From contig JAETRQ010000004.1 in NCBI GenBank assembly GCA_021770095.1, positions 218,998-282,997 on the forward strand: 64,000 bases of DNA, written 5' to 3'. Shown piece by piece: positions 1 to 64,000 of this stretch; position 1 is the stretch's first letter; each line of letters begins with the position of its first letter. The position numbers were made by a program, and so were the translations under genes. The notes beneath the pieces were generated by a model, which was not told the DNA's origin, did not search any database, and worked only from the letters and a program-made list of their open reading frames with translations. This stretch comes from Eubacteriaceae bacterium. Lineage in GTDB: Bacteria > Bacillota > Clostridia > Oscillospirales > Acutalibacteraceae.

Positions 1-1
1 C

Positions 2-454
2 GTTACAAGAACAGGTGTTGATTCACTTGCTATTGCTATCGGCACAAGCCACGGTGCATACAAGTTCAAACCCGGTCAGAACCCACAGCTCAGATTTGAC
101 ATTCTTGAAGAAGTCGGCAAGAAACTCCCCGGTTTCCCAATCGTTCTTCACGGTGCATCATCTGTTAATCAGGATCATATCAAAATGATTAACGAATTCG
201 GCGGAGAAATGCCTGATGCAATCGGTATTCCTGAAGATATGCTCAGAAAAGCAGCATCTATGGCTGTCTGCAAAATCAATGTTGACTCAGACATCCGTAT
301 TGCAATGACTGCTGCTGTAAGAAAGCATTTTGCTGAAAACCCAACTCATTTTGACCCAAGACAATATCTCACCCCGGCAAGAGAACTTATTGAAGAAGTT
401 GTTGCGCACAAGGTTGATGTTGTATTTGGTGCAGCCGGCCACGCAAACGACTGA
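2..454 (+). CDS. fba: Class II fructose-bisphosphate aldolase, C-terminal part (5' end outside window)
   Basis: Cleaves fructose-1,6-bisphosphate to dihydroxyacetone phosphate and glyceraldehyde-3-phosphate in glycolysis, and catalyses the reverse in gluconeogenesis; a cytoplasmic Zn enzyme. The reading frame is open from base 2, so the N-terminal half is missing. Visible class II marks are VDSLAIAIGTSHGAYKF, the LHGASS loop and INVDSDIR, which in the family bind the metal and the phosphates. The frame stops at 454 and a strong terminator follows at once, so this is the last gene of its transcript. Identification is secure; start and full length cannot be seen. Confidence 0.95.
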   Translation, partial: VTRTGVDSLAIAIGTSHGAYKFKPGQNPQLRFDILEEVGKKLPGFPIVLHGASSVNQDHIKMINEFGGEMPDAIGIPEDMLRKAASMAVCKINVDSDIRIAMTAAVRKHFAENPTHFDPRQYLTPARELIEEVVAHKVDVVFGAAGHAND

Positions 455-475
455 TTACTGTATATATTAATTACG

Positions 476-504
476 AAAAGGTATCCCTCGGGATACCTTT
501 TTTG
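476..504 (+). terminator. Intrinsic terminator after fba
   Basis: A 7-bp GC-containing stem, GTATCCC / GGGATAC with a TC loop, is preceded by A residues and followed by a run of T. It sits about 20 bases after the fba stop codon. Confidence 0.9.
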
Positions 505-554
505 TCATTTTTTTGGTCTGTTTTGTAAAAACCTTTTCTTTTTCATTCATTCTA

Positions 555-563
555 TGGTATAGT
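555..563 (+). promoter_or_regulatory. Possible extended -10 promoter for the ABC/secreted-protein block
   Basis: TG-G-TATAGT is an extended -10 element 49 bases upstream of the first gene; no good -35 is seen. An almost identical TGGTATAGT lies upstream of noc at 29601. Weak evidence taken alone. Confidence 0.4.
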
Positions 564-612
564 AGTTTTGGGATAATTTACCAATAAAATAATACATTAA
601 GGTGATACCATT

Positions 613-1203
613 ATGGAAAAAAGCAAAGGTAAAAAAATAGCATATACTGTATTCACAGTAATACTTGCAATCGTTTTAGGCGTAATTCTGCTGAACAGAT
701 TCGGCATAGTTGACTTCAAAGAAGAAGTAAACAAAGTAACAAATGCAGATTACTACTGGCAGAGCGAACCATTCGGCGAAATAGATGCCGTGTGGTATCT
801 ACAAAGCAGTACCGAAAAATTAGGCGATGATTATTTTGTTACATCATATCTGCGCAGTGCTGACGGTAGTCAGGAATATGCAAATGGTATGAATATATTT
901 ATAAAAGATTTAAAAAATATTGGTTATAAAGATATTGACTACATCTATGATTTATATATGACTGATGGAATTAGTTACACAGCAATTTTTGTACCGCTTG
1001 ACTGCGAATATGCGGAAATTAATGGAGAACGCTTTGAAACAAATAACGGACGGATTAACACACCGGAGGGCGAAGTGGAGTTCAGATACTTCACAGCAAC
1101 ATACGAAAGTATGAAAAACTCCGATACTAATCTGTTAGACACTCTTGTTTTATATGACAAAATAGGTATCCCGCATAAGTACGCGGAAAACATTTATAAT
1201 TAG
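613..1203 (+). CDS. Membrane-anchored hypothetical protein, first gene of ABC block
   Basis: I do not recognise this 196-aa protein. A positively charged start (MEKSKGKK) is followed by one membrane segment at about residues 10-30, then a roughly 165-residue outer domain rich in Tyr, Asp and Asn with no Cys-based motif. AAGGTG lies about nine bases before the ATG. The next gene starts 12 bases after its stop, behind an AGGAGG site, so the two are co-transcribed. Its place at the head of an operon with a secreted protein and an ABC-2 transporter suggests a partner in export, immunity or signalling; this rests on position only. Confidence 0.6.
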   Translation: MEKSKGKKIAYTVFTVILAIVLGVILLNRFGIVDFKEEVNKVTNADYYWQSEPFGEIDAVWYLQSSTEKLGDDYFVTSYLRSADGSQEYANGMNIFIKDLKNIGYKDIDYIYDLYMTDGISYTAIFVPLDCEYAEINGERFETNNGRINTPEGEVEFRYFTATYESMKNSDTNLLDTLVLYDKIGIPHKYAENIYN

Positions 1204-1214
1204 GAGGAAAATTT

Positions 1215-1712
1215 ATGAATGTTAAGCGAAAAAATTTAATTAAAAGATTATCTGTATTAATCGTTGTATTTACTGTATTTATGGTATCAACTTCAGCAGT
1301 GTCATCAATCGCATCAATTGATAATGACACAATAGGCTATTCATTTGAAATTGTGCCTTATGGAAAAGTGAGTAAATATCCTGTATCACGTTATCGCTCA
1401 ACAACCGATGTTAACAATGCATGGAAAGTGGAATTAGTAAATTCAAACGAATCAAGCAAAGGAACACGAACTGCAACCAGTTTCCATTTGGGGGTATATA
1501 ATCCTAATGGATATAATCCAAAAGGTTCCGGAACTTATGCTGCCAGATTAGGAAGCGATTTCTATTATCATGCTGCTTATTCAAACGCCTCAAAAGCAGA
1601 TGTCTATCTCTATGGTCGTGATAATTTAGATACAAACTCTTTTTCTTACAGTGTATCCGGTCATTGGGATGAAGAAACAGGACAACCACCTGGAGCTGAA
1701 AATATGAAATAA
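1215..1712 (+). CDS. Secreted DUF2712-like protein
   Basis: A 165-aa exported protein. Residues about 1-30 form a signal peptide: KRKN basic start, hydrophobic core LIVVFTVFMVSTSAVSS, small residues near SSIAS. The mature part has no Cys and is rich in Ser, Tyr, Asn and Gly, with RYRSTTDVNNAWKVEL near its start and YSVSGHWDEETG near its end. This layout resembles the DUF2712 family of small secreted Firmicute proteins encoded next to ABC-2 transporters; that assignment is from memory of the family and is moderate. AGGAGG lies upstream. The location suggests an exported effector, bacteriocin-like product or surface factor handled by the transporter encoded downstream. Confidence 0.65.
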   Translation: MNVKRKNLIKRLSVLIVVFTVFMVSTSAVSSIASIDNDTIGYSFEIVPYGKVSKYPVSRYRSTTDVNNAWKVELVNSNESSKGTRTATSFHLGVYNPNGYNPKGSGTYAARLGSDFYYHAAYSNASKADVYLYGRDNLDTNSFSYSVSGHWDEETGQPPGAENMK

Positions 1713-1725
1713 GCCAATTATAGTC

Positions 1726-1758
1726 ATATAGATAAGAGTATCTATAACTTATCTATAT
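1726..1758 (+). promoter_or_regulatory. Stem-loop between the secreted-protein gene and the ABC genes
   Basis: A perfect 11-bp inverted repeat, ATATAGATAAG / CTTATCTATAT, with an 11-base loop. The stem is AT-rich and the following T-run is broken. It could protect the upstream mRNA end or partly attenuate transcription, so that the secreted protein is made in excess over the transporter. Function is inferred. Confidence 0.5.
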
Positions 1759-1785
1759 AATTTTATATTTATTATTGGAGAAATT

Positions 1786-2583
1786 ATGATAAAATCAGAA
1801 TTTTTAAAAATTTTTAAATCTAAAAAAGCATGGATTGTTTTTGTTATACTCATAATTATTGCTGTTGCCGATTCTTTTTTTGCTATTTATGTTGAAAGTA
1901 ATCCGAAAAACTACAATGAATATGTCGGAATAAATAATCCGGCATATATGTCTTTGATAAGCGGCAGCCATACATATACATTGATACAAATTTTTCATTA
2001 CCTGATGCCGATTTTCCTTATGCTTGCATACTGTGATACATATGTAAAAGAAAGGAAATGCGGTGTTACCCTGATGCAATGCACAAAACAGGGAAGGAGA
2101 AAATACTTTTTAAACAAAACAGCAGTTGCTTTTCTATTCCCTTTCATTCTTGTCGGCATTCCGAATCTGATAAATATATTCATCAACACCATATTTTTAC
2201 ATGGCGGAACAAATTTTGCAGGTATGCAAACCTGGCCAAGAGAGGATATGGGTGAAGTAATGTTTTTCAGCATTAATCATCCGTACACCACATATTTCAT
2301 CTTCCTGCTGATGAACTTAATTGTTTACGGTTTGCTGAGTGTGATGTGCCAGAACCTTTGCTTTATTTTCAAAGATAACAGAATCGTATATCTGCTGAGC
2401 CTGACAATATGGGTTGGTATCTATTTCTCAAGCAGAGATTTTGCTATTGGTTATATACTTCAACCATTTGTATGTTTTGATTTCCCTTACATTATTTATG
2501 CTTTCCTTGCATTTCTGCCGGCGGCGTTTATCTCTATGGCAATTGCATATTACTGCGTGGTGAAGAAAAAAGATGAAATTTAG
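1786..2583 (+). CDS. ABC-2 type permease subunit 1
   Basis: A 265-aa polytopic membrane protein. It has the usual ABC-2 permease opening, MIKSEFLKIFKSKKAW, then a first membrane segment at about 17-37 and roughly five more, the last near the C terminus (AFLAFLPAAFISMAIAYYCVV). GGAG lies six bases before the ATG. Its 3' end overlaps the next permease gene by 11 bases, indicating translational coupling. Such subunits pair with an ATPase to move drugs, lipids or peptides, or to give immunity to antimicrobial peptides. The substrate cannot be read from the sequence. Confidence 0.8.
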   Translation: MIKSEFLKIFKSKKAWIVFVILIIIAVADSFFAIYVESNPKNYNEYVGINNPAYMSLISGSHTYTLIQIFHYLMPIFLMLAYCDTYVKERKCGVTLMQCTKQGRRKYFLNKTAVAFLFPFILVGIPNLINIFINTIFLHGGTNFAGMQTWPREDMGEVMFFSINHPYTTYFIFLLMNLIVYGLLSVMCQNLCFIFKDNRIVYLLSLTIWVGIYFSSRDFAIGYILQPFVCFDFPYIIYAFLAFLPAAFISMAIAYYCVVKKKDEI

Positions 2584-3319
2584 AAAAAAAGATTTATTTG
2601 CACATATCATCAACATTACCTTTTTTGTGCTGACATGGCTGTTTATCAACAGCGGTCTGTTCGTGGCAGGCAGAGTTGAAAATGTTGAAGATTTTTTCAA
2701 AATGCATATTGTGAGTTCCTCGTTGGGTTACAACAATCTTTATCAGATCGTCGGCGTTACCTTTACTGTGCTGTTTGTTTTATCTTCAGCACGGGTGCTC
2801 GATATGGACAATCCATATATGCTGATAAAATATAACCGGGACGGATTTGTAAAGCACAAAATAAAAAGAATGGCAGTGAACACAGTATTATTTGTGTTGG
2901 AATACATAGTCGTACACATCTTTTTTTGTATCATTTTCTGCAAATTCAGTGTATTGACTGAAGTCAGATTCTTTTTATGTATGCTGTTATTTTATATCAG
3001 TCTGTTCGAATATTTTATTATCGTCGGGATGAGTATGCAGTTTTTGCAATATCTTTTTAAATTTAAAAACGCATATATGGTTGTGCCGATTATTTTGTTC
3101 TGTGCGCTTACAATCGGGCAGAATACACTCGGTGTTAATATTGCACCCGTATATTTTTCTGATTTTATCAGCGATTTTGTCGAGTCGGGAATATTTGACT
3201 GGTATTCTTATGCAGTAAATACGGTTGAAACCGTGATTGTATTTTTTATTCTTGCCATACTGAGCAGAATTACATTTTTGAAAAGGGATATTATAATTGA
3301 TGAAAAGACTGAATCTTAA
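2573..3319 (+). CDS. ABC-2 type permease subunit 2
   Basis: A 248-aa membrane protein with about six hydrophobic segments, encoded in a frame overlapping the end of subunit 1. It starts MKFRKKDLFAHIINITFF with the first membrane helix directly behind, and ends in a charged cytoplasmic tail (RDIIIDEKTES). I see no similarity to a characterised transporter beyond the general fold. Three unlike permeases beside one ATPase recall lantibiotic-immunity transporters, which usually have two; this comparison is by architecture only. Confidence 0.75.
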   Translation: MKFRKKDLFAHIINITFFVLTWLFINSGLFVAGRVENVEDFFKMHIVSSSLGYNNLYQIVGVTFTVLFVLSSARVLDMDNPYMLIKYNRDGFVKHKIKRMAVNTVLFVLEYIVVHIFFCIIFCKFSVLTEVRFFLCMLLFYISLFEYFIIVGMSMQFLQYLFKFKNAYMVVPIILFCALTIGQNTLGVNIAPVYFSDFISDFVESGIFDWYSYAVNTVETVIVFFILAILSRITFLKRDIIIDEKTES

Positions 3320-4031
3320 CACAAAAATAAGCACTTTTATTGCAATGATAATCAATATCATTTGCTCCTTTTTCCTTATCTATTTCAGTTTTGAGGGATA
3401 TAAGGGAATTGAATTTGATTATAATACCGGTCATTTGATTTTTACGACACTTTCCTTCATTTGCCTGTCTGTTATTATGCAGAACAGAAGTGACTGCTTA
3501 TTTATAGATAACAATCTTATAAGACTGTCGCGAATCGGTTCAAGAAGAAAAGCACTTGTTTTTGAACTGTTAAAAACAATTTTTTATGTTTTTATATATG
3601 AATGTATCGGTACCATCTCTGTGTGCATATTCGCTGTGCTGCTGAAAGAAAATTTGCGTGCAGGAGATATAGCAATGATGTTCATTCTGGGGTATCTGAT
3701 TAAACTGTTTTTAATTATCATTCAATTTATAATGGACAGAATTTTCACGCATAATATTGGGTTTATGATAATATGCCTTTTATTTTTAACCTTACTGCTT
3801 GCAGGTTCGGGCATCTATTATTTCTGCGAAAATGCCCAAGATACCGAACTGACCTCCAAACTATTGATTCTGAATAAATTAAATCTGATAAATTACATAA
3901 GCATATCAAGAACAAATTATCTGACAGACAATATATTATATCCCTTAAGCACTGTAATCGGATTAAACATTATATCAATTACTGTCCTGTTTATAAAAAT
4001 AAAAAAACTCAATCTTATTCCAAAGGAGTAG
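3300..4031 (+). CDS. ABC-2 type permease subunit 3
   Basis: A 243-aa membrane protein with about six membrane segments. The frame is open from a TTG at 3297, but the ATG at 3300 directly follows and is the better start; either way it overlaps subunit 2 by about 20 bases. The C terminus is a short basic tail (KIKKLNLIPKE). It is the third permease of the block and lies 7 bases before the ATPase gene. It may form a mixed pore with the other two; stoichiometry and substrate are unknown. Confidence 0.75.
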   Translation: MKRLNLNTKISTFIAMIINIICSFFLIYFSFEGYKGIEFDYNTGHLIFTTLSFICLSVIMQNRSDCLFIDNNLIRLSRIGSRRKALVFELLKTIFYVFIYECIGTISVCIFAVLLKENLRAGDIAMMFILGYLIKLFLIIIQFIMDRIFTHNIGFMIICLLFLTLLLAGSGIYYFCENAQDTELTSKLLILNKLNLINYISISRTNYLTDNILYPLSTVIGLNIISITVLFIKIKKLNLIPKE

Positions 4032-4038
4032 CAAAGAT

Positions 4039-4668
4039 ATGAATATAAAAATTGAAAATTATACAAAAGAAATCAGGAAAAAAACGGTCCTTTCAAATGT
4101 AAATGCAGAATTTGAAAGCGGCAAAATATATGGACTCCACGGCAGGAACGGAAGCGGAAAGACAATGCTTTTACGTGCAATCTGCGGTCTTATTTTGCCG
4201 ACTGAGGGCAGAGTTTTAATTGACGGCAAAACAGTCGGCAAAGATATTGAATTTCCGGACAGTGTCGGACTGATTATTGAAAATATGACTATGCTGCCTG
4301 ATTTTAGTGCATATGACAATCTCAATATGCTTGCAAAAATTAAAAAAATTGCTACACAGGATGATATTCGAAATGCGCTTGAAACCGTTGGACTTGACCC
4401 TGACGACAAGAAAAAAGTCAAAGCCTTTTCCCTCGGTATGAAACAAAAGCTCAATCTCGCACAGGCAATTATGGAAAAACCGCAGTTATATCTGCTTGAC
4501 GAACCCACAAATGCGCTTGATGAAGAAACGGTTAATAATATAAGAGCCTTGCTTCTTACATTAAAAAATGAGGGCGCATTGATAATTATTGCAAGCCATA
4601 ACAAAGAAGACCTTGATATTCTTTGTGACGAAGTTTATGAAATCTATGAGGGACAAATAAAAAATTAA
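4039..4668 (+). CDS. ABC transporter ATP-binding protein
   Basis: A 209-aa ATPase that energises the three permeases encoded just upstream. Walker A is GRNGSGKT (35-42), the ABC signature is SLGMKQ (131-136), Walker B is YLLDEP (151-156) and the H-loop histidine is at about 187 (ASHNKED). All catalytic residues are present and the length is that of a compact single NBD. AAGGAG precedes the ATG. It closes the block; no clear terminator follows directly, so transcription may continue into the 57-aa gene. Confidence 0.9.
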   Translation: MNIKIENYTKEIRKKTVLSNVNAEFESGKIYGLHGRNGSGKTMLLRAICGLILPTEGRVLIDGKTVGKDIEFPDSVGLIIENMTMLPDFSAYDNLNMLAKIKKIATQDDIRNALETVGLDPDDKKKVKAFSLGMKQKLNLAQAIMEKPQLYLLDEPTNALDEETVNNIRALLLTLKNEGALIIIASHNKEDLDILCDEVYEIYEGQIKN

Positions 4669-4786
4669 CATAATTTTATTAAATTTGGAAATAATATTTT
4701 TTATTAACAGATTTTCTTTGTTTTATTATTTACGCAAGAGCAGATAATAGTATTGCACGATGGGTAAAAATTTAAAGGAGACTGTT

Positions 4787-4960
4787 ATGAAAAAGAAAAC
4801 TACAAACACAATGCTTGCAGTGGGCGCAACACTTGCTGTCTGCTCTGCTGCTGCAATGATGGGTGCAACAAAAACAAATAATAAATCCGCACAAAAAACA
4901 ATCAAAAAAGCAACCGATAAAGTTGTAAACTTTGTTGATACAGTTGCATCATTTATGTAA
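4787..4960 (+). CDS. 57-aa alanine-rich membrane peptide
   Basis: The frame is open from an upstream ATG at 4760, but the start at 4787 is the one preceded by AAAGGAG, giving 57 aa. A KKK start is followed by one Ala/Met-rich hydrophobic segment (about 8-27) and a basic, probably amphipathic helix (about 32-55, with KTIKKATDKVVNFVDTV). The pattern resembles the short YtxH-like envelope proteins common in Clostridia. It has its own strong terminator. It could be a small stress or envelope protein; a link with the preceding ABC block rests on position only. Confidence 0.7.
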   Translation: MKKKTTNTMLAVGATLAVCSAAAMMGATKTNNKSAQKTIKKATDKVVNFVDTVASFM

Positions 4961-4963
4961 AAC

Positions 4964-4996
4964 AAAAAGAGCAGGGGCAATCCCTGCTCTTTTTTT
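4964..4996 (+). terminator. Intrinsic terminator after the 57-aa gene
   Basis: A 9-bp stem AGAGCAGGG / CCCTGCTCT with a 5-base loop, A-rich before and a run of seven T after. Confidence 0.93.
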
Positions 4997-5196
4997 GAAA
5001 AAGGACAAAAACTTTTTTCAGGAAACGACGAATAACCTATAAGCAATTGCCCTAATCAAAACAAATTTGCTGATTATAACCCAACTTGCCTAATCCCTAT
5101 TTGTCCGCTTCCATCAGCCCCTCAAAGAGATTGTAATGCACATTTCAAACCTGATGTTTTATGATGTTATCGCAATCTCCCTGTCCGTTCTTCCTT

Positions 5197-5256
5197 ATTA
5201 TGCCACACATAAAAATTTATGTAAGATAATACATAAATTATTGTGTATGGCATAAT
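5197..5256 (+). promoter_or_regulatory. Long inverted repeat upstream of XRE regulator (operator candidate)
   Basis: Two 26-base arms (5197-5222 and 5231-5256) are inverted copies with 23 of 26 matches around an 8-base centre. The outer ends read ATTATGCC / GGCATAAT. The regulator gene starts 16 bases after the right arm, so the repeat covers its promoter and probably serves as an autoregulatory operator. Arms this long would also fit a degenerate mobile-element end, but no transposase or target duplication is seen. Confidence 0.55.
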
Positions 5257-5271
5257 GTAACCGGTGATTTA

Positions 5272-5511
5272 ATGAGGTACAAAAATGCGCTGAAAAATAT
5301 CAGGGAAGACAGAGATTTGCTGCAAAAAGATGTTTCAAAAGTATTGGGTATTTCTCAGCAATATTACAGCAAATATGAATTGGGAGAAAATGAATTACCA
5401 TTAAGACATCTACAAACATTGTGTGAATTTTATAATGTTTCGGCAGATTATCTGTTAGGTTATACAAGGAAAGAAATTCCGCTGAATAAAGACAAAGAAA
5501 AGCAGGGATAG
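5272..5511 (+). CDS. Small XRE-family transcriptional regulator
   Basis: A 79-aa protein that is essentially one lambda-repressor-type helix-turn-helix domain. The recognition region is KDVSKVLGISQQYYSKYELG (about 19-38), and NVSADYLLGYTRK closes the domain as in many XRE proteins. There is no extra ligand-binding domain. It should bind DNA as a dimer, and the long inverted repeat over its own promoter is the obvious target. Ribosome binding is poor (GGTGAT only). The stop codon lies inside a terminator stem shared with the convergent folate operon. Its regulon is unknown. Confidence 0.85.
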   Translation: MRYKNALKNIREDRDLLQKDVSKVLGISQQYYSKYELGENELPLRHLQTLCEFYNVSADYLLGYTRKEIPLNKDKEKQG

Positions 5512-5549
5512 AACAAAACTGTAAAAACAGTACGTTCATCCCTGCTTTT
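5498..5549. terminator. Bidirectional terminator between the XRE gene and folK
   Basis: Outer arms AAAAGCAGGGAT and ATCCCTGCTTTT are perfect complements; an inner ACTGT/ACAGT pair may fold in the loop. It separates the convergent XRE gene (plus) and folate operon (minus). Confidence 0.8.
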
Positions 5550-5553
5550 GAAT

Positions 5554-6030
5554 TTATATTGATAACTTTTTTATCTCCTGACCGTCAATTTTTTCAATCA
5601 TTGGTAAAATAGAATTGCCGTAAACCATTCCGTCGGGGAAAAGTTCGAGCAAAGGTTCAAGAACAAATCGTCTTTCGGAATAACGGGGATGCGGAATAAT
5701 CAGATTTTTGCTTTCAATCTTCATATTTTCTGCAAAAATGATATCCACATCAAGAATACGCGGACCGTTGCGGATTGTTCGTATCCTGCCGAATCCCGCC
5801 TCAATACCAAGGCAGATACCGAGCATCTCATTCGGCTCAAACACAGACTCCACTTTGAGAATTATATTATAAAAATTATCCTGCCTTGCATAGCCGACAG
5901 GTTCGGTCTCATAAATAGATGACTGTGCAATGACATCTGTATACGGCAGAAGATTAATCGCATCAATACACTTTTCAATATTTTCTTTTCTGTCGCCGAT
6001 ATTGGTGCCGACACTGATAATATATTCCAT
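5554..6030 (-). CDS. folK: 6-hydroxymethyl-7,8-dihydropterin pyrophosphokinase
   Basis: Transfers pyrophosphate from ATP to 6-hydroxymethyl-dihydropterin, giving the substrate of dihydropteroate synthase; cytoplasmic. The 158-aa length is normal. The HPPK signature GPRILDVDIIF (about residues 88-98) holds the two Asp residues that bind Mg, and ISVGTNIGDRKENI near the N terminus is typical. It is the last gene of the folE-folP-folB-folK transcript, 12 bases after folB, and ends at the bidirectional terminator. Confidence 0.95.
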   Translation of the reverse strand: MEYIISVGTNIGDRKENIEKCIDAINLLPYTDVIAQSSIYETEPVGYARQDNFYNIILKVESVFEPNEMLGICLGIEAGFGRIRTIRNGPRILDVDIIFAENMKIESKNLIIPHPRYSERRFVLEPLLELFPDGMVYGNSILPMIEKIDGQEIKKLSI

Positions 6031-6042
6031 ATAAACAACGAT

Positions 6043-6402
6043 TTACCTTTCTCTGTATATCTGAACGCCGACCCAATTGAAATCTGCCTTCATCGGTGCT
6101 TCAGGCTTTTTCAGTGTTATATCAATACTGAAAACCTCAGGATATTCTTCAAAAATTGCATCAGCAGTTACCTGTGCAACTCTTTCAAGCAAATCATATT
6201 TCTGCTCTGTTACAACACGGGTGACTGTTTTAATAACCTTTGCATAACTTACTGTATCATTAACGTCATCGCTGTGGCAAGCTTTCGTAATATTCACACT
6301 CAAATCAATATCAAAAACAAAATGCTGACCGTCACGCTTTTCTTCAGGATTAACACCGTGATAAGCAAATATTTTTAAATCTCTGATTAAAATCTTATCC
6401 AT
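6043..6402 (-). CDS. folB: Dihydroneopterin aldolase
   Basis: Converts 7,8-dihydroneopterin to 6-hydroxymethyl-dihydropterin plus glycolaldehyde. At 119 aa it has the usual family length, begins with IRDLKIFAYHGVNPEEK (the Tyr-His-Gly segment lines the active site) and ends KADFNWVGVQIYRER. It sits between folP and folK in the same operon with short gaps, matching the order of reactions. Bacterial members act as octamers in the cytoplasm; this is family knowledge, not visible here. Confidence 0.94.
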   Translation of the reverse strand: MDKILIRDLKIFAYHGVNPEEKRDGQHFVFDIDLSVNITKACHSDDVNDTVSYAKVIKTVTRVVTEQKYDLLERVAQVTADAIFEEYPEVFSIDITLKKPEAPMKADFNWVGVQIYRER

Positions 6403-6426
6403 AAATCTGTTCTCTCTGTCTGTAAT

Positions 6427-7233
6427 TTAAAGTTTAACATATTTTTTTAAATTCTCTGCCATCAGGATACCCTGTTTTTCATTTTTTACATCATGCAGGC
6501 GAATAATATCAACTCCGCCGAATACAGCCGCTGTATCCGCTGCAATATTGCCGTAGGTTCTTTCTTTCGGATTTTCCTGATTACTGCCCTGTCCGATAAC
6601 TCTTTTTCTTGAAGTACCGAGCAAAAGCGGATAACCATCAATTTTGTACGCACATACATTACTGAGCAGGGTCATATTCTCATCATAATCTTTACCGAAA
6701 CCGATACCCATATCCAGACAGATTTGTTCTTTCTCAATACCAAAATTTTTACATTCGGCAATTGATTTTTCAAAAAAATCTTTCACATTCTGCGGTGCGG
6801 CAGGTCCATTATGCATTATTACCCAGCCACAATGTGTTTTTTTGACAATTTCCGCCATTTCAGGTGAAACTATGCCACTGACATCATTAATGATGTCTGC
6901 ACCCATTTCAAGGGATTTTTCAGCCACAAAAGGATAGTATGTATCTACTGATACGGGAACAGTAATTTTTCCCTGCAGTGCTGCCAATACACCTTCAAGG
7001 CGTGACCATTCTTCCTCCTGACCCACAGGGATATGATTCGGTCTTGTTGACTGTGCACCAATATCAATTATATCAGCACCGTCTTTTTCCAGCTGAACTG
7101 CACAATTCACTGCATCTTCAACAGAAAAATAATCACCGCCGTCTGAAAAAGAATCAGGTGTTACATTCACAATCCCCATAATCAATATTTTTTTGCCGTA
7201 TTCAATTTTTTTATCTTTACATTTCCAAATCAA
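6427..7233 (-). CDS. folP: Dihydropteroate synthase
   Basis: Joins hydroxymethyl-dihydropterin pyrophosphate with p-aminobenzoate to make dihydropteroate; the sulfonamide target. The 268-aa TIM-barrel protein shows MGIVNVTPDSFSDGG (about 20-34), DIIDIGAQSTRPN, the NDVSG strand and LGTSRKR, which in the family bind the pterin and the phosphate. The start is TTG, set by GGAAAG six bases upstream. No obvious resistance-type insertion was noticed around the conserved loops. It lies 18 bases downstream of folE. Confidence 0.95.
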   Translation of the reverse strand: MIWKCKDKKIEYGKKILIMGIVNVTPDSFSDGGDYFSVEDAVNCAVQLEKDGADIIDIGAQSTRPNHIPVGQEEEWSRLEGVLAALQGKITVPVSVDTYYPFVAEKSLEMGADIINDVSGIVSPEMAEIVKKTHCGWVIMHNGPAAPQNVKDFFEKSIAECKNFGIEKEQICLDMGIGFGKDYDENMTLLSNVCAYKIDGYPLLLGTSRKRVIGQGSNQENPKERTYGNIAADTAAVFGGVDIIRLHDVKNEKQGILMAENLKKYVKL

Positions 7234-7251
7234 TTTATACTTTCCTTACTG

Positions 7252-7809
7252 TTATTTATTAAGAAGTGACAGGACTTCTGCTCTGGTTTTTGCATCACTT
7301 CTCATACATCCTCTGAGTGCAGAAGTCTGTGTCTGTGAGCCTGATGCTTTTGCACCGCGGATACTCATACACATATGTTCTGCTTCAATAATAACGGCAA
7401 CACCTTTCGGTTTCATATTTTCATTCAAAAAATCTGCAATATCATGCGTCAATCTTTCCTGTACCTGCGGTTTTTTTGCAAAATTATCAACAATTCTTGC
7501 AAGTTTTGAAAGGCCGATAATCTTATTATCACTCGGAATATAAGCAATATGAGCCTTACCTACGAACGGAAGCAAGTGATGCTCACACATTGAGGCAAAA
7601 GGAATATCCCTGACAATAACCATTTCATCATTTGATTTTTCACTGAAGAATTTTAAATGCTGTTTTGGGTCTTCTGTAAGACCTGCAAAAATTTCTTCAT
7701 ACATATTTGCTACTCTTTTTGGTGTTTCAACAAGACCTGATCTGTCAGGGTCTTCACCGACTGCAATCAAAATCTCTCTGACTGCATTCATAATTTTTTC
7801 TTTATCCAT
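7252..7809 (-). CDS. folE: GTP cyclohydrolase I
   Basis: Opens GTP to 7,8-dihydroneopterin triphosphate, the first committed step of folate synthesis. The 185-aa protein has the Zn-binding [10 protein letters not shown] motif and the third ligand in [11 protein letters not shown], plus [18 protein letters not shown] precedes the ATG. It is the first recognisable pathway gene in this operon, ten bases behind an LCP-like gene. The operon lacks folA/thyX, folC and the pab genes, so the pathway must be completed from elsewhere. Confidence 0.95.
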
Positions 7810-7819
7810 ATTTCACCTT

Positions 7820-8640
7820 TTACTTAACAAAGTATCCTTTGAATTTCTGTAAACTGTCTTTTTCAATTGTATTATTTTCGTCATACCGGACAATTGCACT
7901 GTATGCATTTGCGGCAGTACGTTCATCACAAAGAAGTGAAAATTTATCGCCTGAGATTGAAAATTCTCTTACTGAAATATTTGACTGTGCATTTGTTGCA
8001 AACTGACTGAAAAGTTTCTCACTCTTTTGTAAATTAGTCTGATTCATCTGTCTTATAAGACTGTTAAGCAGCAAATCATTGGCAGCAGAAGTATTATTTT
8101 CATGATCAAGATAATATCTGACCATATTAACAAGCTGCATACCCTTAATATTCTGTTCGCCTGCTTTTACTTTTAATGAATAAGAAATATCACTTTCATT
8201 TTCTTTATACTTAATTTCCGATGCAATCGGATAAGAAAAATCACCCATCGCATCAAATAATTCAGAAAACGCATCATTTTCCATTTGAATATAGTAATCA
8301 AAAGTAAGACCAAGATATGTTTCAACTGCATTTTTTACATTCTCAGTACCTGAATTTTTAAATGTTTTTGAAAGCGGAACACCGTCAATCACCGTATCTG
8401 CTTTCAGCGTGCCGACTTTGTATGCAGTATTATCAAAATCGACCTGAACAAGTTCAGTAAAAAGAAGTGTATCATTTTTACTGATGATGATAATATAATT
8501 TGTTTTTCCGCTTATCTGAGGCAATGGTTCTTCATCCTCATACGCATCAGTCTGAACAGGTTTTAAGTCCTCAGGTTCAAAAAACTTTTTAACACTGAAA
8601 TCATTTTATAAATATCTCCGCGATTTTTAAAAATTCTCAT
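7820..8640 (-). pseudogene. LCP-like (LytR-CpsA-Psr) protein gene with apparent frameshift
   Basis: The long frame ends at 7820 and is open back to about 8613, with a TTG at 8524 (234 aa). It resembles a divergent LCP domain: VKNAVETYLGLTFDYYIQME, FDAMGDFSYPI and GMQLVNMVRYYLD match the order of LCP motifs, but the usual Arg-rich phosphate-binding sites are weak and no signal anchor is seen. Upstream, an ATG at 8640 placed right after the fol promoter opens another frame, MRIFKNRGDIYKMISVLKSF, which stops after 25 codons. One extra T in the T6 run (minus strand, about 8579-8584) would join both into about 273 aa. It may be a pseudogene, a phase-variable gene, a sequencing error, or start internally at TTG. 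Confidence 0.6.
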
Positions 8641-8669
8641 CTTTCTTTCTGCACCTACCTTGAATTGAT

Positions 8670-8698
8670 ATTATACAATAAGATGTATTAATTTACAA
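8670..8698 (-). promoter_or_regulatory. Promoter of the LCP-like/folate operon
   Basis: Read on the minus strand: -35 TTGTAA (8698-8693), 17-base spacer, -10 TATAAT (8675-8670). It lies 30 bases before the ATG at 8640 and diverges from the dnaA promoter. Confidence 0.7.
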
Positions 8699-8803
8699 GC
8701 ATATATATGCTACCAATATATTAATGTTTATTAAACTATAAAAAACAGATATATTGTTTTTAATTATTATAATATATTTAATTAATTTATTTTAACATAT
8801 ATA

Positions 8804-8832
8804 TTGATTTAATATATAAAAACTGATATAAT
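8804..8832 (+). promoter_or_regulatory. dnaA promoter
   Basis: -35 TTGATT (8804-8809), 17-base spacer, perfect -10 TATAAT (8827-8832), 72 bases before dnaA. The 264 bases between the fol and dnaA starts hold only these two divergent promoters, very AT-rich DNA and a short palindrome, GCATATATATGC, at 8699-8710. I found no DnaA box here. Confidence 0.7.
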
Positions 8833-8904
8833 GTTTTTATTATGGATATTTCTACAATTTTGTAATTAAGATAAATAAAATTAAGGGAGGTTTAAATTTA
8901 CTCT

Positions 8905-10263
8905 ATGGATTCTTATAATGATATATGGAATGCTGTATTGGATTATTTTAAATCACGTGTCAGTGAAACTGCATTCAATCTTTGGATAAAAACAGTTGAA
9001 TTTGATTCTTTTGAGAATTCAACTGTCACTCTTAAATTTCCTAAACCTATGCATCAGAATATTGTTACATCACAATATGGTGAACTTTTTGAAGAAGCAT
9101 TTGAAAATGTGCTTGGTTTTAAAATAAATATATCCTATATTTGCGACAATGTTTTTGATGGTAATATGAAAGAAGATAACAGAACATCTTATCAGGACAA
9201 ACATCTGGAAGATTACAGAAACGAACAATTCACTTTTGAAAACTTTATCGTCGGTCCGAGCAACAGATTTGTTTATGCAGCAGCAAAAGCAGTTGCGTCC
9301 GATCCCGGATCTATCCGTTCAAAGGGTTCAAGTTTCAGCAATTATAATCCTTTGTTTATTTACGGTAATTCCGGATTGGGAAAAACACATATGCTTAATG
9401 CAATATGCCATGAGGTTGAAAAGAACTTCCCTGATATGAATATTATGTATGTTCGCGCAGAACAATTTGCAAATGAATTCTATCAGGCTTTACAAAACAA
9501 AACAGTTGATGAATTTCATAACAAATACAGAACAAATATTGATGTTCTTCTTATTGATGATATTCAATTTATTTCAGGCAAAACACAGACAGAGGAAGAA
9601 TTTTTCCATACATTTGATACTTTGGTATATGGCGGAAAACAGGTTGTTCTTACATCAGACCGTCCGCCGAGAGATATTCAGTCACTTACAGACAGACTCA
9701 AATCCAGATTTGAAGATGGACTTCTTGCTGACATTCAGCCGCCTGAATTTGAAACACGATGTGAAATTATAAAAAGAAAAGCAAAATTGCTTAATTTTGA
9801 AATACCTGAACCTGTTGTCAGCCATATTGCTGAAAAAATCAAAACAAATATAAGACAACTTGAAGGGGTAACAAAAAAACTCTACGCTCTTTGTGATATT
9901 AATGACCATGAACCAACAATTGCACTTGCACAAAGTGTAATAAAAGTTGTTATGGAGGATACACAGCCGCTTCCTGTTACAATTCAGCGAATCGTTGAAG
10001 AAGTAAGCAGAACAACAGGTATTTCTGTTGAAGACATTTACAGCAACAGCAGAAAATCATCTATATCAAAGGCAAGAAAAATTGTTATCTACGTAATCAT
10101 TAAAGTTACAGATATGAGTCTTGAAGATATTGGAAAAGAATTCAACAAAGACCATACGACAATTATGTATAACCGTGATGCCCTTGAAAAACAACTCCAG
10201 ACTGATTCAAAACTTGCACGACAGGTCAATGACATTATAAACAATGTAAAAACAGACAGATAA
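8905..10263 (+). CDS. dnaA: Chromosomal replication initiator protein DnaA
   Basis: Binds DnaA boxes at oriC, opens the duplex and loads the replicative helicase. The 452-aa protein shows domain I (1-80), a short variable linker (about 85-105), an AAA+ domain III with Walker A GNSGLGKTH (154-162) and Walker B LLIDDI (215-220), and domain IV with the DNA-binding signature KDHTTIMYNRD near residue 415. GGAGG lies 14 bases before the ATG, an unusually long gap, but no better start is present. dnaN follows after a 216-base gap that carries DnaA boxes. Confidence 0.98.
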   Translation: MDSYNDIWNAVLDYFKSRVSETAFNLWIKTVEFDSFENSTVTLKFPKPMHQNIVTSQYGELFEEAFENVLGFKINISYICDNVFDGNMKEDNRTSYQDKHLEDYRNEQFTFENFIVGPSNRFVYAAAKAVASDPGSIRSKGSSFSNYNPLFIYGNSGLGKTHMLNAICHEVEKNFPDMNIMYVRAEQFANEFYQALQNKTVDEFHNKYRTNIDVLLIDDIQFISGKTQTEEEFFHTFDTLVYGGKQVVLTSDRPPRDIQSLTDRLKSRFEDGLLADIQPPEFETRCEIIKRKAKLLNFEIPEPVVSHIAEKIKTNIRQLEGVTKKLYALCDINDHEPTIALAQSVIKVVMEDTQPLPVTIQRIVEEVSRTTGISVEDIYSNSRKSSISKARKIVIYVIIKVTDMSLEDIGKEFNKDHTTIMYNRDALEKQLQTDSKLARQVNDIINNVKTDR

Positions 10264-10264
10264 A

Positions 10265-10446
10265 TTTTACACAATTTATTCGTTTTTAATACAAAATTTT
10301 ACACATCGGATGTGTAAAAAAATATTTTTACACAATGCTAACATTTTTTCAACAAAGTAAAAATAAAAACTTTTTGTCAAAAATTGGCTTGTATAAACAA
10401 AAAAATCAGTTATCCACATTTTCCACCGTATATAATAATACTACTA
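10265..10446 (+). other. Candidate replication origin (oriC) between dnaA and dnaN
   Basis: Boxes matching TTWTNCACA occur at 10265-10273, 10297-10305, 10311-10319 (minus strand), 10326-10334 (all TTTTACACA) and 10410-10418 (perfect TTATCCACA). The last is directly followed in tandem by TTTTCCACC (10419-10427, one mismatch), a short GC stretch, then AT-rich DNA whose lower strand read 3'-5' gives GATGAT at 10441-10446. That order (tandem boxes, GC spacer, DnaA-trio-like triplets) matches the basal unwinding system described for Bacillus subtilis. Confidence 0.8.
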
Positions 10447-10479
10447 AAAGTCAATATTCTATGATTGAAGGAGATAAAA

Positions 10480-11592
10480 ATGAAATTTACCTGTAATACA
10501 AAAGCATTAAGTGAAGCATGCTCAAATGTAATGAGAGCAGTCAGCACAAAAGTTACAATACCTACTATTGAAGGTATTCTTATTGAATGCGGTTCTGATA
10601 CACTCAGTCTCACAGGTTATGATTTTGAATTCGGTATCAATACTGTAATTGAGGCAAATGTTGTTGAACCGGGTGCAATTGTAATTAATGCAAAAGTAAT
10701 CAGTGATATTATCAGAAAACTTCCTGACGGTAATGTTACATTTGATATAAGCGGTACCTCTGTCTCAATAATCAGCGGTGCTGCACAATACAATATCATT
10801 GGCATTGATGCAGATGATTATCCCGAACTTCCTTCAGTATCAGGCGGATACCCTTTGTTTTTAAATCAAAAAATGCTGCAGGGAATGGTTAGTCAGACAT
10901 TATTTGCTGTTGCAGATAATGAATCATCAAAACCCGTACATACAGGTCTTAAATTTGAACTCACTCTTAATCAATTAAGATTAATAGGTGTTGATGGATA
11001 CAGACTTGCTGTAAGGACAGAAACAGTAAAATATGATGGAGAAGACATCAGCTTTATTGTTCCTAAAAAAACAATAAGAGAACTTATCAAATTAATATCT
11101 CCTGACAGTGAAGTTGATGTTTCTATCAGTGTCGGAAAGAGACATATTGTTTTTGATATAGAAAATTACAGTATTATCAGCCGTCTGCTTGATGGTGATT
11201 TCTTAGATTACAACGCGGCAATACCGAAAACGGCATCAACAACAGTATTAATAAATACAGAAGATGCAGTAAATTGTATTGAAAGAACATTGCCTGTGAT
11301 TGAAAATGATAAGAAAAATCCGATCAGATGTTTATTTGATAATGATGAGATGAGAGTATCAACCGTATCAACGCTCGGCAGAGTTGTGGATTATACACAT
11401 GCAAACTGCAGCGGTGACAGAGTAGAAATCGGATTTAATTCAAAATTTTTATTGGATGCACTCAATGCTGCAGATACAGATCAGGTAAGAATTGAACTGA
11501 ACAGTGCAGTAAGTCCTGCAAAAATTATGCCAATTAATGATGACAGTTTCTTATTCTTAGTTCTTCCGATGAGGTTGAAAAATGAAAATTAA
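10480..11592 (+). CDS. dnaN: DNA polymerase III subunit beta (sliding clamp)
   Basis: Forms the ring-shaped dimer that holds DNA polymerase III on the template. At 370 aa the length is typical for three repeated clamp domains. MKFTCNTKALSEACSNVMRAV at the start and LVLPMRLKNEN at the end, the latter near the partner-binding pocket (PMR), are standard. The start at ATG 10480 is fixed by GAAGGAG; an in-frame TTG at 10465 has no ribosome site. TATAAT at 10431-10436 lies inside the oriC candidate and may serve as its -10. It overlaps the following S4 gene by 11 bases. Confidence 0.96.
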   Translation: MKFTCNTKALSEACSNVMRAVSTKVTIPTIEGILIECGSDTLSLTGYDFEFGINTVIEANVVEPGAIVINAKVISDIIRKLPDGNVTFDISGTSVSIISGAAQYNIIGIDADDYPELPSVSGGYPLFLNQKMLQGMVSQTLFAVADNESSKPVHTGLKFELTLNQLRLIGVDGYRLAVRTETVKYDGEDISFIVPKKTIRELIKLISPDSEVDVSISVGKRHIVFDIENYSIISRLLDGDFLDYNAAIPKTASTTVLINTEDAVNCIERTLPVIENDKKNPIRCLFDNDEMRVSTVSTLGRVVDYTHANCSGDRVEIGFNSKFLLDALNAADTDQVRIELNSAVSPAKIMPINDDSFLFLVLPMRLKNEN

Positions 11593-11830
11593 AGTTAAAC
11601 CGACACCACATAAAGAAGAAACAGTAATCATAAAAACGGAATTTATTAGACTGGATTCATTCTTAAAATTCAAAGGAATTGCCGAAACAGGCGGACAGGC
11701 AAAGGCTTTTATACAAGATGGAATTGTAAAAGTTAACGGGGAAATCTGCCAGTCAAGAGGTAAAAAAATAAGAATGAATGATGTTGTATCCATTTTCAGT
11801 ACTGATTATCATATAAAAAATGAAGATTAA
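11582..11830 (+). CDS. yaaA: S4-domain RNA-binding protein (YaaA/RlbA type)
   Basis: An 82-aa protein formed almost wholly by an S4 fold: FIRLDSFLKFKGIAETGGQA, then QDGIVKVNGEICQSRGKKI. This small S4 gene is a conserved member of the dnaN-recF cluster in Firmicutes. Homologues have been linked with large-subunit ribosome assembly and RNA binding; the precise role here is inferred. It overlaps dnaN at its start and recF at its end by 11 bases each, so translation of the three is coupled. Confidence 0.9.
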   Translation: MKIKVKPTPHKEETVIIKTEFIRLDSFLKFKGIAETGGQAKAFIQDGIVKVNGEICQSRGKKIRMNDVVSIFSTDYHIKNED

Positions 11831-12908
11831 TTCGATTGAAATAGAAAATTTCAGAAATATTGAAAATTTAAAATTAGAATTTGATAATATCAATATTATT
11901 TATGGTGAAAATGCACAGGGCAAAACCAATTTAATTGAAGCAATCTATCTCTTTACTGGAAGTAAAAGTTTCAGAGGAATGAAGGATAAAGATTTAATTA
12001 AATTTGGACAGGAATTTTCAAAGTTAAAAATTCAGTTTGAAAATAAAAACAGAAATCAGTTTGCCCAGATTGATATTAAAAATAAAAGAAATGTTTCTCT
12101 TAACGGAGTAAATAAAAAATCTGCATCACAATTAAGTGAAGAATTAAAAGCAGTTATATTTTCACCGGTTCATTTATCAATGGTAAAAGACGGTCCGCTT
12201 GAGAGAAGAAAATTTATTGATACTGCACTTTTTCAAATCAAATTCAATTATAAAAATGTTTTGAAAGAATATAATCATTGTCTCAGTCAGAGAAATATGT
12301 TATTAAAAGATATTTCAAAAAACAGTTCGCTTACAGACTTACTTTATATTTGGGATAAAAATCTGGCAAAATGCGGTGCAAAAATTATTTATCAGAGAAA
12401 AAAATATATTGATACGCTTTTGCCGTATGCAAAAGAAATATTTGACGGTTTGTCAAGCGGAAAAGAAGAGATTGATTTGATTTTAAAGGGGTCATTTGAC
12501 TATGAAAATCTGACGCCTGAAGAAATTGAAAGAAGTCTGATTATTGCTCTTGAAAAAAACAGAGCGACGGATATTTATAACAAAATTACCACCATTGGTC
12601 CGCACAGAGATGATATGGAAATTCTTATTAATGGTAAAAGTGCAAGGGCTTTTGGCTCACAGGGACAGCAGCGTTCCTGTGTACTGGCACTGAAACTTGC
12701 GGAAGCAAGCTTACTTAAAGAAATGACTGAAGACGAACCTCTTGCGCTGCTTGATGATGTTATGAGTGAACTTGATATATCCAGACAGGATTATATTTTG
12801 AATCATATAAAAGACTGGCAGGTATTTATAACCTGTTGTGATGCAAATACGGTTTTAAGATTAAAAAAAGGAAAAACCTTTCATATGAAAAACGGAGGTT
12901 TGGTCTGA
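11820..12908 (+). CDS. recF: DNA replication and repair protein RecF
   Basis: An SMC-like ATPase that with RecO and RecR loads RecA at single-strand gaps. The 362-aa protein has Walker A GENAQGKT (29-36), a family-typical YNHCLSQRNMLLK segment, the signature region SQGQQRS, and a Walker B/D-loop LALLDDVMSELD. It overlaps the S4 gene by 11 bases and shares its last base with the remB start (TGATG). All features are those of a functional RecF. Confidence 0.96.
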   Translation: MKINSIEIENFRNIENLKLEFDNINIIYGENAQGKTNLIEAIYLFTGSKSFRGMKDKDLIKFGQEFSKLKIQFENKNRNQFAQIDIKNKRNVSLNGVNKKSASQLSEELKAVIFSPVHLSMVKDGPLERRKFIDTALFQIKFNYKNVLKEYNHCLSQRNMLLKDISKNSSLTDLLYIWDKNLAKCGAKIIYQRKKYIDTLLPYAKEIFDGLSSGKEEIDLILKGSFDYENLTPEEIERSLIIALEKNRATDIYNKITTIGPHRDDMEILINGKSARAFGSQGQQRSCVLALKLAEASLLKEMTEDEPLALLDDVMSELDISRQDYILNHIKDWQVFITCCDANTVLRLKKGKTFHMKNGGLV

Positions 12909-13141
12909 TGTATTTGTACCTTGGCGGAGAGACAGTAATAAATACAAAAGAAATTATAGGCATTTTTGATATGGATACATCAACGGTTAACAAAGCAACA
13001 CGTGATTATCTGTCAAAAGCAGAAAAAGAAAAAAGAGTAATTTATGCAAACTTTGAACTGCCAAAAAGTTTTATTGTTTGTAAGGATAAAATTTATGTTT
13101 GCCCTTTTAACACAAGTACATTGGCTAAAAGGTGTAAATAA
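12908..13141 (+). CDS. remB: RemB-type small DNA-binding regulator (DUF370)
   Basis: A 77-aa protein with the family start MYLYLGGETVINTKEIIGIFD, which it shares with B. subtilis RemB/YaaB, encoded at the same place between recF and gyrB. Family members form ring-like oligomers; RemA activates matrix and osmoprotection genes, and RemB is a less-studied paralogue. The ATG overlaps the recF stop and the gyrB start follows after 12 bases. The identification rests on sequence and synteny; the function in this organism is not known. Confidence 0.88.
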   Translation: MYLYLGGETVINTKEIIGIFDMDTSTVNKATRDYLSKAEKEKRVIYANFELPKSFIVCKDKIYVCPFNTSTLAKRCK

Positions 13142-15121
<1,980 letters not shown>

Positions 15122-15123
15122 AT

Positions 15124-15627
15124 ATGAAATTATCTTTTAATATGAATGCCGATGATTACTATGTCGGTCTTAATTATAAATTGAATAAAAATAATATGGT
15201 GAAGATAAAGCCTTCTGTTATTTCTATAATATTATTATTAATAATAATGAACGTGTGTTACATTATATTAAAATTGCCGATGTATACTTTATTGTTGGTT
15301 GATATTTTTGTTATCGTTATGCTTGCAGGTGCATTAATTTCAAGAAAAAAGACGGTGAAAAATCAATTTAATACATCTGTAATACTGCATGATACACATA
15401 CAATCCAAACATATGATGAGGGAATTGAAGTAATCAACAGTTATGAGAAAATGTTTGCCCCATGGCAAAGTATTTTTGCAGTAAAAAATACTGCAAAATA
15501 TCTGATTGTTCTGCCGACATACCGAAAAGGTGTTTTTGTTATTAACAAAGAACAATATGCAGGGGAAGAACTGGATGCACTGATAAAACTGCTTCAGACA
15601 AAAACAACTGTTGAGGAGGGCAAGTGA
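15124..15627 (+). CDS. YcxB-like membrane protein 1
   Basis: A 167-aa protein with two membrane segments (about 30-50 and 54-74) and a cytoplasmic C-terminal domain. The region from NTSVILHDTHTIQTYDEGIEV through FAPWQSIFAVKNTAKYLIV to KGVFVINK resembles the YcxB-like domain found in many Firmicute membrane proteins of unknown role. It starts two bases after gyrB and overlaps its paralogue by one base (TGATG), so it is part of the gyrase transcript. No catalytic motif is seen. Confidence 0.75.
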   Translation: MKLSFNMNADDYYVGLNYKLNKNNMVKIKPSVISIILLLIIMNVCYIILKLPMYTLLLVDIFVIVMLAGALISRKKTVKNQFNTSVILHDTHTIQTYDEGIEVINSYEKMFAPWQSIFAVKNTAKYLIVLPTYRKGVFVINKEQYAGEELDALIKLLQTKTTVEEGK

Positions 15628-16145
15628 TGAGAATGACTTTCAGGTACTCTTTAACAGAAGACGATTATATCAATTTTGAAAAATTGAACACAAGCAGACA
15701 ATTCAAAGCACTTTTATTCCCAATGATGTTTTTTATATTTTTCAGTGTTTTTTTGTATGCAAAAGAAAGAGATTATATATTTATCATTTTTATAGTCACA
15801 ATGGTTTTATTATTGGTGTTAAGTTATTTTGTTTTGCTGCCTTATTCGGCAAAAAAGAGGGTAAAAACATATCTTAATGGAGACAGAAGTTACCTTTTGC
15901 CGACGGAAATAACCATTGATGATAAAAAAATTGAAAGCAAAAATATTCCTGAAGAAAATGAGGCAGGGATAATCGGAATATATCCATATTCCATTATGAG
16001 AATGATTATTGAAAATGAAGATTATATTTTCTTTTATATCAGCAATGAAGTGAAGGTCTTGCCGAAGAGGGCAATCCCGCAAGAATTTAAAGAAACCGTT
16101 TTTGAACTTATAAAAAAGAACGGAAATTACACATATATGAAGTAA
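15627..16145 (+). CDS. YcxB-like membrane protein 2
   Basis: A 172-aa paralogue of the preceding product. It has a short N-terminal cytoplasmic stretch (FRYSLTEDDYINFEKLN), two membrane segments (about 30-45 and 50-72) and a C-terminal YcxB-like domain (RSYLLPTEITIDDKKIESKN, later YIFFYISNEVKVLPKRAI). The start is ATG 15627 behind GAGGAGGG; a GTG one codon earlier is less likely. The tandem pair probably arose by duplication. The partners of such proteins are unknown. Confidence 0.75.
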   Translation: MRMTFRYSLTEDDYINFEKLNTSRQFKALLFPMMFFIFFSVFLYAKERDYIFIIFIVTMVLLLVLSYFVLLPYSAKKRVKTYLNGDRSYLLPTEITIDDKKIESKNIPEENEAGIIGIYPYSIMRMIIENEDYIFFYISNEVKVLPKRAIPQEFKETVFELIKKNGNYTYMK

Positions 16146-16184
16146 TCTTAAATTTCTCTTTGAGAAATCGGAGGAAGAAAAGCA

Positions 16185-18674
16185 ATGGATAACAATGAAA
16201 TTCGTTATGACAATCAAAAGATTGTTGATGTAGAAATCAGTACAGAGATAAGAAAGGCGTTCCTTGATTATTCAATGAGCGTTATTGTATCCCGTGCATT
16301 GCCGGATGTCCGTGACGGACTTAAACCCGTTCACAGAAGAATACTCTATGCAATGTATGACAACAATCTTTATCCTACAAATCCTTACCGTAAGTGTGCC
16401 ACTACTGTCGGTGAAGTGCTTGGTCATTATCATCCGCACGGTGATGCATCTGTTTATGATGCAATGGTAAGACTTGCACAGCCATTTTCAATGAGACACA
16501 CGCTTGTTGACGGACACGGTAACTTTGGTTCAATAGACGGTGACCCGCCTGCTGCTTATCGTTATACAGAGAGCAGAATGAGCAAAATATCAATGAAAAT
16601 GCTTGAGGACATCAAGAAAAATACAGTTAATTTTGCACCGAACTTTGATGATACAACAACTGAGCCGGAAGTTCTTCCTGCACGTTTTCCTAATTTGCTT
16701 GTCAACGGTTCATCAGGTATTGCCGTTGGTATGGCAACAAATATTCCTCCGCACAATATGCGCGAAGTAGTTGAGGGTATGTGCTGCCTGATTGATAATC
16801 CTGATGCACAGCTTGAGGATTTGATGGAACATATCAAAGGACCTGACTTCCCTACAAGCGGTATCATTATGGGTACGAGAGGTATACGCGAAGCATATGC
16901 AACAGGCAGAGGAAAAATCTATGTCCGTGCCAAGGCAGAAATTGTTGAAACAAGAGGCGACAGATTCAAAATTGTTGTAAGCGAGATTCCTTACGGAGTA
17001 AATAAGGCAAGGCTTATAACAAGAATTGCAGACCTTGTTAAGGAAAAGAGACTTGAAGGTGTTGCGGATGTTCAGGATTATTCCGACCGCCGCGGTATGC
17101 ATATTGAAGTTACAGTTAAGAGAGATGCCAATGCACAGGTTGTTCTCAATAATCTTTACAAGATGACGGATATGCAGGTAACATTCGGTACAATTATGCT
17201 TGCACTCGATGACGGTGTGCCGAAGATACTTACTCTTAAAGAAATACTTGAAAAATATATTGATTTTCAAAAAGATATTATCAAAAGAAGAACTGCTTTT
17301 GATTTGAAAAAAGCGCAGGAAAGAGCGCATATACTTGAAGGACTTGCAAAAGCAATAGATATTGTTGATGATGTTATCGCAACAATCCGTGCATGTAAAG
17401 GCGGACAGGCAGAGGCAAAACAGGCTATTATGGAAAAGTTTGGTTTTGATGAGCCGCAGGCAAATGCAATTGTTGCATACAGACTTGGTCAGTTGGCAGG
17501 TCTTGAGATTGAAAAGATTTTAAATGAACTGGAAGAACTGCATGAAAAGATAAAAGATTTCCTTGATATTTTAGAAAGTGAGCAGAGAATCTGCGATATT
17601 ATCAAGGCTGAATCACGTGCTATTGCAGACAAATACGGCGATGAAAGAAGAACCGAAATCTCTGCATACAGCGGTGATGTTGATGATGAAGATCTTATTC
17701 CGGTTGAAGAATGTATTCTTACTTTGACTGAAAAAGGATATATGAAACGTCAGACAGTTGATACTTATAAAGCCCAGAACCGCGGCGGCAGAGGTATCAT
17801 GGGAATGACCAGACGTGAAGAAGATGTGGCAAAAACAATGTTTGCATGTTCAACACATGATTTTATACTTATTTTTACCAACAAGGGCAAAGTGTTCAAG
17901 ATGAAAGGGTACGAAGTTCCTGAGGCATCAAGAACTAGCAAGGGAATGAATGTTGTTAATATTCTTCCTCTTGAAAACGGAGAGCAAATCAGTGCAATGG
18001 TCAGAGTGCCGAAGGAAGAAGACAGAACATATCTCTGTATGATGACACGTAACGGTATTATCAAAAGGACTGCACTTGACCAATATGATCATATCAGAAA
18101 AACAGGTATCATTGCTATCAACCTTGATGATGGTGATGAGCTTTCATGGGTAGAGATTACGGATGGTAAGAGAGACCTTATCGTTGCAACACATGATGGT
18201 ATGAGTATCTGTTTTAAAGAAGAAGATGCAAGACTTATCGGCAGAACGGCAAGAGGCGTTAAAGCAATACAACTTGCAGAAAATGACTATGTTGTCGGTT
18301 TTGCTGTAAGTGTTGAGGGATATTCACTCCTCACTGTATCTGAAACAGGATATGGAAGAAAGAGTGCATTTTCCGATTATCGTATTCAGTCAAGAGCAGG
18401 CAAAGGTCTTATCAATTATCGTACTGCGCAGTACGGCAAAGTTTCAATGATTGCTCCTGTAAGAGAAGATCAGGATGTAGTTATGATTTCATCTGACGGA
18501 ATTATTATTCGTACTCCGGTTGACCAAATTTCAACTTTCCAGCGACCTTCAAAGGGCGTAAAAGTTATGAAAGTAAATGACGGAGAAAAGGTTGCAACAA
18601 TTTCTGTTGTTGACAGACTTGAGAATGATGAAGAAGCCGAAAATGATAATAATGAAGAAAAAGGCGAAGAATAA
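16185..18674 (+). CDS. gyrA: DNA gyrase subunit A
   Basis: Breakage-reunion subunit of gyrase. The 829-aa protein has the catalytic tyrosine Y127 in AAYRYTESR, the quinolone region around [10 protein letters not shown] (84-93), and a C-terminal beta-pinwheel containing the gyrase-specific GyrA box QNRGGRGI. An acidic tail, about 15 residues rich in Glu, Asp and Asn, closes the protein. At the position of E. coli Ser83 it carries Ala88. CGGAGGAAG precedes the ATG. It ends the dnaA-gyrA block; no clear terminator is seen before the next gene. Confidence 0.98.
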
Positions 18675-18724
18675 TAGACAAGCATAGAGTTATATATTAA
18701 AAATGTTTGTGGTTTATTCATAGG

Positions 18725-18733
18725 TTATTCACA
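18725..18733 (+). promoter_or_regulatory. Isolated DnaA-box-like site
   Basis: TTATTCACA fits the relaxed DnaA box TTWTNCACA and lies in the 103-base gap between gyrA and the LCP gene. A single 9-mer is weak evidence; it may be a DnaA-regulated promoter element or chance. Confidence 0.35.
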
Positions 18734-18777
18734 GTATTTGTTTATTATATTTCCGGCAGTCCAAAGGAGTGATGTGA

Positions 18778-20364
18778 GTGGAGAGAGAGTCATATAATAT
18801 TGATGATATTCTTTCAGAAGTAAAGAAGCGACGCGAAGAGCAGGAAAGATCTTTGCGTGAGGAAAATAAAAATACAGACGAAAAGCAGCAGAAAGCAGCA
18901 CAACCTGTAAAAAATGTAACAGAAAAACAGGAAACCAAACAGCCCGAAATCAGAGAAGATACCGAAAAAACACCGGCAAAAAAAGCCGAAAAGGTAAAAG
19001 ATACGGCTGTAGAAAAGGAGAAGCCAAAGGACTCTCTTAAAATTCAGGAAAAGTCAAAAGAAAATAAAAGCAAAGAGATTGACGATAAAGAATCGGATAT
19101 TGAACTGAAGGATAAAGAAATTAATCACAATGATGAATCGGGGATGATTAATATTCTTAACTTTACAGCGGAAGATATTCAGACAGAGCCTGAAGAAGAA
19201 AAAGTTAAGTTTTTCAAAACAAAAAAAGGTAAAATAGTTAAGGTTGTAATTATTGTTCTTGTTCTGCTGATTGTTGCAGCAGGTGTGTTTGCAGCAATAT
19301 ATATCAACAATATGCTCAATAAAGTCGTCGATGATGATACACAGGAAGAGCCATATGAGGCAGTTACTTATTATGACGGAATGGACTTTTTGCAGGAAGA
19401 TTTCCCTTTGATTGAAGAGCAATCGGCATATGAAGTTTATTCATACAGACAATATCTGAAAGACTGGTATAAAAACGGTGATCCTGTCAGATCGTCACAT
19501 GTACTGAATGTGCTTTTAATCGGTCAGGATACAAGGGAAGAAAATATTTCAGATGCATCACGAGCAGATTCTGCCATTATTGCAAGCATTAATATTGATA
19601 CAGGAACAATTCATCTCACATCCATTCTGCGTGACTTATATGTTTATTATGAAATAAACGGAGAAGGCAGATATGGTAAAATCAATGAATCTGCAGGAGA
19701 AGGCGGAATAAAAACGTATATTGAAACATTGCAGAGAGTATATAAAGTTGCAATTGACGGTTATGCGATAGTTAACTTTGCAAGTTTCCCGAAAATTATT
19801 GATGCACTCGGCGGTGTTGAGATAAATATCACAAATGCAGAGATAAATGAAATCAATAATAATCCGTATCGTTATGGTGATGCAGGTCCGGTAAGCATTA
19901 CAAAAACATTTGAAGGCAATGAAGGGGTTATGAAACTTGATGGTCTGCAGGCGCTTGCTTATTGCAGAATCAGAAAGATTGACTCGGATAATGCCAGAGC
20001 GGACAGACAGAAAGCAGTACTCACGGAACTTCTCAACAAAACAAGAAGTGCCGGAACCCTGGATACGGTTAAAGTGGTTAACCAACTTTCCCAGTTTGTT
20101 AAAACAAGTTATAACAAAAAACAGATAATCGCAATCGGAAATACAGCATTGAGAGATGGTTGGCTGAATTATGAGATGCAGACTGCGAATGTACCGTTGG
20201 AAGAAAATTGTGCAGGCGGTGAGTATTTCTCTGCAAGTCCTAATAACTGGATTTGGATTGCTGATATTCCAAAAGATGCATACGAACTGCAGACAAGAAT
20301 ATACGGCAAGTCGAACATAAAATTAAATGAGAATCGTGCAGATTATATAGCACTCGGAAGATAA
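18778..20364 (+). CDS. LCP-family (LytR-CpsA-Psr) cell-wall glycopolymer ligase
   Basis: Members move glycopolymers from a lipid carrier to peptidoglycan outside the membrane. The 528-aa protein has a long, Lys/Glu-rich, disordered cytoplasmic N-terminus (1-150), one membrane anchor (about 155-178) and an outer LCP domain with LNVLLIGQDTR, SRADSAIIASINIDTGTI, SILRDLYVYY and ALAYCRIRKIDSDNARADRQ; its Asp and Arg residues bind the pyrophosphate in known structures. The start is GTG behind AAAGGAG; an ATG two codons earlier runs into a stop. The length comes from the unusual N-terminal extension. Confidence 0.92.
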   Translation: MERESYNIDDILSEVKKRREEQERSLREENKNTDEKQQKAAQPVKNVTEKQETKQPEIREDTEKTPAKKAEKVKDTAVEKEKPKDSLKIQEKSKENKSKEIDDKESDIELKDKEINHNDESGMINILNFTAEDIQTEPEEEKVKFFKTKKGKIVKVVIIVLVLLIVAAGVFAAIYINNMLNKVVDDDTQEEPYEAVTYYDGMDFLQEDFPLIEEQSAYEVYSYRQYLKDWYKNGDPVRSSHVLNVLLIGQDTREENISDASRADSAIIASINIDTGTIHLTSILRDLYVYYEINGEGRYGKINESAGEGGIKTYIETLQRVYKVAIDGYAIVNFASFPKIIDALGGVEINITNAEINEINNNPYRYGDAGPVSITKTFEGNEGVMKLDGLQALAYCRIRKIDSDNARADRQKAVLTELLNKTRSAGTLDTVKVVNQLSQFVKTSYNKKQIIAIGNTALRDGWLNYEMQTANVPLEENCAGGEYFSASPNNWIWIADIPKDAYELQTRIYGKSNIKLNENRADYIALGR

Positions 20365-20425
20365 AGCTGAGGTTCGGTAACAATGTGTTGCTTAAAATCA
20401 TTATCTTTTCAGCTATAATTGCGTT

Positions 20426-20462
20426 AAAAAACACCATAAGGCGTCAGCCTTATGGTGTTTTT
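20426..20462 (+). terminator. Terminator after the LCP gene
   Basis: Stem ACACCATAAGGC / GCCTTATGGTGT with a four-base loop, A-run before and T-run after. The T/A symmetry lets it also serve the convergent phosphatase gene. Confidence 0.92.
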
Positions 20463-20471
20463 AGCTGGTTA

Positions 20472-21116
20472 TTATTTTTCGTCATTTTCAGTTTCGCTTT
20501 GGATACTTGTAGGACTGGTATCAACAACTTCAATTTTTCTTGCCTGCATCCAGAGACTCGGTGTCAGTCTGAGTTTGAAACCGTAACCCGCATCCATTTG
20601 CCAATGCGCCATAGGTGCTTCAGGCAACCCGTAGCAGGAAAGGATTGTCATAAGCACACCTGCGTGTCCCACAATTGCAATGTTATTCGTTCCTGTTTTT
20701 ACACAGCCGTCGACAACTTTTTCAAATGCTGCACACACACGCTGTGCAAACTGCGCATTGCTTTCGCCAAAAGGTGTGGAAGAATATATATCACCATGCA
20801 GCCAGTTTTTGAAATCTTCATTATCTTTCAAATCTTCTGCAGTCAATCCTTCAAATTCACCAAAATTATATTCAATAAAGTCTTCAATTTCTAAAATATT
20901 ACTTTTTGGAAACATTATTGCGGCCGAATCTTTGCATCGCTTAAGCGGTGAAGAAAAGACAGCATCGACTTCAGGATAGTGCTCAGTTGCTTTTATATTT
21001 CTGAGTTCATTTATACTATTTGTAGTAAGCGGCAAATCCGTATGCCCAATATACTGTGCGTTTAGATTTCCTTTGGTTAATCCGTGACGGAAAAGATAAA
21101 TTGTATATGTTTTCAT
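20472..21116 (-). CDS. Histidine phosphatase (phosphoglycerate-mutase-like)
   Basis: A 214-aa protein of the branch-1 histidine phosphatase family. LFRHGLTKGNL holds the phosphorylated His, FGEFEGLT the proton-donor Glu, and IVGHAGVL the second catalytic His. It resembles the CobC/GpmB-like phosphatases, but the real substrate (sugar phosphate, alpha-ribazole phosphate or other) cannot be told. There are no cobalamin-synthesis genes nearby. It is a single gene, converging with the LCP gene and diverging from the XRE gene at 21232. Confidence 0.88.
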   Translation of the reverse strand: MKTYTIYLFRHGLTKGNLNAQYIGHTDLPLTTNSINELRNIKATEHYPEVDAVFSSPLKRCKDSAAIMFPKSNILEIEDFIEYNFGEFEGLTAEDLKDNEDFKNWLHGDIYSSTPFGESNAQFAQRVCAAFEKVVDGCVKTGTNNIAIVGHAGVLMTILSCYGLPEAPMAHWQMDAGYGFKLRLTPSLWMQARKIEVVDTSPTSIQSETENDEK

Positions 21117-21174
21117 TGGAAAACTCCTTTTTTAAGCCAAATATTACAAGAAAATAACAATATAAAATTCGCAC

Positions 21175-21212
21175 TTTACAAATAGTAATATTTTGATTAT
21201 AATACTATTTGT
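21175..21212 (+). promoter_or_regulatory. Promoter and palindromic operator of XRE regulator
   Basis: -35 TTTACA (21175-21180), 17-base spacer, -10 TATAAT (21198-21203). A perfect inverted repeat, ACAAATAGTA (21178-21187) and TACTATTTGT (21203-21212), overlaps both elements. A dimer bound there would block RNA polymerase, so negative autoregulation by the gene downstream is likely. Confidence 0.75.
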
Positions 21213-21231
21213 AATTGCGGAGGATAATTAA

Positions 21232-21885
21232 ATGAAAATTGAAGCAGAAGATAAGGCACTTGCCAAGAAAGATAAAACAGAAAAAGTAACCAGATTTGCA
21301 ACGATATTATCTCGTTTACGTAAAGAGAGAGGCATCAGCCAGAAAAATGCTGCAAATGATTTGGGTATCAGTCAGGCACTCCTGAGCCATTATGAAAAAG
21401 GGATAAGAGAATGCGGACTTGATTTTGTAGTAAAGTGCAGCGAGTATTATGGCGTAACAACAGATTATCTTTTGGGTGTAAGTGAAAACAGAAATGGTAT
21501 TGATGTTTCTTTTATGCCTGATTTTGATGAGTTTGAGAACACATCGGCACAGACATTGATACAGGCATCTATTATTCTTATGAATATGATAAAGTCATTG
21601 AATGATACCAATACCGTTAATTACATTTATGATTATTATATTCTCTGTGTTTACCGCGGTGCACTGAATATGGCAAAAGCAGGAATATTGCCGAAAGAGA
21701 TGTTCAAAATTAATCTTAATGTCGGCAGAGATCTTGCGAATGCAGCCATTACAGTTGAAGATGCAAAATTTGTGTTTATTGAGGATAAGTCAAGAACAGG
21801 GACAGACCTCAACGAGAGAACTGCTCTTCATAAAATCATAACAATGGCAGAAGAACTTATCCTGAACAAATTTATTTTAGAATAA
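21232..21885 (+). CDS. XRE-family regulator with C-terminal sensor-like domain
   Basis: A 217-aa protein. Residues about 22-80 form a helix-turn-helix (LRKERGISQKNAANDLGISQ, then SHYEKGIRECGLDFV, closing with TTDYLLGVSE). The remaining 130 residues are mainly helical with no motif I recognise and may bind a ligand or form a dimer. GCGGAGG precedes the ATG. Its promoter is covered by a perfect 10-bp inverted repeat. Its last 9 bases overlap the convergent nucleosidase gene. Confidence 0.85.
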   Translation: MKIEAEDKALAKKDKTEKVTRFATILSRLRKERGISQKNAANDLGISQALLSHYEKGIRECGLDFVVKCSEYYGVTTDYLLGVSENRNGIDVSFMPDFDEFENTSAQTLIQASIILMNMIKSLNDTNTVNYIYDYYILCVYRGALNMAKAGILPKEMFKINLNVGRDLANAAITVEDAKFVFIEDKSRTGTDLNERTALHKIITMAEELILNKFILE

Positions 21886-22584
21886 GGCGAACTGCTGTTT
21901 TTCAGATTTTATAAATTCGATAAGGATTGCCGTAGAAATTTCTGCGGCAATTTTTTTGAAAGTCGGATAGTCGAGCTGTGCTTGCTCATTGCCGCCGTCA
22001 CTGATGGAACGCAGAACTGCAAAAGGAATATGATTTGCAGCACAGGTATGACCGATTGCACCGCCCTCCATTTCACCGCAGATTGCGCCGAAGTGTGAGG
22101 CAATTTTTATTTTCAAATTATCATCTGCAATAAAAGTATCACCGCTGGCGATTGTACCGCGGTGTATTTTTTCACCGCAATTAATTGCAGTACGCGCAAG
22201 TTTGTCGGATAATTCTTTATCCGTTTTAACTTTTATTGTATTGAGCCCGTTAATAAATCCAAGCGGTTCGCCGAGTGCGGTTATATCAATATCATATTGA
22301 CAGACATCTGTTGCGATAACAACATTTTTGATAACAACATCTTCTGACAATGAACAGCCAACACCAACGTTGATAATCTTGTCAATATCAAAATTATCAA
22401 TCATTGCTTGGGTACAGAGTGCTGAATTGACCTTGCCGGGAGAACACTGAGCAACACAAAGCATAACATCCTCAATAAATCCGCAGACGAAATTTGTTCC
22501 TGCTATTTTCGTTTCTGTTTTGTGTGTGAGTTTCTGCTTAATCGCATTGACTTCAACATCCATTGCGCCGATAATTCCTAACAT
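21877..22584 (-). CDS. mtnN: 5'-methylthioadenosine/S-adenosylhomocysteine nucleosidase
   Basis: Removes adenine from MTA and SAH in the methyl cycle; cytoplasmic. From the ATG at 22584 (GGAG upstream) the protein has 235 aa, the normal length, and begins MLGIIGAMDVEVNAIKQKL. NVGVGCSLS, SGDTFIADDNL and CGEMEGGAIGHTC are the conserved nucleosidase segments; the Glu residues in EMEG bind the ribose and SISD carries the catalytic Asp. The frame extends to 22638, but those codons encode an unrelated-looking leader. It converges on and overlaps the XRE gene by 9 bases. Confidence 0.93.
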   Translation of the reverse strand: MLGIIGAMDVEVNAIKQKLTHKTETKIAGTNFVCGFIEDVMLCVAQCSPGKVNSALCTQAMIDNFDIDKIINVGVGCSLSEDVVIKNVVIATDVCQYDIDITALGEPLGFINGLNTIKVKTDKELSDKLARTAINCGEKIHRGTIASGDTFIADDNLKIKIASHFGAICGEMEGGAIGHTCAANHIPFAVLRSISDGGNEQAQLDYPTFKKIAAEISTAILIEFIKSEKQQFALF

Positions 22585-22692
22585 TATGCAACAACTCCAA
22601 AAATTCCTTGTTGTGGGCAAATATGTATTACCCAACATATAGTGTAATTATAATATATTATAAGAATAAATACAAGAATAATAAAATTTTTG

Positions 22693-22722
22693 TTGACAAG
22701 GCTTGATATTATAATATATAAT
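22693..22722 (+). promoter_or_regulatory. rpmH operon promoter
   Basis: Consensus -35 TTGACA (22693-22698), 18-base spacer, -10 TATAAT (22717-22722), about 115 bases before rpmH. The leader can fold a small stem AAGAC/GTCTT just before the ribosome site. Confidence 0.8.
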
Positions 22723-22837
22723 AACAACCGATATTGTGGATTTGTATTCCTATCAATAACCAATGCCTGCACTATACCCGTGCAGAGAATATAAAAGATT
22801 AAGACAAGTTTAGTCTTTGGAATGGAGTGAAAAAAGA

Positions 22838-22972
22838 ATGAAGAGAACTTTCCAGCCTAAGAAGAGACATGCACAGAAGGTACATGGCTTCAGAAAGAGA
22901 ATGTCAACAAGAAACGGAAGAAAGGTACTTGCTCGCCGTCGTGCAAAGGGCAGAAAACAGCTTTCTTACTAA
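22838..22972 (+). CDS. rpmH: 50S ribosomal protein L34
   Basis: A 44-aa, very basic ribosomal protein of the large subunit. It reads [18 protein letters not shown] at the start and [11 protein letters not shown] at the end, the standard L34 ends. GGAG lies upstream of the ATG. It is the first gene of the rpmH-rnpA-yidD-yidC-jag run, with rnpA 20 bases downstream as in almost all bacteria. Confidence 0.97.
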
Positions 22973-22992
22973 TTCCGATTGGGAGCGATTAG

Positions 22993-23325
22993 GTGAAAAG
23001 CAAAACCTTAAAAGAAAATAAAAATTTTCGCAGACTGTATTACAGAGGAAAAAGTTATGCTACCCCCTGCCTTGTCACTTATATTATGCCAAACAGGCTC
23101 GGCGACACAAGAGTCGGTATCACGAGCGGCAAAAAAATCGGCAATGCAGTTAAACGCAACCGTGCAAGACGTGTTATAAGAGCGGCCTTTAGTGAATATG
23201 AGGACAGGCTTGATAAAAATTATGATATTGTATTTGTTGCAAGGAGCAAGACACCTTTTGTTAAGATGCAGAAAGTCAGTCAGGAAATGGGAAAGCATTT
23301 CAAAGAACTGGGAGTATTGAATTGA
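22993..23325 (+). CDS. rnpA: Ribonuclease P protein component
   Basis: Protein cofactor of RNase P, which cuts the 5' leaders of tRNAs. The 110-aa protein starts at GTG behind GGGAG and carries the RNR signature in [18 protein letters not shown], plus [19 protein letters not shown]. It is basic and of normal length. Its stop overlaps the TTG start of yidD. Confidence 0.95.
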
Positions 23326-23555
23326 AGCAGATAATTAAAAAGGCGATGATATTTTTAATCAGAACCTACCAACTGACTATCAGTCCGAGATTTTCACACG
23401 GCAGTTGCCGTTATACGCCCACTTGTTCGCAATATGCCATTGAAGCAATTGAAATCCACGGAATATGCAAAGGAACATTGCTTGCCGTATGGCGTATTTT
23501 AAGGTGTAACCCTTTTTGTAAAGGTGGCTGGGACCCTGTCCCCCCAAAAAAATAA
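23322..23555 (+). CDS. yidD: Membrane protein insertion efficiency factor YidD
   Basis: A 77-aa protein that helps YidC in membrane protein insertion. The hallmark cysteine-rich segment [15 protein letters not shown] is present, followed by [18 protein letters not shown]. It starts at TTG overlapping the rnpA stop by four bases, so translation is coupled. yidC follows 12 bases later. Confidence 0.94.
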
Positions 23556-23567
23556 AGAGGATGACTA

Positions 23568-24587
23568 ATGAATAGTATTTTACTTTCTTTAAGTTCCGGT
23601 TCACGTGCCGTATCAAACGGTATTGAATTTTTTAAGCCTTTATATTGGCTTTTCGGACAATGCATGAGACTTCTTATGGAGTTACTGGGCAATCAGTACT
23701 TCGTTGCATTAGTAATATTTACTATCGTGACACGTCTTTTGCTTTTACCGCTTAATATTAAACAACAAAAAACCATGGCGAAGACAACAAGACTTCAGCC
23801 CAAAATCAAAAAAATTCAGAACAAATATCCTGACCCTAAAGACAGGAACAAATTAAATCAGGAAATGCAGGATCTTTATGCAAGAGAAGGACACAATCCT
23901 ATGCAGATGGGTTGCGGACCGATGGCGTTTCAGATGATTTTCCTTATGGGTATTATCGGAATTATTTATTATCCGCTTTCTTATGTAATGGGAATTTCAG
24001 GATTCAGCGATAATTCACAGGCAATTCATGATATAATGCTGCCGATTTATCAAAATCTTGTGGGTGATGCGAAAGCAAGCATGACCTATTTCCAGCTTGA
24101 AATGCTGAGTCATTTTGATTCTTATAAAGAAGCACTTGTGGCAGGATTCCCCGATATTTTCACAGCGGAGAATTGTTCTGCAATTGAAACATACCGTGAA
24201 GGTATGAATCTGTTTGGTCTTGATATGACCGCTTTCCCGCATTGGAAAGACGGTGTAATCATGATTATTCCTATTCTTTGTCTTGTAACATCACTTGGTT
24301 CAAGTTTAATATCAACATTTATCCAAAAGAAAAATAATCCTGCAGCCGCACAGCAGATGGGATCAATGGTTATGATGATGCTCATGATGCCATTCTTCTC
24401 TTTCTACATTTCATTTAAAGTTCCTGCCGCAGTAGGTTTTTATTGGATAATATCAAATCTGGTTGCAATTTTGCAGCAGATATTTATTGCAAAGCAATAT
24501 CCGCCACGAAAATCACAGGCAAAACTTATGGTTGAAAACACTATTGAACGCCGTTCTCGTGAGGAAAATATTAAGAAAATTAAATAA
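23568..24587 (+). CDS. yidC: Membrane protein insertase YidC/OxaI
   Basis: Inserts and folds membrane proteins with or without the Sec translocon. The 339-aa protein has no lipoprotein box and no large periplasmic domain, as is usual for the Gram-positive short type. The conserved core runs from YFVALVIFTIVTRLLLLPLN through a cytoplasmic coiled hairpin (KTTRLQPKIKKIQNKYPDP) to further helices ending IISNLVAILQQIFIAKQY. A roughly 80-residue stretch between the second and third segments is longer than in Bacillus SpoIIIJ. It ends with a basic tail. Confidence 0.94.
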   Translation: MNSILLSLSSGSRAVSNGIEFFKPLYWLFGQCMRLLMELLGNQYFVALVIFTIVTRLLLLPLNIKQQKTMAKTTRLQPKIKKIQNKYPDPKDRNKLNQEMQDLYAREGHNPMQMGCGPMAFQMIFLMGIIGIIYYPLSYVMGISGFSDNSQAIHDIMLPIYQNLVGDAKASMTYFQLEMLSHFDSYKEALVAGFPDIFTAENCSAIETYREGMNLFGLDMTAFPHWKDGVIMIIPILCLVTSLGSSLISTFIQKKNNPAAAQQMGSMVMMMLMMPFFSFYISFKVPAAVGFYWIISNLVAILQQIFIAKQYPPRKSQAKLMVENTIERRSREENIKKIK

Positions 24588-24602
24588 TTATCGGAGGATT
24601 AT

Positions 24603-25523
24603 ATGATAAAGGAATTTATCGGCACCGGTAAAACTATCGAAGAGGCAACCCTTGCAGCAAAAACAGGTCTTAATGCACCGCTTACTGCTGATGTTAAGAT
24701 TGAAATTGTTGAAATGCCAAAGAAGAAAATTCTTGGATTATTCGGCGGCTGTGATGCAAAGGTTAAAGCAAGTTATGACGACGGCAGAAAAGAAAAGAAA
24801 ACAAAACCGAAGTCAAAGAAAAAACCTGTTCAGGAAAAGAACCATGTTCCTGCAAAACCGGAGACAGAAAAGAAAGCTCCTCAGGTAAAAAAAGAAACTG
24901 CTCACGAGCAGATTAATGATAGTGATATCGATTTAAACTACGTATGCTCTTTTGTTAAAACAATTATTGATAGTTTTAAAGTTGAGGATGCAAAAATTAC
25001 AGCAAACCTTGTTGACGGTACTGTTGAAGTTAATGTTGAATGCGACGATTACGGTATCATAATCGGCCGCCGCGGTGAAACACTTGATTCAATTCAGTAT
25101 CTTACAAGTCTGGCTGTAAAGAAATCAACTGACAAGTATGTCAGAGTTAAAATCAATGTCGGTGATTACCGCGCAAAGAGAGAAGAAACACTCAAGGCAC
25201 TTGCAGTTAAAAACGCAAACTATGTTGTCAGATCAGGCAGAAGATACAGTTTTGAACCAATGAACCCATATGAAAGAAAGATTATTCATACGGCAGTTCA
25301 GGAAGTTGAAGGTGCTGTGTCCCGTTCAGTAGGCAGCGGTATGGACAGAAAAGTTCTTATCGAGCCTGAAGGCGGAGTAAGATACAATAATAACAACAGA
25401 AGAGGCGGAAACCGCAATAACCGCCGTTCTTCATCACCTGTTCAGGCAGACCCTAACCGTGAAAAGAGAGTTGACAGAGCAGATATTCCTAAATTCGGGA
25501 AAATTGAAGTCAACAAAGATTAA
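24603..25523 (+). CDS. jag: RNA-binding protein Jag/KhpB
   Basis: A 306-aa protein with a Jag-N domain (1-50), a Lys-rich linker (about 60-105), a KH domain containing IIGRRGETLDSIQYL (about 150-164), an R3H domain (MNPYERKIIHTAVQEVEG) and an Asn/Arg-rich tail. With KhpA it binds many mRNAs and small RNAs and affects cell division and elongation in streptococci; the role here is by analogy. It directly follows yidC, as usual. A stem-loop separates it from mnmE. Confidence 0.94.
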   Translation: MIKEFIGTGKTIEEATLAAKTGLNAPLTADVKIEIVEMPKKKILGLFGGCDAKVKASYDDGRKEKKTKPKSKKKPVQEKNHVPAKPETEKKAPQVKKETAHEQINDSDIDLNYVCSFVKTIIDSFKVEDAKITANLVDGTVEVNVECDDYGIIIGRRGETLDSIQYLTSLAVKKSTDKYVRVKINVGDYRAKREETLKALAVKNANYVVRSGRRYSFEPMNPYERKIIHTAVQEVEGAVSRSVGSGMDRKVLIEPEGGVRYNNNNRRGGNRNNRRSSSPVQADPNREKRVDRADIPKFGKIEVNKD

Positions 25524-25533
25524 TGAAAGCAAC

Positions 25534-25562
25534 AAATGGTGGACATTGCGTCCACCATTTTG
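25534..25562 (+). terminator. Stem-loop between jag and mnmE
   Basis: AAATGGTGGAC / GTCCACCATTT, an 11-bp perfect stem with a five-base loop, but only four T follow, so it probably terminates only partly. Confidence 0.65.
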
Positions 25563-25578
25563 CCTATGAAGGAAGTGT

Positions 25579-26949
25579 ATGATTTTGTCAAAAACAATTG
25601 CAGCAGTTGCAACCGGCAACAGTGTATCAGGTATTGGTGTTATTCGTATCAGCGGCGATGATGCAATAACTGTTGCGCAAAAAGTTTTTAAATCTGCTGA
25701 TGGGACACCTCTTTCTGATTTAAAAGGATATTCTGCAAAATTCGGTAATGTATACAGTGACGGTGAAAGTTTTGATAATGCAGTTGCACTGGTTTTCAGA
25801 AGTCCGAAAAGTTATACAGGCGAGGATGTTGTTGAATTATCTGTTCACGGCGGAATTTTTATTGTTGAAAAAACCTTGGAAGCAGTATTTGCTGCCGGAG
25901 CAAAACCTGCACAAGCGGGTGAATTTACAAAACGGGCATTTTTGAATGGAAAAATGGACTTGGCGCAGGCAGAGAGTGTGGCATCACTCATTTCTGCACA
26001 GGGGCAGTTTGCCGCAAAGGCATCGTTCAATTTGCTTCAGGGTTCTTTGAGCAATAAAATATCAGATGTACTGGAAAGTCTTATTGACTGCAGTGCATCC
26101 ATGGCGGCATGGGTTGATTATCCGGATGAGGATATTCCCGAACTTGAAGAAGATAATTTGAAACAGATTCTTGAAAATGCAAAAAAATCGCTTGAACAGT
26201 TAATTGAAAATTATGAAAACGGAACAGTTATGACACAAGGTGTTGACACTGCAATTGTCGGCAGACCGAATGCCGGTAAATCGACGCTGATGAATATGCT
26301 GTCAGGTCAGGAAAAGAGTATCGTTACGCATATTGAAGGTACAACGCGTGATATAGTAGAAAATTCTGTTCGGTTGGGAAATATTGTGCTTCATCTTTCC
26401 GATACAGCAGGAATACGTGAAAGTAATGATGTTGTTGAGTCAATCGGTATAAAAAAGGCAATTGATAAAATCAATTCAGCGGCATTGATTTTGGCAGTGT
26501 TTGATAATTCTGCAGCACTTAATGATGATGACAGAATGCTGATTGACACCTGCAAAGGTAAACCTTGTGTTGCAGTTGTTAATAAAACAGATTTGGAAAC
26601 TGCTGTTGAGATTGATGTTTTAAAAAATAATTTTGAACAAATCGTATACATATCTGCCAAGAATAACGATGGAGCAGATCAGCTTGAAGAATCGGTAAAG
26701 CAGATTTTAGGCGTCGGGACTTTTGATTCATCACAGCCAATACTTGCAAATAAGAGGCAGAAATTGTGTGTCTCAAATGCACTTCAACATATTAATCAGG
26801 CAATTGACGGTGCCAATATCGGCATTACATATGATGCAATCAATGTTATGATTGACAGTGCAGTTGATGAATTGTTAATGCTTACAGGCAAAAAAGCAAC
26901 CGAAGAAGTTGTTAATAATATTTTCAGCAGATTTTGTGTTGGGAAATAA
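25579..26949 (+). CDS. mnmE: tRNA uridine modification GTPase MnmE
   Basis: With MnmG it installs the 5-carboxymethylaminomethyl group on the wobble uridine of certain tRNAs. The 456-aa protein has an N-terminal folate-binding domain (ISGDDAITVAQKVF), a central G domain with G1 GRPNAGKST, G3 DTAG and G4 NKTD, and the C-terminal FCVGK motif whose Cys is characteristic. GAAGGAAG precedes the ATG. mnmG starts ten bases after its stop. Confidence 0.96.
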   Translation: MILSKTIAAVATGNSVSGIGVIRISGDDAITVAQKVFKSADGTPLSDLKGYSAKFGNVYSDGESFDNAVALVFRSPKSYTGEDVVELSVHGGIFIVEKTLEAVFAAGAKPAQAGEFTKRAFLNGKMDLAQAESVASLISAQGQFAAKASFNLLQGSLSNKISDVLESLIDCSASMAAWVDYPDEDIPELEEDNLKQILENAKKSLEQLIENYENGTVMTQGVDTAIVGRPNAGKSTLMNMLSGQEKSIVTHIEGTTRDIVENSVRLGNIVLHLSDTAGIRESNDVVESIGIKKAIDKINSAALILAVFDNSAALNDDDRMLIDTCKGKPCVAVVNKTDLETAVEIDVLKNNFEQIVYISAKNNDGADQLEESVKQILGVGTFDSSQPILANKRQKLCVSNALQHINQAIDGANIGITYDAINVMIDSAVDELLMLTGKKATEEVVNNIFSRFCVGK

Positions 26950-26958
26950 GGAGAAATT

Positions 26959-28824
26959 ATGGAATATTTTGCTCAGGAATATGATGTAATAGTAATTGGT
27001 GCGGGACATGCCGGGATTGAAGCATGCCTTGCCAGTGCACGTCTTGGGTGCAGAACGGCTGTGTTTACTATTAATCTTGACTGGGTTGGTAATATGCCGT
27101 GCAATCCTTCAATCGGAGGAACATCAAAAGGTCACCTTGTGCGCGAAATTGATGCACTTGGCGGTGAAATGGGTAAAGCGGCAGATAAATATTCAATTCA
27201 GTCACGTATGCTTAATCTTGGCAAGGGTCCGGCAGTCCATTCTTTAAGAGCGCAGATTGATAGGCGTGAATATTCCGCAGGAATGAAACATACACTTGAG
27301 TTACAGGACAATCTTGACATCCGTCAGGGTGAGATTGTTGATATTATCAAACTTGAAAACGGATTATGGCAAGTTAAAACACGGCTTGAGGCATTATTTA
27401 CAGCCAAAGCAGTTATTATTGCAACGGGTACTTTTTTGGGCGGACGAGTATATATCGGTGATATTTCATATGAGAGCGGACCGGACGGAATGTTCCCTGC
27501 AATTGAATTGGCACAAGCCTTGAAGAAACTTGATATTCCGCTCCGCAGATTTAAGACAGGTACACCTGCAAGAGTGAACAGACAGAGCATTGATTTTTCC
27601 AATCTTGAACAGCAGGATGGTGATGAGGAAACTGTTGCATTCAGTTTTGATTCAAAAAATCCGCCGGAAAACAAAGTATGCTGTCATATTACATATACAA
27701 ATGATGATACAAAGCAGGTTATACTTGATAATCTTCACAGAAGTCCGATGTATTCAGGTAAGATTGAAGGAAAAGGACCAAGATATTGCCCGTCATTTGA
27801 AGATAAGATTGTCAGATTTGCAGATAAAAAGCGTCATCAGTTATTCATTGAGCCATGCGGACTGAATACTGAGGAAATGTATCTTCAGGGTTTATCGTCT
27901 TCCCTGCCTGAGGATGTTCAGCTGGAATTCATGCGAACCATACCGGGGCTTGAAAAAGTTCAGGTAATGAGGACTGCATATGCAATTGAATATGATTGTG
28001 TTGATCCGACTGCATTGAAGGCAACGCTGGAGTTCAACGATATTGAGGGACTTTACGGTGCAGGACAATTCAATGGTTCAAGCGGATATGAAGAAGCAGC
28101 GGCACAAGGACTTGTTGCAGGAATAAATGCTGCACTTAAAATTAAGGGCGAGGAACCTTTGATTCTTGATCGCGGAGGATCATATATCGGAACTTTGATT
28201 GATGACCTCGTAACAAAGGGCTGTACAGACCCTTATCGTATGATGACAAGCCGAAGTGAATACAGACTTGTTCTGCGTCAGGACAATGCTGATATAAGAT
28301 TAACACCAATCGGTTACAAAATCGGATTGATTTCTCAGCAAAGATATGATAAACTTTTATATAAGGAGAAGTTAGTCGAGCAAGAGTTAGAGCGAATAAA
28401 GAAAAAATCTATTCCTTTAACCGAGCAATTGCAGCAAATTCTTATTGAATGTGAAACAACTCCGCTTGACCGTGGTTGCAAAATGATTGATCTTATTAAA
28501 CGACCGCAGTTAACATACAAGGTGCTTACTCCTGTTGATGATGACAGACCTGATTTGCCTAAAGAAGTATTTGAGCAGGTTGAGATTGCAGTTAAGTATG
28601 AAGGATATATTGCAAGGCAGGAACAACAGATTAAAGAGATGCGCCGAATAGAATGTAAAAAAATTCCGGATGATATAGATTATAACTCACTGAAAGGTCT
28701 CCGTTTAGAAGCAGTTGAGAAATTGTCAAAAATCAGACCGGAGAACTTGGGGCAGGCCGGCAGAATCAGCGGTGTAAATCCGGCTGATATTGCGGCACTT
28801 AATATTATTTTGGAGACATTATGA
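26959..28824 (+). CDS. mnmG: tRNA uridine modification enzyme MnmG (GidA)
   Basis: The FAD-dependent partner of MnmE. The 621-aa protein starts with a dinucleotide fold (VIVIGAGHAGIEACLA) and has the signature CNPSIGGTSKGHLVREIDAL segment (split for length) and GPRYCPSFEDKIVRF. The C-terminal helical domain that binds MnmE and tRNA is complete. AAGGAG lies before the ATG. The stop overlaps the rsmG start by four bases (ATGA). Confidence 0.96.
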   Translation: MEYFAQEYDVIVIGAGHAGIEACLASARLGCRTAVFTINLDWVGNMPCNPSIGGTSKGHLVREIDALGGEMGKAADKYSIQSRMLNLGKGPAVHSLRAQIDRREYSAGMKHTLELQDNLDIRQGEIVDIIKLENGLWQVKTRLEALFTAKAVIIATGTFLGGRVYIGDISYESGPDGMFPAIELAQALKKLDIPLRRFKTGTPARVNRQSIDFSNLEQQDGDEETVAFSFDSKNPPENKVCCHITYTNDDTKQVILDNLHRSPMYSGKIEGKGPRYCPSFEDKIVRFADKKRHQLFIEPCGLNTEEMYLQGLSSSLPEDVQLEFMRTIPGLEKVQVMRTAYAIEYDCVDPTALKATLEFNDIEGLYGAGQFNGSSGYEEAAAQGLVAGINAALKIKGEEPLILDRGGSYIGTLIDDLVTKGCTDPYRMMTSRSEYRLVLRQDNADIRLTPIGYKIGLISQQRYDKLLYKEKLVEQELERIKKKSIPLTEQLQQILIECETTPLDRGCKMIDLIKRPQLTYKVLTPVDDDRPDLPKEVFEQVEIAVKYEGYIARQEQQIKEMRRIECKKIPDDIDYNSLKGLRLEAVEKLSKIRPENLGQAGRISGVNPADIAALNIILETL

Positions 28825-29531
28825 TAAGTTATGATTATTTAAAAGAACAGGCAGGAAAAATTGGTATTGAATTTGACTCTTATGCTCTTGACAGATTTGA
28901 TTCATATGCAGAAAGATTAATCAGATGGAACGAACATGTTAACTTAACAGCAATAACACAGCCTGATGAAATTGTGTTAAAGCATTTTGTGGATAGTTTG
29001 TACATAATGAAATATATGAATCTTTCAGGTGAATATAGATTGATTGATGTTGGTACAGGGGCAGGATTCCCCGGTCTTCCTCTGCTTATTGCCAATCCTC
29101 AGCTGGACATCACCTTTTTGGACAGTGTAAAAAAGAAGCTTGGATTTATCAAAGATGTATTGAGGAACAGTGGCTTATGTGCAAATGTTACGCATGAACG
29201 AGCAGAAGAATTGTCCAAGGATGCGGATTACAGAGAGAAGTTTGACTTTGCGACTGCAAGAGCAGTTGCCCCGCTTAATGTTCTTTGTGAATACTGTATG
29301 CCGTTTGTAAGAGTCGGAGGATACTTTGTTTCACTGAAAGGTTCAAGTGGTAAAGAAGAATTGGAGCGAGCAAGAAAAGCAATTTCCACTCTTGGCGGAG
29401 AATTGTCTTTGTTTGATGAATACACACTTGATAATGGTGAAAAAAGAAGTATTGTAATTATAAAAAAGATTTCGCAAACACCGACAAAATATCCCAGAAA
29501 ATCAAAGAAAATTGATACTAAGCCCTTATAA
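28821..29531 (+). CDS. rsmG: 16S rRNA (guanine-N7) methyltransferase RsmG
   Basis: Methylates a G in the 530 loop of 16S rRNA with S-adenosylmethionine. The 236-aa protein has the SAM-binding motif LIDVGTGAGFPGLPLLIA (about 75-92), the RAEEL segment and ATARAVAPLNVL. The start overlaps mnmG. A basic tail closes the protein and a terminator follows, separating the tRNA/rRNA modification genes from noc. Loss of this enzyme gives low-level streptomycin resistance in other bacteria. Confidence 0.95.
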   Translation: MISYDYLKEQAGKIGIEFDSYALDRFDSYAERLIRWNEHVNLTAITQPDEIVLKHFVDSLYIMKYMNLSGEYRLIDVGTGAGFPGLPLLIANPQLDITFLDSVKKKLGFIKDVLRNSGLCANVTHERAEELSKDADYREKFDFATARAVAPLNVLCEYCMPFVRVGGYFVSLKGSSGKEELERARKAISTLGGELSLFDEYTLDNGEKRSIVIIKKISQTPTKYPRKSKKIDTKPL

Positions 29532-29553
29532 TAAAGTTAATATTTGTCGAAGT

Positions 29554-29590
29554 AAAAGGATTTCTCACGATGAGAAATCCTTTATTTCAT
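29554..29590 (+). terminator. Terminator after rsmG
   Basis: AAAGGATTTCTCA / TGAGAAATCCTTT stem with a three-base loop, followed by ATTTC. A short T stretch makes it moderate. Confidence 0.8.
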
Positions 29591-29621
29591 TCAAACAATA
29601 TGGTATAGTATAAGCAAGGAG

Positions 29622-30428
29622 ATGAGGAAAATAGAACAAGTTATTCAAATTCCAACTGAAAAACTATTGCCTAACCCTTATCAACCGAGAAAACAGTTTA
29701 AAAGTACAGAAATGCTCTCACTTGCAGATTCTATAAAAGAGAATGGTGTTATTCAGCCATTGCTCTGCCGTCGTATTAATAACAGTGATTATTTTGAAGT
29801 AATAGCAGGTGAACGCAGATTAAGGGCGTCCATTCTCGCTAATTTGCAGACTGTTCCTTGCGTAATTGTTGATTGTGAGTATGAGGTCAGTGCAATCTAC
29901 TCCATACTTGAAAATATACAAAGAAGTGACTTGGATTTTTTTGAAGAGGCTCAGGCAATCAGTCAGCTGGTCAATCATTTTGGTATGACACAAGAGCAGA
30001 TAGGAAAAAAACTCGGAAAAAGTCAGTCTTCCCTGTCAAATAAACTCAGATTGCTCAAACTTCCTGTCGATGTAAGGTATTTTATAGAAAGAGAAGGTTT
30101 GACAGAACGTCACGCAAGAGCATTACTCAGACTTGAAAATGAAAAGCAGATGTGGACATGCTTAAAAGTAGTTAAAGAAAAGCACCTTAATGTTGAGCAG
30201 ACTGAAGCTTATATTGACCAGATAACAAACAAGCAGCCGAAAGCACGGCATAATGTAATAAAAGTATTTAAGGATGTACGTATTTTTGTTAATACTGTTA
30301 ACAAAGCAATCAAGACAATGCAGGAAGCAGGGATTGACGCTACATCAGATAAAACAGAGACAGATGAATACATTGAATTCAGGGTAAGAATACCTAAGGA
30401 CGCACAGAAGTCCGCTAACTCCGCTTAA
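29622..30428 (+). CDS. noc: Nucleoid occlusion protein Noc (ParB/Spo0J paralogue)
   Basis: A ParB-like CTP-dependent clamp that keeps division septa off the nucleoid in Bacillus. The 268-aa protein has LLPNPYQPRKQF and the clamp motif IAGERRLRA in its N-terminal domain, ENIQRSDLDFFEEA, and a helix-turn-helix (MTQEQIGKKLGKSQSSLSNKL). The position between rsmG and parA is that of noc. The SD sequence AAGGAG directly abuts the ATG at 29622, leaving no spacer; an ATA at 29631 would have normal spacing, so the exact start is uncertain. No perfect Noc-binding site was found in the window. Confidence 0.85.
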   Translation: MRKIEQVIQIPTEKLLPNPYQPRKQFKSTEMLSLADSIKENGVIQPLLCRRINNSDYFEVIAGERRLRASILANLQTVPCVIVDCEYEVSAIYSILENIQRSDLDFFEEAQAISQLVNHFGMTQEQIGKKLGKSQSSLSNKLRLLKLPVDVRYFIEREGLTERHARALLRLENEKQMWTCLKVVKEKHLNVEQTEAYIDQITNKQPKARHNVIKVFKDVRIFVNTVNKAIKTMQEAGIDATSDKTETDEYIEFRVRIPKDAQKSANSA

Positions 30429-30498
30429 AACGGGAAACCGTTTTAACATATTCTCCTCTTTTCATCACGTGGAAAAAACGAGCTACTGCTCGTTTTTT
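30427..30498 (+). terminator. Hairpin and terminator after noc
   Basis: Two structures lie in tandem. AAAACGG-GAAA-CCGTTTT (30427-30444) has a GNRA-type loop and overlaps the noc stop. AAAAAACGAGC-TACT-GCTCGTTTTTT (30473-30498) is a classic intrinsic terminator. Confidence 0.88.
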
Positions 30499-30523
30499 CT
30501 GCTTTTAAGGAAGTTTACTCTTG

Positions 30524-30539
30524 TGTTTCACGTGAAACA
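30524..30539. promoter_or_regulatory. parS centromere site 1 (perfect)
   Basis: TGTTTCACGTGAAACA is identical to the 16-bp Bacillus/Firmicute parS consensus. It lies between noc and parA, about 20 kb from the oriC candidate, and nucleates ParB loading for origin segregation. Confidence 0.97.
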
Positions 30540-30595
30540 TCTATATGTTGTATACCCTATCGTTGTCAATACAATTTCAGAAAAATAATTCATAA

Positions 30596-30611
30596 TGTTT
30601 CACGTGAAACT
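30596..30611. promoter_or_regulatory. parS site 2 (one end mismatch)
   Basis: TGTTTCACGTGAAACT keeps the full 14-bp palindromic core and differs from parS only in the last base. It abuts the -35 of the parA promoter, so ParB bound here may also repress parAB. Confidence 0.93.
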
Positions 30612-30612
30612 C

Positions 30613-30641
30613 TTGTACAGCATTAATATATCGTGTATAAT
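30613..30641 (+). promoter_or_regulatory. parAB promoter
   Basis: -35 TTGTAC (30613-30618), 17-base spacer, -10 TATAAT (30636-30641), 22 bases before parA. The -35 lies one base after parS site 2. Confidence 0.75.
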
Positions 30642-30663
30642 ATAGCAAAAGGGGTGTTAAACT

Positions 30664-31425
30664 ATGGGTAAAACCATATCAATTTTTAACCAAAAAGGCG
30701 GTGTGGGAAAAACCACAACTTGCATTAATTTTGCTGCGGCTCTTGGAAGAAAAGGAAAAAAGACTTTGCTTGTGGATGTTGACCCTCAAGGCAATTCAAC
30801 CAGCGGAGTTGGTGTTGATAAAAGCGATATAAGTGCATCTTCATATGATTTACTTATCAATGAAACGCCCGCAAAAGACGTAATAATCAACACAGAGTTT
30901 AAAAATCTTGATGTTTTGCCTGCAAATATAAATTTAGCAGGTGCTGAACTTGAACTCGCTGAGAATGAAAACAGATTTAAGGTTCTGAAAAAAGCATTGG
31001 CATCGGTAGTAATGGAATATGATTATATCATCATTGACTGTCCGCCGAGTTTAGGTCTGTTGAGTTTGAATGCACTTACAGCCTCTGATACGCTGATTGT
31101 ACCGCTCCAATGCGAATATTATGCACTTGAAGGACTCAGCCAATTGGTTGGAACAGTAAGAACAGTAAAACAGAATTATAATGAGCATCTTGAACTTGAG
31201 GGAATCATTTTTACTATGTATGACAGCAGACTGAAACTGAACCAGCAGGTTATGGAAGAAGTTGACAAGTTTTTCCCTAACAAGAGTTACAGAACTGTAA
31301 TTCCGAGAAGTGTAAAACTTGCTGAAGCGCCAAGTTTTGGTGCACCTGTAATATATTATGAAAAATATTCAAAGCCAAGTTTTGCATATAAAAAGTTTAC
31401 AGATGAATTTTTGAAAAAACAATAG
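30664..31425 (+). CDS. parA: Chromosome partitioning ATPase ParA/Soj
   Basis: A Walker-type ATPase that moves ParB-parS complexes and in Bacillus also controls DnaA. The 253-aa protein starts with the deviant Walker A KGGVGKTT (12-19), then VDVDPQGNST and IIDCPPSLG. Its length shows a chromosomal type without the N-terminal HTH of plasmid ParAs. AAAGGGGTG precedes the ATG. parB follows after 16 bases. Confidence 0.96.
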   Translation: MGKTISIFNQKGGVGKTTTCINFAAALGRKGKKTLLVDVDPQGNSTSGVGVDKSDISASSYDLLINETPAKDVIINTEFKNLDVLPANINLAGAELELAENENRFKVLKKALASVVMEYDYIIIDCPPSLGLLSLNALTASDTLIVPLQCEYYALEGLSQLVGTVRTVKQNYNEHLELEGIIFTMYDSRLKLNQQVMEEVDKFFPNKSYRTVIPRSVKLAEAPSFGAPVIYYEKYSKPSFAYKKFTDEFLKKQ

Positions 31426-31441
31426 AATAAGGGGAAAGAAG

Positions 31442-32290
31442 ATGGCAAAAAAACAGTCAGGTTTGGGCAGAGGGCTTGGTGCTCTTATGCTTGAAAATTC
31501 CGTTGACGATATGGTATCAACACATACCCTGTCTATCAACGAAATTATACCGAATAAAGACCAACCGCGAAAAACCTTTGATGATGGTGCTTTGCAGGAG
31601 TTGGCCGATAGTATTGTTCAGCACGGTGTGTTGCAGCCGTTACTGGTCAGACCAATGCCGACAGGCGGGTATCAACTTGTTGCAGGTGAACGCAGATGGC
31701 GTGCGTCCAGAATTGCAGGATTAAAAGAAGTTCCTGTTGTAATTAAAGAATTGTCCGATGTTGAGACAATGGAAATTGCAATTATTGAGAACTTACAGAG
31801 AGAAGACCTTAACCCGATTGAAGAGGCAGAAGGACTTCAGGCACTGATTGACCGATGTGGTTTTACACAGGAAGATGTTGCAACTTCTGTTGGCAAATCA
31901 CGTCCTGCAATTGCGAATTCACTTCGACTGCTTAAACTGCCGCAGGAAGTACGCGATATGACACGGGAAGGTAAAATCTCTGCCGGTCATGCAAGGGCAT
32001 TGCTTGCTTTTGACGGTGATGCAATGATTTATGAAATGGCTGATAATATAATCAGAAACAATTTAACAGTCAGAGATGTTGAACACCTCGCTAAAATGAG
32101 TGAAAAGTCGGTAAAGAGCAGAAATGTTTCAAAACGAAGAGATTCTTTCTATGATGAAGTGGAATTATCACTCACCGAGGTGCTTGGCAGAAAAGTAAAA
32201 GTTTATAACGGCAGAGGCAAGGGTACACTTGAAATTGAATTCTATTCTGCTGAAGATTTAAAAGAAATAGCGAATAAGTTAGGAGAGTAA
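31442..32290 (+). CDS. parB: Chromosome partitioning protein ParB/Spo0J
   Basis: Binds parS, slides as a CTP-dependent clamp and recruits SMC at the origin. The 282-aa protein has the N-terminal Soj-activating segment (KKQSGLGRGLGALM), the clamp motif VAGERRWRASR, ENLQREDLNPIEEA, a helix-turn-helix (TQEDVATSVGKSRPAIANSL) and a C-terminal dimer domain. Two parS sites lie just upstream of parA. It is clearly a paralogue of the noc product. serS starts two bases after the stop. Confidence 0.97.
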   Translation: MAKKQSGLGRGLGALMLENSVDDMVSTHTLSINEIIPNKDQPRKTFDDGALQELADSIVQHGVLQPLLVRPMPTGGYQLVAGERRWRASRIAGLKEVPVVIKELSDVETMEIAIIENLQREDLNPIEEAEGLQALIDRCGFTQEDVATSVGKSRPAIANSLRLLKLPQEVRDMTREGKISAGHARALLAFDGDAMIYEMADNIIRNNLTVRDVEHLAKMSEKSVKSRNVSKRRDSFYDEVELSLTEVLGRKVKVYNGRGKGTLEIEFYSAEDLKEIANKLGE

Positions 32291-32292
32291 AA

Positions 32293-33579
32293 ATGCTTGA
32301 TATTAAATTTGTTAGGGAGAACCCTGAGATTGTAAAAGAAAATATTAAAAAGAAGTTTCAGGACAAGAAACTTCCTTTGGTTGATGAAGTGATTGAACTT
32401 GACGAAGAACGCAGGGCTGTTATGTCAAGAGCAGATGAACTGCGTGCGAACAGAAATAAACTTTCAAAAGAAATCGGTATGCTTATGTCACAGGGCAAAA
32501 AGGAAGAAGGCATGGCAATCCGTGAACAGGTTAATGCACAGGCAAAGGAACTTGAGGAATTAGCCGCTAAAGAAAAAGAACTGAATGATAAAGTTACTTC
32601 AATCATGATGTCGATTCCGAATATCATTGAGGATTCTGTTCCGATTGGTAAAGATGACAGCGAAAATGTTGAAGTCCAGAAGTACGGTGAACCGATTGTT
32701 CCTGATTATGAAATTCCGTATCATACAGATATTATGGAGACTTTTGACGGTATTGACCTCGAGGCTGCAGGCCGAGTTGCAGGTAACGGTTTCTATTATC
32801 TTATGGGAGATATTGCAAGACTTCACAGTGCAGTCATCAGTTATGCAAGAGATTTTATGATTGACAGAGGTTTTACTTATGTTGTTCCCCCGTTTATGAT
32901 CAGGTCAAATGTTGTAACAGGTGTTATGAGTTTTGAAGAAATGGATGCAATGATGTATAAAATTGAAGGCGAGGATCTTTACCTTATCGGTACATCAGAA
33001 CATTCTATGATTGGTAAGTTTATTGACACCATTACCCCTGAGAGCGAATTACCAAAAACACTGACATCCTATTCTCCGTGTTTCAGAAAAGAAAAGGGTG
33101 CCCACGGTATTGAAGAACGCGGCGTTTACCGTATTCATCAGTTTGAAAAGCAGGAAATGGTTGTTGTCTGCAAACCTGAAGAATCAAAAATGTGGTTTGA
33201 TAAATTATGGCAGAATACGGTTGACCTGTTCCGTTCCCTTGATATTCCGGTAAGAACACTTGAATGCTGTTCAGGCGATTTGGCAGATTTGAAAGTTAAG
33301 TCAGTTGATGTTGAAGCATGGTCACCAAGACAGAAAAAATATTTTGAGGTTGGTTCATGTTCAAACCTTACTGATGCACAGGCAAGAAGACTTAAAATCA
33401 GAGTAAAGGGTGAAAACGGCAATTATCTTGCACATACGCTCAATAATACAGTAGTTGCACCGCCGAGAATGTTGATTGCATTTCTTGAAAATAATCTTCA
33501 GGCAGACGGCAGTGTGCTTATTCCAAAAGCACTTCAGATGTATATGGGCGGTAAAGACAAGATTGTGCCGACAAAGTAA
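32293..33579 (+). CDS. serS: Seryl-tRNA synthetase
   Basis: Charges tRNA-Ser and tRNA-Sec-type species with serine. The 428-aa class II synthetase has the N-terminal coiled-coil arm (about 30-105, Lys/Glu-rich), motif 2 FRKEKGAHGIEERGVYRIHQF (21 residues in the gene, here split by position 255-275) and motif 3 with NTVVAPPRMLIAFLEN. It is in line with parAB with a two-base gap and no T-box leader, so it seems to be expressed with the partition genes. Confidence 0.96.
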   Translation: MLDIKFVRENPEIVKENIKKKFQDKKLPLVDEVIELDEERRAVMSRADELRANRNKLSKEIGMLMSQGKKEEGMAIREQVNAQAKELEELAAKEKELNDKVTSIMMSIPNIIEDSVPIGKDDSENVEVQKYGEPIVPDYEIPYHTDIMETFDGIDLEAAGRVAGNGFYYLMGDIARLHSAVISYARDFMIDRGFTYVVPPFMIRSNVVTGVMSFEEMDAMMYKIEGEDLYLIGTSEHSMIGKFIDTITPESELPKTLTSYSPCFRKEKGAHGIEERGVYRIHQFEKQEMVVVCKPEESKMWFDKLWQNTVDLFRSLDIPVRTLECCSGDLADLKVKSVDVEAWSPRQKKYFEVGSCSNLTDAQARRLKIRVKGENGNYLAHTLNNTVVAPPRMLIAFLENNLQADGSVLIPKALQMYMGGKDKIVPTK

Positions 33580-34316
33580 TGGTCTTTAAAATATTTTTTA
33601 TCATTCTGGGATTATTGATATTTATTATCTATTTTCTTCCGCTGTTTCACCATGTAATCAATTTCGGCAATATTACAGGTATGGCAATAGGAGCAGGCAT
33701 TTTTTGTGTCGGTTTATTGTGGAACAAAATACCATATGATATGGAAAATAATGTTCAGGTGATTATATTTTTAATCATTGCCGTAATGGCAGTTGGTATG
33801 GATATTGTTTATAACGGCGGGAAAACAACTGCGACAAATGAGGATGTTATTATTATTCTCGGCTGCCGTGTTAAAGGCGAAAAACCAAGTCTTTCACTTG
33901 AAAAAAGAGTAGATACTGCATTCAGATTTCTTATGCTTAATCCACATTCGATTGCGATATTGAGTGGCGGACAGGGTAAGGATGAATCAATCAGCGAGGC
34001 TGAATGTATGCGCAGATTGCTTACCGAACGCGGTATAAACAGTGATCGTTTGATTATGGAAGATAAATCCACTTCAACAGACGAGAATATTCGTTTCTCG
34101 CTGAAATGTATTGAAGAAATGGGACTGAGCAAAAATATTGCAGTTGCTACTTCCGAATATCATCAGAAACGGGCAAAGTTGATTTGTGAAAGATATGGAT
34201 TAACCGCATCTGCCCGGAGTTCAAAAACAATGAAAATATTACTTCCGACTTTTCTGCTCAGAGAAGTTGCAGGACTGGTGAAAGAAAATATTGTAAGAAG
34301 CAGAAACAAAAGATAA
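33579..34316 (+). CDS. YdcF/SanA-like DUF218 membrane protein
   Basis: A 245-aa protein with about three or four membrane helices in the first 80 residues and a DUF218 domain after (VIIILGCRVKGEKPSLSLEKR, SGGQGKDESISEAECM, EDKSTSTDENIRFS). Homologues such as ElyC and SanA affect cell-envelope integrity; the reaction is not established. The ATG overlaps the last base of the serS stop. A strong bidirectional terminator follows. Confidence 0.88.
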   Translation: MVFKIFFIILGLLIFIIYFLPLFHHVINFGNITGMAIGAGIFCVGLLWNKIPYDMENNVQVIIFLIIAVMAVGMDIVYNGGKTTATNEDVIIILGCRVKGEKPSLSLEKRVDTAFRFLMLNPHSIAILSGGQGKDESISEAECMRRLLTERGINSDRLIMEDKSTSTDENIRFSLKCIEEMGLSKNIAVATSEYHQKRAKLICERYGLTASARSSKTMKILLPTFLLREVAGLVKENIVRSRNKR

Positions 34317-34320
34317 AAGC

Positions 34321-34360
34321 AAAAAAGAGCGTAACTAAAAACTTAGTTACGCTCTTTTTT
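34321..34360. terminator. Bidirectional terminator at the strand switch
   Basis: A perfect 18-bp inverted repeat (AAAAAAGAGCGTAACTAA and its complement) around AAAC. T-runs on both strands let it end the long plus-strand series and nrdG on the minus strand. Confidence 0.95.
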
Positions 34361-34371
34361 ATAATGTTCTA

Positions 34372-34896
34372 TCAATCCAAATATATCGTTATATTTCCGC
34401 TTTCAATTGTCTTTTTTACATCAATTACTCTTTGGTTTGATGAGCCGCGGAATTTAAGAGTTATATCCTTTTTTTCTTCAACAAATCTGCCGTCCACCAA
34501 AATATCTATCAGCGATAACAGTTCACTGCTGTATGCTGTGTTCGCACGTGAATCTATTTTGCCGATGATTTCTTCATACAAAAATCCGGTGTAACACCAT
34601 ATGTTTTTATCAGGATATTTTTCTTTAAACATAATCAGAAACGGCAGCAGAACTTTCTGATTTTCAGGTTCAAACGGTTCACCGCCGAGAATAGAAAGTC
34701 CGTTAATCCATTCATCTTTGCAGGAATCTAATATTTCAGTCATGGTTTCTTCCGTAAATGGCTTGCCGAACCCGAAGTCCCAAGTTGCTTCGTTAAAACA
34801 GTTTTTGCAATGATGCCTGCATCCGGATACAAAAAGAGATGTTCTCACCCCTTCGCCGTTTGCAATGTCACATTTTTTGATTTCTCCGTAATTCAT
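34372..34896 (-). CDS. nrdG: Anaerobic ribonucleotide reductase activating protein (radical SAM)
   Basis: Uses S-adenosylmethionine and a 4Fe-4S cluster to make the glycyl radical on NrdD. The 174-aa protein has the activase cluster motif C-x3-C-x2-C in SGCRHHCKNCFN and the GGEPFEPEN segment that binds SAM. AGAGGTGA precedes the ATG. It is not directly behind nrdD: a small gene and a terminator lie between them. Confidence 0.94.
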   Translation of the reverse strand: MNYGEIKKCDIANGEGVRTSLFVSGCRHHCKNCFNEATWDFGFGKPFTEETMTEILDSCKDEWINGLSILGGEPFEPENQKVLLPFLIMFKEKYPDKNIWCYTGFLYEEIIGKIDSRANTAYSSELLSLIDILVDGRFVEEKKDITLKFRGSSNQRVIDVKKTIESGNITIYLD

Positions 34897-35014
34897 ATAA
34901 TCACCTCTGTTTATTTTGTTGCTGCCGAATCAATTCAGTATGTTTTGTTCGGTGTATAATTCTGCAATATTTGTATCATATACATTAGCTTCAATTAACA
35001 TTATTAAGTTGTTA

Positions 35015-35278
35015 TTACATCACATTAACAATTATATCTAATGCTTTATCCATTTCATCACTTGGGAATTTGCTACTGATTTCTTCAAGAACCTGTGAAA
35101 GCAACAACAGTAATTCATTATCTGCTGTTTTAATAAAATTTATTATTTCAGTTTCATCATTGCCTAATGCTTCCATTGTTTTATCACAATCACTTTGGAA
35201 AGTCATTTCAAGTTCACCTATATCTTCACACTCATTTTGTGATTTGTTAATTGCTAATAAAGTATCAACATCAATCAT
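35015..35278 (-). CDS. 87-aa acidic hypothetical protein
   Basis: I do not recognise it. The sequence is acidic and probably all-helical (ETEIINFIKTADNELLLLLSQVLEEI), with no Cys motif, signal or membrane segment. GAGGGTG six bases before the ATG supports translation. It lies between nrdD, whose terminator is upstream in the direction of transcription, and nrdG, 118 bases downstream. A link with ribonucleotide reduction rests on position only. Confidence 0.6.
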   Translation of the reverse strand: MIDVDTLLAINKSQNECEDIGELEMTFQSDCDKTMEALGNDETEIINFIKTADNELLLLLSQVLEEISSKFPSDEMDKALDIIVNVM

Positions 35279-35369
35279 AGTAACACCCTCATTACTGTAT
35301 ATTTTTTGGATAAATAGAATAATTTGACTATTAAGATTTTTGCGTATATATTCAAATTCTTTTCTATAT

Positions 35370-35408
35370 AAAAAGGCTGATGTCCTTGTTCAGAATATCA
35401 GCCTTTTT
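35370..35408 (-). terminator. Terminator after nrdD
   Basis: AAAAAGGCTGAT / ATCAGCCTTTTT stem, 15-base loop, T-run on the minus strand. It follows the nrdD stop at once. Confidence 0.85.
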
Positions 35409-35412
35409 GTTA

Positions 35413-37611
35413 TTATAAGTGTAAAACTCTTTCCTTAATTTCCTGTGTTCTGCCTTGATTCCAGAATTGTGTACCGATATAGCCGCAAGTTCTTCTTGCA
35501 ACATTCATTGTATCCTGATCTTCGTTGCCGCAATTAGGACATCTCCAGATTAATTTTCCGTCTTCATTTTCAACAATCTGGATTTCTCCGTCAAATCCGC
35601 AGCACTGGCAATAGTCGCTCTTTGTGTTAAGTTCGGCATACATAATATTGTCATAGATGAATCGCATTACCTGAATAACAGCAGGAATATTATTCTGCAT
35701 ATTCGGAACTTCAACATAAGAAATTGCACCGCCCGGTGAAAGAGCCTGAAATTCAGATTCAAACTTGAGTTTTGTGAATGCATCAATTTCTTCCGTTACA
35801 TGAACGTGGTAAGAGTTGGTGATATAATTCTTATCTGTTACACCCGGAATTATACCAAATCTCTTCTGGAGGCATTTTGAGAATTTATATGTAGTAGACT
35901 CAAGAGGAGTACCGTAAATAGAAAAGTCAATATTTTCCTGTGCCTTCCACTTTGCACATGCATCATTCATATGCTGCATTACTTCGATCGCAAACGGTTT
36001 GCCTTCCTCGTCAGTGTGTGATTTTCCGGTCATATATTTTGTACATTCATAAAGACCTGCATAGCCAAGAGAAATTGTGGAATAGCCATTGAATAAAAGT
36101 TTATCAATCGTTTCACCTTTCTTGAGTCTTGCAAGTGCACCGTGCTGCCAAAGGATTGGAGCAGCATCCGAGAATGTGCCGAGCAGTCTGTTATGGCGGC
36201 ACATCAATGCACGATAACATAATTCAAGACGTTCATCAAATATTTTCCAGAACTTTGTCATATCTCCGCCTGAAGAACAAGCAATATCAACAAGATTGAG
36301 GGTTACAACACCTTGATTGAAACGTCCGTAATATTTGTGTTTGCCTTCTTCATAATTTTTGGCATTTGCAATATTGCCCACACCGTTTTCGGTGAATCTG
36401 TCAGGAGTGAGGAAGGAACGGCAGCCCATACAGGTATAAACGTCACCCTTGAGTTCAAGCATAACTTTTTCGCTTATATAGTCAGGAACCATTCTTTTTG
36501 CAGTACATTTTGCTGCAATTTCTGTAAGATAATAATAAGGTGAATCATCGTGAATATTATCTTCTTCAAGAACATAAATGAGTTTTGGGAAAGCCGGTGT
36601 AATCCAAACGCCGCTTTCATTTTTTACACCTTTAATTCTTTGTGTAAGTGTTTCTTCAATAATCAGAGCAAGGTCTTTCTTTTCCTGTTCATTCTTTGCT
36701 TCATTGAGATACATAAATACTGTAACGAACGGAGCCTGTCCGTTTGTCGTGAGCAGTGTAACAACCTGATACTGGATTGTTTGTACACCTCTTGCAACTT
36801 CTTCACGTACTCTTTTTTCTGTAATATTTGTGAGCTGTTCTTCTGTCATTTCAACATTGAATTCGCTTGCTTCGGCTGCAACTTCCCTGCGGATTTTTTC
36901 TCTGCTTATCTGAACAAAAGGAGCAAGATGTGAAAGGGATATTGACTGTCCTCCATACTGGCTTGATGCAACTTGTGCAATAATCTGTGTTGCAATATTG
37001 CAGGCTGTTGAGAATGAATGTGGTTTTTCAATCATAGTTTCACTGATAACGGTGCCGTTCTGGAGCATATCCTCAAGGTTAACAAGGTCACAGTTGTGCA
37101 TATGCTGTGCAAAATAGTCTGCATCGTGAAAATGGATTAATCCATTTTCGTGCGCATCAACAATATCTTGCGGCAAAAGAATTCTTTTTGTTATATCTTT
37201 TGATACTTCACCTGCCATATAGTCACGCTGGACAGAATTGACAGTTGGGTTTTTATTTGAATTTTCCTGTTTAACTTCTTCATTATTGCATTCAATAAGA
37301 GAAAGAATTTGGTTATCCGTTGTATTTGCTTTTCTGATAAGTGAGCGGTTGTAACGGTATTTTACATAAAGTCTTGCAACTTCAAATGCACCTTGTGCCA
37401 TAATCTGATTTTCAACAATATCCTGAATTTCTTCAACAGACAATGCACGGTTTGCTTTTGAAATTTTAAATTCAACGTATTCAGCAATTTCAGTAATCTG
37501 GCTTGCTGATAATTCTTCTTTTTTACAGGCTGCATTTGCTTTTGATACGGCAACTATGATTTTGTCTAAATCAAAATCTGCTTCAGAGCCGTTACGCTTA
37601 ATGATTTTCAT
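35413..37611 (-). CDS. nrdD: Anaerobic (class III) ribonucleoside-triphosphate reductase
   Basis: Reduces ribonucleotides to deoxyribonucleotides with a glycyl radical, in strict absence of oxygen. From the ATG at 37611 (AAGGGG upstream) it has 732 aa; the frame opens further upstream without a ribosome site. An ATP-cone lies at about 1-95 (IKRNGSEADFDLDKI). The C terminus holds a four-Cys zinc site (CQCCGF, CPNCGN) and the radical motif RTCGYIG. The promoter carries two NrdR-type boxes. No aerobic reductase is in the window. Confidence 0.96.
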   Translation of the reverse strand: MKIIKRNGSEADFDLDKIIVAVSKANAACKKEELSASQITEIAEYVEFKISKANRALSVEEIQDIVENQIMAQGAFEVARLYVKYRYNRSLIRKANTTDNQILSLIECNNEEVKQENSNKNPTVNSVQRDYMAGEVSKDITKRILLPQDIVDAHENGLIHFHDADYFAQHMHNCDLVNLEDMLQNGTVISETMIEKPHSFSTACNIATQIIAQVASSQYGGQSISLSHLAPFVQISREKIRREVAAEASEFNVEMTEEQLTNITEKRVREEVARGVQTIQYQVVTLLTTNGQAPFVTVFMYLNEAKNEQEKKDLALIIEETLTQRIKGVKNESGVWITPAFPKLIYVLEEDNIHDDSPYYYLTEIAAKCTAKRMVPDYISEKVMLELKGDVYTCMGCRSFLTPDRFTENGVGNIANAKNYEEGKHKYYGRFNQGVVTLNLVDIACSSGGDMTKFWKIFDERLELCYRALMCRHNRLLGTFSDAAPILWQHGALARLKKGETIDKLLFNGYSTISLGYAGLYECTKYMTGKSHTDEEGKPFAIEVMQHMNDACAKWKAQENIDFSIYGTPLESTTYKFSKCLQKRFGIIPGVTDKNYITNSYHVHVTEEIDAFTKLKFESEFQALSPGGAISYVEVPNMQNNIPAVIQVMRFIYDNIMYAELNTKSDYCQCCGFDGEIQIVENEDGKLIWRCPNCGNEDQDTMNVARRTCGYIGTQFWNQGRTQEIKERVLHL

Positions 37612-37669
37612 AAAAATTCCCCTTAAATTTGTTACAAAAAAGTTACACCTTAGTAACTCGACTGGATTA

Positions 37670-37732
37670 ATCATACCAAATATTGTTTGCTATGTCAATA
37701 GCAAAAATACAAAAAAACACAAGATATTGTAT
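37670..37732 (-). promoter_or_regulatory. nrdD promoter with two NrdR-type boxes
   Basis: On the minus strand: -35 TTGACA (37698-37693), 17-base spacer, -10 TATGAT (37675-37670). Box 1 (plus strand ATACCAAATATTGTTT, 37673-37688) lies between -35 and -10, and box 2 (ACACAAGATATTGTAT, 37717-37732) lies upstream of -35, 44 bases away, about four helical turns. Both resemble the NrdR palindrome ACACWATATWTWGTGT. The rest of the 295-base gap upstream of nrdD holds only the tagD terminator. Confidence 0.7.
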
Positions 37733-37852
37733 TTTTTATTTTTATATTCCACAAAAATATGTATATATAGAAATTCTAAAACACTAAGAAAACTGTTTGT
37801 ATTTCCTGTTTATACAAATTGCAAAAGGTTACAAAAAATAAAAGACAAAAAG

Positions 37853-37894
37853 AAAGACCTTTGCCGATTAGCAGAGATACGGCAACGGTCTTTT
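37853..37894 (-). terminator. Terminator after tagD
   Basis: AAAGACC-T-TTGCCG pairs with CGGCAA-C-GGTCTTT, one internal mismatch, followed by T-rich DNA on the minus strand. Confidence 0.75.
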
Positions 37895-37906
37895 CTCTTG
37901 TCAGTC

Positions 37907-38344
37907 TTATTTTTCTTCCTCAGGCAACTGGTCTATACCATTGGTTGCTTCTTTAAGCCCCAAATCCTTTTTTATCATTGTGGTTGAAACACCGGGCGTG
38001 CGGTCAAGGAAAACAAGTTCGCAGTAATCTTTGAGGTAATCAAATTTATCACTGCCTGCCCAGTCACCGCCCATAACAACAGTGTCAATATGATATTCTT
38101 TTACATCATCAATTTTTTGTTCCCATGATTCTTCAGGTATAACAAGGTCAACATAGCGGATTGCCTCAAGCATTTTTTTCCTTGTTTCATATGTGTGATA
38201 TGCTTTTTTTCCCTTGCCTGCATTGAACTCATCGGTTGACAATGCAACAACAAGATAGTCACCCATAGCCTTTGCTCTTTGGAGCAGGCGGATATGACCG
38301 TAGTGGAGCAAATCAAATGTGCCGTATGTTAAAATTCGTTTCAT
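37907..38344 (-). CDS. tagD: Glycerol-3-phosphate cytidylyltransferase-like protein
   Basis: Makes CDP-glycerol from glycerol-3-phosphate and CTP for teichoic-acid-type polymers. The 145-aa protein shows GTFDLLHYGHIRLLQRAK with the catalytic HxGH, and RTPGVSTTMI near the C terminus, close to the RTEGISTT of the family. AAGGAG precedes the ATG. No other teichoic acid gene is near, so it could serve another CDP-linked head group. It follows tcdA by 23 bases in the Rrf2-tcdA-tagD transcript. Confidence 0.88.
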   Translation of the reverse strand: MKRILTYGTFDLLHYGHIRLLQRAKAMGDYLVVALSTDEFNAGKGKKAYHTYETRKKMLEAIRYVDLVIPEESWEQKIDDVKEYHIDTVVMGGDWAGSDKFDYLKDYCELVFLDRTPGVSTTMIKKDLGLKEATNGIDQLPEEEK

Positions 38345-38367
38345 AACTATTCTCCTTGTTATTAAGA

Positions 38368-39078
38368 TTATTTGATTAAATCTTTGATTACTTCTCCTGC
38401 AATTATCAATCCCACAGTTGAAGGGACGAATGCAATACTTGCAGGTATTTGCCGTTTTCCGTCAGGAAGTTGCTCGTTTTTTAATTCAATTTTTCGTGGT
38501 TCTTCTTTTGAATATACTACTTTAACTTTTGTTATACCGCGTTTCTTCAGTTCCCGCCGCATTACTTTTGCCAGAGGACAAACAGAGGTCTTGCTTATAT
38601 CAGCAACTTCAAAGGCGGTTGCATCCAGCTTATTCCCTGCACCCATTGAACTGATTACAGGTGTGCCGGATTTTTTTGAGCGTTCTATCAGTTCAAGTTT
38701 GGCACTTACAGTGTCAATCGCATCAACAATATAATCGTATTTTGAAAAATCAAAAGTATCTGCTGTATCACTGTTATAAAATGTATTGAATATATTTATT
38801 TTTATATCCGGATTAATATCAAGCGCTCTTTCACGTGCAGCCTCAATCTTGAGTTTGCCGATTGTGCTGTGCGTAGCGATAATCTGTCTGTTGATATTTG
38901 ATAAGGATACACAGTCGTTATCAATCAAATCAAGTTCACCTATACCGCTTCTTGCAAGTGCTTCAACAGTATATCCGCCCACACCGCCGATACCGAAAAC
39001 GGCAACACGGCTTTGTTTCAGTTTTTCGACTGCATCTTTGCCGATTAATAATTCGGTTCTTGAAAATTGATTTTCCAT
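38368..39078 (-). CDS. tcdA: tRNA threonylcarbamoyladenosine dehydratase (ThiF/E1-like)
   Basis: An E1-like enzyme that uses ATP to cyclise t6A in tRNA. The 236-aa protein has the nucleotide-binding GIGGVGGYTVEALARSGIG, DNDCVSLSNINRQ and DAIDTVSAKLEL. The start is put at ATG 39078, just after the stop of the Rrf2 gene; the frame opens further but only with a TTG inside that gene. Coupling to the upstream gene explains the lack of a ribosome site. A related sulfur-carrier activating role is the main alternative. Confidence 0.88.
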   Translation of the reverse strand: MENQFSRTELLIGKDAVEKLKQSRVAVFGIGGVGGYTVEALARSGIGELDLIDNDCVSLSNINRQIIATHSTIGKLKIEAARERALDINPDIKINIFNTFYNSDTADTFDFSKYDYIVDAIDTVSAKLELIERSKKSGTPVISSMGAGNKLDATAFEVADISKTSVCPLAKVMRRELKKRGITKVKVVYSKEEPRKIELKNEQLPDGKRQIPASIAFVPSTVGLIIAGEVIKDLIK

Positions 39079-39079
39079 A

Positions 39080-39514
39080 TTAGATATAGTATTCGTTAAT
39101 TTCTCTTTCTCGGTTATTGTCAATAATATCCTGTAATGTTATGGAGTCAACATATTCGGTTATAACATCATTCAAACCTTTCCAAACACCAAGTGTCATA
39201 CAGGTTTCGGCTCTTTCACAGGTGTTTGGATTTTCATCAAGGCAGGATACGGGAGCAAGACTGCCTTCCGTAATGCGCAGTATTGTGCCGACTGTATATT
39301 TATCAGGATTGTCAGCAATCATATATCCGCCCTGGTATCCTCGTGTTGTTTTAACAACACCTGCTTTATTGAGCAGCGGAACAATTTGCTCAAGATATTT
39401 TTTGGAAACGCCTTGACGCTGTGCAATATCTTTAAGTGCAATATAACCGTCGCTTTTGTGCAATGCTAAATCGAGCATAAGCCTCAGTGCATATCTGCCC
39501 TTTGTAGAAATCAT
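39080..39514 (-). CDS. Rrf2-family regulator, IscR-like with three Fe-S cysteines
   Basis: A 144-aa winged-helix repressor. DNA-binding domain: STKGRYALRLMLDLALH, ALKDIAQRQGVSKKYLEQI. Cys91, Cys99 and Cys105 match the spacing region that holds a 2Fe-2S cluster in IscR, whereas CymR-type members lack it. The start is ATG 39514 behind AGGAAG; a GTG three codons earlier overlaps the SD. A perfect inverted repeat covers its promoter, suggesting autorepression. No isc or suf genes lie next to it; tcdA and tagD follow in the same transcript. Confidence 0.88.
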   Translation of the reverse strand: MISTKGRYALRLMLDLALHKSDGYIALKDIAQRQGVSKKYLEQIVPLLNKAGVVKTTRGYQGGYMIADNPDKYTVGTILRITEGSLAPVSCLDENPNTCERAETCMTLGVWKGLNDVITEYVDSITLQDIIDNNREREINEYYI

Positions 39515-39528
39515 ATTTGTCACTTCCT

Positions 39529-39564
39529 AATACCTATTATATCATAGGTATTCGTTGCTTTCAA
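39529..39564 (-). promoter_or_regulatory. Promoter and operator of the Rrf2 regulator
   Basis: Minus strand: -35 TTGAAA (39564-39559), 17-base spacer, -10 TATAAT (39541-39536). AATACCTAT (39529-39537) and ATAGGTATT (39544-39552) form a perfect 9-bp inverted repeat with a 6-base centre over the -10, as expected for an Rrf2-family operator. Confidence 0.75.
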
Positions 39565-39575
39565 TAACTTAATCT

Positions 39576-41204
39576 TTATAATACTTTTCCGTTTGAAATA
39601 TTAAATCTGAAAGATTCTTTATCTGTTTTTATTTCAGCAATAGTATTGTCAATTTGTGCAGATGTTATTTTTTGCTTTTTGGCAGTAACTGTTTCATTAA
39701 AAATTGTTTTTTGCTTTTCATTATACAATGAAACATCATCACTGACGAATAAAAGATTGCCGCACAGGCTGTTAACTTTTGCAATAATTTCCCTTTGGGA
39801 GAGAGACATTTTTATATTGTTGTCACGCAGCAGGAAAACATCAGGGTCATTGAGCCATGCTCTTCCGTCAAGATGACGGCGGTAGATTGTGTTTGTCAGT
39901 GTATGCTGGGTTGAAACATCTTCTCTTGAAAATGCTTTGTTTTCCCAATTAAGACCCACATCAGCACCAATACGGCAAAATTCAAATTTACCGAATGCAG
40001 GAGCAAGCGGAACGCCGCAGCCGAGTATGATTTTATCACCGCAGCATTCTCTCAGAAAATCAACTGCTTCACACATGATTTCACCACGGCTCTTATTGTG
40101 AATAGGCACAATGCAGCAGGCATAGAGAAAATCAAGTTTAACCATATCATAACCCCAGTCGTTGAGTACGGTGTTAAACACATTTCGGATATAATCTCTT
40201 ACTTCTTCATTATAAATATCAAGAGCGTAAAAACCGCCCCAGTTATGAGATGCGAATTTAATTTTGCCATTTTTATCCCTGACGAGCCAATCCTTATGCT
40301 TTTTATAAATGTAGGATTTTGGTGTAACAGCAAAAGGAGCAAGCCATAACCCTGCAAGCATATTGTTATTGTGGATTTTATCGGCAATGACTTTCATTCC
40401 GTTCGGGAATTTCTTTTTATCAGGAATCAGCCAGTCACCGACTGTACGTTCGTATCCGTCATCAATCTGAAATATATCAATTTTTGTATCCAGATTCAGA
40501 ATGGAATTCAAATCGCGATTCACGATTTCTTCCGTAACACCGGTATAGTAATTGTACCATGTGGTATATCCGCATTGTCTGTCAACTTTCGGTGGTTGGA
40601 TATGCATCATCTCAAAGTATTTATCGAATGCACAGTCATATTCATCTTTGATAACGGCAAGTGACAGTGCTGTGAATACATTGTTAAAAGTGACATCGTC
40701 AAAATCTTTTTCAATTATTATAGTGTCGTCATTGGTATTAAAGGTAATTATGGTGTAGCCCGATTTTTCTGATAATGAACCGATAAGCAAAAGTTCATTA
40801 TTATTTCTTATATATCCATATGAGTAGCCGTAAAATATGCCGCGTTTTCGCGGATATTTGTGAAATGTCAAATCACCTGCGCCCCAGATACCAAGCGGGT
40901 TGAAGTTCTTTTTTTCAATACCGAGGAATTTCGGGTTAAACTCATCCATCTTATCATCAGGGTTATATTCTTTGCTGACGGTCCAACTCTGGTATCCGTT
41001 TGTAAAGATACGGTCATTCATTTTGAAATTATGGTCACAGATAATCCTGAATTTTGTGAATTCAATCTCCGTTTTCGGATGAATAATGAATTCTGTTTTG
41101 TTATCCGTTGTTTTCAATTGTGCGGAAAAATCTTCATTTTCAAGTGCAGTTGTTTTTTTGATGGTTTTTCCTGTTTTGTATTCAAAATCAAACCTGAATT
41201 TCAT
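39576..41204 (-). CDS. GH36-type glycoside hydrolase (alpha-galactosidase-like)
   Basis: A 542-aa enzyme, probably removing terminal alpha-linked galactose (or a related sugar) from oligosaccharides. The N-terminal 200 residues form a beta domain, followed by a TIM barrel with FQIDDGYERTVGDW (about 245-258), MVKLDF with the likely nucleophile Asp358, and RIGADVGLNW with the likely acid/base Asp415. No signal peptide is seen, so it should act in the cytoplasm on imported sugars, yet no sugar transporter is adjacent. It is shorter than the classical 700-aa GH36 enzymes. Confidence 0.8.
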   Translation of the reverse strand: MKFRFDFEYKTGKTIKKTTALENEDFSAQLKTTDNKTEFIIHPKTEIEFTKFRIICDHNFKMNDRIFTNGYQSWTVSKEYNPDDKMDEFNPKFLGIEKKNFNPLGIWGAGDLTFHKYPRKRGIFYGYSYGYIRNNNELLLIGSLSEKSGYTIITFNTNDDTIIIEKDFDDVTFNNVFTALSLAVIKDEYDCAFDKYFEMMHIQPPKVDRQCGYTTWYNYYTGVTEEIVNRDLNSILNLDTKIDIFQIDDGYERTVGDWLIPDKKKFPNGMKVIADKIHNNNMLAGLWLAPFAVTPKSYIYKKHKDWLVRDKNGKIKFASHNWGGFYALDIYNEEVRDYIRNVFNTVLNDWGYDMVKLDFLYACCIVPIHNKSRGEIMCEAVDFLRECCGDKIILGCGVPLAPAFGKFEFCRIGADVGLNWENKAFSREDVSTQHTLTNTIYRRHLDGRAWLNDPDVFLLRDNNIKMSLSQREIIAKVNSLCGNLLFVSDDVSLYNEKQKTIFNETVTAKKQKITSAQIDNTIAEIKTDKESFRFNISNGKVL

Positions 41205-41224
41205 ATAATCTTCCCCTATATTTT

Positions 41225-41258
41225 AAAAGGCTTTGAGAGAGTACCCAAAGCCTTTTTT
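41225..41258 (-). terminator. Terminator after the lipoprotein gene at 41262
   Basis: AAAAGGCTTTG / CAAAGCCTTTT stem with a 10-base loop; T-run on the minus strand. It lies between the lipoprotein gene and the GH36 gene. Confidence 0.88.
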
Positions 41259-41261
41259 GTT

Positions 41262-41939
41262 TTATGCAGCGGCCTGTGCAGCCTGTTTTGTGAAAATCAT
41301 TGGATATACGAAGTTTTCGTTATCCTTAACCGGTTTGTCTTCCATGTCAAAACTGCCTGTGATTGTCAGAGTATCGCCTTCAAGGACAAAAGTTTCATAA
41401 CCTGTTTTGTTTCCCTGTTCATCTGTTTCGTATGCTCTGTCATCTTCAATAAGTGTGGCTTGTTTTTCGGTTGTTTGTACTTCATTAACAAATTCGGTAT
41501 AAGCTTCTTCCATAGCAAGTTCGTCAACGAGGCTTTCTCTGATGGACATACCATAATCTTCCTGATAGAACTCATCCATTTGCGCTCTTGTCAAGCCGTT
41601 GGCTTCACCATATTTATAGGTGCCTTCCAAAGCATAATCATAGTATTTTTCACAAAGAGCATCATAGTCTGTTTTGAATTTTTCTTCATCAATAGAGACT
41701 GTAAATGCATTTTCACTGTCAAATGTATATAACAAATCAACTGAAAGACTTTCATTGAATGTCCCGTAATATTCGCCCTCTTCTTCACCTGATAAATCAA
41801 GTTCCTTTACGAAGTCGGTAAGGTCAATGGTGGTTTTCCATGTACCTTCAAGTGAAATCTTTTTTGTACAGCCTGCAAATACGCCGGCGATAAGGCAAAT
41901 GCAAAGTGCAATAATGCCAAGGCTTTTTAACTTTTTCAT
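41262..41939 (-). CDS. Putative lipoprotein of unknown function
   Basis: A 225-aa exported protein. MKKLKSLG basic start, a hydrophobic core and the lipobox GVFAGC place the lipidated Cys at about residue 24. The rest is acidic and contains LEGTWKTTIDLTDF, a pattern of small beta-barrel-like envelope proteins seen in several Clostridia, and repeated Glu/Asp stretches. GGGGAGG precedes the ATG. It has its own promoter and terminator. I cannot assign a role. Confidence 0.75.
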   Translation of the reverse strand: MKKLKSLGIIALCICLIAGVFAGCTKKISLEGTWKTTIDLTDFVKELDLSGEEEGEYYGTFNESLSVDLLYTFDSENAFTVSIDEEKFKTDYDALCEKYYDYALEGTYKYGEANGLTRAQMDEFYQEDYGMSIRESLVDELAMEEAYTEFVNEVQTTEKQATLIEDDRAYETDEQGNKTGYETFVLEGDTLTITGSFDMEDKPVKDNENFVYPMIFTKQAAQAAA

Positions 41940-41972
41940 AATTACCTCCCCAAAGTTAAATCTTGTATCTTG

Positions 41973-42001
41973 ATTATATCATATTGTATTATTGACTTCA
42001 A
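41973..42001 (-). promoter_or_regulatory. Promoter of the lipoprotein gene
   Basis: Minus strand: -35 TTGAAG (42001-41996), 17-base spacer, -10 TATAAT (41978-41973), 34 bases before the ATG. Confidence 0.65.
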
Positions 42002-42087
42002 TACTTTGTTGTTGAAATCAAAGACGTTATGTGATAAGGTAATTTTAGAAAAACCGATGTAATATATTTGATGGAAAAGGCGATTTT

Positions 42088-43575
42088 ATGAAATTTATAC
42101 CACAACCCCAAAGTGTTGAATTTATAGGGAACAATACGTTGAAAATCACCTCAATTTCACTTGGTGATAATTTATTGAGCAGGAATGCAGTTAATGATTT
42201 TTTATCCTTTTTATCTTTGCCGCAGAAAGAGAAAAATGTCTTTTTTGCAATGGATGATACGCTTGATGAGGAAGAGTATATTTTATCTGTCAATGAAAAT
42301 GGGATTCATATTCATGCATCATCACAGGCAGGACAACTTTATGCGTTGCAGACATTAAAGCAAATGATTTTTCAGTCAGATGGTGATATTCCGTTTGTTT
42401 TGATTAAAGACAAGCCTAAATATAAATTCAGAGGATTTATGCTTGATGTCGGCAGATATTTTTTCTCCGTTGATGATGTTAAAAAGATTATCAACAGAAT
42501 GGTGATTCATAAACTCAATGTTCTTCATTTTCATTTAACTGAAGATCAGGGTTGGCGGATTGAGATAAAGAAATATCCGCGTCTTACTCAATATGGTTCA
42601 ATCAGAAAGAAAACGAATTTTAATAACAAACCGCACAGTGGTTTTTATACACAGGATGAAATAAAAGAGATTGTCGATTATGCCCATTCTTTTTGTATTA
42701 AAGTAATGCCGGAATTTGATATTCCCGGTCACTGCCGTGCGGCAATTGCGTGTTATAATGACCTTGCCTGTTTCCCCAGAGAACTGCCTGTTGCAGACCA
42801 TTGGGGTGTTAAGCATGATGTGCTCTGTGTCGGTAAAGACAAAACAATACAGTTTGTTAAAGATGTTCTTGATGAATTTTTTGAACTTTTCCCTGATGAA
42901 TATATCCATATCGGTGGGGATGAAGTGCCAAAACACAGATGGGATTTATGTCCGAACTGTCAAAAACGGATAAAAGAACTCGGACTCAAAGACAGTGAGC
43001 ATTTGCAGTGCTGGTTTATGAATCTGATTAAAGATTATTGCAAAACTAATGGTAAACAAGTGTTTATGTGGAGCTGGGATTTAAAAGATGCAGCATATCT
43101 TGATACAGATTTGGGCTTCACAAAATGCGGCGAGATGGAAACAGGTGACAGACCATTCATTGATACCTCAACAAAAGCATATTATATTGACCTGCCTTAT
43201 GGTTATATCCGTTTAAAAGACAGTGCAGATCACAAAGTTTTCAGCGGCAATTGCTTGGGTGTAGAGGGTACACTTTGGACCGAATATGTTCCTGATATGA
43301 AAAAGGCAGATTTAATGTCTTTCCCGAGAACAGCCTGTATCAGTCAGACGGGATGGTATGGCGATTGTTCATGGAAATTTATAGATGCAAATTTAGACTT
43401 TTACTATTCTTATCTTGACAAAAATAATATTAAGTATTCAAAAATCGGTACAGCAAATCCAAATAAAATCAAAGGCGCACTTGAGGCGTTGTGGTTTGAA
43501 CGCCGTCAGCTTACATGGGAAGGGCTTGCAAATATGATTGATGATAAAAAGATAGAAAAATTTGCAAAAAAATAA
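42088..43575 (+). CDS. GH20 beta-N-acetylhexosaminidase
   Basis: Removes terminal beta-linked GlcNAc or GalNAc. The 495-aa protein has a GH20b-like N-terminal domain (1-110) and a barrel with FRGFMLDVGRYFFSVDDV, HLTEDQGWRIEI and the catalytic pair Asp278-Glu279 in IHIGGDEVPKHRW. There is no signal peptide, so it is predicted to act inside the cell on imported chitobiose-type or host-glycan fragments. It is transcribed alone, convergent with the flavin reductase gene. Confidence 0.9.
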   Translation: MKFIPQPQSVEFIGNNTLKITSISLGDNLLSRNAVNDFLSFLSLPQKEKNVFFAMDDTLDEEEYILSVNENGIHIHASSQAGQLYALQTLKQMIFQSDGDIPFVLIKDKPKYKFRGFMLDVGRYFFSVDDVKKIINRMVIHKLNVLHFHLTEDQGWRIEIKKYPRLTQYGSIRKKTNFNNKPHSGFYTQDEIKEIVDYAHSFCIKVMPEFDIPGHCRAAIACYNDLACFPRELPVADHWGVKHDVLCVGKDKTIQFVKDVLDEFFELFPDEYIHIGGDEVPKHRWDLCPNCQKRIKELGLKDSEHLQCWFMNLIKDYCKTNGKQVFMWSWDLKDAAYLDTDLGFTKCGEMETGDRPFIDTSTKAYYIDLPYGYIRLKDSADHKVFSGNCLGVEGTLWTEYVPDMKKADLMSFPRTACISQTGWYGDCSWKFIDANLDFYYSYLDKNNIKYSKIGTANPNKIKGALEALWFERRQLTWEGLANMIDDKKIEKFAKK

Positions 43576-43581
43576 ATAATA

Positions 43582-43617
43582 AAAACACTGCAAAAGTTTT
43601 TACTAATGCAGTGTTTT
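43582..43617. terminator. Bidirectional terminator between GH20 and flavin reductase genes
   Basis: AAAACACTGCA / TGCAGTGTTTT stem with a 14-base loop; A- and T-runs on both sides suit both convergent genes. Confidence 0.85.
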
Positions 43618-43630
43618 ATTATTATATAAG

Positions 43631-44824
43631 TTATTTGATTTTACCGTAAAGGCATTTTGTTTCCCCTTTTTCAATCACAAGACCGCAAAAATTGCACATA
43701 ATGCATTTTGCAGCTGTCTGTTTTCCTGTTTTCAGTTTGTGTACAAGATTTGGTTCACAAATAAAGGGTCTGCACATGGATATAGCATCAGCCTTACCTG
43801 TGGATACAATGCTTTCCATATCATCAAGTTTATGGATACCGCCGACAACTATGACGGGGATGGATAACTCTTTTTTAATTTTTTCTGCATTGCTGACATT
43901 GAAATTTTCAAGCGGGGCAGGCTGCTTTATCAACGGATTAATCGCCGTGGCACAACCCAGTGCGAATTTTTTGAAGTGTTTTGGGAACGATGCACAAGGT
44001 TCTCTGTATTCAAAAACGGCTTCCATCGGCATAATTTTGCTTCGCATTGTGCGCATTCCGTCCTCAACGGTACCGCATGAGATTTCAACAGCATCCAAAC
44101 CTGCATTCTCAAGTATTTTGCATATTTTGATGGATTCTTCGATATTCATACCGCCTTTTCTTCCGTCTTCGGCACTTAATTTTATCCAGACAGGGAGAGT
44201 GGTTTTTGATTTTATTCCTTTGATAATTTCAATCACTATTCGGCATCTGTTTTCTGTTGAGCCACCCCAAATGTCTTTTCTGTTATTACCGTATGGAGAA
44301 AGAAAATCGTGCAGTAAATATCCGTGACCGCCGTGGAGCTGAACAGCATCAAATCCGCATTTTTCTGCACGGACAGATGCAGTAATAAAATCTTCAATTA
44401 TCTGTTCTATATCATTTTTTGTAAGTTCTTTTGCTTTATCGGGATAGAATAAGTGTCTTTTTGCAGTAGGAGCAACTTTTTGACAGCCGATAACTTTTGA
44501 AGATGTTTGTCTGCCGCAATGTGCGATTTGTAAAATAATCGGAGTATTATATTTATGCACGGCAGAAACTAATTTTTTATATTCATCAAGATTCTGATCA
44601 TTATGAATTTTGAGCATAGCGGGATATGGAGACATTCCGTTTTCACTTACGCCTGCGTATCCTGTGATTATGCATCCGACTTCATTTTTGGCAAGATATT
44701 CATATTTGCGTATTAATTTTTCTGTTGGTGCTCCGTTTGAATCTGCCAGTCCATCATGTGTGGCAGAACGGATAATTCTGTTTTTTAATTTTATATTTCC
44801 AAAATTAACATTGTCAAAAATCAT
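43631..44824 (-). CDS. Old-Yellow-Enzyme-type NADH:flavin oxidoreductase with Fe-S cluster
   Basis: A 397-aa protein with the FMN-binding barrel of the OYE family: LKNRIIRSATHDGLAD, GFDAVQLHGGHGYLLHDFLS and an HG-x-H substrate motif. The C terminus has C-x2-C-x2-C-x10-C in KCIMCNFCGLVIEKG...C, the 4Fe-4S site of the 2,4-dienoyl-CoA-reductase branch, but the second FAD/NAD domain of that branch is absent. It probably reduces an activated C=C bond with electrons from an outside donor. The substrate is unknown. It lies downstream of the SPATG protein gene but behind a terminator. Confidence 0.88.
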   Translation of the reverse strand: MIFDNVNFGNIKLKNRIIRSATHDGLADSNGAPTEKLIRKYEYLAKNEVGCIITGYAGVSENGMSPYPAMLKIHNDQNLDEYKKLVSAVHKYNTPIILQIAHCGRQTSSKVIGCQKVAPTAKRHLFYPDKAKELTKNDIEQIIEDFITASVRAEKCGFDAVQLHGGHGYLLHDFLSPYGNNRKDIWGGSTENRCRIVIEIIKGIKSKTTLPVWIKLSAEDGRKGGMNIEESIKICKILENAGLDAVEISCGTVEDGMRTMRSKIMPMEAVFEYREPCASFPKHFKKFALGCATAINPLIKQPAPLENFNVSNAEKIKKELSIPVIVVGGIHKLDDMESIVSTGKADAISMCRPFICEPNLVHKLKTGKQTAAKCIMCNFCGLVIEKGETKCLYGKIK

Positions 44825-44898
44825 AGTTTTACCCCGATACTCTTTTTATAAAATTATATCATTGCATAGCAGTAAAAACAATATTAAAAAGAAATAAT

Positions 44899-44930
44899 AA
44901 AACGACCATACAATCCGTATGGTCGTTTTT
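44899..44930 (-). terminator. Terminator of the riboswitch-controlled operon
   Basis: AAAACGACCATAC / GTATGGTCGTTTT stem with a 4- to 5-base loop, T-run on the minus strand, 34 bases after the stop of the SPATG protein gene. Confidence 0.9.
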
Positions 44931-44964
44931 GATATAAGGTTTCAGTTTTTATTTATAATCAAAT

Positions 44965-46134
44965 TTACTGTTCCTTTTTCTTTGCACATACTACTGTAAA
45001 TCCGGCACATGCAATTGCTGCAGAAAGAGCAATCACGCCTGCTGAAGCACCTGTGGCAGGTGATTTCTTAGATGTGTTGGTTTTTGTAGCAGTTGATGAT
45101 TTTGTTGTGTCTTTTTTGTCAGTTACTGTTGGTTTGGCAGCGGGAACAGTGGGTTCCTCAGAATCATCAGGGTCGGGATCAGAACCATCTTCCTGTGCTA
45201 TTGCAATGATGTAGAAATCCGAAAGAGCAGGGAGTGCATCCTGTGTAGCAAGTTTGTTGTCTTCACCGTCATATGTGAAGATACCTGCTGATGAACCTTC
45301 AAATGTGCAAAGGTCAGCATAGATACCGTTTAAGAAATCATAATATGTATCTATATCGGCAATATCTTCTCCGGGCCATGAAATGTTTGCGGAAAGTGCA
45401 AGTGCTGTTGAATTTGCATTTGGCTCAGTGCCGTATTCAGGGCTGTAACAATATCCGCCCTCAACTTTGTATGTTGTGTTAATTACTTTAACAGCATCAT
45501 TAAGTACGTCTGTATACTTGTCTGTGTAGTAAGATGCAAATGCAATTGCTTCAACAAAATTTGCGGTATTATCGCAAGAGTATCCGTAATAATTTGCACC
45601 TTTGCCCATTGTATAGTAATTGCTGATGTAAGTATCGCAAACTTTTTCCATAAACGTTGCTGCTGTTGTTTCATCTTCACATAACAGTACGCCGAGCGTT
45701 ATGTAACGATAGTAACTCGGTATTGCACAAGGTTCGGTTGGGTCAAGTGCTAAAAATGCTTTTTCAATATTAAATCCGTAAAAGTCGGCAGGGTCTTCTC
45801 CAAGGCCGACAAGTGCTGCGATAACTGCACCATAGGTTGCAAGGCTTTCGCCATAGGCAGAAACGATTTTGCCGTTGTTGCGTTCGAGGTTGGCTTTGAC
45901 ATCTGCAATGAAAGCGTCACTGTATTTTTCAACATCACTGCCGCTGAAGGCCAGAGGTGCAAATGTGATTGCGGAGTCAACGCCGTATGTTTCAACTCCT
46001 TCGGTAAGATAAGCAGTTGCGCCTTCAACCTGCTGCCATACCTTTTCTGAACTTGGTTTGTTTGCTGCAAATGCAGTAAGACTTGTTGAAAGAATTACAC
46101 ACAATGCAAGTAAAACGGATAATAATTTTTTCAT
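44965..46134 (-). CDS. SPATG-anchored helical-repeat surface protein (transcobalamin alpha-domain-like)
   Basis: A 389-aa exported protein: signal peptide 1-23 (LLSVLLALCVILSTSLTAFA), a helical domain of about 290 residues, a Pro/Thr/Lys-rich stalk (about 315-355), then SPATG, a hydrophobic segment and KKKEQ, the layout of a sortase substrate. The helical domain has repeated segments such as ATYGAVIAALVGLGEDP and GTEPNANSTALALSAN, typical of the alpha/alpha-toroid (prenyltransferase-like) fold that forms the alpha domain of transcobalamin. It follows a DUF4430 gene by 27 bases, both under a cobalamin riboswitch. A B12-binding or presenting role is inferred. Confidence 0.8.
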   Translation of the reverse strand: MKKLLSVLLALCVILSTSLTAFAANKPSSEKVWQQVEGATAYLTEGVETYGVDSAITFAPLAFSGSDVEKYSDAFIADVKANLERNNGKIVSAYGESLATYGAVIAALVGLGEDPADFYGFNIEKAFLALDPTEPCAIPSYYRYITLGVLLCEDETTAATFMEKVCDTYISNYYTMGKGANYYGYSCDNTANFVEAIAFASYYTDKYTDVLNDAVKVINTTYKVEGGYCYSPEYGTEPNANSTALALSANISWPGEDIADIDTYYDFLNGIYADLCTFEGSSAGIFTYDGEDNKLATQDALPALSDFYIIAIAQEDGSDPDPDDSEEPTVPAAKPTVTDKKDTTKSSTATKTNTSKKSPATGASAGVIALSAAIACAGFTVVCAKKKEQ

Positions 46135-46161
46135 ATTTTTCCTCCTATATAATGCTTTATG

Positions 46162-46875
46162 CTAACAAGTGTAACTGAACACTATGCTGTCGCCGTTTGA
46201 TACGATATATTTTCCACAGCTTTTTGATATATATTTTCCGTTGACGGTATATGTCCATCCGCTCTGGTTGCCGCAGTCTTTTTCGTCAATATTGTTGAAA
46301 CCTGCAATATAAATACCGTAAGAACTACTGGTCGCATTAACACTGACTCCGTTGTTGCTGCATGCAAGTTTGACTGCATCGTATGCAGAAGAACCGTTTT
46401 GTACACGGACTGAACAATTGCTGAAGAATACACCGTTTTGCGGAACAAAATCTTCGTGACCTGCCTTGAGATTGTCCATATTACTGAGGATTTTTTTGCA
46501 TTCAACAGTTACTGTGCAGTTAACGGTTGATGATGTGGTGGTTGTTTGTTTTTTTGTTGCCGCTTTCGTTGTGCTTTTTGTTGTGTTGTTTGTGTTTTTA
46601 TTAGTTTTTTCGGCAGTTGTGTTTTTGTTGGTATCGGAGTTTTTATTTTTGTTGTTACTGTTGTCTGTTTTGTTTGTTGTGGTTACAGTCGAAGAAGTTG
46701 ATGAAACTTTTGATGTTTTGTCAGCGACAGATGCATCGTTATCATTTTCAGCAATGATTGTATGAACTGCGGAAGTGACTGTTTCACTCTGACTTTTTGA
46801 TGTTTCATCTGAACCGCACCCGAACAGGCAAAAACATAAGAATAAACAGAATAAAATTTTACTGATTTTTTTCAA
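46162..46875 (-). CDS. DUF4430 (transcobalamin C-terminal-like) lipoprotein
   Basis: A 237-aa lipoprotein starting at TTG 46875, eight bases after AGGGGG; the frame also opens from a GTG at 46932 inside the riboswitch region. MKKISKILF, a Cys/Phe/Leu-rich core and LFGC give lipidation at Cys20. A Ser/Thr/Asn/Lys stalk (about 25-120) leads to a C-terminal DUF4430 domain (about 125-237) with GSSAYDAVKLACSNNGV, CGNQSGWTYTVNGKYISKSC and VSNGDSIVFSY. DUF4430 matches the beta domain of transcobalamin and intrinsic factor. Its SD lies in a hairpin downstream of the B12 aptamer. Confidence 0.85.
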   Translation of the reverse strand: MKKISKILFCLFLCFCLFGCGSDETSKSQSETVTSAVHTIIAENDNDASVADKTSKVSSTSSTVTTTNKTDNSNNKNKNSDTNKNTTAEKTNKNTNNTTKSTTKAATKKQTTTTSSTVNCTVTVECKKILSNMDNLKAGHEDFVPQNGVFFSNCSVRVQNGSSAYDAVKLACSNNGVSVNATSSSYGIYIAGFNNIDEKDCGNQSGWTYTVNGKYISKSCGKYIVSNGDSIVFSYTC

Positions 46876-46883
46876 TAATAAAA

Positions 46884-46909
46884 CCCCCTGACTATAAAAA
46901 GGCAGGGGG
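46884..46909 (-). promoter_or_regulatory. SD-sequestering hairpin (riboswitch expression platform)
   Basis: On the minus strand CCCCCTG (46909-46903) pairs perfectly with CAGGGGG (46890-46884), which contains the ribosome-binding site of the DUF4430 gene. When it forms, translation should be blocked, so control is probably at translation. Confidence 0.75.
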
Positions 46910-46959
46910 ATATAAGGACTTTGTAAATCCACTTCTTTCCCTTTGCCCGAAAGATGAAT

Positions 46960-47100
46960 TTGGCACGGCAGGTCTCCCGACTTGTGATATAGGATAATTC
47001 CATATAAATACGCCTTCTCAGTTTCCCAATGGCTGTTGTATTTATTTCATCAGATACGGTAATGGCGGTTGCTTAGGATTCTAACCTAATTCCCTTTTAA
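46960..47100 (-). ncRNA. Cobalamin (B12) riboswitch aptamer
   Basis: On the minus strand the order of conserved blocks fits the cobalamin aptamer: GGGAATTAGGTTAGAATCC, then GCAACCGCCATTACCGTA, CAGCCATTGGG, GAGAAGGCG and the B12 box AAGTCGGGAGACCTGCC (46984-46968). Binding of adenosyl- or other cobalamins normally shuts off downstream genes. It precedes the DUF4430 gene. Small changes from the classical GCCCCCGCTACTG core are present. Confidence 0.92.
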
Positions 47101-47147
47101 TTTAAACATTGTTTAAAACCGTTAACTTTATTAAATTTAATAATATA

Positions 47148-47176
47148 AGAATACATTAATATATTCAATCTGTCAA
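47148..47176 (-). promoter_or_regulatory. Promoter of the riboswitch operon
   Basis: Minus strand: -35 TTGACA (47176-47171), 17-base spacer, -10 TATTCT (47153-47148). The -35 overlaps the hpt stop codon. A palindrome TTTAAACATTGTTTAAA lies at 47101-47117 between the start site and the aptamer. The 297 bases from 46876 to 47172 therefore hold promoter, leader, aptamer and SD hairpin. Confidence 0.75.
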
Positions 47177-47715
47177 TTGTTTTTATAAACTTCTTCTTTA
47201 AGAATTCCGATATAAGGCAGATTTCTGTAATACTGGTTATAGTCGAGTCCGTAGCCGACAACAAATGCATTCGGTACATCAACACCGATATAATCCGCGT
47301 AAATATCAACTTCTCTTCTGGCAGGCTTATCCAAAAGTGTAACCACTGCTATTGAATTCGGATTACGCTTGGCGATCATATCTTTTATATGTTTGAGTGT
47401 TCTGCCTGTGTCAAGAATATCTTCAACCAACAGAACATCAAAACCGCTCAGATCATCGCTTATGTCTTTTATTATTTTGATTGTTCCGCTTGTTGTTGTG
47501 CCTGCACCATAACTTGATGCCTGAATGAAGTCAATATTGCACGGCAGTTCAATGTATCTTGAAAGGTCGGTAAAAAAGTAAATTGAACCTTTCAGTACAC
47601 CCACAATGAGTAACTTTTTTCCTGCATAATCTTCTGTAATCTGTTTTGCAAGTTTTTTTGCGATTATGTTCAGTTCTTGTTCCGTAACAAGAATTTTTTC
47701 AATATCTTTGTTCAT
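47173..47715 (-). CDS. hpt: Hypoxanthine phosphoribosyltransferase
   Basis: Salvages hypoxanthine and guanine to IMP and GMP with PRPP. The 180-aa protein has the PRPP motif VLLVEDILDTGRTL (about 96-109) and DFIQASSYGAGTTTSG, the flexible catalytic loop region, plus DYIGVDVPNAFVVGYGLDY near the base-binding end. AGAGGAAAA precedes the ATG. It lies 50 bases downstream of the LUD gene, probably in the same transcript. Confidence 0.95.
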   Translation of the reverse strand: MNKDIEKILVTEQELNIIAKKLAKQITEDYAGKKLLIVGVLKGSIYFFTDLSRYIELPCNIDFIQASSYGAGTTTSGTIKIIKDISDDLSGFDVLLVEDILDTGRTLKHIKDMIAKRNPNSIAVVTLLDKPARREVDIYADYIGVDVPNAFVVGYGLDYNQYYRNLPYIGILKEEVYKNN

Positions 47716-47764
47716 ATTTTCCTCTTTTTCTTTCCATTAACAATTAATGTGTTGTTACAGGAAT

Positions 47765-48403
47765 TTAATATCCCAATGCTTCATTAACAATGATTACTTT
47801 TATTCGGTTCTTGTGTCTTTGTTTTGCCGATATAACATAGTTGCAGCAAATTCTTTGCTCACTTTCACATCCGTCACAAACCAAAGGAGCTTCTTTGCTC
47901 AGGCTTATACATTCACCTGTATAAGCACAGGGTGTTTTGCAGCTGAGCCTTTTTGTGTTTGGCGGTGCGGCAGTTTTTTTTACTCGGACGATGGCTTCGT
48001 TAATATCCTTGACAATTTTATTTATACCGACCACCATTATAACCTGTTTCGGTCCGTAAACAATGCATGCAACTCGGTTTGAATTTCCGTCAACGTTATA
48101 GAGTTCACCGTTTTCCGTAACTGCGTTTGATGAGCAAAAATATGTGTCACATCCAAATGCGGCAATATAAGATTGACGCAGTTCCTCACCTTCAAGACCT
48201 GTGCGGTCAATAAAGTTATAGTCACCGTTTGTTATCAAATCAAAAAGTCCGATTTGTTTTAGTGTCTCTGATCCGCCGTTTGATACACTTTCGCCTTTAT
48301 TGACAAGTGTTTTAATCAGCGGTATAACTTCTTCTTTTGTTTCAACAAAATATGGTTTGAAATTATTTTTTTCAAGATTTTTTATTGTTTTTTCAATATC
48401 CAT
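47765..48403 (-). CDS. LUD-domain protein (DUF162, lactate-utilization type)
   Basis: A 212-aa protein that is a single LUD domain, related to LutC/LutB-type proteins. It has VNKGESVSNGGSETLKQIGL, FGCDTYFCSSNAVTENGELYNVDGN and a Cys-rich stretch near the C terminus (CKTPCAYTGEC, CDGCESEQRICC). The Cys group suggests an Fe-S or metal site, unusual for a plain LUD domain. No lutA/lutB partners are adjacent. It starts two bases after the comM stop. The function is not known. Confidence 0.85.
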   Translation of the reverse strand: MDIEKTIKNLEKNNFKPYFVETKEEVIPLIKTLVNKGESVSNGGSETLKQIGLFDLITNGDYNFIDRTGLEGEELRQSYIAAFGCDTYFCSSNAVTENGELYNVDGNSNRVACIVYGPKQVIMVVGINKIVKDINEAIVRVKKTAAPPNTKRLSCKTPCAYTGECISLSKEAPLVCDGCESEQRICCNYVISAKQRHKNRIKVIIVNEALGY

Positions 48404-48405
48404 AG

Positions 48406-49938
48406 TTATTCTCCGTTATTCCAGTATTTTCTGTCCAGTGAGCGGTATTGAAGTGCTTCTGCAATATGATGTGCTGCAATTTCTTTGCTTTCTTCCAAAT
48501 CAGCAATTGTTCTGGCAATTCTCAGTATTTTGTCATACGCTCTGGCTGACAGACCGAGTTTCTCAAAACTCAGTTTTAAAAGTTCATTTGCCTCATTACC
48601 GAGTACACAATATTCTTTTGTCATTCTTGGTGTCATTTTCGCATTGCATTTGACATCTGTTCCTTTGAATCTTTCACGCTGTATCTGTCTTGCCCGATTC
48701 ACTCTTTTTTTTATATCTGCACTGCTTTCTGCATTGCTGTTGCAGGACAGTTGTTCGTATTCAACAGGTGATACCTCAATGTGAATATCTATTCTGTCAA
48801 GTATCGGACCGGATATTTTATCCATATATCTTTTCTTTGCAGCGGCTGAGCATTTGCATTCTTTGGTCGGATGACCGTAAAAACCGCATGGGCATGGATT
48901 CATTGCTGCAATCAGCATCAGGTTTGACGGGTATGTAATTGTGCCGGCTGTTCTTGAAATATTGACTACTCCGTCTTCAAGCGGCTGGCGCAGTGTTTCT
49001 TTTGTTCGTCTGTCAAATTCGGGGAACTCGTCCATAAAGATAACACCGTTGTGGGCAAGGCTGATTTCTCCCGGTCTTACCGCAGCACCTCCGCCTGCAA
49101 GTGCCTGAGCAGATATTGTATGGTGCGGTGAACGAAACGGTCTCTCATTTATCAAGGCTTGCTGCGGTGGTATTAATCCTGCAATGGAGTATATTTTTGT
49201 GCTTTCAAGCTTTTCTTCAAATGTCATATCCGGCAGGATTGTCGGCAGTCTTTTGGCAAGCATGGATTTTCCTGCTCCCGGCGGACCTATCATAATACAG
49301 TTATGACCGCCTGCTGCAGCAATTTCAAGGGCTCGCTTTGCTTCAAATTGTCCTTTAACATCAGAGAAGTCCACATCATACGTGATTTTATTTTCTGTCA
49401 GTTCAATATTATAGCAGGGTTCAATTTTTTCTGTTCCTGAAATATGTTTCATTACTTCAAAAATATTTTTTGCAGGCAGGACTTCAATGCCGTCAAGTAT
49501 ACTGCCTTCAAGCATATTGTCATACGGAATAAAAACAGATTTCATTCTGTTTTCCTTTGCCTGAATGAGCATTGGCAGAACACCATTGACTTTTCGGATT
49601 TCACCGTCAAGCGACAGTTCGCCGATAAAAGCATAATCGCTGACATCTCCGTTTAATTGACCGCTTGCTTTGAGGATGGAAATAAAAACAGGTAAATCGT
49701 ACAGTGAACCTTCTTTTTTTATGTCAGCAGGGGCAATGTTAATTGTTATTCTTGATACAGGAAAATTGAGATGACAATTCTTGATTGACGCTCTTACTCG
49801 CTCCCTGCTTTCCTTAACGACTGCATCGGGCAAACCGACTAAATCAAACCGCGGCAGCCCCTGACTGATGTCACATTCAACAGTGACGGGAAACGCATCA
49901 AGACCAAACAGACCGAGACTGTTAACTTTTGCATACAT
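48406..49938 (-). CDS. comM: YifB/ComM family Mg-chelatase-like AAA+ ATPase
   Basis: A 510-aa protein: N-terminal Lon-like domain (1-160), AAA+ domain with Walker A GPPGAGKSMLA and Walker B VIFMDEFPEF, a zinc-like Cys group (MNPCPCGFYGHPTKECKC), and a C-terminal Mg-chelatase domain (GLSARAYDKILRIARTIADL). In Vibrio ComM is a branch-migration helicase used in natural transformation; family members are widespread also in bacteria not known to be competent. It is the first gene of a comM-LUD-hpt transcript, diverging from phosphoglucomutase. Confidence 0.92.
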   Translation of the reverse strand: MYAKVNSLGLFGLDAFPVTVECDISQGLPRFDLVGLPDAVVKESRERVRASIKNCHLNFPVSRITINIAPADIKKEGSLYDLPVFISILKASGQLNGDVSDYAFIGELSLDGEIRKVNGVLPMLIQAKENRMKSVFIPYDNMLEGSILDGIEVLPAKNIFEVMKHISGTEKIEPCYNIELTENKITYDVDFSDVKGQFEAKRALEIAAAGGHNCIMIGPPGAGKSMLAKRLPTILPDMTFEEKLESTKIYSIAGLIPPQQALINERPFRSPHHTISAQALAGGGAAVRPGEISLAHNGVIFMDEFPEFDRRTKETLRQPLEDGVVNISRTAGTITYPSNLMLIAAMNPCPCGFYGHPTKECKCSAAAKKRYMDKISGPILDRIDIHIEVSPVEYEQLSCNSNAESSADIKKRVNRARQIQRERFKGTDVKCNAKMTPRMTKEYCVLGNEANELLKLSFEKLGLSARAYDKILRIARTIADLEESKEIAAHHIAEALQYRSLDRKYWNNGE

Positions 49939-49991
49939 AAAATCACCGACAAAAATTCATTATATTTTAATTATATCAGTAAATGTCATTA

Positions 49992-50020
49992 TTGACAATA
50001 GACTTTAATAAGATTAAAAT
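49992..50020 (+). promoter_or_regulatory. Promoter of the phosphoglucomutase gene
   Basis: Consensus -35 TTGACA (49992-49997), 17-base spacer, -10 TAAAAT (50015-50020), 28 bases before the ATG. Confidence 0.7.
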
Positions 50021-50048
50021 AGTATAAAGAAATTAAGGATGTGTTTTT

Positions 50049-51764
50049 ATGGATATAAATACGCTTTATAATGAGTGGCTGAAAAAGGCAGTGGCAGATC
50101 CTGACCTAAAAACAGAACTTGAATCAATAAATGGAAATGAAGAAGAAATTTTGGACAGATTTTACCGCTGTCTTGAATTTGGTACAGCAGGACTGCGCGG
50201 TGTCATCGGTGCAGGAACAAACAGAATGAATTATTACACTGTTTGTCAGGCAACACAGGGACTTGCGGATTTCCTTAATAAGCATTTTGAAAGCCCTTCG
50301 GTTGCAATCGGCTATGATTCCCGTATCAAGTCTGATTATTTCTCAATTGAAGCGGCGAAGGTATTGGCTGCAAATCATATTAAAGTTTATCTTTATAAAG
50401 AACTTCAGCCGACACCATGTATTTCGTTTGCGATAAGGCATTTTAAAACTTCAAGCGGTATCATTCTTACTGCGTCGCATAACCCTGCAAAGTATAATGG
50501 TTACAAATGCTATAATCAGAACGGCTATCAGATGACGGATGAAGAAGCGGCAGAAACATATGATTTTATTCAGAAGATTGATTACTTCACCGATATAAAA
50601 ACAATGGATTTTGATGAAGCACTTGATAAAGGCTTGATTGAATATATGGGTGATGATGTTATTGATGCTTTTCTTGATGAAGTTGTTAAACAGTGCGTTA
50701 ATCCTGATATAATTAAAAATGCAGGACTGAAAGTAATCTACACGCCGCTTAACGGAACAGGCAATAAACCTGTAAGGAAGATACTTGACCGAATCGGCGT
50801 TAAGGATGTTTATATTGTTCCTGAGCAGGAAAATCCTGACGGCAACTTCCCGACTTGTCCGTTCCCGAACCCTGAAATCAAACAGGCATTTGAGTGTGCA
50901 TTGAAAATGGCAGAGGAAGTTAAGCCTGATTTACTCCTCGCAACAGACCCTGACTGTGACCGTGTAGGTATTGCAGTTAAAGACGGCAACGGCGGATATA
51001 AACTTATGAGCGGTAACGAAGTCGGTGCAATGATGCTCAATTATCTCCTTTCGCAAAAAAAGGAAAAGGGAACATTGTCATCAAACAGCATTGCAGTTAA
51101 GTCCTTTGTTTCAACCGACCTTGCAGAGGTTATTGCGAAAAAGTATAATTGCACATTCAAAAATCTTTTGACAGGATTCAAATATATCGGCGAACTTATT
51201 ACCGAACTTGAATCACAGGGCAGAGCAGACGACTTTGTTATGGGATTTGAAGAATCATATGGTTACCTTGCAGGAACGCATGCAAGGGATAAAGATGCAG
51301 TTGTTGCGTCAATGCTGATTTGTGAAATGGCTGCTTTTTATAAATCAAAGGGCAAGAGCCTTGCACAGGTAATGGATAGTCTTTATGACGAGTTCGGTTA
51401 TTATCTGAATATTGTTTCAAGTTACACTTTTGAAGGTGCGTCAGGTATGGAAAAAATGGCCGGTATTATGGACGGTCTTCGTTCAAATCCTCCAAAGTCA
51501 TTTGCAGATATGCCGATTACAGTTGTTGATGATTATAAAACCTCTGTTTCATTGAATATTGCGGATGGTACAACTTCTGTTATTGAACTTCCGAAATCAA
51601 ATGTCCTTGCATATACATTGACCGACGGAAACAAAATTATTGTTCGCCCGTCAGGAACAGAGCCAAAAATAAAAGCATATATAACCGCAATCGGAAAAGA
51701 TAAAGAATCTGCACAGTCTATTGCCGATAAACTTATGGCAGATGCGGATGCTTTAATGAGGTAA
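50049..51764 (+). CDS. pgcA: Phosphoglucomutase/phosphomannomutase (alpha-D-phosphohexomutase)
   Basis: Interconverts glucose-1- and glucose-6-phosphate (or mannose phosphates). The 571-aa length and GTAGLRGVIGAGTNRMN start are those of the PgcA type. The phospho-serine loop is TASHNPAKYNGYK, the Mg loop DPDCDRVG, the sugar loop GFEESYGY and the phosphate-binding loop RPSGTEPKIK. It supplies UDP-glucose precursors for envelope polymers. A 31-aa gene follows after nine bases. Confidence 0.94.
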   Translation: MDINTLYNEWLKKAVADPDLKTELESINGNEEEILDRFYRCLEFGTAGLRGVIGAGTNRMNYYTVCQATQGLADFLNKHFESPSVAIGYDSRIKSDYFSIEAAKVLAANHIKVYLYKELQPTPCISFAIRHFKTSSGIILTASHNPAKYNGYKCYNQNGYQMTDEEAAETYDFIQKIDYFTDIKTMDFDEALDKGLIEYMGDDVIDAFLDEVVKQCVNPDIIKNAGLKVIYTPLNGTGNKPVRKILDRIGVKDVYIVPEQENPDGNFPTCPFPNPEIKQAFECALKMAEEVKPDLLLATDPDCDRVGIAVKDGNGGYKLMSGNEVGAMMLNYLLSQKKEKGTLSSNSIAVKSFVSTDLAEVIAKKYNCTFKNLLTGFKYIGELITELESQGRADDFVMGFEESYGYLAGTHARDKDAVVASMLICEMAAFYKSKGKSLAQVMDSLYDEFGYYLNIVSSYTFEGASGMEKMAGIMDGLRSNPPKSFADMPITVVDDYKTSVSLNIADGTTSVIELPKSNVLAYTLTDGNKIIVRPSGTEPKIKAYITAIGKDKESAQSIADKLMADADALMR

Positions 51765-51773
51765 GGAGATATA

Positions 51774-51869
51774 ATGAACAGGAAATGGGTTAAAATAACA
51801 GCCATCATTTTAGCCGCACTTATGGCAGTCAGCGGACTTGGTGTTGGACTGGTATCATTTTTTCAATAA
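51774..51869 (+). CDS. 31-aa single-helix membrane peptide
   Basis: MNRKWVKITAII and LAALMAVSGLGVGLVSFFQ: a short basic start and one membrane helix. AAGGAG six bases before the ATG, the short gap behind phosphoglucomutase, and a terminator right after the stop support a real gene. Similar tiny membrane proteins (DUF4044-like) occur widely in Clostridia. The function is unknown. Confidence 0.65.
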   Translation: MNRKWVKITAIILAALMAVSGLGVGLVSFFQ

Positions 51870-51880
51870 AATATAAAGTG

Positions 51881-51918
51881 AAAGAGGACTGATAGAGAAA
51901 TCAATCAGTCCTCTTTTT
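51881..51918. terminator. Terminator after the 31-aa gene
   Basis: AAAGAGGACTGAT / ATCAGTCCTCTTT stem with T-runs on both strands; it also serves the convergent acyltransferase gene. Confidence 0.9.
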
Positions 51919-51924
51919 TACTTA

Positions 51925-52881
51925 TTACACCCATTCTTTTATTATTTCAGGATTTGCAAAAATTTCATTCAGTTTGTTGATGAATGGAGTGAGGTCACCC
52001 ATATCGAGTGCTCTGTGGTCAAAGGCAATTGTCAGCGGAAGTTTATAACCTGTTCTGACAGTTCCGTCAGTTTCTGCAATCGGCACGAGTTGTGTTGCAC
52101 CGATTGCGATTGCGCAAACCTGCGGCGGAATAATCTCAAGGATTGTGCATATTCCGTTCCAGTTTCTGCAAACAGAACCAAGGTTGGATATGGTTATTGT
52201 GCCTTGTTCAATATCGTGTTTTGTCAGTCTCTCTTTTTCCGGAATGGAATAGTAATCTTTTTTTGCCTGACCGCCCAATGTTTTAACTTTATGTTTTCCT
52301 GTTTTTGACCCAATCAATCGGCAGACGGTCTGTGCGATTTTTCCTTTTTTCAGTCCCTGTATTGTATTGTCCATTGACACCTCAAACATAACTTCGTTCA
52401 TATCAGAGTTGTTTGCTCTTTTTGCACTGTCAGCAATTGCATCACGCATTTCGCTCATTGTTTTATTGTGCATATTGTGCATATTGATTGTCATCATTTC
52501 ACCTGTTTTCAAAATCATAGGCATGGATATGTCAATCTCTTCAAAAGTCTTTACTTCACCGCGAACTAACTTTCTGTTGAAATTTATGTGTGAATTGATA
52601 ACAGGGCATGCTTTTATTCCTTCAACGAGGATTCGTAGCATGATTGTATTCAGTGTGATTTTTGTTTCAGGGGTTGCATCTTTGTTTATTTCTTTCATAA
52701 CCTTTAACAGTTCAGTTACTTCAGGTTCGTAAGACACAACAGCGTGCGGGATAGTTTCCCAGCTTTCAGATGTCATATTTGAAACAATTTTTCTTGCGAT
52801 TCCGAAATGCTCGTTTTTAATAATTTTCTTTTCATTTTTCATATCAATAAATCTCCTATCAGATTGAATTTCGTTTGTCAT
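51925..52881 (-). CDS. Lone 2-oxoacid dehydrogenase E2-type acyltransferase
   Basis: A 318-aa protein with only the catalytic CAT-like fold of E2 enzymes: no lipoyl domain and no peripheral-subunit-binding domain. GTITISNLGSVC and AFDHRALDMGDL are the E2 signatures; the HxxxDG active-site motif reads HRALDMG, with the Gly shifted by one. AGGAG before ATG 52881 supports this start; another ATG at 52842 also has AGGAG. No E1 or E3 genes are near, so it may acylate a small molecule, as chloramphenicol acetyltransferase does. The substrate is unknown. Confidence 0.82.
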   Translation of the reverse strand: MTNEIQSDRRFIDMKNEKKIIKNEHFGIARKIVSNMTSESWETIPHAVVSYEPEVTELLKVMKEINKDATPETKITLNTIMLRILVEGIKACPVINSHINFNRKLVRGEVKTFEEIDISMPMILKTGEMMTINMHNMHNKTMSEMRDAIADSAKRANNSDMNEVMFEVSMDNTIQGLKKGKIAQTVCRLIGSKTGKHKVKTLGGQAKKDYYSIPEKERLTKHDIEQGTITISNLGSVCRNWNGICTILEIIPPQVCAIAIGATQLVPIAETDGTVRTGYKLPLTIAFDHRALDMGDLTPFINKLNEIFANPEIIKEWV

Positions 52882-53012
52882 TGTCATCTCCTGACACCGA
52901 GAATTCTATCCGATTTGCAGATTTATTTCCATAAACTGTGCTTTACATTGCCTGTCAACCATTGGTTGCATAACGGTTTTTCGGGCATTTCGGGTGTTTT
53001 TTGATATTGTAT

Positions 53013-53027
53013 TGATAATCATTATGA
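53013..53027. promoter_or_regulatory. Fur-box-like palindrome
   Basis: TGATAATCATTATGA matches the 7-1-7 Fur consensus TGATAATnATTATCA at 14 of 15 positions. It lies 28 bases before the iron-dependent alcohol dehydrogenase gene, in the promoter region. Confidence 0.45.
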
Positions 53028-53055
53028 AAAATGTTAATATATCTGTGGTGATAAA

Positions 53056-54186
53056 ATGGAATGGGAATTTATGCTGCCGGTCAAAATATGTTTTGGCAAT
53101 GGCAAGAGAAAGAAGATAAAAGAATATATAGAAGAAATCGGTGGGACAAGCGGCGTGCTTGTCTGTTCCCGCAGTTTTGCAAAAAATGGGCTGAGCGATG
53201 AATTTATTGAATTGAGCGGCGGTTTGATAAAAGCCGTGTTCAGTGATGTAAGACCGAATCCGACCACAGATAATGTGGATGACTGCGTTAAAATTATGCG
53301 TGAAATCGGTGCTGATTTTGCCGTGGCACTCGGCGGAGGTTCGCCGATGGATTGCTGCAAGGCTGCCTGTGCAATTGCAAAAGGTGATGATGTGATTGCG
53401 TCCTATCATTCAGGCGGTAAGGCAATCAACAAAGATGAGGCTATTCCGATGATTGCGGTTACTACCACTTCTGGTACTGCGTCAGAGGTAACAAATATTT
53501 CTGTTCTTACAGATCTTAATCTTAATTTGAAAAATCCGATGAATGATCCTGCAATGTATCCGAAGATTGCAGTTGTTGACCCTGAACTTACGCTTACAGT
53601 TCCGCCGCAGATTACGGCCTCCACAGGTCTTGACGTTCTGGCGCATGCGGTTGAGAGTTATTGGGCAACGATTCATCAGCCTGTTTGCTCCGCCTGTTCC
53701 ATTCACAGTGCAAGGCTTGTTTTTGAATGGATTGAAAAAGCGTATAATCATCCGGATGATTTACTTGCGAGAGAAAAAATGGCGGAGGCGTCCATCGTTG
53801 CCGGTGTTGCGTTCAGTCATCCGCGTACAACAGGTTCACATGCGTGTTCTTTTCCGCTTACAAATATTTATGGTGTTCCGCACGGTGAGGCTTGTGCATT
53901 CACACTTGACTATTTTATCAGATTCAATGCAGACCATGCGGATGATGACGGACGTATTACGGCACTCGCAAAAGACTGCGGATTTGACAGTCCGTATGCA
54001 ATGGCGGATGAAATTGCTGCAATGAAAAAGCGTATGGGGATGAGAACCACTTTGGCAGAAATCGGCTGTACCACTGATGAACAGATTAAGGAACTTACAC
54101 AAAAAAGTATGTCCATGCTGATGACACGCAATCCAATTGCATTGGGCGAGGATGATATTTTTGAAATGTATAATAAATTAAAATAG
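53056..54186 (+). CDS. Iron-containing alcohol dehydrogenase
   Basis: A 376-aa NAD(P)-dependent dehydrogenase of the Fe-ADH family. The nucleotide-binding GGGSPMD, TTTSGTASEV, and the metal site with GLDVLAHAVESY and VPHGEACAF are present. It begins MEWEFMLPVKICFGNG. It probably interconverts an aldehyde and an alcohol in fermentation; the exact substrate is not readable. GGTGAT precedes the ATG. gtrA follows after 11 bases. Confidence 0.92.
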   Translation: MEWEFMLPVKICFGNGKRKKIKEYIEEIGGTSGVLVCSRSFAKNGLSDEFIELSGGLIKAVFSDVRPNPTTDNVDDCVKIMREIGADFAVALGGGSPMDCCKAACAIAKGDDVIASYHSGGKAINKDEAIPMIAVTTTSGTASEVTNISVLTDLNLNLKNPMNDPAMYPKIAVVDPELTLTVPPQITASTGLDVLAHAVESYWATIHQPVCSACSIHSARLVFEWIEKAYNHPDDLLAREKMAEASIVAGVAFSHPRTTGSHACSFPLTNIYGVPHGEACAFTLDYFIRFNADHADDDGRITALAKDCGFDSPYAMADEIAAMKKRMGMRTTLAEIGCTTDEQIKELTQKSMSMLMTRNPIALGEDDIFEMYNKLK

Positions 54187-54197
54187 AGGATAATCAG

Positions 54198-54698
54198 ATG
54201 AAAAACCTTTGGAATAAATATAAAGAAATAATCACATATGTAATTTTCGGTGTGCTTACAACTCTTGTGAGTTGGGGTTCATATACAATATTTGTAAATC
54301 TGTTTGCAGGACATATTGAAAAGGAATCAACATCAATCTTTGTTGCCAATCTGTTGAGTTGGATATGTGCAGTTGCGTTTGCTTATGTGACAAATAAACT
54401 TTGGGTGTTTGATTCAAAGAGCTGGAAACCGAATGTAATCGGCAAAGAGATTGTCACTTTTGTTGCCTCAAGAGCAGTAACCGGTGTGATTGAAATTGTT
54501 GTCGTTCCGCTCCTTGCAAAAACAGGATTTGATAATATTTTTTATAATATCCTTGAAAAGATGAATATCACAATGGACATTTTATTTACCAACGGAATTT
54601 ATTCAAAAATATTCCTCTCTGTTGTGGTTGTGATTCTGAACTACTTTTTCAGTAAATTTGTTATATTTAAAAAGAAAAAGAGCGAGAAAGAATCATAA
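54198..54698 (+). CDS. GtrA-family membrane protein
   Basis: A 166-aa protein with four membrane helices in the GtrA pattern: YVIFGVLTTLVSWGSYTIF at the start, then LLSWICAVAFAYVTNKLWVF with the conserved NKxWVF end, and a last helix before a Lys-rich tail. Family members are thought to flip or carry bactoprenol-linked sugars. AGAGGA precedes the ATG. It is the last gene behind the alcohol dehydrogenase and ends at a terminator. Confidence 0.9.
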   Translation: MKNLWNKYKEIITYVIFGVLTTLVSWGSYTIFVNLFAGHIEKESTSIFVANLLSWICAVAFAYVTNKLWVFDSKSWKPNVIGKEIVTFVASRAVTGVIEIVVVPLLAKTGFDNIFYNILEKMNITMDILFTNGIYSKIFLSVVVVILNYFFSKFVIFKKKKSEKES

Positions 54699-54712
54699 TA
54701 TAATAAAAGATA

Positions 54713-54738
54713 AAAACCACCAGTCTACTGGTGGTTTT
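54713..54738. terminator. Terminator between gtrA and the minus-strand gene
   Basis: AAAACCACCAGT / ACTGGTGGTTTT, 12-bp perfect stem, two-base centre; usable from both sides. Confidence 0.85.
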
Positions 54739-54741
54739 GTT

Positions 54742-55293
54742 TTACATTATAGTTTCCAATGTGCCAATCGGGATTTTTATATTGTCGGTGTAAATGGACT
54801 TTTCTGTTGGTTTAGTTACACTTTTTTCCGTATAACCATCTTCTTCGGAAATAAAAGTGTACATCTCCGAGTGAGATACGGTCTGATTTTCCGTATCTAT
54901 TTCAATATACAGATTGATATGCTGCACATCCCAACTGTTAAATAAATACCCTTGAAGTATTATATCAATATCATTAATCGTAAGGGGAACTGAAAATGGT
55001 CCGTATGTAACATTTTTCAGTGACAATACAGAGTAATTTGCTTTTGTTTCAAATTTGATGTCAGATATAATATCTATATCTTCTTCATAATCTATATTTT
55101 TGTTTGCTGTTTCGTCCGGAGATGCAATTACGTCCTCACCGTCAATGTTAATATGCAGATTTATGATTACCCTTGGTGCAGTATAAAAATAATAATATAA
55201 ATGGTTATCGGTTTTGAATATGATACATATTGCCAGAATGGCAACAAGAAACAATGATATTATTGATATAAAAATTTTCTTTTTCTTAGTCAT
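54742..55293 (-). CDS. Membrane-anchored hypothetical protein
   Basis: A 183-aa protein with MTKKKK, one N-terminal membrane helix (about 7-26) and a beta-rich outer domain with many Ile, Asp and Asn. No Cys motif or known domain is recognised. It could be an uncleaved-signal envelope protein. It follows the lipoprotein gene at 55418 by a 124-base gap, so it may have its own promoter. I cannot assign a role. Confidence 0.65.
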   Translation of the reverse strand: MTKKKKIFISIISLFLVAILAICIIFKTDNHLYYYFYTAPRVIINLHINIDGEDVIASPDETANKNIDYEEDIDIISDIKFETKANYSVLSLKNVTYGPFSVPLTINDIDIILQGYLFNSWDVQHINLYIEIDTENQTVSHSEMYTFISEEDGYTEKSVTKPTEKSIYTDNIKIPIGTLETIM

Positions 55294-55417
55294 TTATACT
55301 ACCTTTCCATTTTCAATAATATATTAATCCATATCCTGTGTTCAATAGGTAATGCATAAAAATCAAATCTGCAAAACAGCAGTATTCAAATAGTGAATTT
55401 GTCAGGTGATGTTATTG

Positions 55418-56041
55418 TTAATCTTCATTTGTTTTTAGGATGAATGTTTTGTCTTTATAAGAAAATATAGCCGTGTTGAAAAGACCTTCAGCACCCCATA
55501 TTCCATCTTCGTTAAAATTATAATGATAGGTTAAAGTTGTTGATGCATCTGCCTTATCGAAGTTATATAGTGATAGTTCACAAATCAAAGGAGCATCTTT
55601 ATAATTTGCGTTGTTGTCAAAACAATAATCCCATGTGGTTTTATTGTATTCTGAATCCACAAAAGGAATTTTTGAATTTGCTAAATCATATTTGTCGGTA
55701 TTAGGTTCAATAAAAAAGTTAGTCTCTTCATTATCAAATACAAAAAATATTTTAATTGTTTCGTCTTTGCTAAGATAAGCAGGGGCGGAATTATTGTTGT
55801 AATCCGCTTTGATAATTTCATCTGCAGAATATGTTTCGTAAATCCATTCTTCAACATTATCAGTTGGTGTACCGATTAACGAATTAATGTTATCAAGTGC
55901 TTTTTGGTTGTAGTATTCCAAACTGCTTTTTATTTGATTTACAGGCGGCACAGATGTATTCTCATCTGAACTGCTTTTGCATCCACAGAAAGAGAGCAGG
56001 ATGAATACGAAACCTAAGCATATTGCTGCTGTCTTTTTCAT
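55418..56041 (-). CDS. Putative lipoprotein of unknown function
   Basis: A 207-aa exported protein. The signal segment MKKTAAICLGFVFILLSF ends in FCGC, so lipidation is expected at about Cys21. The mature part is acidic, with Asn and Tyr clusters and no repeats. A perfect 31-base palindrome lies between it and the transketolase genes upstream. It resembles no family I can name. Confidence 0.7.
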   Translation of the reverse strand: MKKTAAICLGFVFILLSFCGCKSSSDENTSVPPVNQIKSSLEYYNQKALDNINSLIGTPTDNVEEWIYETYSADEIIKADYNNNSAPAYLSKDETIKIFFVFDNEETNFFIEPNTDKYDLANSKIPFVDSEYNKTTWDYCFDNNANYKDAPLICELSLYNFDKADASTTLTYHYNFNEDGIWGAEGLFNTAIFSYKDKTFILKTNED

Positions 56042-56063
56042 ACAAATACCCCATTAAAAATAA

Positions 56064-56094
56064 CACGAGTATAAAATTTAATTTTATACTCGTG
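56064..56094 (-). terminator. Terminator/palindrome after the transketolase genes
   Basis: CACGAGTATAAAATT and its complement form a perfect 15+1+15 palindrome, followed on the minus strand by TTATTTTT. It starts 10 bases after the transketolase stop. Confidence 0.8.
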
Positions 56095-56103
56095 GCTTTT
56101 CTT

Positions 56104-57045
56104 TTATTTTACAAATTCTTCTGCAACTTTTGTGATGTTTTCTGCGCTGAGGCCGAATTGCTTGAGCAGGTCAAGTGCAGGACCGCTGTGACCGAATTCA
56201 TCGTTAACACCGATTCTTTTTACAGGGGTCGGGCATTTTTCACTCAGGCAGGAACATACGGCTTCACCAAGACCGCCGATGATATTGTGTTCCTCAACTG
56301 TGATAACTCTGCCTGTTTTCTTTGCCGATTTGATAACAAGTTCTTCATCAAGCGGTTTGATTGTGGCAATGTTGATGACTTCTGCACTGATACCTTTTTC
56401 TTTGAGCATTTTACCTGCTTCAATTGCTTCTGCTACCATAAGTCCGTTGGCAATGATGGTTACGTCATTACCTTCGGTGATAACTTCACCTTTTCCGATT
56501 TCAAATTTATAATCATCATTATGGAAAACAGGAACTGCAAGTCTGCCGAATCTGAGATAAACAGGTCCTTCATAATTGTATGCTGCTTTAACTGCCTGTC
56601 TTGCCTCAACATCATCAGCAGGGCAGATGACAACCATACCCGGAATTGCTCGCATAAGTGCAAAGTCCTCACAGCACTGATGGCTGGCACCGTCTTCACC
56701 AACAGAGATGCCTGCATGTGTTGCACCGATTTTAACATTGAGGTACGGATAACCGATTGTATTTCTTACCTGTTCAAATGCTCTGCCGGCAGCAAACATT
56801 GCAAAACTGGATGCAAAGGGGACAAGTCCCATTGTACTCATACCCGCAGCAACGCAAATCATATTTGCTTCTGCAATACCACAGTTGATATGGCGGTCAG
56901 GATATTCTTTTTTGAATATGCCTGTTTTTGTTGCAGCTGAAAGGTCTGCATCGAGTACGACCAATTTGTCTGCACCTTCCATAGCCAATTCTTTTAATGC
57001 GTTACCGTAACTGTCACGAGTGGCAATTTTCTTAATCTCTGCCAT
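56104..57045 (-). CDS. Transketolase, C-terminal subunit
   Basis: A 313-aa protein equal to the pyrimidine-binding and C-terminal domains of transketolase. It shows DADLSAATKTGIFKKEYPDRH, CGIAEANMICVAAGM with the catalytic Glu, and FASSFAMFAAGRAFEQVRN. It works with the N-terminal subunit encoded two bases upstream to move two-carbon units in the pentose phosphate path. Split transketolases are common in Clostridia and archaea. A terminator follows. Confidence 0.94.
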   Translation of the reverse strand: MAEIKKIATRDSYGNALKELAMEGADKLVVLDADLSAATKTGIFKKEYPDRHINCGIAEANMICVAAGMSTMGLVPFASSFAMFAAGRAFEQVRNTIGYPYLNVKIGATHAGISVGEDGASHQCCEDFALMRAIPGMVVICPADDVEARQAVKAAYNYEGPVYLRFGRLAVPVFHNDDYKFEIGKGEVITEGNDVTIIANGLMVAEAIEAGKMLKEKGISAEVINIATIKPLDEELVIKSAKKTGRVITVEEHNIIGGLGEAVCSCLSEKCPTPVKRIGVNDEFGHSGPALDLLKQFGLSAENITKVAEEFVK

Positions 57046-57047
57046 AA

Positions 57048-57893
57048 TTATGCCTCCTCTATTTCTGCAAGCTGTGCTTTAAGTTCAGCCATTGCAATAT
57101 TATATTCTTCTTCATTTGGTGCTTTACCATGCCAGCCGACTTGGTTTTCCATGAATGAAACACCCTTGCCCTTAATGGTTTTCATAATAATTGCGAATGG
57201 TTTGTCTGCTTTGTGGAAATGTTCAAAGGCACTCTCGAGTTCATCAAAATCATTTCCGTTAATAATATCAACGTCAAAGCCGAATGCCTTGAGTTTTTCA
57301 TCAATTGGTTCTGCACTCATTACTTCTTCGCATGTACCGTCAATCTGGAGTCCGTTGCAGTCAATAATTACACAAAGATTGTTAAGATTATACTGAGATG
57401 CAAACATCAATGCTTCCCAAACCTGTCCTTCTTCAATTTCACCGTCACCGAGCAGAGTGTATACATTTATTTTGTCATTTTCGATGTATTTGGCACCTTT
57501 TGCCATACCGACAGCCGTGCTGATACCCTGACCGAGCGAACCCGTGGACATATCAATTCCGGGTACAGTGTTCATATTCGGATGGCCCTGCAGATAAGAA
57601 TCAATGTGACGCAAAGTCGGTAAGTCTTCAACAGGGAAGAAACCTTTGTATGCCAAAGCACTGTAAAGACCGGGTGCACAGTGACCTTTTGAAAGAACAA
57701 ATCTGTCACGGTTCTCATCCTTAGGATTTTTTGCATCCACATTCATTTCTTTAAAATAAAGATACGCAAACAAATCTGCAGAAGAAAGACTTCCGCCCGG
57801 ATGGCCCGCTTTTGCACCATATGTGCTTTCAATAATTCCCATTCTTATTTTTGCCGCATAGGATGAAAGCATTTTTTTAGTTTGATTTTCCAT
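57048..57893 (-). CDS. Transketolase, N-terminal subunit
   Basis: A 281-aa protein carrying the thiamine-diphosphate domain: YGAKAGHPGGSLSSADL, SKGHCAPGLYSAL and the TPP motif GDGEIEEGQVWEALMFAS. Complete only together with the C-terminal subunit encoded downstream. AAGGAG precedes the ATG. It opens the two-gene transcript, 31 bases after the LCP gene end. A dihydroxyacetone-synthase-like role is an alternative but less likely. Confidence 0.94.
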   Translation of the reverse strand: MENQTKKMLSSYAAKIRMGIIESTYGAKAGHPGGSLSSADLFAYLYFKEMNVDAKNPKDENRDRFVLSKGHCAPGLYSALAYKGFFPVEDLPTLRHIDSYLQGHPNMNTVPGIDMSTGSLGQGISTAVGMAKGAKYIENDKINVYTLLGDGEIEEGQVWEALMFASQYNLNNLCVIIDCNGLQIDGTCEEVMSAEPIDEKLKAFGFDVDIINGNDFDELESAFEHFHKADKPFAIIMKTIKGKGVSFMENQVGWHGKAPNEEEYNIAMAELKAQLAEIEEA

Positions 57894-57924
57894 AGTATTC
57901 TCCTTGTGTTTTTACACTATAATA

Positions 57925-59202
57925 TTAGTCAATTTGAGTATAGAAAGTATCCAGAACGGTTTCCATTAACTTATCTTCGTCAGGATAAAATTCTGCATAA
58001 ACCACATCAGCATAATCAATTCTTGTGCTTGGTTTCATCTCACCCTGCAGTGTTTCGGTTTCAAAATCCGTAATTCCCTTTGAAATAAGGAGTGAAGCAA
58101 GATAAGTTGCGTCAGATACTGTAAGGTTTGTTGCACTGTATTCGCTTGCTGTTGAATACAGTTTGTTAACAATGCTGAAGTCATTCATAACAGACGGAAC
58201 AAGCTGTGCTGCAAATGCTTTGATGTACTGCACCTGTCTTTCTGTTCTGTTGAGTGATGCATTGATATTGTCAAGATTTCTTGTTCTTACATATGTTTCT
58301 GCCAAATCACCGATAAGATGAACTTCATCACCTTTTTTTATATTAACATTCTGGAAGTCGTAAATTGATGTTACGGTTACACCGCCGATGGTATCGTTTA
58401 TCGGTGCAATACCATTGAGGTCGAGTGCAAAATATTTGTTGATTGGAACATTCATCAGAATACGGCTGATAGAAGTGGTAACATTTGTTGCAGAAGTATC
58501 CGTGCCGTTACCGTAAGCATAACTCAGGCACAACTGCATCTCCTCATTTCTGAGGAAGATGTTGTTTTCGGAATAAAGGTCAACTTCAACCATTGTGTCA
58601 CGCGGAACAGCAATTGCTTTGGCTCTGCCTGTTTTTGTATCAACAGTGAGAACGATATTTGTGTCAGATTGACCTGCTGTGCCGACAACGCCGTTATCAA
58701 GACCCAAATCACGCTTGTCTACACCAAGAAATGCAATGGCAACAACATCATCGTTATATATATATTCGTGACCGTTGTATGAGATTTTTTCTTCGTAATT
58801 TTCCTGTGTTGTTACAGTTGGAGCAGTCATACTCGATTTTCCTTTGAATTCAAGGAAAAGGAATGTACCGACTACAGCAAATATAAGCAGTAAAAGGATA
58901 ATCAGTATTGCAATTGCAATCTTACCTGCAGTTGTAATTTTCTTTTTACGCTTCTTACTTTTCTTCTTTTTTGAACTGCTGCTGTGACTATGACTACTGC
59001 TGTGATGATGATGGTGATGGTGGTGATGCTGTGATTTCTCGGTTTCTTCAATATTGAAGTGCGGTGTTATTTTCTGAATTTCAACATCTTCAACCTTTTG
59101 CAGGGGCTCGTTTGGTGTAATCTCCCGACCATCACTATTAAGAGCGAATTGCAAACTTTCATCATCAAAATTATCTAAATTAGGATCAATTGGTTTTTTC
59201 AT
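57925..59202 (-). CDS. LCP-family ligase with N-terminal His tract
   Basis: A 425-aa LytR-CpsA-Psr protein, expected to join glycopolymers to peptidoglycan. The cytoplasmic N-terminus (1-92) has a run of nine His (59-67), a Ser/His stretch and a Lys/Arg cluster; a membrane helix follows (about 93-117). The outer LCP domain has VVAIAFLGVDKR, TVDTKTGRAKAIAVPRDTMV and AETYVRTRNLDNINASLNR. Its start lies 17 bases inside the sortase gene, so translation is coupled. The His tract is natural and unexplained. Confidence 0.9.
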   Translation of the reverse strand: MKKPIDPNLDNFDDESLQFALNSDGREITPNEPLQKVEDVEIQKITPHFNIEETEKSQHHHHHHHHHSSSHSHSSSSKKKKSKKRKKKITTAGKIAIAILIILLLLIFAVVGTFLFLEFKGKSSMTAPTVTTQENYEEKISYNGHEYIYNDDVVAIAFLGVDKRDLGLDNGVVGTAGQSDTNIVLTVDTKTGRAKAIAVPRDTMVEVDLYSENNIFLRNEEMQLCLSYAYGNGTDTSATNVTTSISRILMNVPINKYFALDLNGIAPINDTIGGVTVTSIYDFQNVNIKKGDEVHLIGDLAETYVRTRNLDNINASLNRTERQVQYIKAFAAQLVPSVMNDFSIVNKLYSTASEYSATNLTVSDATYLASLLISKGITDFETETLQGEMKPSTRIDYADVVYAEFYPDEDKLMETVLDTFYTQID

Positions 59203-59995
59203 CTTTTGTCAATACTCCGCATATTAATAATCTGTTGCTTTTTTGATTTGTTATACAGGTTGATAGTATTACTATTTTACTGTCTTTGGTAATCTCGGTA
59301 TCCAATTGCGTTCTTATATTCTTTGATACTGAGTCAGGATTTTGTATCATTTTCTGAAAGTCTTCTAAAACAGATATGTCTGAAAATCTGAAGGAATTCA
59401 GTATATGCCTGTCATCATATTTGAATGCAGAAACAATTTGATAAGTTAATTTCCTGTTTGTTGTATATATCGTAAAATACGGGTGATTATTAAAAAAGTC
59501 TTCATCCTCGAATCTGTGAAGGGTGGTGAACATTGTGTCCCCATAACCGTTATGACCGTAAATTACCGTAACAGGATCTTTGAAATTTTTGCTGTTTGCG
59601 AGTTCAGTATAAACGGCACCGCTTGCTGACCAGCTTTTGTCTTCTGCTTTATGCTTCAGATAAAACTCGTCATCCGTTGCACTTTGAACAATAGGGTGGT
59701 CAACATTGGTATCATCCACTTTTATCCATGCATATATTTCATCATTCTTTTCCTGAAGGGATTTGAAATCGATAGGGTTGTCAACCGGATTTTCTGACGG
59801 GGTGATCTGCGTGGTCGGTGCAGTTGTTGTTTTGGGTGGAGCGGTGATATGGTTGTTATATAATTGTATAGCAAAATACACGCCGCAAAAAACAATCACA
59901 AAAACAATTATAAAAATAAGAAAGAGTTTTATCTTTTTCTTATTATCGTTTTCTTTTTCATTGTTATTATTAGGTTCAAGTTGTTTATTGTCCAA
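59186..59995 (-). CDS. srtB: Class B sortase
   Basis: A membrane transpeptidase that cuts a sorting signal and links the protein to the cell wall. From TTG 59995 (AGGTGA six bases upstream) it has 269 aa; the frame reaches 60052 but that part lies in the terminator of the gene before. A membrane helix at about 25-45 is followed by a Thr/Pro linker and the catalytic domain: YGHN with the active His, LSTC with the active Cys, and a later Arg in NRLLICGVL. AWIKVDDTNVDHPIVQ is typical of class B. Two SPATG proteins in the window are likely substrates. Confidence 0.9.
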   Translation of the reverse strand: MDNKQLEPNNNNEKENDNKKKIKLFLIFIIVFVIVFCGVYFAIQLYNNHITAPPKTTTAPTTQITPSENPVDNPIDFKSLQEKNDEIYAWIKVDDTNVDHPIVQSATDDEFYLKHKAEDKSWSASGAVYTELANSKNFKDPVTVIYGHNGYGDTMFTTLHRFEDEDFFNNHPYFTIYTTNRKLTYQIVSAFKYDDRHILNSFRFSDISVLEDFQKMIQNPDSVSKNIRTQLDTEITKDSKIVILSTCITNQKSNRLLICGVLTKDEKTN

Positions 59996-60026
59996 ATTTA
60001 TCACCTGTAAAATGTGTCCTGAGATT

Positions 60027-60064
60027 AAAAAGACCTGTTTACCAAATGGCAAACAGGCTCTTTG
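60027..60064 (-). terminator. Terminator after the SPATG protein gene
   Basis: Minus strand: GAGCCTGTTTGCC / GGTAAACAGGTC stem, with TTTTT behind. It lies between the 60080 gene and the sortase gene, so part of the transcription may read through into the sortase-LCP pair. Confidence 0.75.
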
Positions 60065-60079
60065 TTTTAATTATTAAAA

Positions 60080-60634
60080 TTATTCAGCGTCTCTCTTTTT
60101 TGTTGCTGAAAGAACTGCGATGCCTGCACCCATGATTGCAACACTGCCAGCGATTGCTGCTGTTGAGATACCTGTTGCAGGTGATTTTGAAGAATCATTC
60201 TTCTTTGTAGAAGCAGTTACTGATGTTGTACCGTTACCCATATCAACGATTGCGTTTACAATGAGATCTCCGTTTTCAAATGCTGCGATTGCATCTTCGT
60301 TGAGGAAAGTAATTGTGAATGAACCGTCTTTATTCTGAACTGCTGTGTAATCTTCACCTTTAGTGAAACCTAAAGCAGTCATATTTTCTTCCCAGCCTTT
60401 GAGTGTGCCTTCACCTGTATAAGTGAATGTTACTGCACCGGTTTTATTGCTGTCTTTAGAAAAAACAACATCTTTGAAGTTGTTAACACCGTTAACCTGT
60501 GTGATTGGTCCTTTGTTAACAGCAGTTGAAGCTGTTGGGCTCTGAACATCTGCAGCCATTGTCGGCATAACAGAAAGAGCAAAAACAGAAATTGTCATAA
60601 CAGCAGCAAGAATAACTGATAATAATTTTTTCAT
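60080..60634 (-). CDS. Small SPATG-type cell-wall surface protein
   Basis: A 184-aa exported protein starting at ATG 60634 behind GAGGTG. Signal peptide about 1-28 (LLSVILAAVMTISVFALSV), a roughly 110-residue beta-rich domain (TGAVTFTYTGEGTLKGWEEN, DGSFTITFLNEDAIAAF), a short Lys/Ser linker, then SPATG, a hydrophobic helix and KKRDAE. This is a sortase substrate layout, and the class B sortase gene is directly downstream. The outer domain matches no family I recognise. Confidence 0.8.
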   Translation of the reverse strand: MKKLLSVILAAVMTISVFALSVMPTMAADVQSPTASTAVNKGPITQVNGVNNFKDVVFSKDSNKTGAVTFTYTGEGTLKGWEENMTALGFTKGEDYTAVQNKDGSFTITFLNEDAIAAFENGDLIVNAIVDMGNGTTSVTASTKKNDSSKSPATGISTAAIAGSVAIMGAGIAVLSATKKRDAE

Positions 60635-60689
60635 AATTAACACCTCTATGCATTTTTATAAAATAACATTTGTACAATAATTTGAGTAA

Positions 60690-60718
60690 ATTATAACACC
60701 AAAATTATAAATTGTAAA
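60690..60718 (-). promoter_or_regulatory. Promoter of the SPATG protein gene
   Basis: Minus strand: -35 TTTACA (60718-60713), 17-base spacer, perfect -10 TATAAT (60695-60690), 56 bases before the ATG. Confidence 0.7.
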
Positions 60719-60754
60719 GACTTTTTATAAAATATTTTTATAATAGAGAATGGG

Positions 60755-60785
60755 AAAATACTGCCACCACAATTTATAGTGGCAG
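60755..60785 (-). terminator. Terminator of the ABC exporter genes
   Basis: CTGCCAC / GTGGCAG stem, 11-base loop, then TATTTTC on the minus strand, about 35 bases after the stop at 60822. Confidence 0.7.
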
Positions 60786-60821
60786 CAGTACAATCAGCTT
60801 TAATAAAGCCACAATATATTT

Positions 60822-62666
60822 TTAACTTAATTTTGCTTTGCCTGTGCAAAGTTCATAATATCTGCCCTTTTGAGCGATTAAATCGTCATGATTTCCGCGT
60901 TCGATTATTTCTCCGTTTTCAAGAACCATGATTGCGTCTGAATTTCTTACGGTTGATAATCTGTGAGCAATAACAAATACGGTTCTTCCAATCATAAGTC
61001 GGTCCATACCGTGTTCAATATGAAGTTCGGTACGGGTGTCAATTGATGATGTTGCTTCGTCAAGAATCATAACAGGCGGATCGGCAACTGCTGCTCTTGC
61101 AATTGCAAGGAGCTGACGCTGTCCTTGTGAAAGATTACCGCCGTCACCTGTAATTTCTGTATTGTAACCGTTAGGCAGCCGTCTGATGAATGAATGGGCA
61201 GATGCAAGTTTTGCCGCTTCAATACATTCCTCATCTGTTGCATCAAGTCTGCCGTATCGAATGTTATCCATAATTGTTCCGGTGAACATATGGGTGTCCT
61301 GCAATACGATTGCAAGGCTTTTTCTCAAATCGTCTTTCTTAATACGTTTGATGTCTATTCCATCGTATGTTATTGTACCGTCCTGGATGTCATAGAACCT
61401 GTTGATAAGATTTGTAATTGTTGTTTTGCCGGCACCTGTTGAGCCGACAAAGGCAATTTTTTGCCCCGGATTTGCGTAAAGATTGATGTCTTTTAACACT
61501 TGTTTTTCAGGTACATAACTGAAATCAACATTGCTGAAAATCACATTGCCTTCTACAGGAATTTTTTTATCTCCGTCAATCCAGAACCATTTTTTACCCT
61601 GCGGTGTGTGTTCTTCACTGAGTGTAACGCATCCTTCATCAACTTCACTGTCCATATCCATAATCTCAAAAACTCTTTCAGCACCGGCAAGAGCAGAGAA
61701 AACGGTGTTCATTTGGTTAGCGATCTGATTAATAGGCTGGGTAAACTGTTTTGAATAACTGAGGAATGTGAAGAATGTGCCTATATCAAGTGTTCCCGTT
61801 AATGCAAGTATACCGCCGACAAGGGCAACAGAAGCGTAACTTGCATTGTTGATTCCTGTTGAACAAGGTCCCATAATACCTGCAAAGAAATTTGCACTTG
61901 TTGCGGATTTTCTGAATGTTTCATTTGTTGTCTGAAATTCCCGATTTGCAGTCTCTTCATAATTAAATACTTTTATAACTTTAAGACCTTCAATGGATTC
62001 CTCAATATTACCGTTCATAATACCAAGGTTTTTTTGCTGTTCACGGAAATGTTTTCTTGACTGTTTTCCGATTTTGGTAACGGTTATAATCATAATTACC
62101 AAAAAGACGAATGCAATGGCGAACAGTATCGGGCTTAAAGTAATCATGGTTGCCACAATACCGACAAAAGTAAATACGGATGAAACCAATTGTACCATTG
62201 ACTGCTCAAGCATGGTTTGGATATTGTCAACATCATTGGTAAAACGGCTCATAATTTCGCCGTGTGTTTTAGAATCAAAATATCTTAACGGCAAAGTCTG
62301 CATATGGTTGAACAAGTCTTTTCTGATAATATTTGTTGTTTTGTATGCAATTTTAACCATAATTCTGCTTTGGATAAAACTGAATGCAGCAGCCCCGATA
62401 TAAAGTAAGGAAAGAAGTCCGAGATTTTTAATGAGATTCTTTACGCCTTCGTCCATAAAAGTGCCTGCTTTTATAGAATCTGCAATACCATTGAGGATAG
62501 GTTTCAGGCAGTAAGAGGCACCTATTGAACAAACTGTACTCAATACAAGTGTTACAAAAACAATAAGTAAAAATACTTTGTTCTTTCCCATATATTTGAG
62601 TATTCGGCCAAAAGTCTGTTTTGCATTTTTTGGTTTTTTAAAATCTGTTTGTTTCATTGGCGGCAT
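60822..62666 (-). CDS. Heterodimeric ABC exporter subunit with catalytic NBD
   Basis: A 614-aa fused transporter subunit: six membrane helices (about 30-330) and an NBD with Walker A GSTGAGKTT, signature LSQGQRQ and canonical Walker B ILDEATSSID with the catalytic Glu. It belongs to the multidrug/peptide ABC-B type (TM288/BmrD-like). The other half, encoded immediately upstream with one base of overlap, has Asp instead of this Glu, the pattern of asymmetric heterodimers. The substrate is not readable. Confidence 0.92.
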   Translation of the reverse strand: MPPMKQTDFKKPKNAKQTFGRILKYMGKNKVFLLIVFVTLVLSTVCSIGASYCLKPILNGIADSIKAGTFMDEGVKNLIKNLGLLSLLYIGAAAFSFIQSRIMVKIAYKTTNIIRKDLFNHMQTLPLRYFDSKTHGEIMSRFTNDVDNIQTMLEQSMVQLVSSVFTFVGIVATMITLSPILFAIAFVFLVIMIITVTKIGKQSRKHFREQQKNLGIMNGNIEESIEGLKVIKVFNYEETANREFQTTNETFRKSATSANFFAGIMGPCSTGINNASYASVALVGGILALTGTLDIGTFFTFLSYSKQFTQPINQIANQMNTVFSALAGAERVFEIMDMDSEVDEGCVTLSEEHTPQGKKWFWIDGDKKIPVEGNVIFSNVDFSYVPEKQVLKDINLYANPGQKIAFVGSTGAGKTTITNLINRFYDIQDGTITYDGIDIKRIKKDDLRKSLAIVLQDTHMFTGTIMDNIRYGRLDATDEECIEAAKLASAHSFIRRLPNGYNTEITGDGGNLSQGQRQLLAIARAAVADPPVMILDEATSSIDTRTELHIEHGMDRLMIGRTVFVIAHRLSTVRNSDAIMVLENGEIIERGNHDDLIAQKGRYYELCTGKAKLS

Positions 62667-64000
62667 TATTCAAGTACCCCCTTTTGCTGCGTTTTATAAA
62701 TTTCCTGATATACATCATTGTTCTCAAGCAGTTCGTTGTGTGTGCCGATTCCTTTGATTTCTCCGTCATCGACAACCAATATTTTATCTGCATCTTTTAC
62801 AGATGAAATACGCTGCGCAATAATAATTACGGTTGTGTCTGATAGTTCGTTATAAAAACTTTCTCTGATTTTTGCTTCGGTAGCAGTGTCAACTGCACTT
62901 GTTGAGTCGTCTAATATTAATATTTTGGGCTTTTTTATCATTGCACGTGCAATGCAAAGGCGCTGTTTCTGTCCGCCTGACAGGTTCAGACCGCCTTGTG
63001 AAAGACTGGTGTCATATCCATCCGGCTGAGCCATAATGAATTCATCTGCCTGTGCAGATTTGCATGCGGCAATGATTTCTTCATCTGTTGCATCCTGTTT
63101 GCCCCATTTAATATTATCTTTAATTGTTCCGCTGAACAAAACATTTTTCTGCAGAACAACACCAATCATGTCGCGAAGTGCAGTCAAATCATACTTTCTT
63201 ACATCTACTCCGTCAATCAGAACCTGACCGTCTGTAACATCATACAAACGCGGAATAAGATTGACAAGGCTGGATTTACCGCAGCCTGTACCACCGACTA
63301 TACCGATAATCTCACCCGATTTTGCCGTGAAATTTATATTATCAAGTATGTTGTCGCCGGACCCGTCGCTTGAATATTTAAAAGATACATTTTTAAATTC
63401 AATATCACCTTTAATATTCTCTTTTTCAGGGATAAACGGATTTTCAGGGTTTGTTATGTCAATTTCAGTATCAAGTACTTCAACGACACGGTCACCGCAG
63501 GCTTTGCCTCTTGCAACCATCAGCAGCATCATTGAAATCATCATCAGATTCATAAGTACCTGTGTGATGTATGATGCGATAACGGAAATCTGACCGACTT
63601 GAATTTCTCCTGCATATGCTGCCATACCGCCTTTGTAGTAAACATAAACTACGACTACATTGAATAAAAGCATCATAATCGGCATTAACGTTACGATAAG
63701 ACCCGACGCCTTAGCACCTTGATGAGCAAGTTCGTCTGATGATTTATGGAATTTTTCTTTCTCGTGGTTTTCACGTACAAATGCTTTTACAACTCGTATG
63801 CCTATCAGATTTTCCTGTACAACTCTGTTCACATTGTCGACTTTTTTCTGCATTTTCTGGAACATCGGAAAACCGAATTTCAACACCAATGCAACAATAA
63901 TTATGATAACAGGCAGACAGAAAATAAGTATCATTGATAATTGGGCATTAATTCTGAAAGCAAAGATTGCTGCAACAATAAGAAGTGCAGGGCCTCTTAC
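62666..64000 (-). CDS. Heterodimeric ABC exporter subunit with degenerate NBD (5' end outside window)
   Basis: The frame is open to the window edge at 64000; the first about 130 residues, with the first membrane helices, are missing. Visible are later membrane helices and a coupling segment (NRVVQENLIGIRVVKAFVREN), and an NBD with Walker A GGTGCGKSS, signature LSGGQKQ, and Walker B ILDDSTSAVD, where Asp replaces the catalytic Glu. That is typical of the non-hydrolysing site in TM287/BmrC-type subunits. The stop codon overlaps the partner's start. Confidence 0.92.
   Translation of the reverse strand, partial: VRGPALLIVAAIFAFRINAQLSMILIFCLPVIIIIVALVLKFGFPMFQKMQKKVDNVNRVVQENLIGIRVVKAFVRENHEKEKFHKSSDELAHQGAKASGLIVTLMPIMMLLFNVVVVYVYYKGGMAAYAGEIQVGQISVIASYITQVLMNLMMISMMLLMVARGKACGDRVVEVLDTEIDITNPENPFIPEKENIKGDIEFKNVSFKYSSDGSGDNILDNINFTAKSGEIIGIVGGTGCGKSSLVNLIPRLYDVTDGQVLIDGVDVRKYDLTALRDMIGVVLQKNVLFSGTIKDNIKWGKQDATDEEIIAACKSAQADEFIMAQPDGYDTSLSQGGLNLSGGQKQRLCIARAMIKKPKILILDDSTSAVDTATEAKIRESFYNELSDTTVIIIAQRISSVKDADKILVVDDGEIKGIGTHNELLENNDVYQEIYKTQQKGVLE

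What the first reader, a model, noticed from the sequence alone, without database searches (positions are those of the whole stretch)
44899..47176. Riboswitch-controlled, split transcobalamin-like surface system
One transcript runs promoter, cobalamin aptamer, DUF4430 lipoprotein, helical-repeat SPATG protein, terminator. Mammalian transcobalamin and intrinsic factor consist of an alpha/alpha toroid (alpha domain) and a small beta domain; DUF4430 corresponds to the beta domain, and the second protein has repeats typical of the toroid. Here the halves are separate, one lipid-anchored and one apparently wall-anchored, and both are under B12 control. Cobalamin could be captured between two surface proteins and handed to a BtuFCD-type importer encoded elsewhere. 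Basis: motifs and riboswitch seen; fold and function inferred.
Basis: partly seen in the sequence, partly recalled or inferred. Interest (0 to 1): 0.8.

Follow-up and report, generated by a model that had tools for sequence, protein, structure and literature searches.

The report
B12-controlled split transcobalamin-like surface proteins
An uncultured gut-type bacterium appears to catch vitamin B12 at its surface with two separate proteins that correspond to the two halves of the animal B12 carrier transcobalamin, made only when B12 is scarce; the parts are of a known kind, the split form looks new, and the idea can be tested directly.

Summary
In detail: promoter-like site, cobalamin riboswitch (88.4 bits, cut-off 31.5), DUF4430 lipoprotein, SPATG protein and terminator, minus strand 47176-44899. 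ORF2 has no Pfam match, but its family matches prenyltransferase-type alpha/alpha toroids (hhalign 98.3%, E 1.6e-14; controls at most 0.3%). In the genus, 61 of 72 ORF2-like matches lie behind a B12 riboswitch; elsewhere toroid and DUF4430 occur fused or adjacent.

BtuFCD hand-over is not supported: no FecCD match. The genome has an ECF operon beside BtuR whose S component is closest to the chain taken as cobalamin-specific CbrT; homologous ECF genes flank DUF4430 at 13 loci of 12 relatives. CbiC, CobS and MetE gave no match; MetH is present.

Burroughs et al. 2007 already predicted bacterial transcobalamin-like scavengers with toroids and CbiO/CbiQ neighbours. Not seen in print in my searches: the split two-anchor form and its riboswitch control.

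The parts
47148..47176 (-). promoter-like site TTGACA-17-TATTCT, overlapping the end of the hpt-like gene
   Evidence: 10 of 12 positions; number of sites in the region not above chance, position fits
46950..47135 (-). cobalamin riboswitch aptamer (RF00174)
   Evidence: 88.4 bits, gathering 31.5, E 1.7e-20, model 1-189
46884..46909 (-). expression-platform hairpin CCCCCUG...CAGGGGG followed by UUUUAUUAUU; terminator-like, and it covers the AGGGGG ahead of the start codon
   Evidence: a comparable hairpin in all 15 leaders examined (window plus 14 relatives)
46162..46875 (-). DUF4430 (transcobalamin beta-type) lipoprotein, 237 aa from TTG; Ser/Thr/Asn/Lys-rich linker
   Evidence: PF14478 58.7 bits; start inferred by eye from relatives' leaders
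46168..46395 (-). DUF4430 domain
   Evidence: residues 180-255 of the 256-aa reading
44965..46134 (-). ORF2, 389 aa, secreted alpha/alpha-toroid protein
   Evidence: profile homology to prenyltransferase-type toroids; no Pfam match of its own
45049..45063 (-). SPATG sorting motif of ORF2
   Evidence: sequence; NCBIfam NPXTG model residues 358-388, below cut-off
44899..44929 (-). intrinsic terminator
59186..60052 (-). sortase, candidate enzyme for the SPATG signal
   Evidence: PF04203 37.7 bits, cut-off 26.6; link to ORF2 inferred

Best explanation
This is a B12-repressible cobalamin scavenging operon. When cobalamin is low, the riboswitch leaves its expression-platform hairpin open and both genes are made. 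The DUF4430 lipoprotein (the beta domain of transcobalamin) sits on the membrane and the alpha/alpha-toroid protein is anchored to the wall by sortase. Together they bind a corrinoid much as the two domains of transcobalamin or intrinsic factor do, and pass it to the ECF-type importer encoded elsewhere in the genome (EcfT, fused EcfA-EcfA, a CbrT-like S component, beside the adenosyltransferase BtuR). The cell needs it for its B12-dependent methionine synthase. Shown by computation: riboswitch, domain identities, linkage, presence of the importer genes and MetH, absence of FecCD, CbiC, CobS and MetE matches. Inferred: cobalamin binding, the OFF direction, assembly of the two halves around one ligand, and hand-over to the ECF importer.
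For: Riboswitch. DUF4430; transcobalamin C-terminal domain = DUF4430 (PMC4350170 passage); bacterial members predicted to scavenge B12 (PMC1796856). Toroid: hhalign 98.3%, E 1.6e-14 over 236 columns; reversed, 10 shuffled and DUF4430 controls at most 0.3%; direct hmmsearch down to 3e-13 in a small set. The comparison toroids hit squalene-hopene cyclase structures at E 1.9e-18 and are fused or adjacent to DUF4430. Genus: 61 of 72 ORF2-like matches behind RF00174, 22 of the 61 with DUF4430 in the operon and 14 with it divergent. Outside the genus: DUF4430 within 5 kb downstream of 22 of 55 riboswitches, rough chance expectation 0.08. Importer: BtuR, EcfT, EcfAA and S in one stretch; S profile's best PDB match is 6fnp_A, E 3.3e-17, next 1.9e-4, 6FNP being the ECF-CbrT entry (PMC5997447 passage); homologous ECF genes beside DUF4430 at 13 loci of 12 genomes. 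No FecCD, CbiC, CobS or MetE match; MetH present. Cleaved intrinsic factor fragments still bind cobalamin tightly (PMC6257451 passage).
Against: No structure or complex could be modelled. The toroid profile does not reach intrinsic factor or transcobalamin: none among 27 PDB hits at E up to 1, none for the ORF2 family. The DUF4430 profile finds them only at E 1.2-1.9, below four unrelated proteins. In 24 of 61 riboswitch-linked cases the DUF4430 gene is elsewhere in the genome, and several of those ORF2 homologs carry a DUF4430-like N-terminal domain of their own, which makes a separate partner less necessary. 11 of 72 ORF2-like matches have no riboswitch within 3 kb; some lie at contig ends, but G055 and G048 have the DUF4430-toroid pair without it, and the named loci with the same pair (L045, L046) show no RF00174 in 12.9 kb each. 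The ECF operon itself has no RF00174 in this genome. The S component passes the cut-off of Pfam's riboflavin S family (PF07155, 34.6 against 26.7) and hits a folate S family below cut-off, so its substrate is not settled by family models. ECF genes beside DUF4430 were seen in only one genome of the window's genus (G008); the genus was not surveyed for it.
Confidence: 0.62

Rival explanations
1. Both proteins bind corrinoid but not as one sandwich: the wall-anchored toroid stores or captures it, and the DUF4430 lipoprotein is a separate receiver docking on the ECF S component.
For: DUF4430 stands beside ECF genes with no toroid found in the stretch fetched (L088 and L105 before EcfT, L125 before EcfA), and in short form behind riboswitches without a recognised toroid (L118, L121, L122). 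In 24 of 61 cases the DUF4430 gene lies elsewhere than the toroid.
Against: Repeated fusion of toroid and DUF4430 in one chain (L081, L082, L085, L089, L124 and others; L071 by Pfam), and DUF4430-like domains fused to seven ORF2 homologs, favour joint action.
Confidence: 0.25
2. The ligand is not cobalamin itself but another corrinoid, a precursor such as cobinamide, or a host or microbial B12-carrier complex.
For: Cobinamide uptake is known for ECF-CbrT (PMC5997447 passages). A reviewer of the 2007 paper warned that the SLBB clade may bind varied ligands.
Against: With no CbiC and no CobS match a precursor could probably not be completed. Riboswitch, MetH and BtuR all point to complete corrinoids.
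Confidence: 0.1
3. B12 availability only serves as a cue: these are adhesins or wall proteins and the toroid has no ligand.
For: The other B12 riboswitch of the genome precedes a 747-aa SPATG surface protein with no DUF4430 or toroid match, and several homologs carry fn3, SLH or choline-binding repeats.
Against: Linkage of toroid and DUF4430 to a CbrT-type importer across families and of DUF4430 to B12 riboswitches.
Confidence: 0.05

Closest known systems
Bacterial transcobalamin-like SLBB proteins (Burroughs et al. 2007, PMC1796856)
   Same: Secreted or anchored DUF4430-type beta-grasp domain with an alpha/alpha toroid, in bacteria that usually lack key B12 synthesis enzymes, near CbiO/CbiQ genes; predicted B12 scavenging.
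   Different: The part read describes fusions and second SLBB paralogs. Here the toroid is a separate, sortase-anchored protein of a family without a Pfam match, and both genes lie behind a cobalamin riboswitch, a word that does not occur in the main text.
Animal transcobalamin, intrinsic factor, haptocorrin
   Same: Alpha/alpha toroid plus DUF4430-type beta domain (PMC1796856; PMC4350170).
   Different: One chain in animals, two chains here; no significant sequence match of the toroid; binding untested.
ECF-CbrT cobalamin importer of Lactobacillus delbrueckii (PMC5997447, passages)
   Same: S component of the genome's BtuR-linked ECF operon is closest to chain 6fnp_A.
   Different: ECF module encoded next to BtuR, with DUF4430 proteins alongside in relatives.
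BtuG/BtuH surface lipoproteins of Bacteroides (PMC6143338 passages; PMC8941943 listing)
   Same: Surface lipoproteins that capture B12.
   Different: Different phylum and importer; BtuG is a beta-propeller (recalled, from no call).

Membership tests
RF00174 cobalamin riboswitch | Covariance score above gathering threshold, full-length aptamer | tested here: met
   88.4 bits against 31.5, positions 1-189
RF00174 cobalamin riboswitch | Binds cobalamin and switches expression | not testable with these tools
   Platform hairpin and competing element found in leaders; no binding data
PF14478 DUF4430 / transcobalamin-like SLBB clade | Pfam score above cut-off | tested here: met
   58.7 bits against 23.8
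PF14478 DUF4430 / transcobalamin-like SLBB clade | Beta-hairpin insert after the helix that contacts B12 | not tested
   Structure prediction switched off; feature from PMC1796856
Prenyltransferase-type alpha/alpha toroid | Pfam match of ORF2 itself | tested here: not met
   0 families at E up to 10; none of the 26 A1 members has a toroid family match at E up to 1
Prenyltransferase-type alpha/alpha toroid | Profile homology to toroid families | tested here: met
   hhalign 98.3%, E 1.6e-14, controls at most 0.3%
Transcobalamin / intrinsic factor | Toroid and beta domain in one chain | tested here: not met
   Two genes here; fused only in relatives
Transcobalamin / intrinsic factor | Sequence homology of the toroid to solved TC/IF/HC | tested here: not met
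   No such chain among hits of A1 or A5
Transcobalamin / intrinsic factor | Sequence homology of the beta domain to solved TC/IF | tested here: inconclusive
   Right domains found but E 1.2-1.9, below four unrelated chains
Transcobalamin / intrinsic factor | Cobalamin bound between the domains | not testable with these tools
   No binding assay or complex model
BtuFCD importer | FecCD-type permease in the genome | tested here: not met
   0 matches, 13 of 14 controls ring
ECF-CbrT importer | EcfT and EcfA beside an S component | tested here: met
ECF-CbrT importer | S component specific for cobalamin | tested here: inconclusive
   Closest solved chain is 6fnp_A, E 3.3e-17, but Pfam's riboflavin S family is passed too; specificity needs an assay

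The most novel reading that the evidence does not exclude
A naturally split transcobalamin: the wall-anchored toroid and the membrane-anchored beta domain close around one B12 molecule across the wall-membrane gap and so act as a B12-triggered relay to an ECF-CbrT importer, in a genus most of whose B12 riboswitches (62 leading to an ORF2-like match plus 6 to a DUF4430 protein, of 76) serve such surface carriers rather than a transporter or enzymes.
Probability: 0.35. Interest if true: 0.75.

Novelty: new variant of a known kind. Interest (0 to 1): 0.52.

Why it matters
It would give Gram-positive gut-type bacteria a counterpart of the Bacteroides BtuG system, supply a concrete two-protein test case for the 2007 proposal that animal B12 carriers came from such bacteria, and name a surface partner for ECF-CbrT importers, for which none was named in the passages read here. 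It also assigns a toroid family that Pfam does not recognise.

Tried and rejected
BtuFCD as receiver: rejected, no FecCD match in the genome. The ECF at C26 as the B12 importer: set aside, its S component is a strong CbiM cobalt transporter match. The ECF module at C5: no link to B12 genes seen in the stretch read. Direct homology of the toroid to solved transcobalamins by sequence: not found. ORF1 alone finds one PDB chain, RUMGNA_00854, at E 0.34.

Rows dropped: L080 (2248-3834) and L088 (2159-3835) were first put into toroid alignment A3, showed no toroid there and were dropped before A5. L033 (interrupted frame), L015 (partial), L023 and L031 were left out of A1; L063 and L070 (short or partial) out of A2. 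For the genus count I left out the anchor-only matches (query from 279 on), two N-terminal fragments (1-55, 1-32) and two matches outside the genus. The PF14478 list was cut at its weak end and one search used stricter filters, so 'elsewhere', 'none' and 'no riboswitch' may be slightly off. Of the 8 riboswitches with neither ORF2 match nor DUF4430 downstream: G032 does lead to a toroid by profile (L096); G077 and G072 lie at contig ends; G074 leads to a frame cut by the contig end; G000-C9 and G028 lead to other surface proteins; G033 and G057 are unexplained.

A control that did not stay near zero: the N-terminal domain of the fused homologs against the ORF2 family gives 46.7% (E 2e-4), over 24 columns at the signal peptide.

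Literature: searches for DUF4430, transcobalamin with ECF, transcobalamin-like, mixed terms, riboswitch with sortase and intrinsic factor fragments. Of the papers opened, only PMC1796856 describes bacterial transcobalamin-like proteins; most listed papers were not opened (for DUF4430, 1 of 6 was). Seen: PMC1796856 abstract, passages, section 7 part 1 and section 10; PMC4350170, PMC5997447, PMC2667541, PMC6143338, PMC11477304 and PMC6257451 passages; PMC8941943 listing only.
Full report
WHAT IS THERE. The window is part of contig C53 of a 2.39 Mb, 53-contig genome estimated 100% complete. The homologs in the named collection are titled mainly as Eubacterium, Ruminococcaceae, Oscillospiraceae, Clostridiales and Clostridia MAGs. 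On the minus strand, starting at the end of an hpt-like phosphoribosyltransferase gene, run a promoter-like site (47176-47148), a full-length cobalamin riboswitch (47135-46950), a hairpin, a DUF4430 lipoprotein gene, ORF2 and a terminator (44929-44899).

THE SWITCH. I examined 15 leaders: the window and 14 of the 27 named loci with RF00174. Each has after the aptamer a stable hairpin followed by a U-rich run, mostly of the type CCYCUG...CAGRGG (L047, L050 and L055 differ). In all but L050 it stands close ahead of the start codon, with its 3' arm supplying a Shine-Dalgarno-like AGGGG or AGGAGG-type stretch in most. Between aptamer and hairpin stands a conserved GGGCA element that can pair with the 5' arm. 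In 13 of 15 leaders this duplex is better than at least 94% of 200 shuffles of the element; L047 and L050 are not (64 and 56 of 200 as good). The arms vary together in places (CCCCUG/CAGGGG, CCUCUG/CAGAGG). In L050 the hairpin is apart from the ribosome site, which suggests termination there, and the leader of the genome's other riboswitch (L007) ends in a strong terminator-like hairpin. An OFF switch acting at termination or initiation is inferred; cobalamin riboswitches are described as OFF switches (PMC11477304 passage).

THE LIPOPROTEIN. DUF4430 is certain. A paper on vertebrate binders states that transcobalamins have a DUF4430 domain at the C-terminus (PMC4350170 passage). My own profile finds intrinsic factor and transcobalamin-2 in the right domain but only at E 1.2-1.9, behind four unrelated chains, so the link rests on Pfam and the literature, not on that search.

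ORF2. It has no Pfam family and its family profile finds no relevant solved structure. An alignment of 32 family members (A2) against eight toroids from the order that are fused or adjacent to DUF4430 (A5) gives hhalign 98.3%, E 1.6e-14, over 236 columns. Reversed and ten shuffled profiles and the DUF4430 profile give at most 0.3%. Direct hmmsearch with the ORF2 family, in a small set and at E up to 1e-5, reaches five of those eight (L083, L072, L086, L071, L081; best 3.4e-13) and also L073, L084, L087 and L090. A5 matches squalene-hopene cyclase structures at 1.9e-18. Two of the eight (L083, L086), and L084, pass Pfam's cut-offs for toroid families; the rest scanned match below cut-off or not at all. 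None of the PDB hits is an animal B12 carrier. ORF2 is therefore an alpha/alpha toroid by homology; that it resembles the transcobalamin toroid in particular rests on its DUF4430 partner.

LINKAGE. In 80 genomes of the genus (window's genome included) I counted 72 ORF2-like matches in 69 genomes. 61 have RF00174 within 3 kb upstream on the same strand: 22 with DUF4430 within 1.5 kb upstream as an operon, 14 with it divergent, 24 with it elsewhere, 1 without. The other 11: several are fragments or at contig ends, one (G008) is inside a 2613-aa protein whose riboswitch is about 7 kb upstream, and G055 and G048 have the pair without a riboswitch. In the 33 named loci 27 show RF00174; of the six without, L044, L062, L063 and L070 start near a contig end and L045 and L046 truly lack it. 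Conversely, of 76 riboswitches in the genus 62 lead to an ORF2-like match within 9 kb and 6 to a 1.2-1.4 kaa protein with DUF4430 about 3.4-3.7 kb downstream; 8 to neither. Among the other 68 genomes, 22 of 55 riboswitches have DUF4430 within 5 kb downstream, with about 0.08 expected under a rough uniform model. Outside the window's protein family the same two domains occur fused (L081, L082, L085, L089, L124, and within large proteins L073, L083, L084, L090; L071 by Pfam) or split side by side (L072, L080, L083, L086, L087). Seven ORF2 homologs carry at their own N-terminus a domain that matches the DUF4430 profile (hhalign 87.1%, E 4e-6; reversed and six shuffled controls at most 1.4%). This fusion-fission pattern is the main reason to think the two proteins act together.

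WHERE THE B12 GOES. The genome has no FecCD permease match, so BtuFCD is unlikely. It has three CbiQ/EcfT matches. One lies beside CbiM, a cobalt importer. Another lies in a stretch BtuR - EcfT - fused EcfA-EcfA - S component on C50. The S component, alone and as a four-member profile, is closest to chain 6fnp_A (E 7e-4 and 3.3e-17; next best 0.016 and 1.9e-4). 6FNP is the ECF-CbrT entry (PMC5997447 passage); that chain A is CbrT I infer from its length and match. Against this, the S component also passes Pfam's riboflavin S family. Homologs of these ECF genes stand beside DUF4430 genes at 13 loci of 12 genomes (blastp detail for 10 of the loci with EcfT, EcfA or S); one of these genomes, G008, is in the window's genus. 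I did not survey ECF linkage in the whole genus. The genome has a B12-dependent MetH and a separate protein with a partial activation-domain match; MetH is its only B12-binding-domain (PF02310) match. There is no match for MetE, CbiC or CobS, each a single-family probe. It probably needs imported corrinoid.

WHAT IS KNOWN. Burroughs, Balaji, Iyer and Aravind (2007, PMC1796856; abstract, passages, section 7 part 1 and section 10 read) already described a transcobalamin-like clade in Gram-positive bacteria: secreted or anchored, fused to toroids, in bacteria that usually lack key B12 synthesis enzymes, in operons with CbiO- and CbiQ-like genes, and predicted to scavenge B12 or precursors. They proposed that animals acquired the toroid version from these bacteria. 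The kind is therefore known as a prediction. What I did not find in print, within the searches (most listed papers not opened), is the split form with two anchors, the riboswitch control, or the tie to a CbrT-like importer. A physical precedent for a split carrier exists: cleaved intrinsic factor fragments still bind cobalamin tightly together (PMC6257451 passage).

VERDICT. It is a new variant of a known kind. The step not shown, here or in the passages seen, is that these bacterial proteins bind B12. On re-checking, the corrections made (Pfam cut-offs, the riboflavin-family match, the riboswitch-free pairs, the sampled leaders) did not call for a change of the odds.

Noticed in passing
G000 contig C9, locus L007 5616-8178: The genome's only other RF00174 match precedes, with a strong terminator-like hairpin, a 747-aa SPATG surface protein with a CarboxypepD_reg match and a weak aBig_2 match but no DUF4430 or toroid match; a protein of similar make-up (803 aa, L104) follows the second riboswitch of G028. 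Its role is unexplained.
   Followed up: partly
window 59186-60643: A sortase gene (PF04203) lies beside a 187-aa secreted SPATG protein without a Pfam match; proteins of about 190-200 aa with the same kind of C-terminus recur in many genomes of the genus and may mark the sortase locus.
   Followed up: partly
L074-L079 (G048, G011, G038, G055, G021, G025): Proteins of 1.2-1.4 kaa with DUF4430 (all six) behind riboswitches; the two scanned against Pfam (L074, L079) also have GLUG and aBig_2 domains. No toroid was found in them by profile: a third layout of B12-controlled surface protein.
   Followed up: partly
L118, L121: Short DUF4430 genes behind riboswitches are followed by small membrane proteins that look like ECF S components by eye but have no Pfam match at E up to 0.01.
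   Followed up: partly
L096, L072, L083, L084: Toroid proteins use different anchors in different relatives: choline-binding repeats (L096), SLH domains (L072, L083, L084), sortase-type signals in the window's group.
   Followed up: no
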